Made by a program: the position numbers and the translations under genes | Assembly: GCA_021443885.1 (NCBI GenBank) | Contig: JABUSW010000130.1 | Location: 1-33,411, forward strand | DNA length: 33,411 nt | Origin: Blautia sp. | Lineage (GTDB): Bacteria; Bacillota; Clostridia; Lachnospirales; Lachnospiraceae | Reading direction: 5' to 3' | The notes under the pieces: generated by a model | What the model saw: the letters and a program-made list of their open reading frames with translations, nothing else | Databases searched by the model: none | What the model was told of the DNA's origin: nothing | Part shown: positions 1 to 33,411 of the stretch, piece by piece | How the letters are laid out: every line of letters starts with the position of its first letter | How positions within the stretch are numbered: the stretch's first letter is position 1

Positions 1-165
1 GGCGCATTGATCCTTGCCACCATCGCAAAAGCACTTCCGTTGGTCGGTATTGACGCCCTGGCACAGAATACCATCAAGGGTGTTCTGATCCTGGTAGTTG
101 TTGTCATCAACGTTGTTCTGCAGCGTGTAGCGGACAGCAAAGCATTAAAAGGAAGGGAGATGTAA
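1..165 (+). CDS. Sugar ABC transporter permease, C-terminal end only (partial at window edge)
   Basis: Frame 1 is open from base 1 to TAA at 163-165 (GALILATIAKALPLVGIDALAQNTIKGVLILVVVVINVVLQRVADSKALKGREM*); hydrophobic, directly upstream of another permease. Confidence 0.75.
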   Translation, partial: GALILATIAKALPLVGIDALAQNTIKGVLILVVVVINVVLQRVADSKALKGREM

Positions 166-167
166 TC

Positions 168-1187
168 ATGGCTGGAAAATCTGGAAGAAGCATTAATAAT
201 GTACCGGAAAGTTCAATCAAGAAGATCTTATTCAGCTGGGAAGGCATATTGGTTATTCTCCTGATTGGAATAAATATTTTCTGTTCGTTTTTCTCAGAGT
301 ACTATAATCTGAACAGCGTACTGCGTCAGATGCCGGTTTATCTGGCAGAAGTATTTCTGATGATTCCAATGGCATACATACTGATTCTGGGAGAAATCGA
401 CATTTCAGTAGGTTCTATCGTATGCCTCTCTGCAACAACTGCATGCCTGGTATGTAATACCGGGGCTCCGTTTATTGTGGTGATTCTTGCAACATTACTG
501 GTCGGCACGGTCTGCGGCGCTGTCAATGCAACGATCCTGACACAGTTTACCGAGCTGCCGCCAATGATCGTAACATTGGCAACACAGATCATCTTCCGCG
601 GTATTTCCGAGATCGTTCTGGGAAGCGGCGGCAGTATTTCTGCAACCAACACGGAAGGCTTTTCAGCCATCGCTTCCAAGTTAAAGCTGGGCGAAGGATT
701 AAAGATTCCTTACATCTTATTCCTGGTACTGATTCTGTCCGTTGTTTTTGCCATCGTTCTTGGCAAGAGCACATTCGGACGACGCGTATATGCGATCGGT
801 ACAAACCGTCTGACCGCATATTACTCCGGGGTTCACGTACAGAAGATCCGTTTCCTGATCTACACGGTTATGGGAACCTTCTCCGGGCTTTGTGCACTGT
901 TTCTGGTATCTTCCTCCTTCGGTGCCAATACCACGACCGGTACCGGATTTGAGATGGATGCCATCGCCATGGCAGTATTCGGAGGTATCTTGTCCACAGG
1001 CGGAAAAGGAAACCTCGCCGGTGGTGTGATCTCAGCATTTATCATCGTATGTCTCCGCATCGGTCTTGGTCAGAGAGATGTACATGCACAGGTAATTCTT
1101 CTGATCCTTGGTGTGCTTTTGATCGGTGCCGTTGCACTCCCGAATATCATTACACAGATCAAGAGAAAACTTGCTGTAAAAAGATAA
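168..1187 (+). CDS. ABC transporter permease, RbsC/RhaP-like (CUT2 family)
   Basis: 339 aa, multiple TM segments, motif 'GEIDISVGSIVCLSA' typical of ribose/rhamnose-type permeases; RBS ggaagggag upstream. Confidence 0.88.
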   Translation: MAGKSGRSINNVPESSIKKILFSWEGILVILLIGINIFCSFFSEYYNLNSVLRQMPVYLAEVFLMIPMAYILILGEIDISVGSIVCLSATTACLVCNTGAPFIVVILATLLVGTVCGAVNATILTQFTELPPMIVTLATQIIFRGISEIVLGSGGSISATNTEGFSAIASKLKLGEGLKIPYILFLVLILSVVFAIVLGKSTFGRRVYAIGTNRLTAYYSGVHVQKIRFLIYTVMGTFSGLCALFLVSSSFGANTTTGTGFEMDAIAMAVFGGILSTGGKGNLAGGVISAFIIVCLRIGLGQRDVHAQVILLILGVLLIGAVALPNIITQIKRKLAVKR

Positions 1188-1193
1188 ATTACC

Positions 1194-1222
1194 GAGACAA
1201 AACAGTACTTTTGTTATATAAT
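1194..1222 (+). promoter_or_regulatory. Possible sigma-A promoter for the SBP gene: GAGACA-N17-TATAAT
   Basis: Perfect TATAAT at 1217-1222 with a 4/6 -35 match (1194-1199) at 17 bp spacing, in the permease-SBP gap. Confidence 0.4.
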
Positions 1223-1242
1223 TACCTTACTTAAGTAAGTGG

Positions 1243-1268
1243 CTGCCTTGCGGCAAAAGGCAAGGCAG
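1243..1268 (+). promoter_or_regulatory. Intercistronic stem-loop upstream of the SBP gene
   Basis: CTGCCTTG (1243-1250) / CAAGGCAG (1261-1268), 8-bp perfect stem with 10-nt loop, no T tract. Confidence 0.55.
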
Positions 1269-1303
1269 TTGCAAATAAAAATTCCTAAAGGGAGGACAAA
1301 AAA

Positions 1304-2326
1304 ATGAACAAAAAAGTAGTAAGCACTATCCTTGTTGGAGCTATGGTACTTGGTACAGCTACTACAGCATTTGCAGGAACAGCAGATGGCAAGAAAATCG
1401 CACTGGTTGGCAAATCTGCAGGTAACGCATTCTTCGAGATCGCAGCAGCATCTTTCGTAGAAGCAGGCGAAGCAGAAGGCGCAGAAGTAAGCGTTGTTTA
1501 TCCGGAGACTGCTACAGCAGATGCTCAGATCAAGGTTCTTGACAACCTGATTTCCCAGCAGCCGGATGCAATCTGTATCGCAGCCAACGACGTAAACGCT
1601 CTTCAGGCAAAACTGGAAGAAGCTATGGATGAAGGCATTAAGGTTGCTTCTTTCGACTCTGCTCCGAATGCTGACAGCCGTCAGATCTTCATCAACCAGG
1701 CTGGTACACAGGCAGTTGGACAGGCTCTTCTGGATGCTTGCTATGACCTTGCAGGAGGCGAAGGACAGTATGCGATCCTTTCCGCTACTTCTCAGGCAGC
1801 AAACCAGAACGCATGGATCGATGCTATGAAAGCAATCGCTGAAAGCGATGAGAAATACTCCACCATCGAACTCGTAGAAGTTGCTTACGGTGATGACGAA
1901 CCACAGAAATCCACAGACCAGACAGCAGCTCTTCTTGAGAAATATCCAGACCTTAAAGTTATCTGTGCTCCGACAACCGTTGGTATCGCAGCAGCTGCTA
2001 AATACCTTCAGGACAACGGATCTGCTTGCAAACTGACAGGTCTTGGACTTCCTTCCGAAATGGTAGAATATACAGGCGATGATGATGCTCATTCCTGCCC
2101 ATACTTCTATCTGTGGGATATGCAGGGCCTTGGAAAACTTTCCGCTCTGACAACCATCGCTCTGATCAACGAAGAGATCACAGGTGCTGAAGGCGAAACC
2201 TTCACAGCTGGAGACCTTGGCGATTACACAATCACAGTAGCTGATGACGGCGGCACAGAAGTTGTTCTCGGTCTGCCTCTGGAATTCAATCCGGAAAACA
2301 TCGAAGAAATGGCTAAACTGTACTAA
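1304..2326 (+). CDS. Periplasmic-binding-protein-like sugar ABC substrate-binding protein (RhaS-like; peripla_BP_4 type)
   Basis: 340 aa with signal peptide MNKKVVSTILVGAMVLGTATTAFAG; 'KIALVGKSAGNAFFEIAAASFVEAGEAEGAEVSVVYPETATADAQIKVLDNLISQQPDAICIAANDV' fold pattern; RBS gggaggac. Confidence 0.88.
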   Translation: MNKKVVSTILVGAMVLGTATTAFAGTADGKKIALVGKSAGNAFFEIAAASFVEAGEAEGAEVSVVYPETATADAQIKVLDNLISQQPDAICIAANDVNALQAKLEEAMDEGIKVASFDSAPNADSRQIFINQAGTQAVGQALLDACYDLAGGEGQYAILSATSQAANQNAWIDAMKAIAESDEKYSTIELVEVAYGDDEPQKSTDQTAALLEKYPDLKVICAPTTVGIAAAAKYLQDNGSACKLTGLGLPSEMVEYTGDDDAHSCPYFYLWDMQGLGKLSALTTIALINEEITGAEGETFTAGDLGDYTITVADDGGTEVVLGLPLEFNPENIEEMAKLY

Positions 2327-2374
2327 TCCGTACCGGTTGAATCGTAATTTCGATTAAACAATAACCACTTTATT

Positions 2375-2399
2375 GAGGCGGGGCATTTTGCTCCGTCTC
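2375..2399 (+). terminator. GC-rich stem-loop after the SBP gene (weak terminator or attenuator)
   Basis: GAGGCGGGGC-ATTTT-GCTCCGTCTC, full 10-bp stem including G-T wobbles; poor T tract. Confidence 0.5.
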
Positions 2400-2407
2400 A
2401 TGTTATG

Positions 2408-2480
2408 ATACCAGGGTCAAAAGGTATGAAGGGCTCATCGAGCTTGCGCCTGAGAGACTGAAAATACCTTTATTTATATC
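2408..2480 (+). repeat. Copy A of a two-copy intergenic element with predicted multi-stem fold
   Basis: ATACCAGGGTCAAAAGGTATGAAGGGCTCATCGAGCTTGCGCCTGAGAGACTGAAAATACCTTTATTTATATC, closely similar to 24751-24818; outer stem AAGGTAT/ATACCTT plus two small internal hairpins. Confidence 0.6.
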
Positions 2481-2499
2481 AGCAGAAGGAGATTCGGAT

Positions 2500-2811
2500 A
2501 TGATCAAAGGATTCAAAATGAAACTGTTCCCCGGACAGGAAGAAGAATATGAGATCCGTCACAACCAGTTATGGCCGGAAATGAAGGACATGATCCATGA
2601 GCATGGCGGAAAGAACTACACCATTTTCCTGGATAAAGAGACATTGACATTGTTTGGATACATTGAGATCGAGGATGAAGCGCTTTGGGCAAAAGGTGCG
2701 GACACAGCCATCAATCGTAAATGGTGGGACTTCATGGCAGATATCATGGAGACAAATCCGGACAACAGCCCGGTGGCAATCGATCTGCAGAATGTATTCC
2801 ATCTGGATTAG
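2500..2811 (+). CDS. rhaM: L-rhamnose mutarotase
   Basis: 103 aa; 'HNQLWPEMKDMIHEHGGKNYTIFLDKETLTLFGYIEIED...WWDFMADIM' matches the L-rhamnose mutarotase family pattern; RBS gaaggagat. Confidence 0.88.
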   Translation: MIKGFKMKLFPGQEEEYEIRHNQLWPEMKDMIHEHGGKNYTIFLDKETLTLFGYIEIEDEALWAKGADTAINRKWWDFMADIMETNPDNSPVAIDLQNVFHLD

Positions 2812-2824
2812 GAAAAATGACACG

Positions 2825-2854
2825 AAAAAGGCGGGGTTTCCACCGCCTTTTTTT
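2825..2854 (+). terminator. Rho-independent terminator after rhaM
   Basis: AAAAAGGCGGggtttccaCCGCCTTTTTTT. Confidence 0.85.
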
Positions 2855-2999
2855 ACTTGTCTTTTAATTTGAAATCATGTATCATATAGGGATGCTACAG
2901 GAAAGTGTTAAAGTATCCGGCAGCTGTGAAATCAAGAAAGACTGACAGCGAAGCAAAACTGCAGGACAGTAGATAGAAAGCAAGGAAAGAAGTGATTAT

Positions 3000-4385
3000 A
3001 TGAGTAATTATTCGATGATGGATCTGGGAGATGAGCTGAATAAGAAGTTCGATACTCTGGTTCACGACTGTCTGAATGCAAATATGTTTGACCAGGCTCT
3101 TTACAAAGAAAAAGAAGTAAAACGAGGACTGCGTGATGCGGATGGAAAAGGTGTAAGGACCGGTCTTACAGAAGTATCGGACGTAGTAGCGAAGAAAATA
3201 GTAGACGGCGTAGAACAGCCGGTAGAAGGCGAGCTTTATTTCCAGGGATTCGATGTGCGGGATCTGATCAATGGCAATAAACAGAAACGATTTATGTTCG
3301 AAGAAGCGACGTATCTTCTTTTGTTCGGAAATCTTCCGACGAAAGAAGAGCTGGAAAGCTTTGTCCGGATTCTGACAGACTTAAGAGAGTTGTCCGGTCA
3401 GTTTGTCCGGGATGTCATTATGAAAGCGCCGCCGGCAAATCTGATGAACGCCCTTCAAAAAGGAATCGTTCTTCTGTATTCTTATGATGAGAATCCGGAT
3501 GATACTTCGGTGGAAAATGTATTGAGGCAATCTCTGCAGCTGATTGCGAAAATGCCCATGATGGCTGTGTATTCCTATTATGCATACCGCCATTTCCACC
3601 TGGATAAGACCCTGGTGGTCCGGCCTCCGAAGAAGGGACTTTCCACGGCTGAGAATATTCTGTACATGCTTCGTATGGACGGACAGTATACAGAGCTGGA
3701 AGCAAAGGTTCTGGACGTGGCGCTGGTAATCCATGCAGAGCATGGCGGTGGTAACAACAGTACCTTTACGAATCATGTGGTTACATCTTCCGGTACCGAT
3801 ACTTATTCTGCAGTCGCAGCATCCATGTCCTCCCTGAAAGGACCAAGACATGGTGGTGCCAACCTGAAAGTTATTCAGATGTTTGACGATCTGAAAGAAA
3901 ACGTAAAAGATTTTTCGGACGATGCTGCAATCGAACAGTATTTAAGAGACGTTCTGGATAAGAAAGCCTTCGATAACGCAGGATTGATCTATGGTATGGG
4001 GCATGCCGTATATACGGATTCGGACCCGCGGGAAGTGCTGTTGAAAAAATATGCAAAATATCTTGCCGTTGAAAAAGGACAGGAAGAAGAATTTAACCTG
4101 TATCTGAAGGTGGAAGAGATCGCAGCAAGATTGATTGCGGAAAAACGTCATCTGTTAAAGCCGATCTGTGCCAATGTGGATTTCTACAGCGGGTTTGTGT
4201 ACACCATGCTGGGGATTCCCAGAGAACTCTTTACCCCGATCTTTGCCATTTCCCGTATTTCCGGATGGAGCGCACATCGTCTTGAGGAAATCGTTAATAA
4301 AGGTAAGATCATCCGTCCTGCGTATGTTTATGTCGGACATCACAGAGACTATGAAGACATTGAAGATCGTAGAGATGAATTCTAG
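3000..4385 (+). CDS. Citrate (or 2-methylcitrate) synthase
   Basis: 461 aa; 'YFQGFDVRDLI', 'HAEHGGGNNSTF', 'LKGPRHGGANLKV', 'GMGHAVYTDSDPR' citrate synthase active-site blocks. Confidence 0.92.
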   Translation: MSNYSMMDLGDELNKKFDTLVHDCLNANMFDQALYKEKEVKRGLRDADGKGVRTGLTEVSDVVAKKIVDGVEQPVEGELYFQGFDVRDLINGNKQKRFMFEEATYLLLFGNLPTKEELESFVRILTDLRELSGQFVRDVIMKAPPANLMNALQKGIVLLYSYDENPDDTSVENVLRQSLQLIAKMPMMAVYSYYAYRHFHLDKTLVVRPPKKGLSTAENILYMLRMDGQYTELEAKVLDVALVIHAEHGGGNNSTFTNHVVTSSGTDTYSAVAASMSSLKGPRHGGANLKVIQMFDDLKENVKDFSDDAAIEQYLRDVLDKKAFDNAGLIYGMGHAVYTDSDPREVLLKKYAKYLAVEKGQEEEFNLYLKVEEIAARLIAEKRHLLKPICANVDFYSGFVYTMLGIPRELFTPIFAISRISGWSAHRLEEIVNKGKIIRPAYVYVGHHRDYEDIEDRRDEF

Positions 4386-4422
4386 ATTCGTTTTTTTATA
4401 AATGACAAAGAAAGAATAGAAT

Positions 4423-4452
4423 AAGCCTTCTTCTGGGAACGGGAGAAGGCTT
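4423..4452 (+). terminator. Putative terminator after citrate synthase
   Basis: AAGCCTTCT...AGAAGGCTT stem followed by ttcctgtctt. Confidence 0.6.
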
Positions 4453-4474
4453 TCCTGTCTTAAAGAATGGAACA

Positions 4475-5854
4475 GTGATGGAAAAAAGAGGCGAAGAAAT
4501 TTTGAATAATGATAATAAAACGGAAAAAAATCAACAGTTTACAAAAATGACGGAGTCCAATGTATCCCGTCTGTTGGTGCAGCTGTCCATACCGGCGATC
4601 TTAAGTATGCTGATCACTACCATATACAATGTGGCAGATACGGCATTTGTAGGCACTTTGGGTACCAGCCAGAGTGGAGCCACAGGAATTGTGTTCAGTT
4701 ATATGACCATCATACAGGCCATTGCGTTTTTGTGCGGTCAGGGCTCCGGAAGCCTGATGTCCAGAGCGCTTGGGAAAAAAGAAACCAGACTTGCGATGGA
4801 ATATACTTCTACCGGTTTTTTCCTGATCTTCGGGATGGGACTGGTGCTGGAATTGCTGACATTCCTTTTTATGGATCCGCTTCTCCGGCTTCTGGGAAGT
4901 ACGGAGACGATTCTGCCCTACGCAAGAACATACATTACATTCATTGCCATAGGGGCGCCCTTCTATGCTTCCAGCCTTGCCATGAACAATCTGCTTCGTT
5001 ATGAAGGAAAGGCAAAGCTGGGAACCGTAGGGATGATGGCAGGAGCATTGCTGAACATTGGGCTGGATCCATTGTTGATGATGGTATTTAAGATGGGAAT
5101 TGCAGGCGCCGGTCTGGCAACCGCTTTTTCCCAGATCGTCAGCTTTTGTATATTGCTGTACATGTTCCTGTCCGGGAAGACCCAGACCAGGATCTCCATA
5201 AAGTATTGGGCCCATGAGAGCTCTATGGTATGGGATATTCTGGCAACCGGCTCCCCCAGCCTGATTCGACAGGGCCTGGGTGGTGTGTCCGGCATGCTGC
5301 TGAACCGCTGCGCGGCAGTTTACGGAGATGCGGCAGTGGCAGCCTTCAGCTGCGTATCCCGCATCAGCTTCTTTGCATTATCCATTGCCATTGGCATCGG
5401 CCAGGGCTTTCAGCCCATCAGCAGCTTTAATTATGGAGCGAATAAAAAGGATCGTGTCCGAAAGGCCTTCTGGATCGCCTTGACCGGGGAGGAAATCGTC
5501 ATCATTGTTCTGTCGATTCCCATGTTTGTCTTCGCGCCGCAATTGATCCGTGTGCTGCGGGACGATGTGGAGGTCATTGAGATCGGAACCCGTGCTCTTC
5601 GGCTGTTAAGCGCCTGTCAGCTTTGCATGCCTCTGACCATGATGGTGGAAATGGGCTTCCAGAGCATTGGCATGAAGGTGGAAGCCATCATCGGTTCCAG
5701 CCTGCGAAGTGGTCTTTTGCTGATCCCAAGCCTGCTGATTTTGTCTGAAACAAGAGGGCTTGCAGGCATTCAGGAAGCACAGCCGGTCTCCTTTGTGCTG
5801 TCCTTTGTGGTGGCGATATTTCTGTGCAGGATTTATATGAAGAAAATGCGGTAG
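4475..5854 (+). CDS. MATE family efflux transporter
   Basis: 459 aa, ~12 TM; 'LSIPAILSMLITTIYNVADTAFVGTLGTSQSGATGI' is a typical MATE N-terminus. Exact start uncertain. Confidence 0.9.
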   Translation: MMEKRGEEILNNDNKTEKNQQFTKMTESNVSRLLVQLSIPAILSMLITTIYNVADTAFVGTLGTSQSGATGIVFSYMTIIQAIAFLCGQGSGSLMSRALGKKETRLAMEYTSTGFFLIFGMGLVLELLTFLFMDPLLRLLGSTETILPYARTYITFIAIGAPFYASSLAMNNLLRYEGKAKLGTVGMMAGALLNIGLDPLLMMVFKMGIAGAGLATAFSQIVSFCILLYMFLSGKTQTRISIKYWAHESSMVWDILATGSPSLIRQGLGGVSGMLLNRCAAVYGDAAVAAFSCVSRISFFALSIAIGIGQGFQPISSFNYGANKKDRVRKAFWIALTGEEIVIIVLSIPMFVFAPQLIRVLRDDVEVIEIGTRALRLLSACQLCMPLTMMVEMGFQSIGMKVEAIIGSSLRSGLLLIPSLLILSETRGLAGIQEAQPVSFVLSFVVAIFLCRIYMKKMR

Positions 5855-5930
5855 CGGAAAACAGTGCAAATGAATGCATGCATATGTAAAACTTCGTGTG
5901 TTTATAGATAATTAAGGATTGGTGGCTTAA

Positions 5931-7418
5931 ATGAATAGTCAGACATTACGTGAAGCAAGAAGATTTGAAGAAGCAACGGAGAAAACGTTGAACCAGAGTG
6001 AACGACCGGCTTTCCATCTGGCTGCCAGGATTGGCTGGATGAATGATCCCAACGGTTTTTCTATTTATAAAGGGCGGTATCATATGTTTTATCAGTATTA
6101 TCCGTATCAGCCGGTTTGGGGGCCGATGCATTGGGGTCATGCTGTTAGCAAGGATCTGCTGCATTGGGAATACCTTCCGACAGCAATGGCTCCGGATTCA
6201 CCGTATGACAGAGATGGATGCTTTAGCGGAAGTGCATTGGAATTGCCGGACGGGAAACAGTTGTTGATGTATACCGGGGTGCTTGCCCTGCCTACGGCAA
6301 ATGGCGGGATTCAGGAAATTCAGACGCAATGCCTTGCGGTTGGGGACGGTGTGGATTATGTGAAATATGAGAAAAATCCCGTTATTACAGCAGAAGATTT
6401 TCCGGCGGACTTTAGCAGAAATGATTTTCGAGATCCGAAAATATGGAGAAAAGAGGACGGCACTTATCGTTGTATTGTAGCAAACAGACACAAAGAGGAA
6501 GAGGGACAGCTCCTTCTCTTCGAAAGCCAGGATGCTTTTTCGTGGAAATTTAAGAAGATATTTGCGGAAAATCATAATCGATATGGAAAAATGTGGGAAT
6601 GCCCGGATTTCTTTGCACTGGATGGTAAACACGTTATTCTAACTAGCCCGCAGGATATGTTCCCAAAGGGATTTGAATATCATAATGGAAACGGAACGCT
6701 TTGCCTGATTGGAAGTTATGATGATGAAACGGAGTCTTTTACGGAAGAAGCAGATCAGGCTATTGACTATGGAATCGATTTTTATGCACCTCAGACCATC
6801 CTCACCGAAGATGGAAGAAGAGTCATGATCGGCTGGTTGCAGAACTGGGATACCATTAATCATGGCAAACAGAATATAAAATGGTTTGGACAGATGAGTC
6901 TTCCGAGAGAACTCTCGATAAGAAATGGTCGTTTGTATCAGTGGCCGATTCGGGAATTGGAGACCCTTCGACATGACAGGATAGAGTATCAGAATGTGAA
7001 GATAATCGATAAGGTGATTCTTTCGGGGGTGGAAGGGCGTAGAGTGGACATGGAGATTACGGTGCGCCCTGGAAACCAGGAGAAGATTTACCGGAAATTT
7101 GATGTATGTTTTGCTGAGAATGAGTTATATCATTCACAGGTAAGCTTTCGCCCATATGACCATATCATGAGGATTGACCGAAAGTTTTCGGGTTCTCTTC
7201 GGGCAATTATTCATCAGAGAAGATGCAAGGTGATTGACAGTGACCGAGGAGAATTGAAGATGAGAGTCGTTCTTGATAATACCAGTGTAGAGGTGTTTAT
7301 AAACGATGGGATTCAGGTGATGTCGGCGACGATTCATACAGATATGAATGCGCAGGGAATATCATTTTATGCAGATGGGGAAGTGGAAATGGATATTGTA
7401 AAATATACTCTCGATTAA
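5931..7418 (+). CDS. Glycoside hydrolase family 32 (sucrose-6-phosphate hydrolase / beta-fructofuranosidase)
   Basis: 495 aa; 'WMNDPNGFSIYKGRYHMFYQYYP' nucleophile motif, 'NDFRDPKIW' RDP motif, 'WECPDFFAL' EC motif. Confidence 0.95.
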   Translation: MNSQTLREARRFEEATEKTLNQSERPAFHLAARIGWMNDPNGFSIYKGRYHMFYQYYPYQPVWGPMHWGHAVSKDLLHWEYLPTAMAPDSPYDRDGCFSGSALELPDGKQLLMYTGVLALPTANGGIQEIQTQCLAVGDGVDYVKYEKNPVITAEDFPADFSRNDFRDPKIWRKEDGTYRCIVANRHKEEEGQLLLFESQDAFSWKFKKIFAENHNRYGKMWECPDFFALDGKHVILTSPQDMFPKGFEYHNGNGTLCLIGSYDDETESFTEEADQAIDYGIDFYAPQTILTEDGRRVMIGWLQNWDTINHGKQNIKWFGQMSLPRELSIRNGRLYQWPIRELETLRHDRIEYQNVKIIDKVILSGVEGRRVDMEITVRPGNQEKIYRKFDVCFAENELYHSQVSFRPYDHIMRIDRKFSGSLRAIIHQRRCKVIDSDRGELKMRVVLDNTSVEVFINDGIQVMSATIHTDMNAQGISFYADGEVEMDIVKYTLD

Positions 7419-7422
7419 GCGA

Positions 7423-7457
7423 AGCGAGCAGAAGGAATAATTCCTTCTGCTCGCTTT
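7423..7457 (+). terminator. Rho-independent terminator after the GH32 gene
   Basis: AGCGAGCAGAAGGAATAATTCCTTCTGCTCGCTTTT, near-perfect hairpin. Confidence 0.88.
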
Positions 7458-7474
7458 TACAGTGAAGTATTATT

Positions 7475-7864
7475 TTGATGCAAGTGAATCATAATCATTC
7501 AGGAATACAAATAGCTGAGATATCGAATGGCGTATATGTAACATGCCCGGATGATGCACAGTACAGACTTGACTGGATCAAAGACATCTATACACCGGAT
7601 ATGAACACAACTTATGTATACCCGAATGTATTCATGAGCATGGAAGATGTAGAAGAGCTTTCAAACCTGAATGCTGACATTACAAAAACGATCAACGCAG
7701 CAAAATCTAACTTCGTTATAAATGGATTTACGGATGATGACTGGGATCAGCTGCAGAGTGATCTGGAATCTTATGGTCTGGAAGACTATCTTGCTATTTT
7801 CCGTACTTTCCTCCGCCTCTCTTCGGAGATAAAAAGTTGTTTTATCAGCACTCTTTCCTCCTGA
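7475..7864 (+). pseudogene. Probable C-terminal remnant of a family-1 (LipO/YtcQ-like) extracellular solute-binding protein
   Basis: 129 aa without signal peptide: '...[88 protein letters not shown]' resembles the last ~110 residues of such SBPs (x-x-L-D-x-Y-G-L-x-x-Y-L-x-I). The tail runs into the clpB regulatory region. Confidence 0.55.
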
Positions 7865-7871
7865 GTGCTAA
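7845..7871 (+). promoter_or_regulatory. CIRCE-like operator (HrcA) upstream of clpB
   Basis: TCAGCACTC-N9(tttcctcct)-GAGTGCTAA; one mismatch to canonical TTAGCACTC-N9-GAGTGCTAA. Confidence 0.88.
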
Positions 7872-7878
7872 TTTCTTA

Positions 7879-7907
7879 TTGACAAAACATATCACTGGTG
7901 TTATAGT
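7879..7907 (+). promoter_or_regulatory. Sigma-A promoter of clpB
   Basis: TTGACA (7879-7884), 17 bp spacer, TATAGT (7902-7907). Confidence 0.88.
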
Positions 7908-7953
7908 CCGGATAGAACAAAAGAAATCTCTGCTGGAAAAGGAGGTAGAGCTT

Positions 7954-10557
7954 ATGAATATCAGTAAATTTACACAGAAGTCCATCCAGGCAGTACAGGA
8001 CCTGGAGAAGATCGCTTATGAATATGGGAATCAGGAGATTGAACAGGAACATCTCTTATACAATCTGCTGACACAGGATGACAGTCTGATGATGAAACTG
8101 ATTCAGAAAATGGAGATCGATACCGGCTATTTTCTGAATACAGTCCAAAAAGCATTGGATGCCAGGGTGAAGGTATCCGGTGGAAATCTGCATTTCGGAC
8201 AGTATCTGAACAAGGCGCTGGTCAGTGCAGAGGATGAGGCAAAGGCCATGGGAGATGAATACGTCTCTGTGGAGCATTTGTTTCTCTCCATCCTGAAACA
8301 TGCCAGCCCATCCATGAGCAAGCTGCTTCAGGAATTCGGTATCAGCCGGGAACGCTTTCTCCAGGCATTGTCCACAGTCCGGGGCAATCAGCGGGTAGTC
8401 AGCGACAACCCGGAAGCAACTTATGACACCCTGGCAAAATATGGGGAGGATCTGGTGGAAAAAGCCCGGGGGCAGAAGCTGGATCCGGTCATTGGCCGGG
8501 ATGTGGAGATTCGGAATATCATCCGGATTCTTTCCAGAAAGACGAAAAACAATCCGGTTCTCATCGGAGAGCCAGGCGTGGGCAAGACGGCAGCCATTGA
8601 AGGTCTGGCCCAGCGTATCGTGCGGGGGGATGTTCCGGATGGACTGAAGGATAAGAAGATCTTCGCTTTGGACATGGGAGCTCTGGTGGCCGGTGCCAAA
8701 TACCGCGGTGAATTTGAAGAGCGTCTGAAAGCTGTTCTGGAGGATGTCCGGAAAAGCGAAGGCGAGATCATTCTCTTTATCGATGAGCTTCATCTCATCG
8801 TTGGCGCCGGTAAGACAGAAGGAGCCATGGACGCCGGCAACATGTTAAAGCCGATGCTGGCCCGGGGCGAGCTGCATTGTATCGGTGCCACCACGCTGGA
8901 TGAATACCGGCAGTATGTGGAGAAGGATAAAGCTCTGGCAAGGCGATTCCAGCCGGTCATGGTAAATGAACCGACCGTGGAGGATACCATCTCCATTTTG
9001 CGTGGATTGAAGGATCGGTACGAAGTGTACCACGGAGTGAAAATCACGGATGGAGCATTGGTGGCAGCAGCAACTCTTTCCCATCGCTATATTTCCGAAC
9101 GGTTTCTGCCTGATAAAGCCATTGACCTGGTGGATGAAGCCTGTGCCTTGATCAAGACGGAGCTGGATTCCATGCCCACAGAGCTGGATGAGCTGAACCG
9201 AAAGATCATGCAGCTGCAGATTGAGGAGAACGCACTGAAAAAGGAGACAGATCATCTGAGTCAGGAGCGTCTTGCGGATCTACAGAAGGAGCTGGCAGAG
9301 CTGCAGGAGGAATTCAAGACCCAGAAGGCACAATGGGATAATGAGAAACACTCTGTGGAGAAGCTGCAGAAGCTGCGGGAACAGATCGAGGAAGTGAATA
9401 AACAGATCCAGCAGGCAAAACAGAATTATGATCTGGAGAAAGCCGCAGAGCTGCAGTATGGTACATTACCGAGGCTGGTACAGCAGCTGGATATAGAAGA
9501 ACGGCAGGCAAAAGAAGCAGAGAATCGTCTGGTACACGAATCGGTAACCGATGAAGAAATCTCGAAGATCATTTCCCGCTGGACCGGAATCCCGGTGTCC
9601 AGACTGACGGAAGGAGAACGGGCGAAGCTTTTGAACCTGGAAGAAGAACTCCACAAAAGAGTCATCGGGCAGGAGGAAGGTGTCCGGCGTGTGACGGATG
9701 CCATCCTGCGTTCCAAAGCAGGCATCAAGGATCCCGGAAAACCAATCGGTTCTTTCCTCTTCCTTGGCCCTACCGGAGTGGGCAAGACAGAGCTGGCCAA
9801 GACCCTGGCGGAGAACCTGTTTGATGACGAGCAGAACATGGTCCGTATCGATATGAGCGAATATATGGAGAAGCATTCCGTATCCAGACTCATTGGAGCG
9901 CCTCCTGGATATGTGGGATACGAAGAGGGCGGTCAGCTGACAGAAGCTGTACGCCGCAAACCATACAGTGTGGTTTTATTTGATGAGGTGGAGAAGGCCC
10001 ATCCGGACGTGTTCAATGTCCTTCTGCAGGTATTGGATGATGGAAGGATCACGGATTCTCAGGGAAGGACAGTGGATTTCAAGAATACGATCCTCATCAT
10101 GACATCCAATATCGGATCCATGTATCTGCTGGATGGCATCGATGAACAGGGTGGGATCAAAGAGAATGCAGAAAAAGCGGTCATGAACGATCTAAGGGCG
10201 CACTTCCGTCCGGAATTTCTGAACCGTCTGGACGAGACCATTCTCTTCAAGCCGCTTACCAGAGAGAACATCGGCGGCATCGTGGACCTGATGATCCAGG
10301 AGCTGAATGCAAGACTCTCAGACCAGGAGATCCGCATCGAACTGACAGAGGCCGCAAAGGATTATGTGGCGGAAAACGGCTATGATCCCATTTACGGAGC
10401 ACGTCCTTTGAAGCGGTTTCTTCAGAAAAATGTAGAAACGCTGGCTGCCCGGAAAATCCTGGAAGGCAGCGTTCATACAGGGGATACTTTGTTTATGGAT
10501 GTGCGGGACGGAGATCTTGTGGTAAACCAGGATATTGTTCGCAGTGTAATAGTATAA
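7954..10557 (+). CDS. clpB: ATP-dependent disaggregase ClpB (AAA+ chaperone)
   Basis: Two Walker A motifs ([16 protein letters not shown]), Clp N-domain, middle coiled coil, '[51 protein letters not shown]'. ATG at 7954 follows RBS ggaggt and lies downstream of the promoter; the ORF-track start 7837 is upstream of it. Confidence 0.96.
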
Positions 10558-10568
10558 TAATGAATTTG

Positions 10569-10618
10569 AAACCGGAGCTGCCATTGATGTGAAATACATC
10601 GATGGGAGCTTCGGTTTT
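10569..10618 (+). terminator. Rho-independent terminator after clpB
   Basis: AAACCGGAGCTGCCATTGATGT-gaaat-ACATCGATGGGAGCTTCGGTTTT hairpin. Confidence 0.85.
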
Positions 10619-10674
10619 CACGTGATGGGATGGATACGCGGCTGAGAGGCTTGTCAGGAGATTCTTTGCGAAAG

Positions 10675-10727
10675 TCCTATTATTTATTTGGATTCTCCTA
10701 TTAACACGATGCGAAAATGAATATACT
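10675..10727 (+). promoter_or_regulatory. Carboxylesterase promoter with direct-repeat operator: TCCTAT-N15-TCCTAT-N20-TATACT
   Basis: TCCTAT at 10675-10680 and 10696-10701 (21 bp apart); candidate -10 TATACT at 10722-10727. Same layout as 14914-14966. Confidence 0.65.
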
Positions 10728-10789
10728 GGTAGTGAAGATGGGATAGTTTTCCTATGTGGGGACATGTATGGGAGGAGCAGAGGTGTGAT

Positions 10790-12343
10790 ATGAAGACAGG
10801 ATTTGATTATCATAGAGATCGGAATATTGTAGAAACCAGCAAAGGAGCTGTACGGGGATACATATCGGAGGATGTGTACTGTTTTGCCGGAATACCCTAT
10901 GCCAAAGCGGAGCGCTTCTGCGAAGCGGAAGAAGCAGAACCGTGGGAGGGCGTTCTGGACACGACAGATTACGGGAGTGTGGCACCCCTTCTTCACCCCA
11001 TGAATATGGGCGGGCAGCTTTTGACGCCTCACCGTATGCAGACCCAGGATGAGTATTGTCAGTATCTGAATATCTGGACGCCGGTGATCAACCGGGATGC
11101 GAAGCTTCCGGTTATGGTATGGCTGCATGGAGGCGGATACTTTGAGGGTTCCTCTATTGAACAGGATGCCTATGATGGAAAGAATCTGGCATTAAATGAA
11201 CAGGTGGTTGTTGTGACGCTGAATCACCGGCTGAATATCCTGGGATATCTGGATGTGGCGGTATTGGGTGAAACGTATGAGAATTCCGGGAATGCCGGAA
11301 TGACAGATATTGTGGAAGCCTTGAAATGGATCCAAAAGAACATCCATGCTTTTGGCGGCGATTCGGATAATGTGACCTTATTTGGACAGTCCGGAGGCGG
11401 CGGGAAAATCATTACGCTGATGCAGATTCCTTTGGCAGAGGGCCTTTTTCAGAAAGCAATTATCCAAAGCGGAGTCCTTCCCGTTGACCGGACGCCGGCT
11501 GCGGAAGTCAGAGCCGGGAATGCAATGCTGGTAAAGGCTATGGCAGAGTATCTGCAGCTAAAAGATACGATGGAGTTAACCACTGTTGTATATGACCGAT
11601 TAAGGGAAGCATATCTGCAGGCAAAACGCCGGCTGCGAAAACAGGGGATCGTCTGTGGCGGAAACGGTCCGGTACCCAACGATTATTACAAGGGAGATCC
11701 GGATATCGCAGGCTTTACCGAAATGGCGAAAAAGATTCCTATAATATGCGGGTCTACCTTTGCAGAGATCTGTTTTGCACCGGATATTGTAGACAGAGAT
11801 CAGATCGGGCAGGAGGAAGTCCAAAGATTATTAGAACAAAAGTATACGAAAGAAGGGGTCGACAAACTGATTCCGGCATTTCAGGAAGCGTTTCCGGACA
11901 AACCGCTTGCAGACCTTCTGGTAATCGACCATATGATTCGAAGAGAAACGCTGCGCTTCACGGAGCAGTTTGCAAAAGAAGGGAAAAGACCGATTTTTAA
12001 CTACCTGTTTACCTTTGATTTCCTGTATAATGGAAGAAAGGCAGCATGGCATTGCTCGGAAATCCCATTTGTTTTCCATAACATTGACCGGATTCCGGTC
12101 TGTAAGATCCCTGGCGCACGTGAAACAGAAGAACAGATGTGTCATACCTTTGCAGCGTTTGCAAGAACGAAAGAATTCCGGAATATCGAGGAGCTTCCCG
12201 GGGGATGGAAGCCTTATCAGACAGAAAAACGCCATGTGATGCGGTTTGATCGAGAGAGCAAAGAGATGTCTTTGACAGATTGCGGTCTGCAGGAGCTGCT
12301 GGAGAAATATCTGCCTGTGTTTATGCCGGATTTCGAGGATTGA
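10790..12343 (+). CDS. Type-B carboxylesterase / para-nitrobenzyl esterase family hydrolase
   Basis: 'FAGIPYAKAERF', 'DEYCQYLNIWTP', 'LPVMVWLHGGGYFEGS', 'TLFGQSGGGGKI' (GxSxG). ATG 10790 preceded by ggagg; the ORF also permits 10754. Confidence 0.9.
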   Translation: MKTGFDYHRDRNIVETSKGAVRGYISEDVYCFAGIPYAKAERFCEAEEAEPWEGVLDTTDYGSVAPLLHPMNMGGQLLTPHRMQTQDEYCQYLNIWTPVINRDAKLPVMVWLHGGGYFEGSSIEQDAYDGKNLALNEQVVVVTLNHRLNILGYLDVAVLGETYENSGNAGMTDIVEALKWIQKNIHAFGGDSDNVTLFGQSGGGGKIITLMQIPLAEGLFQKAIIQSGVLPVDRTPAAEVRAGNAMLVKAMAEYLQLKDTMELTTVVYDRLREAYLQAKRRLRKQGIVCGGNGPVPNDYYKGDPDIAGFTEMAKKIPIICGSTFAEICFAPDIVDRDQIGQEEVQRLLEQKYTKEGVDKLIPAFQEAFPDKPLADLLVIDHMIRRETLRFTEQFAKEGKRPIFNYLFTFDFLYNGRKAAWHCSEIPFVFHNIDRIPVCKIPGARETEEQMCHTFAAFARTKEFRNIEELPGGWKPYQTEKRHVMRFDRESKEMSLTDCGLQELLEKYLPVFMPDFED

Positions 12344-12437
12344 TGGCAGCATTACAAGAGTAGAGAATGCGAATCAGTGCATGCTGTTTAATGGGGTTGA
12401 GATTGCAGAGCTGCGCAGCAGCGAAGAGGAGTCATGT

Positions 12438-14153
12438 ATGAACAAAAATAGAACAGTTTTCTGGATCATCATTTTGATTCCTCTGATTCTGGTTGTGCCG
12501 GTGAATATCGTGGTGATTCACAACGCACAGAAAGAGATGCAGTATCTGGTGGAGGAACGGACCAACGAATCCCAGAGCTATATTCAATCTATGGGAAACA
12601 ACGTGGAACGGGACCTTCAGACAGTCGAAGAATATATGCAGATGCTGGTTACCCAGGGAGACGAATGCATTAATCTGAAACGTTATTCTTCTACCAGCCA
12701 AAAGGGATTCTGGTCGGAATCTTCCAAACTGGGAAAAACATTGAAGACTTTTTTGGCAACCAATAGCTGCGTGGGTGGTGTCATTGTATATTTCAGTGAA
12801 GCGGATGTCATTGTCAGTCAATCGAATTTTGGTGCGAAGGAAAAGAAAAAGAATATCGACAGGATGACGGAGATAGTCAAATCAGATACCGGATCCTTGC
12901 AGCTTGGACAATCCAGGAACTGGATTCATTATCAGGTGGAAGGAATGGATTACCTGGGAGTGGTAACAAAAGATGAGAATGTGGTCTGCCTGGCGACTGT
13001 ATCATTAAATGATATTCTGGACTCCATGAAAGGAAGTATGGATGGAGAGTCCTATTTCCATTATCTGAGCTTCAATAACCGGATGCTGACAAAGGAGGGC
13101 ATTACAGAGATGCCGGAAATCCGGGATCAGGCTACTGTATTTTACAAAGGCAGCGAATACTATGATGTCAGCAAAATAATGCTGTCCGGTAATCTGGTTT
13201 TGGGAAGAATGCTGGATAAAAACAGTCTGACGGAAAGTACGCGAAGGTTAACCTATCCGCTTTTGATATTGTCTGTTTTGTGCTGTCTGGTTGGCCCACT
13301 GATCTCACTGACTTTTATCTACTTTGTGGAGAGACCACTGAATACACTGACAACCACTATGGACCGGATTCGTAATGGAGACAGGCAATACCGTATTCAG
13401 CTTCGGAAAAAACGGATATACAGTGAGTTTGATGATCTGAACCAGGATTTCAACAACCTGATGGATGAACTGGAAGCCAGTCAGAAAGCACTGATGCAAA
13501 AGGAGCTGGAAGAGCAAAGGGTGGAGCTTCGATATCTCAGTGAACAGATCCGGCCTCACTTTATACTCAATGCGTTGAACATCGTATATACATACGATGA
13601 CGAGGAATTTCCACTGGCGCGGAAAATGGTGCTTCATCTGACAAAGTACTTCCGGTACCTGGTAAATCTGAATTCGGATTACGTCTATCTTTACGACGAG
13701 ATGGAATTCGTGAAAACATATCTGGAGATCCAGAAGGTTCGCTATCCGGACCGGTTCGTCTATTTTGCAGAATGGGAAGACGAGGTAGGAGCTGCAGAGA
13801 TCCCGGCTGTTGTTATTCAGACTTTTGTGGAAAACTGTATCAAATACAGCATTGAGAAGGATAAAATGCTGTATATCATGATCCGGGCGAAAAAAATCGG
13901 GAATGATAAGCTTCAGCTGACCATAGCAGACACAGGAAAAGGTTTCAACGAGAATACGTTGAAAGATATCCGGAACTTCCTGCATACCAGGGAGTATAGT
14001 GAACGGCTGGGAGTCGGCATTCAGAATGTAGTGAAGAGGCTGCATCTGTTATATGGAGAAAACTATTATGTGGGCATCAAAAACAGTGAAAGCGGTGGTG
14101 CAAGAGTAGAGCTTGTGCTTCCCTTGATCGTGGAGGAGAAAGCAGTTGATTAA
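12438..14153 (+). CDS. YesM-like sensor histidine kinase
   Basis: Two TM segments flanking an extracellular domain, HAMP-like region, 'LRYLSEQIRPHFILNALN' His-kinase box, HATPase 'NCIKYSIEKDKM', 'DTGKGF'. ATG 12438 after gaggag. Confidence 0.9.
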   Translation: MNKNRTVFWIIILIPLILVVPVNIVVIHNAQKEMQYLVEERTNESQSYIQSMGNNVERDLQTVEEYMQMLVTQGDECINLKRYSSTSQKGFWSESSKLGKTLKTFLATNSCVGGVIVYFSEADVIVSQSNFGAKEKKKNIDRMTEIVKSDTGSLQLGQSRNWIHYQVEGMDYLGVVTKDENVVCLATVSLNDILDSMKGSMDGESYFHYLSFNNRMLTKEGITEMPEIRDQATVFYKGSEYYDVSKIMLSGNLVLGRMLDKNSLTESTRRLTYPLLILSVLCCLVGPLISLTFIYFVERPLNTLTTTMDRIRNGDRQYRIQLRKKRIYSEFDDLNQDFNNLMDELEASQKALMQKELEEQRVELRYLSEQIRPHFILNALNIVYTYDDEEFPLARKMVLHLTKYFRYLVNLNSDYVYLYDEMEFVKTYLEIQKVRYPDRFVYFAEWEDEVGAAEIPAVVIQTFVENCIKYSIEKDKMLYIMIRAKKIGNDKLQLTIADTGKGFNENTLKDIRNFLHTREYSERLGVGIQNVVKRLHLLYGENYYVGIKNSESGGARVELVLPLIVEEKAVD

Positions 14154-14913
14154 AGCAATTTTGGTAGATGATGAGATCCGGGTTTTGCAGGCAATCGAAA
14201 AAAATGTGAATTGGAAGGCGTGTGGAATTGATTATCTCCTGACTGCCGGGGATGTGGATGCGGCCAGAGGCCTGATTCGGAAATACCAGCCGGATCTGCT
14301 GCTTACCGACATCGAGATGCCGGATGGCAGTGGACTGGAACTGATTGAAGAGGTGTTGAAGGAATGGCCCCAGGTAAAGTGCATCTGTATTAGTTGTCAT
14401 CCGGAATTTGCTTATCTTCGAAAGGCGATGCAGCTTGGCAGTGTGGATTATATTCTGAAACCGGTGGAATACGCAGAACTTGAAATGATTCTGAAAAAAA
14501 CGGTACAAGGCATTCAGAACAGCCGGTACGGGGAGGCATCCTCCGGAGAGTTGTCAGCGAATCCGGAAGTCGGTTACTACGAAGAAGACCGGTTTATGGA
14601 ACAGGCAAAGGAATACATCGAGCAGCACCTGCTGGAGGATATATCTATCGGAAAGCTGGCAGACAGCATTGGCAGCAGTTCCTCTCATGTGATGCGTACC
14701 TTTAAGAAACGACTGAACATGACAGTCATTGAATATGTGACGAGCCAGCGTCTGGAAAAAGCGAAGCAGCTTTTGTCCAATACAGACCTGCCGATCATGA
14801 CGGTAGCGGAGTTCTCCGGCTATGCCGACTATTCCTACTTTACCCGGGTCTTTAAGAAAGAAACCGGTGTTACACCAAGAGAATATCGAAATAACAGCAA
14901 ACCAGCAAAATAG
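14146..14913 (+). CDS. Response regulator with AraC-type DNA-binding domain (YesN-like)
   Basis: Receiver domain 'ILVDDEIRVLQAI...LLLTDIEMPDGSG...YILKPVEYAEL' and C-terminal AraC HTH 'VAEFSGYADYSYFTRVFKKETGVTPREYR'. TTG start, 8-nt overlap with the kinase gene. Confidence 0.93.
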   Translation: MIKAILVDDEIRVLQAIEKNVNWKACGIDYLLTAGDVDAARGLIRKYQPDLLLTDIEMPDGSGLELIEEVLKEWPQVKCICISCHPEFAYLRKAMQLGSVDYILKPVEYAELEMILKKTVQGIQNSRYGEASSGELSANPEVGYYEEDRFMEQAKEYIEQHLLEDISIGKLADSIGSSSSHVMRTFKKRLNMTVIEYVTSQRLEKAKQLLSNTDLPIMTVAEFSGYADYSYFTRVFKKETGVTPREYRNNSKPAK

Positions 14914-14933
14914 TCCTATTTGCTGGTTTTTTT
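14899..14933 (+). terminator. Rho-independent terminator overlapping the response-regulator stop codon
   Basis: AACCAGCAAAatagtcctaTTTGCTGGTTTTTTT. Confidence 0.88.
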
Positions 14934-14966
14934 GTCCTATCGAAAGAAGGTCCTGCTTGTTACACT
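14914..14966 (+). promoter_or_regulatory. ABC operon promoter with direct-repeat operator: TCCTAT-N15-TCCTAT-N20-TACACT
   Basis: TCCTAT at 14914-14919 and 14935-14940; candidate -10 TACACT 14961-14966; same layout as upstream of the carboxylesterase. Confidence 0.65.
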
Positions 14967-15044
14967 GTTTTTATCAAAAGCATCAAAGTGGAGATTGTTC
15001 CGGAGTATCTTTCACTTTGAGCAATAACAGGAAAGGGGAAGAAT

Positions 15045-15962
15045 ATGAAGACAAAGAAGAAAGTGAAATTCAAACGCTGGATTCCCTGCTATCTGATGGC
15101 GCTGCCATGTGTCATTTACTTTTTCATTAATAATTATATGCCTATGGTAGGTCTTCAGATTGCCTTCAAACGTTATAACGTAAAGGATGGAATCTGGGGG
15201 AGTCAGTTCATCGGATTTGACAATTTCAAATACCTCTTCAGCAGTAAAGAAGCATGGGTTATTACCCGAAATACCATAGGATACAATCTGTTCTGGATCA
15301 TTCTTAATACCGTATTGGGAGTTGCCATCGCTATCTTTCTGAATGAGATACGAAGCAAAACAGCGAAAAAGGTGTACCAGACCTTTATTCTGCTTCCATA
15401 TCTGATCTCCATGGTTGTGGTTTCTTATCTGGCATATGCATTCCTGAGTGAACAGACCGGTTTTATCAACAGCATCCTGAAATCTCTTGGCCTTCCGGGA
15501 ATCATGTGGTACCAGAAAGCAAAATACTGGCCGGTAATACTGACCATCATCTATGAATGGAAAAATATCGGCTTCAATACCATTATTTTCCTGGCCAGCC
15601 TGGTAGGAATCAGCAAGGATTATTATGAAGCGGCAGAAATGGATGGAGCGACCAAATGGATGCAGATCAAGAAGATCACGATTCCAATGCTGGTTCCCAC
15701 CATTGTCATGCTGGTGACGGTTGGAATGGGCAATATCTTCCGTTCGGATTTCGGCTTGTTCTATCAGGTTCCCAGAAATCAGGGTATGCTGAATGCGGCA
15801 ACCAACACCATCGATACCTTCGTGTTCCGGGCATTACTGCAGACAGGAGATATTGGAATGTCATCTGCAGCATCCTTCTATCAGTCCGTGATCTGTCTGA
15901 TTACGATTCTGATATTTAACAGTGTCATGAAGAAGCTCAGTAAAGAAAATGCCATGTTCTAA
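15045..15962 (+). CDS. ABC transporter permease, LplB/YtcP-type (CUT1)
   Basis: 305 aa; 'YNLFWIILNTVLGVAIAIFLNEI', EAA loop 'EAAEMDGATKWMQIKKITIPML'. Confidence 0.92.
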   Translation: MKTKKKVKFKRWIPCYLMALPCVIYFFINNYMPMVGLQIAFKRYNVKDGIWGSQFIGFDNFKYLFSSKEAWVITRNTIGYNLFWIILNTVLGVAIAIFLNEIRSKTAKKVYQTFILLPYLISMVVVSYLAYAFLSEQTGFINSILKSLGLPGIMWYQKAKYWPVILTIIYEWKNIGFNTIIFLASLVGISKDYYEAAEMDGATKWMQIKKITIPMLVPTIVMLVTVGMGNIFRSDFGLFYQVPRNQGMLNAATNTIDTFVFRALLQTGDIGMSSAASFYQSVICLITILIFNSVMKKLSKENAMF

Positions 15963-15979
15963 AGGAAAGGAGAGAGAAA

Positions 15980-16852
15980 ATGAATAAGTCAAGTAAACGG
16001 TTTCTGGCTTTAAGCCACGTTGTGCTCATCTTTTTAAGCATCTGTATTGTAGCGCCGTTCCTGCTTCTGATCATCTCTTCTTTGACAGAGGAAAAAACGG
16101 CAGTGAAATACGGTTATAGCTTTTTCCCGAAGCAGTGGTCACTGGATGCCTACAAGTACATTCTCAGCAACAGCGCTTTGTTCGGCAAAGCTTTTATCAT
16201 TACGATCTGCGTGACGGTGGCCGGGGTCCTGATTGGAGTCCTGATCTCATCCATGATGGCATATGTGCTGTCCAGACCGGGGATTCCGGGAGGCGGAATA
16301 CTGAATTTTTACGTGGTCTTTACCATGCTGTTTAATGGTGGTCTGGTGGCAACCTATCTGAATTACGTGCAGATATTCCATATCAAAAACACATATCTGG
16401 CACTGCTGGTGCCAAACCTGCTGTGCAATGCCTTCTCGATCATAATGATCAAGAATTATTTCCAGTCCACCATTCCGGAGGAGCTTTTGGAAGCGGCAAG
16501 AATCGACGGAGCATCGGAGATGTCTATTTTCCTGAAGGTGGTTATGCCACTGTCCAAACCGATCCTGGCCACAGTTGCTCTGATCATCGGGCTGGCATAT
16601 TGGAATGACTGGCAGAATGGTCTGTATTATCTGGACGATGCAACGATGCATGGAATCCAGAATGTATTGAATGATATGAACAGCAATGCAAAATACCTGA
16701 TGCAGTTTGCAGGAAGCTCCGGGGTATCCATTCCTACGACTACGGTACGAATGGCAATTGCTGTGGTTGGTATCTTCCCGATCCTCTGTGTATATCCTTT
16801 CTTCCAGGAGTTTTTCGCAAAGGGGATCACAGCCGGAGCAGTGAAAGGATAA
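15980..16852 (+). CDS. ABC transporter permease, LplC-type (CUT1)
   Basis: 290 aa; EAA loop 'EAARIDGASEMSIFLKVVMPLSKPILATVALI'. Confidence 0.92.
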   Translation: MNKSSKRFLALSHVVLIFLSICIVAPFLLLIISSLTEEKTAVKYGYSFFPKQWSLDAYKYILSNSALFGKAFIITICVTVAGVLIGVLISSMMAYVLSRPGIPGGGILNFYVVFTMLFNGGLVATYLNYVQIFHIKNTYLALLVPNLLCNAFSIIMIKNYFQSTIPEELLEAARIDGASEMSIFLKVVMPLSKPILATVALIIGLAYWNDWQNGLYYLDDATMHGIQNVLNDMNSNAKYLMQFAGSSGVSIPTTTVRMAIAVVGIFPILCVYPFFQEFFAKGITAGAVKG

Positions 16853-17056
16853 CCTGTCATTTCATTTGCCGGAGGTTCTGTGACCATGTGGTGAAAGGAT
16901 AGTCCAAGATTCGGGTTGTTCTGTGCTATAATTTCATAATATGCAAGGATATAATAGGTATATCATCAAAAACGCAGCAGAGGCTGCGTAAAACAAAGAC
17001 CGGTGAAGCAGCGCAAAAGGAAATGCTTTACCACAAAGGTTGAAAAGGAGGAAGCT

Positions 17057-18550
17057 ATGAAGAAACGTTTTGCAACAACATTACTTTCTGCAGCATTGAT
17101 CGGTTCTATGCTGACAACTGCTCCAATGGCGGTTCAGGCAGAAGACAATTATGAACTGGTGATCGAACTGATGACATTCGGGCCTGTTCCGGCTGATATC
17201 GAGAAAGTGGAAACGGCAATTTCTGAGATCACATCTGAGAAAATCGGCGCAACTGTAAAATTCCTTCCAATCTCTGTTGCTGACCACGCAACAAAGGTAA
17301 ATCTGCTGGCAGCAGGCGGAGAAAAAGTGGATCTGATCATGAGCGGTATTACCGGAGATCCGGCTACCCTTTATGGAAATGGAGTTCTGACAGACCTGAC
17401 GGAACTGATCGATGAATATGCACCGTCTCTGAAAGAGGAAATGGGAGACCTGTTGAATGCATGTACCTATAATGGCGGTATTTATGCAATTCCAGGTGTA
17501 AAATATCCGGGTGAGAAACTGAATCTTCTTTATAACAAAGATATGGCAGAAGAATACGGGATCGAGATTCCGGAGACCTTAAACGGATACGAAGAGTGGG
17601 ATGCATTCTTTGCACAGTGCAAGGAAAAACTTCCGGAAGGAATCTATCCATTTACCTTAGGTGATGGAAGCGGATCTTCCACACTGAACTGGGATTCTGC
17701 TTATGATTCTCTTGGCGATACAAGCTATCTGGCATATGGCGTTCTGGCCGAGGTTGAGACCGGAACAGAGCTTGTGAACTGGTATGAGACAGAGAAATAC
17801 CAGACAATGCTGGAAAAGAGACACGAGTGGTATGAGAACGGATATGTAGTTCCGGATTCCATGACAAGTGGATATTCCACATTGGACTGCATGGGTGCAG
17901 GTACCTGCTTTGCTTTCCAGAATGCTTTCAAAGCAGACTGTAATGAGGTAACCTTAGGACGTAACTGTGGTGGTCTGAATCTTGGATACATTCCGTTGTC
18001 CGATGCCATCATTTCCGGTTCTTCTACCTGTATGATGAGCTGGGGTGTTCCGGTGACATCTGAACAGCCGGAAAAAGCTGTCCAGTTTATGGAACTTCTG
18101 TTCTCTGATGCAGAACTCGCAAATATCTGTAACTTTGGTATCGAAGGCGAGCACTATGTAAAAGAGAGCGATCGCATTGTAAACTATCCGGAAGGAAAAG
18201 ACGCAATGAGCAATGGTTGGGGCGGATTCATCAACTGGTTTGGCGATAATGAGAAGGTTTACCAGTTTGCACCAAATACAGAAGAATACTTTGACCAGCT
18301 TCCAAGCTACAGCAAGGAAGAAGGCATTGTATCCAATGCACTGGGTTACACCTTTGATAATACCAGCGTAAAGACACAGCTTGCAGCAGTTACTTCCGTG
18401 ATCGATACCATGAAACCGGCTCTGGAATGTGGCCTTGTAAGCGTGGAAGAGGAGCTTCCAAACTTCATTCAGGCTCTGAAGGATGCAGGAATTGATGAGA
18501 TTATCGCAGAAAATCAGGCACAGTTTGATGCCTGGCTGGCAGCGAAATAA
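17057..18550 (+). CDS. Extracellular solute-binding protein of the CUT1 transporter
   Basis: Signal peptide MKKRFATTLLSAALIGSMLTTAPMAVQA, SBP family-1-like body; ATG 17057 after aaaggagg; adjacent to both permeases. Confidence 0.88.
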   Translation: MKKRFATTLLSAALIGSMLTTAPMAVQAEDNYELVIELMTFGPVPADIEKVETAISEITSEKIGATVKFLPISVADHATKVNLLAAGGEKVDLIMSGITGDPATLYGNGVLTDLTELIDEYAPSLKEEMGDLLNACTYNGGIYAIPGVKYPGEKLNLLYNKDMAEEYGIEIPETLNGYEEWDAFFAQCKEKLPEGIYPFTLGDGSGSSTLNWDSAYDSLGDTSYLAYGVLAEVETGTELVNWYETEKYQTMLEKRHEWYENGYVVPDSMTSGYSTLDCMGAGTCFAFQNAFKADCNEVTLGRNCGGLNLGYIPLSDAIISGSSTCMMSWGVPVTSEQPEKAVQFMELLFSDAELANICNFGIEGEHYVKESDRIVNYPEGKDAMSNGWGGFINWFGDNEKVYQFAPNTEEYFDQLPSYSKEEGIVSNALGYTFDNTSVKTQLAAVTSVIDTMKPALECGLVSVEEELPNFIQALKDAGIDEIIAENQAQFDAWLAAK

Positions 18551-18592
18551 CAAACCCATTAATCAGAAAAGCGAAAATTAAGGTTTTGCTTT

Positions 18593-18626
18593 GAAAGGCC
18601 AGATAGCGGTCGCTGTCTGGCCTTTC
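18593..18626 (+). terminator. Terminator/attenuator between the SBP and GRE activase genes
   Basis: GAAAGGCCAGATAGCG-gt-CGCTGTCTGGCCTTTC then tttata. Confidence 0.8.
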
Positions 18627-18713
18627 TTTATAGAACGTGGTAGATGATGTGGAGAACACCCTCTTATGGGTGAATTTCCATCGAAACTTATCAGGACCGG
18701 AAGGAGGACAGCT

Positions 18714-19640
18714 TTGCGAAGCAACATGATCTTTCAGATACAATCATATTCCATACATGACGGACCGGGTATCCGGACAACGGTTTTTGTAAAAGGCTGC
18801 CCGTTACGCTGCCTTTGGTGCCATAATCCGGAATCTCAGAAGAACACGCCGGAAGTTATGTGGGTAGAAGCAAACTGCAGTGGCTGCGGAGCTTGTATGG
18901 AAATCTGTCCGCAAGAGGCGATTCAGATCAGAGAAACGATGTCCGAAAAAAAGCTTCCGGTTACAGACCGTACAAAATGCAATGGCTGTGGTGCGTGTGT
19001 TTCCGGCTGCCGTTGGAAGGCGAGAAGGATGGCAGGGAAGACGTATCAGATCGAAGAGGTCATGAAAGTGATTCGCAAAGATGCCATGTTTTACCCTTTG
19101 TCAGGCGGGGGAGTAACCGTCAGCGGCGGAGAACCTTTGGCCAGCCTTGACTTTACAGTAGAATTGCTTGGAAGGTGTAAGGAAGAAGGCTATCATACAG
19201 CCATCGAGACTTGCGGATATGCATCGGAAGAAGCGGTACGAAAAGTGCTGCCCTATTTGGATCTGGTTTTTCTGGATCTGAAAGCGATGGACCCGGAAAG
19301 ACACAAAGAGCTTACCGGGGTGGAGAATGGCAGGATTCTGCAGAATGCAAGAATCATTGCCGGATCCGGGGTCGATATGGTGCTTCGCATCCCTATGATC
19401 CGTAACTGCAATGCGGATGAAGAGAATATCCGTCTGACAGGTGAATTCATATCAAAGGAGCTTGGTCGGGATATTCCGGTGCAGCTTCTCCCGTACCACA
19501 ATCTGGGCATCAGTAAAGAAGAGCAGTTGGAACGGACCGGGATTACAGAATTTCAGGCTCCATCCACAGAAGAAATGGAACACAGCAAAAGAATCCTGGA
19601 GGAATATGGACTTCCGGTGCAGATCGGCGGTTCCATGTAA
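18714..19640 (+). CDS. Glycyl-radical enzyme activating protein (radical SAM with two-cluster ferredoxin insert)
   Basis: 'GCPLRCLWCHNPESQ' (CxxxCxxC), 'CSGCGACMEICP', 'CNGCGACVSGC', 'SGGGVTVSGGEPL'. TTG 18714 after GGAGG or ATG 18726 are more likely starts than ATG 18666. Confidence 0.92.
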   Translation: MRSNMIFQIQSYSIHDGPGIRTTVFVKGCPLRCLWCHNPESQKNTPEVMWVEANCSGCGACMEICPQEAIQIRETMSEKKLPVTDRTKCNGCGACVSGCRWKARRMAGKTYQIEEVMKVIRKDAMFYPLSGGGVTVSGGEPLASLDFTVELLGRCKEEGYHTAIETCGYASEEAVRKVLPYLDLVFLDLKAMDPERHKELTGVENGRILQNARIIAGSGVDMVLRIPMIRNCNADEENIRLTGEFISKELGRDIPVQLLPYHNLGISKEEQLERTGITEFQAPSTEEMEHSKRILEEYGLPVQIGGSM

Positions 19641-19667
19641 TAATAAAGACGAAAGGAGAAATCATAT

Positions 19668-22067
19668 ATGAGTGAGAGGATTCAGAAACTACTGGAAAAA
19701 ACAAAAGGAAAACCAACTATATCCATGAACATTTACCGGATCATCCAGAATACGTATCGGGAGATGAGCGGAGAACCCTTGGTAAAGTGCAGAGCACAGG
19801 CCATTTATAATATATTGACGAAGATACCGCTTTACATTGAGGAGGGAGACCTTCTGGCAGGAAATCCCGGAAGTGTTCCCGGTGGCCTGGAAATCGACTC
19901 CGCAAATGGAATCTGGAATGAATCCGAGATCCAGGACCTGTATCGTGACGGATACGGATTTAACAAGGAGGATGAGCCGGAGCTTTATGAGCTGAACCGT
20001 ACCAACACACCTTACAGCATGAACGATGGCGTAGCAGAAGCCCTGGAGGAAAACGGTGCCATCATGCCGTTTCTGCATTCCGGCATGGGAATGGTACGCT
20101 GGACATCGCTGGAACGCGGTCGACAGATCATGCAGTGCAGTGCCCAGGGTGGATTGAACCTGACCCCGGCACAGGCTATGATGATTCTGGATTACGAAAC
20201 GGCGTTGTCCAGAGGAATCGAAGATATGATCCGTGATTGCGACGAACGTATCAAAGGCATTCGATTCTTTTCCAAGGAAGAATATGATAAAGCGGTATAT
20301 CTGAAAGCAATGCGGACCACACTGCAAGGACTCCTGATCTATGGAAAGAGACTGTCGGATCTGGCAGCACAGGAGGCAGAAAAAACGGAGGATGCGGCAA
20401 GGAAAGCAGAGCTTCTTCAGATGTCTGAGATCCTGAAGCAGGTGCCGGCAAAACCTGCCAGAACTTTCAGGGAAGCATTGCAGATGTATTGGCTGCTGTT
20501 CCATACCGTTGCTTGTCCAAACAGCGTGCTGGGTATGGGAAGACTGGATCAGATTTTATATCCTTATTATCAGCATGACATTCAGGAAGGAATCATTACC
20601 GATGAAGAGGTACTGGAGCTCTTTGAACTGTTAAGAGTAAAAGATTATCAGCTGGGGGTTGTAACCGGAAAAGATTGCCGTGATACCTCCAATGGAGAAG
20701 CAAAATGGCATAACATCGTTATTGGCGGTGTGAAGAAGGATGGAAGTGATGCTACGAACGAACTCAGCTATCTGATCCTGAAATCCATTCGTGGCGTACA
20801 GACACCACACCCTACCGTAAGCGTCCGGGTGGCAGATTCCACACCTGTGGAACTGATTCTGGAAGGCCTGAAATGCGTCCGGGCCGGCTGCAGTATGCCG
20901 GCATTCCTGGGAGATCGTTCTTATATTGAGTATCTGTTGAGAAATGGCGTATCGGAGGAAGAGGCTCGTAATTATGCCGTGGCAGGCTGTATTGACGTAG
21001 TGCTTCCGGGAAAATCCAGAATCATGAGTGCCTGCATGTTCATTACCCCTATGTGTCTGGATGTGTTCCTGAACCACGGAATCAATCGCAATCTGGGAGA
21101 ACAGATGGGGCATGATCCCGGTGATCTGAATCAGTGGAAGAGCTATGGGGAATTCGAAGCTGCCTTCAAAGAAGAGTTCAAGTACTTCATCTCCATGATG
21201 GCAGAATACAGCAACCTGATGATCTGCTCCATGCAGGAGCATTTCCCGGAGCCGGGAAAAACACCCTTCATGTATCGCGGTATCGAAGATGGCATTGATT
21301 TCCAGAAAAAGAAAATGGTATTTGAAAACGGCGGTGTCATCTGCCCGGTCGGAATCGTAAATCTGGGGAATTCTTTATATGCCATCAAAAAACTGGTTTA
21401 TGAAGAACAGAAACTGACTCTGAATGAGCTGAAAGAAATCATGGACCAAAATTGGGAAGGACAGGAAGAGCTTCGGAAATACTGTCTGGAGCTTCCGAAA
21501 TACGGCAACGACTGTGACGAAGTAGACCAGATGATCAGCGATATGTACCAGTATTTTGACGAAGCCTGCAGAGAGATGCCTTGCGCTACCGGTACGATCT
21601 ACCGGGGCTCTGCGGTATCCATATTCGGGCACGCCCCGGGCGGTAGCCTGACAGGTGCAACACCGGATGGCCGTCTGGCGGGAGAAACCCTGGCAGATGC
21701 AGGTGCATCCCCAATGAGAGGAACGGATATGGAGGGGCCTCTTTCTGTGATCCGCAGTGCCATCAAGCTGCCACAGGATGATTATCAGGCAATGCTGTTT
21801 AATATGAAATTCAGCAAAGCAACTATGAGCAACGATGCAGACCTTGGAAAGCTGGCGGCTCTGATTCAAACCTATTTCTTCCACAACGGAAAACACATTC
21901 AGTTCAACATGGTGGACAGACAGACTCTTCTGGATGCCAGAGAACATCCGGAAAATCACCGGGATCTTCTGGTTCGTGTGGCTGGTTACAGTGCATATTA
22001 TGTGGAACTGACAGAACGCTTGCAGGTGGAAATTCTGGAACGTACACAGAATGATGAAATACGTTGA
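19668..22067 (+). CDS. Glycyl radical enzyme of the pyruvate formate-lyase / glycerol dehydratase superfamily, unassigned subtype
   Basis: 799 aa; glycyl radical loop 'RVAGYSAYYVELTERLQVEILERTQ' (Gly773) and active-site loop 'AVAGCIDVVLPGKS' (Cys441); adjacent activase. Confidence 0.93.
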   Translation: MSERIQKLLEKTKGKPTISMNIYRIIQNTYREMSGEPLVKCRAQAIYNILTKIPLYIEEGDLLAGNPGSVPGGLEIDSANGIWNESEIQDLYRDGYGFNKEDEPELYELNRTNTPYSMNDGVAEALEENGAIMPFLHSGMGMVRWTSLERGRQIMQCSAQGGLNLTPAQAMMILDYETALSRGIEDMIRDCDERIKGIRFFSKEEYDKAVYLKAMRTTLQGLLIYGKRLSDLAAQEAEKTEDAARKAELLQMSEILKQVPAKPARTFREALQMYWLLFHTVACPNSVLGMGRLDQILYPYYQHDIQEGIITDEEVLELFELLRVKDYQLGVVTGKDCRDTSNGEAKWHNIVIGGVKKDGSDATNELSYLILKSIRGVQTPHPTVSVRVADSTPVELILEGLKCVRAGCSMPAFLGDRSYIEYLLRNGVSEEEARNYAVAGCIDVVLPGKSRIMSACMFITPMCLDVFLNHGINRNLGEQMGHDPGDLNQWKSYGEFEAAFKEEFKYFISMMAEYSNLMICSMQEHFPEPGKTPFMYRGIEDGIDFQKKKMVFENGGVICPVGIVNLGNSLYAIKKLVYEEQKLTLNELKEIMDQNWEGQEELRKYCLELPKYGNDCDEVDQMISDMYQYFDEACREMPCATGTIYRGSAVSIFGHAPGGSLTGATPDGRLAGETLADAGASPMRGTDMEGPLSVIRSAIKLPQDDYQAMLFNMKFSKATMSNDADLGKLAALIQTYFFHNGKHIQFNMVDRQTLLDAREHPENHRDLLVRVAGYSAYYVELTERLQVEILERTQNDEIR

Positions 22068-22136
22068 TCGAAAGGATTGCATATTTGCTTCCATCGGATA
22101 GAAAATAATCATTTTTATGAAAGAGACGGGAAGATT

Positions 22137-23624
22137 ATGAACTATACAGATATTGAGAATATCACAGCCCGCTTCCTGCATCAGAATCACCAGCTTCAGA
22201 TGCAGGAGGGACAATACTGCAAAGACCTTTCCCTGTCCTGCTGGTCTTCCCCGGTTTATCGTCTTTCAGAAGATGGCCGGGAAGGCGGCATGTTCTGCGA
22301 TACTTTTACCTATCGTTTCTATCGGGAAAATGAGACGGACTACTGTCGTGTGATCATGAAGCGCCTGGAGACGAGAATCGAGGAGGCAGATGGCGTCAGC
22401 AGTATCACGGATGTGCGCTGGTCTACCATTCAGGAAATGCTTCCCTGGGAATACACAAATCAGGATTTGATACTTTCCGGGGATGAAACAGAAGATGGGA
22501 CAAAGAAAGGATTCTGCTATGAGAAGCTGCCCGCCTGGCCTTCCCTGCCGGTGCATGGGATAAATGACCCGCAGGATGTTCTGGATATACGAAACCTGCA
22601 GAACAAAGTGTTTGAACACCGTCTGCACGGCATCGCAAAGCTTTTTTCAGAAACATGTGAAGCAGAGTTATTCCTGGACAAATGCATGGAAGCGCCGGTC
22701 ATCGGAAAAGAACAGATTGATAACTGGAGCCGAGCCTATCTGGACACAGAAACGCAGAATCATCATTGCTACCGGTTTCTGGGAATCACCGGCCTTCCGG
22801 TAATCGAGATCGCAAATGAAAAAACCCATGCAAAAGGCTTATTCATGACAGAGCTTTGCATCATCGATGCTTTTGCAGAGGATATGGAGCAGTGGCAGCT
22901 TCGTCGTTATCTGGGTTATGTGCAATCGGATTATGTCAAAGAAAACGACATCTGGAAGATTCGGAAGATGGAGCTTCAGACGGTGGCGGCAATGCCAGTC
23001 ATTCCTTACCGCAATGACGGACGATATGACAAGAGCGGACAAAGTGAGGAGCCCTGGAATATTGACCAGGAAAACTTCGGCTCTATTCACACAGAAGATG
23101 CAATGGAGATCGAAAATATTATAAATGGGTGGGCACTTTCCTGCAGATGTGGTAAACTGATGGCATATGCAGATCGTTACTTTGCAATGCCGGAGGGGGA
23201 ACCGAAAATGTTGATTCGAAGCTTCGGCGCAAAGACGAAGAAGCTGGAGAATCTGGAAGAGATCAGAGAAAAACTATCCGGGATGATAAGTCAGTATCAG
23301 AACCGCTACTATACCTTCCATGCCCCCACAACACCGGTTCTGCAGTATGAAGGAGACCAGGAGCATATCATTGGTACCTGGTTTGACTGCGGGACCACCA
23401 ATCTTCGCAGTATGGCGAAGTCCGTGAATGAGATCCCCTATATGATTTTTATCAACAAATACGTGCATCGCTTCCGGAAGATCGACGGCCGGTGGTATTT
23501 TGCAGAGTTCTATGGAGAACCGGCCATTGGCTTTCCGGACTGGTATTTCGATCTGGAACACAGCAGAGGATATGTGTCATTAGAAGGAACGAAGTGTTAT
23601 CCGGATGAGTTTCTTCTTCTGTGA
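22137..23624 (+). CDS. Multi-domain SnoaL/NTF2-like protein
   Basis: ~495 aa; repeated patterns 'AKGLFMTELCIIDAF...GYVQSDYVKENDIWKIRKMEL' and 'IIGTWFDCG...YVHRFRKIDGRWYFAEFYGEPA' typical of SnoaL-like domains. ATG 22137 preferred over TTG 22077. Confidence 0.65.
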   Translation: MNYTDIENITARFLHQNHQLQMQEGQYCKDLSLSCWSSPVYRLSEDGREGGMFCDTFTYRFYRENETDYCRVIMKRLETRIEEADGVSSITDVRWSTIQEMLPWEYTNQDLILSGDETEDGTKKGFCYEKLPAWPSLPVHGINDPQDVLDIRNLQNKVFEHRLHGIAKLFSETCEAELFLDKCMEAPVIGKEQIDNWSRAYLDTETQNHHCYRFLGITGLPVIEIANEKTHAKGLFMTELCIIDAFAEDMEQWQLRRYLGYVQSDYVKENDIWKIRKMELQTVAAMPVIPYRNDGRYDKSGQSEEPWNIDQENFGSIHTEDAMEIENIINGWALSCRCGKLMAYADRYFAMPEGEPKMLIRSFGAKTKKLENLEEIREKLSGMISQYQNRYYTFHAPTTPVLQYEGDQEHIIGTWFDCGTTNLRSMAKSVNEIPYMIFINKYVHRFRKIDGRWYFAEFYGEPAIGFPDWYFDLEHSRGYVSLEGTKCYPDEFLLL

Positions 23625-23724
23625 GAAGGGTTCGTAACAGGCGACAGAATGCTGCATTGAACAGAAATTAAAAGCAAACGGGTATTATAAATCATCATAC
23701 TTATTAGAAAAGAGGGATAAGATT

Positions 23725-24564
23725 ATGGCAGTATTTCAAGTGAATTTTATGGCAGAAACGATGGGAAGAACCGTACCCCTTTATGTGATCCTGCCCACAG
23801 ACAAATTCTATATGCCGGGCATGCCAAAGAGAGAAGAGGGCAAGCCTTATAAGACGCTGTACCTGCTCCACGGTATCATCGGCAACTATACCGACTGGCT
23901 TTACGGAACCTCCATACAGAGATGGGCAGAGGAACGGGACCTGGCCGTTGTAATGCCTTCCGGCGATAACTCTATGTATATCGACCATGCGGTAGACCGC
24001 TACGGTGAATTTATCGGGAAAGAACTGGTAGAATTCACAAGAAAGACATTTCCGCTTTCCCATAAGAAAGAAGATACTTACATTGGCGGTCTTTCCATGG
24101 GGGGCTTTGGTGCAATGCGAAATGGACTGAAATACAGTGACACCTTCGGAGCCATTATTTCTCTGTCCGGTGCATTTGTCATGGACGAAAGCATTCTGGA
24201 GGTGGTAGAGAATCCGAGATTCCCATCCGATACCATGGAATATCGTCATGCTGTATACGGAGAAGATCTGGAAGCATCCTTAAAGAGTGATAAAAACCCG
24301 AAGTGGCTGGTAGAAACCATGGCTGCAGAGGGTAAGGAATTCCCGGACATTTATATGGCGATCGGGACCTCGGATTTCCTTTTCGACCGCAACAAAGAGT
24401 TTGATGCCTTGCTGACGAAGCATGGTGTGAAACATGAATTCGTAACAGGACCGGGGGCCCATGAATGGGACTTCTGGAATACCTATATCAAAGAGGCCTT
24501 GGACTGGCTTCCTCTGGAAGGAAAGAATGAAGGAAGAAGCAGCGGAAACGTAGGGCTGGAATAG
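23725..24564 (+). CDS. Esterase D / tributyrin esterase-like alpha/beta hydrolase
   Basis: 279 aa; 'KTLYLLHGIIGNYTDW', nucleophile 'GGLSMGGFGAMR', C-terminal His 'GAHEWDFW'. Confidence 0.9.
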   Translation: MAVFQVNFMAETMGRTVPLYVILPTDKFYMPGMPKREEGKPYKTLYLLHGIIGNYTDWLYGTSIQRWAEERDLAVVMPSGDNSMYIDHAVDRYGEFIGKELVEFTRKTFPLSHKKEDTYIGGLSMGGFGAMRNGLKYSDTFGAIISLSGAFVMDESILEVVENPRFPSDTMEYRHAVYGEDLEASLKSDKNPKWLVETMAAEGKEFPDIYMAIGTSDFLFDRNKEFDALLTKHGVKHEFVTGPGAHEWDFWNTYIKEALDWLPLEGKNEGRSSGNVGLE

Positions 24565-24574
24565 GAGGATGTCT

Positions 24575-24748
24575 ATGCTGCCAAAGGACCCGGTGATGCT
24601 GCTCAGTTATGTGAATACACAGCTGAGAGATCATTACAAAGATCTGGAAAGCTTTTGCGGCGACCAGGATATCAACGAAGAGGAATTGCGCGCAAAACTG
24701 CGTATGATTGATTACGAATACGATCCGGAAACGAATCAATTTATATGA
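24575..24748 (+). CDS. DUF4250-like small protein (57 aa)
   Basis: MLPKDPVMLLSYVNTQLRDHYKDLESFCGDQDINEEELRAKLRMIDYEYDPETNQFI*; RBS aggagg; absent from the supplied ORF track. Sequence resembles DUF4250 proteins from memory. Confidence 0.8.
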   Translation: MLPKDPVMLLSYVNTQLRDHYKDLESFCGDQDINEEELRAKLRMIDYEYDPETNQFI

Positions 24749-24750
24749 AA

Positions 24751-24818
24751 CCGGGGTCAGAAGGGATGAAGACTCGTCGAGCTTGCTTGTAAGAGACAGA
24801 AACTACCTTTATGACCCG
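24751..24818 (+). repeat. Copy B of the two-copy intergenic element
   Basis: CCGGGGTCAGAAGGGATGAAGACTCGTCGAGCTTGCTTGTAAGAGACAGAAACTACCTTTATGACCCG; closing stem CGGGGTCA/TGACCCG; similar to 2408-2480. Confidence 0.65.
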
Positions 24819-24835
24819 CAAAAACATGAGCAGGA

Positions 24836-24876
24836 CAGCCGCCCCAACCAATCGTTGTAGGGCGGCTGCTTTTCGT
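24836..24876 (+). terminator. Rho-independent terminator after DUF4250/element B
   Basis: AGCCGCCCcaaccaatcgttgtaGGGCGGCT followed by gcttttcg. Confidence 0.85.
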
Positions 24877-24933
24877 ATATAATATATGCGTTAATAAATC
24901 CATGCACTGTGTATCAATTTAGGAGAATGCCGT

Positions 24934-26652
24934 ATGTCAGCTTATGATATCCGCTATTATTTGTACAGGAGTAATCCTGTGATTTTGCGTAAGATCCGGG
25001 TTCCGGAGGAATATTCTGCCGGAGATCTGGCCTGTACGTTCTGCCTCGGAATGGGAATACCGGCTGCAGAGTACGAAATGTTGGATGATACAGGACAGAA
25101 GATTCCGGAACAGAAGAAACTGTCCGAACTTTTTGGAAGTGGAGAAGCATTTACTCCTGTTTCCGGGGTATGCAGGATATATCAGGACAGGAACAGGCTG
25201 GAAGCTACTTCTCTGACATTCTGCTTTGATGTGGAAAAGGAGAATCGTGATACGCCGAAAGCCCCTGCGGTATTATCCGGAGTGGGACCTCTGCTTCCAC
25301 AAAACGTGTTTCACATCGGGAATGTGAATGAGATTCTGGAAGCATTGCGGGATAAAGAAAGCTATACACATAGCAGTGGCGGCACTTTTTATAAAGGACA
25401 GCAGGCCCTGCATCTGAAAAAACTTCAGAATCTGGTTTATGCGCATTTTATACCGGATCAGGTTGTGGTTTTGAAGACCGAGATTGCGGTTCCGATTCAA
25501 ACAGTTCTGGAGAACCGGAATATGAATAATCTTCGGCATATGGCAGAGATTCACCATGTATATGCATATGAGAACAAGAAAGCGCAGTATATTTCTGCGC
25601 TGACCCACCGTCTGTCCGGGTTTAAGCCAAGGGATATCTTTCAGAAAATGAATATCCAGGAGTATCTCCATTTTGTGGAACTGGTGAGAACCGGCAAAGT
25701 GAAGTGCAGCAGCAATGAGGATTTGGAGTACCTATTCCCGGTCTTAAGTGCTTATGGTATGATCAGTATGTCCAGGAAGGCAGGTTTCTTTCTTGCAGCT
25801 CCCATCATGCAGAATTATGAGGAATGGTTTGACGGGGAAAAAGAAACAGAGTTTCGGATGAAGAAGCGCATGGAAGCGGTAATGATCGGATGCGGCTGCC
25901 TCTATGGAGTGTTCAGCCGGACACAGTGCAAAAAGGTGTTGGACACCCTGTATCCCGGAGAGGTATCGGATAAAGTATTCTGCACAGCCTGGGATAAAAG
26001 CGTCTATAAAACAGAGGCAATGGAACTGTTTTTGACAAACGAATTCGGGTGCGATGAACTGTATGCTTATGATTGTCATCTCTTTAATGAGCAGGAGGAG
26101 ATGCTGTACCTGAAGGCCATCATAGCAGATGAAACAGAAAGAAAAATGCCTGAGAAAGAATACTTTGATCGGTTAAGCCGGACCGGCATGGTGCCGCTTC
26201 CGGATGCTTTTTATGAACTGAAAAGATGTCTGGGTACGTATATCTATGAGGAAACGATCCTTAGCAAACGGGCTTATGAGGCAGTACTTTATCTGCGAAA
26301 AGGGTATTCCGTGGAAAAGGTGGAAGAATATGTAAGAGGTTATATCCGCCATTATTACTGGTATGACACGGAGGAGAAGAAGGCAAAAATGAGGGAAGCA
26401 TTAGCTGTGATCGCTGGAGAGGTTCCTCATATTCTGTATTATGGATATACCCCGGAGGAAGTAAAAGCAAATAATATCACGTCCAAAGCAGAGAAGGAAC
26501 TGGTCCGGCTGATCAAAGAGCAAAGGGCGGAAGAAAAGCGAAAAAAAGAGGAAGCTGAGCAAAGAAAGAGAGCTGCTGATGAGAAACGAAGAATGTCTTC
26601 CGCCAGAAAAACAGCTGCAAAAACAACAGGAAAGAGAGGAACGGGGAAATGA
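24934..26652 (+). CDS. Uncharacterised 572-aa protein with basic, Lys/Arg/Ala-rich C-terminal tail
   Basis: Full-length ORF with ATG after aggag; stop overlaps the SNF2 gene start (ATGA). C-terminus EQRAEEKRKKEEAEQRKRAADEKRRMSSARKTAAKTTGKRGTGK. Confidence 0.8.
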   Translation: MSAYDIRYYLYRSNPVILRKIRVPEEYSAGDLACTFCLGMGIPAAEYEMLDDTGQKIPEQKKLSELFGSGEAFTPVSGVCRIYQDRNRLEATSLTFCFDVEKENRDTPKAPAVLSGVGPLLPQNVFHIGNVNEILEALRDKESYTHSSGGTFYKGQQALHLKKLQNLVYAHFIPDQVVVLKTEIAVPIQTVLENRNMNNLRHMAEIHHVYAYENKKAQYISALTHRLSGFKPRDIFQKMNIQEYLHFVELVRTGKVKCSSNEDLEYLFPVLSAYGMISMSRKAGFFLAAPIMQNYEEWFDGEKETEFRMKKRMEAVMIGCGCLYGVFSRTQCKKVLDTLYPGEVSDKVFCTAWDKSVYKTEAMELFLTNEFGCDELYAYDCHLFNEQEEMLYLKAIIADETERKMPEKEYFDRLSRTGMVPLPDAFYELKRCLGTYIYEETILSKRAYEAVLYLRKGYSVEKVEEYVRGYIRHYYWYDTEEKKAKMREALAVIAGEVPHILYYGYTPEEVKANNITSKAEKELVRLIKEQRAEEKRKKEEAEQRKRAADEKRRMSSARKTAAKTTGKRGTGK

Positions 26653-29600
26653 GGATCCAACGATATTTCCGTGCATTTTCTCTGGAGGAGCTGTGCGCCG
26701 GAATGGAACTGGTACTATCCGGGGAAGGCAAGACTTCTTTTCGTACATTGAACCCGCAGGAGAGGGAGGCACTTTTTCCGGGATACGATTCGGAGTGTGA
26801 GATTCTGCAGCTGGTGATGGATTATTCCGTTTATCAAGGGAAAGAGAAGAAAAAACGGCAGGCCACAGTGTGGGTAGACGGGCATCAGGAGCTGGTTTTG
26901 AAAACCCGGTGCACCTGCCAGGAGTATCAGAAGGATTCCTACGGCTGCTCCCACACGGCAGCTGCATGGACAGCCTGGTATATCGAGCAGGAAGGGACCG
27001 GCTTTTTCTACGGGTCAGAACTGGAAACCAGGCTGAAGAACCTGGCAAGAGTAGAAGATCCATTTGCTCCGGGAGTGTTAAAACGGACAGACAGCAGGCT
27101 ACTGCCCTACCTTAAGGAGGACCGGGAGGAAAACACCCTTCCGGTCTGGGGAAAGAAAAAGGTTGCCAGAAAAGATCTCATTCATCTGGAATATGATATT
27201 TTTGCGGATCATGATTGTTATTACATGTCCTTGCGGGCCGGTGTGGATCGTAAATACGTGGTGAAGGATATCATCGGATTTGTACAGTGCTATTTGAATG
27301 AAGGCGTATATAACTTTGGGAAAACAGGCAGAGTTTTATCCGGAGAATTCTGTGACGGTTTTGCAAATGGTCTGATTGGCATCATTGCGGAAGCATATGA
27401 ACATATGAGGGATACATACAGAAATAAGGCATGTTTTGCTTACCAGGGGAATTCGAAAGATGCGCGCTATTTTGTGCTGGATGGTTATTATATGGGAAAA
27501 TTCCTGCGGCTTCTGGACGGGACGCATCTGGTATATGCGGACGGAAGGCAGGTTCCGGTAAGGCTTGACAGAAAAGGACTGGAGGCAACCCTGCGCAAGG
27601 TGGCAAATGGAGCCGTGTTCCAGGTAAAAACCATCAAGCTGGTTGCGGATGACGGCGTTTCTTTATATCTGGAAGATGCGAAAGGTATTTTTGCTGTGTC
27701 ATCCTTAGAACTGGGGCAGGATAGTTTTATCCGGAATGTGTTGTTTATCAAAGATCCGCTTTATATCCGGGAAGCAGATATTCCGGCTTTGTGCCAGAAC
27801 ATCCTTCCATTATTTGAAAAATACGGGCATGTCAACAGGAAAGGAATGGAACCGGGAAGCTATGAAAGGGAAGTACCGGAACAGGAACTGTATCTGGATA
27901 TCGAGAACAAGTCCTGTATTACCTGTGTCCCTTATTCTGTCTACAAGGAACCGGAAGCAAGATACCGGCTTTTTGATAACACATCAGGAGTTCAACAGAG
28001 AAATGGCGCGGTGGAAAATGGATATGCGAAAGAACTGATCGGCATGTTCCAGGAATATGATTCGGAGGAAGGCAGACTCTCGGCAGTTCTGGAAGATGAA
28101 GAGATGTATCAGTTCCTGCAGGAAACCCTGCCGCAGATGCAGGAGAAGGCAACGGTCTATATCACGGACCGCCTGAAGAAAATGAAGGTGCAGAATCTTC
28201 CGAAGCTGCAGGTGAAAATCAGCATGAAGTCCTCGGGACTCACCATGGATCTGAAAGGAACGGATCTGAGTAAACAGGAATTAGAAGAGATCCTGTCGAA
28301 TTATTCAGTAAAGCGAAAGTATTACCGATTGAAAAACGGGTCCTTTTTCAAGTTTGAAGAGGAAGATTCACAGCTATGGGATGCCATCGCAGACCTGTAC
28401 CGTCACCATGGGACAAAGGATGCGGCAATGTTGAAGCTTCCGCTGTATCGTGCAGCGTATCTGCAGGAAATGATGAAGGAACGGGAAGGCCTTCTGCTGG
28501 AAACAGACAGCCATTATCAGAACCTGATCCGGACCATGGGAGAAGAAGAGAATTCGTTGGTACCGGCCTCCCTTGCACCCGTGCTTCGCCCCTATCAGGA
28601 AGAGGGCTTCCACTGGATCAAACGGCTCAAATCCATTGGGTTTGGCGGGATTCTGGCAGACGATATGGGGCTTGGAAAAACATTGCAGGTATTATCCTTC
28701 CTGCTTTCGGAAAAACAATCCGGGAAATCCGGACGGGAGCTTCGGACATTGATCATATGCCCGGCTTCTCTGGTGTATAACTGGCAGAAAGAAATCATGC
28801 GCTTTACGCCGGAATTGACAAACGTGGTTGTAGCGGGAACCCAGGCAGCTCGTCAGCAGCTCATCGAGCAAAGCGGGGACGTGGATGTCTGGATCACCTC
28901 CTATGATCTGCTGAAGCGGGATGTTGCTTATTATGAAAACATTCCTTTTGCAAACGAGATCATAGACGAGGCACAATTTATCAAAAATCAGAATACCCAG
29001 GCGGCACAGTCTGTCCGCATTGTATCAGCGGACTTCCGCATGGCCCTTACCGGTACGCCCATCGAAAATCATCTGGGAGAGCTTTGGAGTATTCTGGATT
29101 ATCTGATGCCGGGATTTTTGTATACCTATACTGTTTTTCAAAAAGAATTTCAGACTCCCATCATGAACGATCAGGATGAAGGCAGCATGGACCGGCTGCG
29201 CCGTATGGTGCATCCCTTTATTCTTCGGCGACTGAAAAAGGATGTTCTGAAAGAGCTTCCGGAAAAACTGGAGGAAACCGTTCTGGTGAAGCTGGAGAAA
29301 GAACAGAAACAGCTCTACGATGCCTATGCGGCCAGACTGCGTCAGTCTCTGGCACAGAAGAGCGATGCAGAGTTCCGTTCCCAGAAGCTGGAGGTTCTGG
29401 CAGAGCTCACCAGGCTCCGGCAGCTGTGCTGCGATCCATCCCTTCTGATGGAGAACTACCATGGCGGCAGCGCAAAGCTGGATGCCTGCCTGGAACTGGT
29501 AGGACAGGCGGTGGAAGGCGGACACAAGGTGCTTTTGTTCTCACAGTTTACTTCCATGCTGGATATTATCTGTCAACGGTTGACGCAAGCAGGACACGCC

Positions 29601-29984
29601 TACTACCGGATCGACGGAAGTGTCAGCAAGGAGAAACGAATGGAGATGGTAGACAGCTTTGCTTATGACGAAGTACCGGTATTTTGCATATCCTTGAAGG
29701 CCGGCGGAACCGGACTGAACCTGACAGCAGCAGACATCGTTATTCATTACGATCCCTGGTGGAATCAGGCTGCCCAGAACCAGGCCACAGACCGCGCCCA
29801 CCGTATCGGCCAACAGCACAGCGTCAGTGTATATGAACTGATCGCAGGGGACACCATAGAAGAACAGATCCAGAATATCAAACAGGATAAGGCACAGTTG
29901 ATGGAAGACGTCCTCTCCGGAGAAAGGATCGCCTCCTCCTCTCTTAAGAGAGAAGAACTGCTCCAGCTGCTGGAGGAAATCTGA
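26649..29984 (+). CDS. SNF2-family DEAD/DEAH-box helicase with N-terminal SWIM zinc finger
   Basis: 1111 aa; SWIM 'CTCQEYQKDSYGCSHTAAAW', Walker A 'DDMGLGKTLQ', 'DEAQFIKN', 'ALTGTPIENHLGELWSI', 'SLKAGGTGLNLTAADIVIHYDPWWN', 'QATDRAHRIGQ'. Confidence 0.95.
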   Translation: MRIQRYFRAFSLEELCAGMELVLSGEGKTSFRTLNPQEREALFPGYDSECEILQLVMDYSVYQGKEKKKRQATVWVDGHQELVLKTRCTCQEYQKDSYGCSHTAAAWTAWYIEQEGTGFFYGSELETRLKNLARVEDPFAPGVLKRTDSRLLPYLKEDREENTLPVWGKKKVARKDLIHLEYDIFADHDCYYMSLRAGVDRKYVVKDIIGFVQCYLNEGVYNFGKTGRVLSGEFCDGFANGLIGIIAEAYEHMRDTYRNKACFAYQGNSKDARYFVLDGYYMGKFLRLLDGTHLVYADGRQVPVRLDRKGLEATLRKVANGAVFQVKTIKLVADDGVSLYLEDAKGIFAVSSLELGQDSFIRNVLFIKDPLYIREADIPALCQNILPLFEKYGHVNRKGMEPGSYEREVPEQELYLDIENKSCITCVPYSVYKEPEARYRLFDNTSGVQQRNGAVENGYAKELIGMFQEYDSEEGRLSAVLEDEEMYQFLQETLPQMQEKATVYITDRLKKMKVQNLPKLQVKISMKSSGLTMDLKGTDLSKQELEEILSNYSVKRKYYRLKNGSFFKFEEEDSQLWDAIADLYRHHGTKDAAMLKLPLYRAAYLQEMMKEREGLLLETDSHYQNLIRTMGEEENSLVPASLAPVLRPYQEEGFHWIKRLKSIGFGGILADDMGLGKTLQVLSFLLSEKQSGKSGRELRTLIICPASLVYNWQKEIMRFTPELTNVVVAGTQAARQQLIEQSGDVDVWITSYDLLKRDVAYYENIPFANEIIDEAQFIKNQNTQAAQSVRIVSADFRMALTGTPIENHLGELWSILDYLMPGFLYTYTVFQKEFQTPIMNDQDEGSMDRLRRMVHPFILRRLKKDVLKELPEKLEETVLVKLEKEQKQLYDAYAARLRQSLAQKSDAEFRSQKLEVLAELTRLRQLCCDPSLLMENYHGGSAKLDACLELVGQAVEGGHKVLLFSQFTSMLDIICQRLTQAGHAYYRIDGSVSKEKRMEMVDSFAYDEVPVFCISLKAGGTGLNLTAADIVIHYDPWWNQAAQNQATDRAHRIGQQHSVSVYELIAGDTIEEQIQNIKQDKAQLMEDVLSGERIASSSLKREELLQLLEEI

Positions 29985-30059
29985 TAGACCCATTGCGAAG
30001 AAACAGATGTGCAAACCATAGCCGCAGGGTACTGACGGTAATTATTATGTGTAAAATGA

Positions 30060-30145
30060 TGCAGCGACGCATATATTTTGGGATAAAAATATGCGACGCT
30101 GCATATATTTTGAGATAAAAATATGCACTAATGCATATTTTTCGA
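30060..30145. repeat. 32-bp-period array of palindromic AT-rich units upstream of an ATPase gene
   Basis: GCATATATTTTGGGATAAAAATATGC (30069-30094), GCATATATTTTGAGATAAAAATATGC (30101-30126), degenerate third start GCATATTTTTCG (30133). A 44-bp imperfect inverted repeat spans 30060-30103. Confidence 0.8.
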
Positions 30146-30210
30146 TGTTAATGTTGAAACTTAAGGCAGAAGCAGTTATATTAAGGATATACAAAATGAG
30201 GGGGGAAGAC

Positions 30211-31539
30211 ATGCTCAAGAGAAAATACATGGATCAACTGGTAAGCTGGTTTCAAAACGAAGAGAAGAAAGCATTGGTGATATGCGGTGCAAGACAGGTT
30301 GGAAAAACGTATCTGGTTGAGATGTTTGCGAAAGAATACTATGCATCCTTTATAGAGATTAATTTCATCGAGAATCCTTCTCTGATCACTTTGTTTGATG
30401 GTAACCTGTCTGTTGAAAACATACTGGCAGGGATTGCGCTGTATCTTCCGGGAAATACAATTGTTCCCAGAAAAACCATATTGTTTCTCGACGAAATTCA
30501 GGAATGCCCGAAAGCTATAACAGCATTAAAGTTTTTGACCAAAAGTGATATCATTGACGTAATCGCCTCCGGCTCCGCGTTGGGAATGTCTTATAACAGA
30601 GTCACTTCGTTCCCTGTGGGTGCAGTTGAATATATTGACATGGCGGCGTTGGATTTCCGGGAGTTCCTTTGGGCTCTGGGAATCAGTGAAGAAACCATCC
30701 ATACTGTGAAAACCTTTTTTGATGAAATAAAGGAAGTGCCGGATGCAATACACCGGCAAATGATGCGATACCTGAAACAATACATGGTTATTGGCGGCAT
30801 GCCGGAAGCTGTAAATGCATTTGTTAACAATAATTATGACTACTACAAGGCAGACCTTGTACAGAGAAGAATTATAAGGGATTACATTGCAGACATCGCA
30901 CGCTTTGCCAGACCGGAAATAAAGATCAAGGCAGAAGCATGTTACAAATCCATACCAAACCAGCTCAGCAAAGAGAATCACAAGTTTCAATATAGTCAGG
31001 TGGAGAAAAAGGGGACTGCACGTAAATTTGAAACCAGCGTGGACTGGCTGCTGAATGCAAACATGGCTTTTGCAGTGAATAACGTATCGTTTATCGAATA
31101 TCCATTGGAGGCACATATTATTGACAATAGCGTCCGGCTCTATCCAAATGACATTGGTCTGCTGATTGGAACTTATGATTTCGGTGTGAAAAAACTCCTG
31201 GTTGATGATGAATACGATGAAAAAACAACAAACATTATTTTGAAGACGGCAAAAGGCGGCCTGTATGAGGCATTGATTGCGGATATTCTTATGAAAAATG
31301 GACACAGGCAATTGTTCTTCTATCGAAATGAATCCGGAACTGCAGAATTGGAATTCCTGCTTGAAAACACGGAAGGGATTATCCCCATTGAAGTAAAGGC
31401 CGGACGGAAAAGAAGCCGTACTTTGAATAATGTTTTGGAAAAAGAAGATGTGTACCGCGGTGTAAAACTCGCTTCGCAGAATGTAGGAATCGCAGGGAAG
31501 AAACTCACACTGCCCTTATACATGACAATGTTCCTGTGA
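30211..31539 (+). CDS. AAA-type ATP-binding protein with DUF4143-like C-terminal domain
   Basis: 'ALVICGARQVGKTYLVEMFAKEYY' Walker A, 'ILFLDEIQECP' Walker B, C-terminal 'ELEFLLENTEGIIPIEVKAGR' nuclease-like motif. ATG 30211 after gggggaag; ORF-track start 30091 falls inside the repeat array. Confidence 0.85.
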   Translation: MLKRKYMDQLVSWFQNEEKKALVICGARQVGKTYLVEMFAKEYYASFIEINFIENPSLITLFDGNLSVENILAGIALYLPGNTIVPRKTILFLDEIQECPKAITALKFLTKSDIIDVIASGSALGMSYNRVTSFPVGAVEYIDMAALDFREFLWALGISEETIHTVKTFFDEIKEVPDAIHRQMMRYLKQYMVIGGMPEAVNAFVNNNYDYYKADLVQRRIIRDYIADIARFARPEIKIKAEACYKSIPNQLSKENHKFQYSQVEKKGTARKFETSVDWLLNANMAFAVNNVSFIEYPLEAHIIDNSVRLYPNDIGLLIGTYDFGVKKLLVDDEYDEKTTNIILKTAKGGLYEALIADILMKNGHRQLFFYRNESGTAELEFLLENTEGIIPIEVKAGRKRSRTLNNVLEKEDVYRGVKLASQNVGIAGKKLTLPLYMTMFL

Positions 31540-31561
31540 CCTCTTTGCAGGTGCTTTTTCC

Positions 31562-31590
31562 TTGTAATCCGATATTCCCGGTAGTATAAT
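31562..31590 (+). promoter_or_regulatory. Candidate sigma-A promoter TTGTAA-N17-TATAAT
   Basis: TTGTAA 31562-31567, 17-bp spacer, TATAAT 31585-31590; no convincing coding gene directly downstream. Confidence 0.5.
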
Positions 31591-31747
31591 TGTGAGAGCT
31601 GCTTTGCAGCGAAACAATCCGTAAGCACCTTTGACACCCTGGTACCTCGTTTCTTAAATAACTGGACCAAATGATTGCCTGATTTCCCGATAGTATCATT
31701 CAAAATGCCTCGCCATTGGTACAGTTGCTTGTTTACAGCAATAGACA

Positions 31748-31899
31748 GCCTGACGACTGCAGGTGTATGGAAAAGCAAACCCTCTGAGGCCGCCGGCGCT
31801 TGGCGAATTCGAGGGTTACCGAAGAATGAGCCTAGCGTCCGCTGCGAGACGAAGGGAGCGGGAGCGTGTTTGCGGTACATACACCTGCAGCCGTCAGGC
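31748..31899. repeat. 152-bp inverted-repeat-bounded structured element (MITE-like or ncRNA)
   Basis: Ends GCCTGACGACTGCAGGTGTATG (31748-31769) and CATACACCTGCAGCCGTCAGGC (31878-31899) are reverse complements with one mismatch; nested GCAAAC/GTTTGC and inner AACCCTC/GAGGGTT pairs. Confidence 0.75.
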
Positions 31900-31965
31900 G
31901 TTTCGTTTGAGGATAATGTACGACAGCCGTCAGGCGTTTCGTTTGAGGATGATGTACAACAGCCG
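31888..31965. repeat. 36-bp tandem repeat, ~2.2 copies
   Basis: CAGCCGTCAGGCGTTTCGTTTGAGGATAATGTACGA / CAGCCGTCAGGCGTTTCGTTTGAGGATGATGTACAA / CAGCCG; no spacers. Confidence 0.9.
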
Positions 31966-31999
31966 AAGTCCAGCGTCTTGACAGGAAAGGAGTAAAGCT

Positions 32000-32794
32000 A
32001 TGGATGCATACAGCGATTTTGCCAGAGTCTACGACCTCTTCATGGACAATGTAGATTATGAGGGATGGGCCCAATACATCCGGTCCATATTCGAAGAATA
32101 CAAAATCCACGACGGCCTGGTTCTGGACCTGGGCTGTGGAACCGGAACCATGACAGAACTCCTCTCTGGTGCCGGATATGACATGATCGGGGTAGACAAC
32201 TCCCGGGAAATGCTGGCCATCGCCATGGAAAAGCAGACTGCCGCCCGGGAGAAAGCCTCTGCGCTTCTGGTGGATTCCGAAAAACATGTCCACGAAATCC
32301 TGTATCTCTGCCAGGAAATGCAGGAGTTCGAGCTATACGGAACCGTGGCAGCTGTGGTCAGCGTCTGTGACTGCATCAATTACGTGACGGAAAAAGAAGA
32401 CCTGCAGGAAGTATTCCGGCTGGTCAATAACTACCTGGATCCGGGAGGGATCTTCCTTTTCGATATCAATACCGAATACAAGTATAGCGAACTCTTAGGC
32501 TGCTCCACCATTGCAGAAAACCGCGAAGAGGGGAGCTTTATCTGGGAAAACGATTATGATCCCGATACAAAGATCAATATATATGAACTGACCCTGTTCC
32601 TGCCAAGAGAAGACGGCTTGTACGAAAAGACAGAAGAGCTCCATTATCAGAGAGCCTATTCCCAAAGCGAAATTGAACAGATGATCAAAACTGCAGGGAT
32701 GGAACTGCTGGCTGTGTATGATGCGTACACCAAAGAGCCGCCCCGGCAGGACAGCGAACGACTGACGTTTATTGCAAGAGAACATGGGAAATAA
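32000..32794 (+). CDS. Class I SAM-dependent methyltransferase
   Basis: 264 aa; 'VLDLGCGTGTMTELL' motif I and 'YDMIGVDNSREML'; RBS aaaggag. Confidence 0.9.
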   Translation: MDAYSDFARVYDLFMDNVDYEGWAQYIRSIFEEYKIHDGLVLDLGCGTGTMTELLSGAGYDMIGVDNSREMLAIAMEKQTAAREKASALLVDSEKHVHEILYLCQEMQEFELYGTVAAVVSVCDCINYVTEKEDLQEVFRLVNNYLDPGGIFLFDINTEYKYSELLGCSTIAENREEGSFIWENDYDPDTKINIYELTLFLPREDGLYEKTEELHYQRAYSQSEIEQMIKTAGMELLAVYDAYTKEPPRQDSERLTFIAREHGK

Positions 32795-32815
32795 ATAGAT
32801 ATAGAGGGAATCAAT

Positions 32816-33411
32816 ATGAGTGATTATATCGTAAGAGCAATGGCTGCCAACAACCAGATCCGGGCCTTCGCAGCTGTTACAAAAGAAGTGGTTGAGGCTG
32901 CCAGAGCAGCACATAATACCAGCCCGGTTGCAACCGCAGCACTTGGCCGTCTTCTGACCGGCGGTGCCATGATGGGCGTAATGATGAAAGGGGAAAAAGA
33001 TATCCTGACCCTTCAGGTCAAAGCAGGAGGTCCGCTGCAGGGAATTACCGTAACGGCAGATTCACAGGGCAGAGTCAAAGGATACGTAGGGAATCCGGAT
33101 GTTATTCTTCCTGCAAATTCCAAAGGAAAGCTGGATGTAGCGGGTGCAGTAGGTGTTGGATTCATGAATATCATCAAAGATATGGGGTTAAAAGAACCAT
33201 ATATCGGACAGACAGTACTGCAGACCAGTGAGATCGCAGAAGATCTGACTTATTATTTTGCAACCAGCGAACAGGTTCCTTCTGCCGTAGGATTAGGTGT
33301 ATTGATGAACAAAGACAATACGGTTCGTCAGGCTGGTGGCTTTATCGTACAGTTAATGCCTTTCGCAGAAGAAAGTGTCATTGCGAAGCTGGAAGAAAAT
33401 GTCGCAGGAAT
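32816..33411 (+). CDS. hslO: Redox-regulated chaperone Hsp33, N-terminal part (truncated by window end)
   Basis: MSDYIVRAMAANNQIRAFAAVTKEVVEAARAAHNTSPVATAALGRLLTGGAMMGVMMKGEKDILTLQVKAGGPL... Hsp33 pattern; open to the window end. Confidence 0.93.
   Translation, partial: MSDYIVRAMAANNQIRAFAAVTKEVVEAARAAHNTSPVATAALGRLLTGGAMMGVMMKGEKDILTLQVKAGGPLQGITVTADSQGRVKGYVGNPDVILPANSKGKLDVAGAVGVGFMNIIKDMGLKEPYIGQTVLQTSEIAEDLTYYFATSEQVPSAVGLGVLMNKDNTVRQAGGFIVQLMPFAEESVIAKLEENVAG

Follow-up and report, generated by a model that had tools for sequence, protein, structure and literature searches.

A Blautia locus that places a GCxD-type glycyl radical enzyme beside a SnoaL-like protein, two esterases and an importer: a candidate pathway for ester-bearing, glycoside-like compounds

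The window analysed here, a stretch of 33,411 nucleotides from a Blautia sp. genome (contig JABUSW010000130.1), contains a run of ten intact genes on the forward strand; the shared orientation described in the initial annotation is thus borne out, whereas its count of nine genes is not. The components that it listed, namely two serine esterases of different families, an importer, a glycyl radical enzyme (GRE) with its activase and a SnoaL-like protein, are all present, intact and matched by Pfam, with their catalytic motifs in place. Pfam backs each gene assignment far above chance, the SnoaL match being weaker yet over its cutoff. With gene starts chosen by ribosome-binding site, the features are as follows.

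10790..12343, + strand: type-B carboxylesterase (PF00135, 264.5 bits in Pfam), predicted cytosolic; alternative start at 10754
12381..14153, + strand: YesM-type sensor histidine kinase (PF06580, HATPase_c, HAMP)
14146..14913, + strand: YesN-type response regulator with receiver and AraC HTH domains (Pfam); TTG start
14900..14928, + strand: perfect 10-bp inverted repeat at the end of the regulator gene, a possible terminator
15045..15962, + strand: CUT1 permease, LplB type (PF00528)
15980..16852, + strand: CUT1 permease, LplC type (PF00528)
17057..18550, + strand: extracellular solute-binding protein with C-terminal DUF3502 (PF01547, PF12010); GGAGG ribosome site
18593..18626, + strand: 16-bp inverted repeat with a T-rich tail between the binding protein and activase genes, a possible attenuator
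18714..19640, + strand: radical SAM GRE-activating enzyme (TIGR02494, 349.7 bits against a cutoff of 174.35); TTG start, alternative ATG at 18666
19668..22067, + strand: GRE of the GCxD subfamily (PF02901, 486 bits; PF01228, 106 bits)
22137..23624, + strand: three-domain SnoaL/NTF2-like protein of 495 aa (SnoaL_4, 32.1 bits against a gathering score of 24)
23725..24564, + strand: PF00756 esterase (esterase D/CE1-like; Pfam), predicted cytosolic
24569-24748: gene of DUF4250 size (59 aa) that follows the PF00756 esterase

The gene spacing and the inverted repeats at 14900-14928 and 18593-18626 suggest that the ten-gene locus is not transcribed as a single unit but as two or three. Its regulatory and transport part has the make-up of a YesMN-regulated CUT1 importer, with a PF06580 kinase, an AraC-type regulator whose gene overlaps that of the kinase by 8 bases, two PF00528 permeases and a binding protein that has a signal peptide without a lipobox cysteine. 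The permease, binding-protein and regulator types match those of LplBC/YesMN CUT1 glycan-uptake operons, but in place of a glycoside hydrolase the window locus has esterases and a GRE. GH39 and GH3 genes do adjoin relatives of the window locus in genomes G067 and G815.

Both esterase sequences are free of a signal peptide. The carboxylesterase has the serine elbow GQSGG, and its nearest solved relative, well ahead of all others, is 5a2g (413 bits, the next one reaching only 206), which we take to be the polyester-active esterase of Hungatella/Clostridium hathewayi; to our knowledge, the 5a2g carboxylesterase has no link to a GRE. PMC12504347 refers to the H. hathewayi esterase. The PF00756 esterase has the serine elbow GLSMG, and its nearest solved relatives are 4rgy, 7l0a and 6vh9, with the ferulic acid esterases 7xrt/7xrv further off.

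Membership of the GRE superfamily is clear from the PFL-like and Gly_radical domains, the Gly-loop (Gly773 in RVAGYS), the Cys-loop cysteine (Cys441) and the adjacent TIGR02494 activase, which carries a CxxxCxxC motif and two ferredoxin-type clusters. The window GRE falls into a well-supported clade (15 sequences, support 100/99), all 15 members of which have GCxD rather than GCxE in the Cys-loop (GCID with Asp443 in the window GRE); Arg338 and Trp347 are specific to the clade. In family, length, Cys-loop, Gly-loop, an activase with two extra clusters and a carboxylate at Cys+2, this enzyme resembles CutC, glycerol/propanediol dehydratase, HypD and YbiW; it differs from these eliminases in having Asp for Glu at Cys+2 and in replacing the diol-dehydratase pocket set. 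That set, which we take to be His/His/Ser/Asp, is not kept at the pocket positions of the B12-independent glycerol/propanediol dehydratases when the window GRE is aligned with 1r8w and 5i2a, and the Glu is again replaced by Asp. The scores of the window GRE against the curated models lie far below the cutoffs for CutC (TIGR04394, 461.8 against 1050 bits; loop GCID against GCVE), HypD (NF043068, 446.6 against 1100), HpsG/HpfG (NF048011/NF048009, 459.9 and 353.7 against 1000), indoleacetate decarboxylase (NF033718, 427.9 against 1100) and hydroxyphenylacetate decarboxylase (NF033715, 338.9 against 1150), while isethionate lyase IslA, HplG and BssA-type enzymes were compared by whole-protein PDB scores only.

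One could suppose that one of the known GRE pathways, for choline, hydroxyproline, a diol or a sulfonate, simply sits in an odd neighbourhood here, and the overall family, size and activase type agree with this. We nevertheless regard it as highly improbable: the five clade members tested each reach about half or less of the NCBIfam GRE equivalog cutoffs, GCxD is found in 15 of 15 sequences, and the locus is devoid of microcompartment, aldehyde dehydrogenase and amine or sulfonate genes. The curated model cutoffs rule out assignment to the known GREs, and the earlier concern that this GRE might group with a characterised enzyme was not realised, since all five clade GREs miss every characterised family model tested. 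The GCxD subfamily thus apparently is uncharacterised, lying outside each characterised family to which its sequences were compared.

A closer contender is radical decarboxylation, in which the GRE would act on an aryl or related carboxylic acid freed by the esterases, for instance from a phenolic ester, in the manner of the arylacetate decarboxylases. The arylacetate-type decarboxylase 7e7l stands at the top of the PDB matches alongside CutC with a similar score, and the 7e7l-like enzyme adjoins the GCxD clade in both trees (SH-aLRT 88; 94/92), although its very long branch makes this placement unsafe. The two share His at window GRE positions 381 and 655; the former position holds Gln in CutC, HypD and YbiW, but at the latter the alignment shows a His close by in HypD as well. 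The ferulic acid esterases among the relatives of the PF00756 enzyme fit this reading, whereas the Cys-loop of the 7e7l-like enzyme, GCVL against GCxD, and the scores against the indoleacetate and hydroxyphenylacetate decarboxylase models given above speak against it. On this evidence we consider decarboxylation of such an acid unlikely, if worth keeping in sight.

The SnoaL-like protein is a family match to the SnoaL_4 dehydratases BaiE and scytalone dehydratase, with two invariant His and an Asp in its third domain, but differs from them in having three domains per chain, two of which are poorly conserved, and in having an esterase-fused relative in genome G815 (SnoaL_4, 40.8 bits). Across an alignment of seven relatives, domain 3 (about residues 316-470) keeps H395, D417, Y442 and H444 invariant and looks enzymatically competent. 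Low-confidence models of the whole protein and of domain 3, built from two-sequence input, have pLDDT values of 44 and 49; a helix-plus-sheet pattern occurs three times in one such model, and the weak Foldseek matches are mostly NTF2-like proteins, none reaching E 0.001. The family is very rare, with two clear carriers in 396 genomes of the bacterial family, and the window's genome is the sole carrier among 64 congeners and among 368 genomes of the class.

The initial annotation had made its reading depend on conservation of the genes together. A partial survey did not refute it: in a second genus the GRE was found together with the activase, the SnoaL protein, the PF00756 esterase and the DUF3502 binding protein. 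Conservation does not extend to all ten genes, the variable ones being those for the carboxylesterase, YesMN and the permeases. Among the genomes searched, GRE orthologs at 60-66% occur, besides the window, only in G067 (two copies) and G815, genomes of this second genus, in which the GRE is 64-66% identical to that of the window and gene order differs. C6 of G067 carries on one strand AraC-GH39, GRE, activase, GH3, binding protein and PF00756 esterase, and C30 of the same genome carries SnoaL, an esterase fragment, binding protein and AraC-GH39. C40 of G815 has, likewise on one strand, PF00756 esterase, binding protein, activase, GRE, AraC-GH39 and, 2.8 kb downstream of the GRE, a C-terminal SnoaL remnant of 157 aa, and C102 of G815 encodes a SnoaL-PF00756 esterase fusion of 961 aa. 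GH3 was rejected as a pathway member: the window genome has a 68% ortholog outside the locus, with unrelated neighbours, so that the presence of GH3 beside the relatives' GREs may be general. The sole other genome of the family with SnoaL is also the sole other one with a GRE ortholog, and in genus g68 both are present in two genomes and both absent from two others.

These distributions bear on the possibility that an importer/esterase operon merely abuts a separate GRE/SnoaL/esterase operon for a different substrate. The inverted repeats between the regulator, importer and GRE blocks and the lack of conservation of the ten-gene set would fit such chance neighbours, as would the separate clusters of the importer orthologs and the GRE in G067; the carboxylesterase, YesMN and LplBC are not next to the GRE in G067 or G815, and the closest importer orthologs seen (59/52/43%) have other carboxylesterases and creatininase-like genes as neighbours and no GRE. 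Against this, each of the near GRE orthologs (window, L042, L043 and L089) has a DUF3502-type binding protein for company, and at locus L009, too, the SnoaL gene has a carboxylesterase as neighbour. The carboxylesterase goes together with SnoaL only in the window and, truncated, in a Pseudobutyrivibrio MAG, whose GREs are only distant (at best 33% across the longest stretch). Near the second G067 GRE copy lie a binding protein gene and one of the choloylglycine-hydrolase family, but neither SnoaL nor an esterase of the window types. We judge a split into two unrelated operons quite unlikely; that the GRE should lie with SnoaL and esterase entirely by accident is unlikely because this core, whose linkage rests on two genera, recurs in another genus and in another order.

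Taken together, these observations are consistent with a model, for which we see about an even chance, under which a Lachnospiraceae-type anaerobe would use the locus for the inducible catabolism of a small, glycoside-like molecule that bears ester groups; with its core genes kept together in another genus as well, the locus looks like a real pathway. YesMN would detect the inducer, and the substrate would be taken up through the LplBC permeases, served by the DUF3502 binding protein and by a shared ATPase whose gene lies elsewhere. The two cytosolic esterases would then take off ester groups, after which the oxygen-sensitive, activase-charged GRE might cleave a freed part by radical elimination or decarboxylation, and the SnoaL protein, through domain 3, may act as a partner enzyme that has a substrate or product in common with the PF00756 esterase. 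We infer that the genes serve one pathway, as well as its chemistry and the order of its steps (import, de-esterification, radical cleavage, dehydration). Given such a pathway, the radical step has about an even chance of being elimination at a C-O or other carbon-heteroatom bond, with decarboxylation distinctly less probable and other chemistry less probable still.

For many of the GREs that abound in the gut no function is known, as reviewed in PMC11574389, and our literature search for a GRE with SnoaL, NTF2, glycoside or esterase found no paper on such a locus. The GCxD subfamily can be recognised by one simple feature, the Asp at Cys+2. The neighbours at this locus narrow the substrate down to an imported compound that bears esters and is probably a glycoside, and the SnoaL-esterase fusion offers another way to search for it, presumably one that tolerates oxygen. 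It is tempting to speculate, as a possibility that we hold to be rather doubtful, that the GCxD enzymes form a GRE class of new function that, with a three-domain SnoaL partner, cleaves an aglycone or acyl part already freed from acylated plant glycosides and so opens a new anaerobic route from plant-metabolite esters to fermentable products. The reaction, if found, would add a step to anaerobic plant-compound breakdown.

The locus lies between clpB and a 59-aa gene of DUF4250 size and comprises ten intact co-directional genes, one more than the initial annotation had counted, in the order carboxylesterase, YesM-type kinase, YesN-type regulator, LplB, LplC, DUF3502 binding protein, radical SAM activase, glycyl radical enzyme (GRE), SnoaL-like protein and PF00756 esterase. 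Each of the two esterases carries its catalytic motifs, as do activase and GRE, and good ribosome sites slightly shift the starts of the binding protein (17057), the activase (18714, TTG) and the SnoaL protein (22137). The GC content of the locus (46.5%) equals that of its flanks (46.7%), so its composition does not point to recent acquisition from a foreign source. Two inverted repeats suggest separate transcription blocks:

14900-14928, inverted repeat 3' of the regulator
18593-18626, inverted repeat between binding protein and activase

The binding protein (17057-18550) has a signal peptide that lacks a lipobox cysteine, which is unusual for an ABC importer of Gram-positive bacteria; its homolog at locus L078 of G067, a genome of a second genus (g68), does have this cysteine.

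The GRE scores ~340-475 bits with many NCBIfam GRE models and, like four of its clade relatives, stays below every equivalog cutoff (1000-1150 bits for the specialised models). Among 396 family genomes we found two orthologs (66 and 60% identity), both in G067, along with a group of relatives sharing 37-44%; G815, which belongs to the genus of G067, carries one more near ortholog (64%). In a tree with representatives from the same family of CutC (identified by loop motif) and of HypD, YbiW and an arylacetate-type, 7e7l-like decarboxylase (identified by PDB match), a single branch (support 100/99) sets apart a clade of 15 sequences including the window's. All 15 have the Cys-loop GC[ILV]D, as against GCxE in the eliminases used for comparison and GCVL in the 7e7l-like decarboxylase. 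This motif is not by itself diagnostic of the clade, because a Lachnospiraceae GRE outside it (L031:934-3405, genome G111), of another type that appears uncharacterised, also has GCVD, with Gly-loop GFTARF. Arg338 and Trp347 are among the clade-specific positions. The 7e7l-like decarboxylase also has the clade's nearly invariant His381 and its invariant His655; CutC, HypD and YbiW instead have Gln at position 381. By alignment, the glycerol dehydratase pocket, which we take to be His/His/Ser/Asp, is not kept in the window GRE. In isethionate lyase, the substrate hydroxyl loses its proton to a conserved glutamate (PMC6453916); in HPAD/IAD, the Glu adjacent to the Cys helps the thiyl (PMC6181972). 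Given these glutamate roles, the Asp near the Cys is compatible with elimination or decarboxylation, and we therefore make no firm choice between them.

Parts of the locus recur, reordered, around related genes:

G067 C6: AraC-GH39, GRE, activase, GH3, binding protein, PF00756 esterase (44% to the window's)
G067 C30: intact SnoaL, esterase fragment, binding protein, AraC-GH39
G815 C40: esterase, binding protein, activase, GRE, AraC-GH39, SnoaL remnant (C-terminal, 157 aa), RpiR regulator, another binding protein
G815 C102, L090:563-3448: in-frame fusion of three-domain SnoaL with a PF00756 esterase (961 aa), with a proline-rich insert ahead of SnoaL domain 3; adjoined by a sugar-isomerase-like gene, a VOC gene and GH3
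L042:276-2690 (G067 GRE locus), L089:1366-3978 and L089:12093-14492 (G815 C40): AraC regulators fused to GH39 domains, beside the GRE
L009:8032-9996 (Pseudobutyrivibrio MAG): AraC reading frame that continues into a carboxylesterase missing ~170 N-terminal residues; SnoaL follows

The AraC-GH39 proteins are regulator-enzyme fusions of unusual type; the L009 frame may reflect decay, a chimera or a fusion. GRE, activase, PF00756 esterase, binding protein and SnoaL protein stay associated despite this reordering and considerable divergence (esterase 44%, SnoaL 27-39%, binding protein ~28%), which argues that they share a function. Across the 396 family genomes, the sole carrier of a GRE ortholog besides the window's is also the sole other clear SnoaL carrier (~1 in 395 by chance, ancestry ignored). 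Both genes occur in two of the four g68 genomes and neither in the other two, and the rough expectation for a SnoaL copy within 10 kb of the G815 GRE on the same strand is 0.7%.

The SnoaL protein appears to consist of three NTF2-like segments, judging from a Pfam match, secondary-structure pattern and relatives; a fold search with low-confidence models gave no significant match. In an initial alignment of five full-length proteins the third segment is clearly the best conserved, and in an alignment of seven relatives, one a fragment of this segment, it alone holds invariant residues (including H395, D417, Y442 and H444), which look like a putative active site. The family is rare; outside the window, clear members are confined to G067 (three), G815 (the fused copy and the remnant) and the Pseudobutyrivibrio MAG.

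Linkage to the GRE does not extend to the carboxylesterase, YesMN or the permeases. At least nine carboxylesterases of the window type occur in G067, and the closest permeases to the window's adjoin other carboxylesterases and creatininase-like genes (the latter by eye). The second of the two GRE copies in G067 has as neighbours a binding protein and a member of the choloylglycine-hydrolase family (L043:14987-15946). Around more distant GCxD GREs (L044-L054), recurrent neighbours are oligopeptide-type ABC importers, S15-family hydrolases, URO-D genes and MatC-type carriers, with a beta-lactamase-fold hydrolase also present (some assignments by eye). The picture is of a modular kit whose recurring parts are hydrolases, glycosidases and one binding-protein type. 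The initial annotation knew of no pathway with this gene set, which agrees with the curated models and with our search of the open-access literature, where none was found. From the gene content, neighbourhoods and linkage we observe, we infer a chemistry in which an ester-bearing, probably glycosidic compound would be imported and hydrolysed in the cytosol, a released part would undergo radical cleavage, and the SnoaL protein may act next to the esterase.
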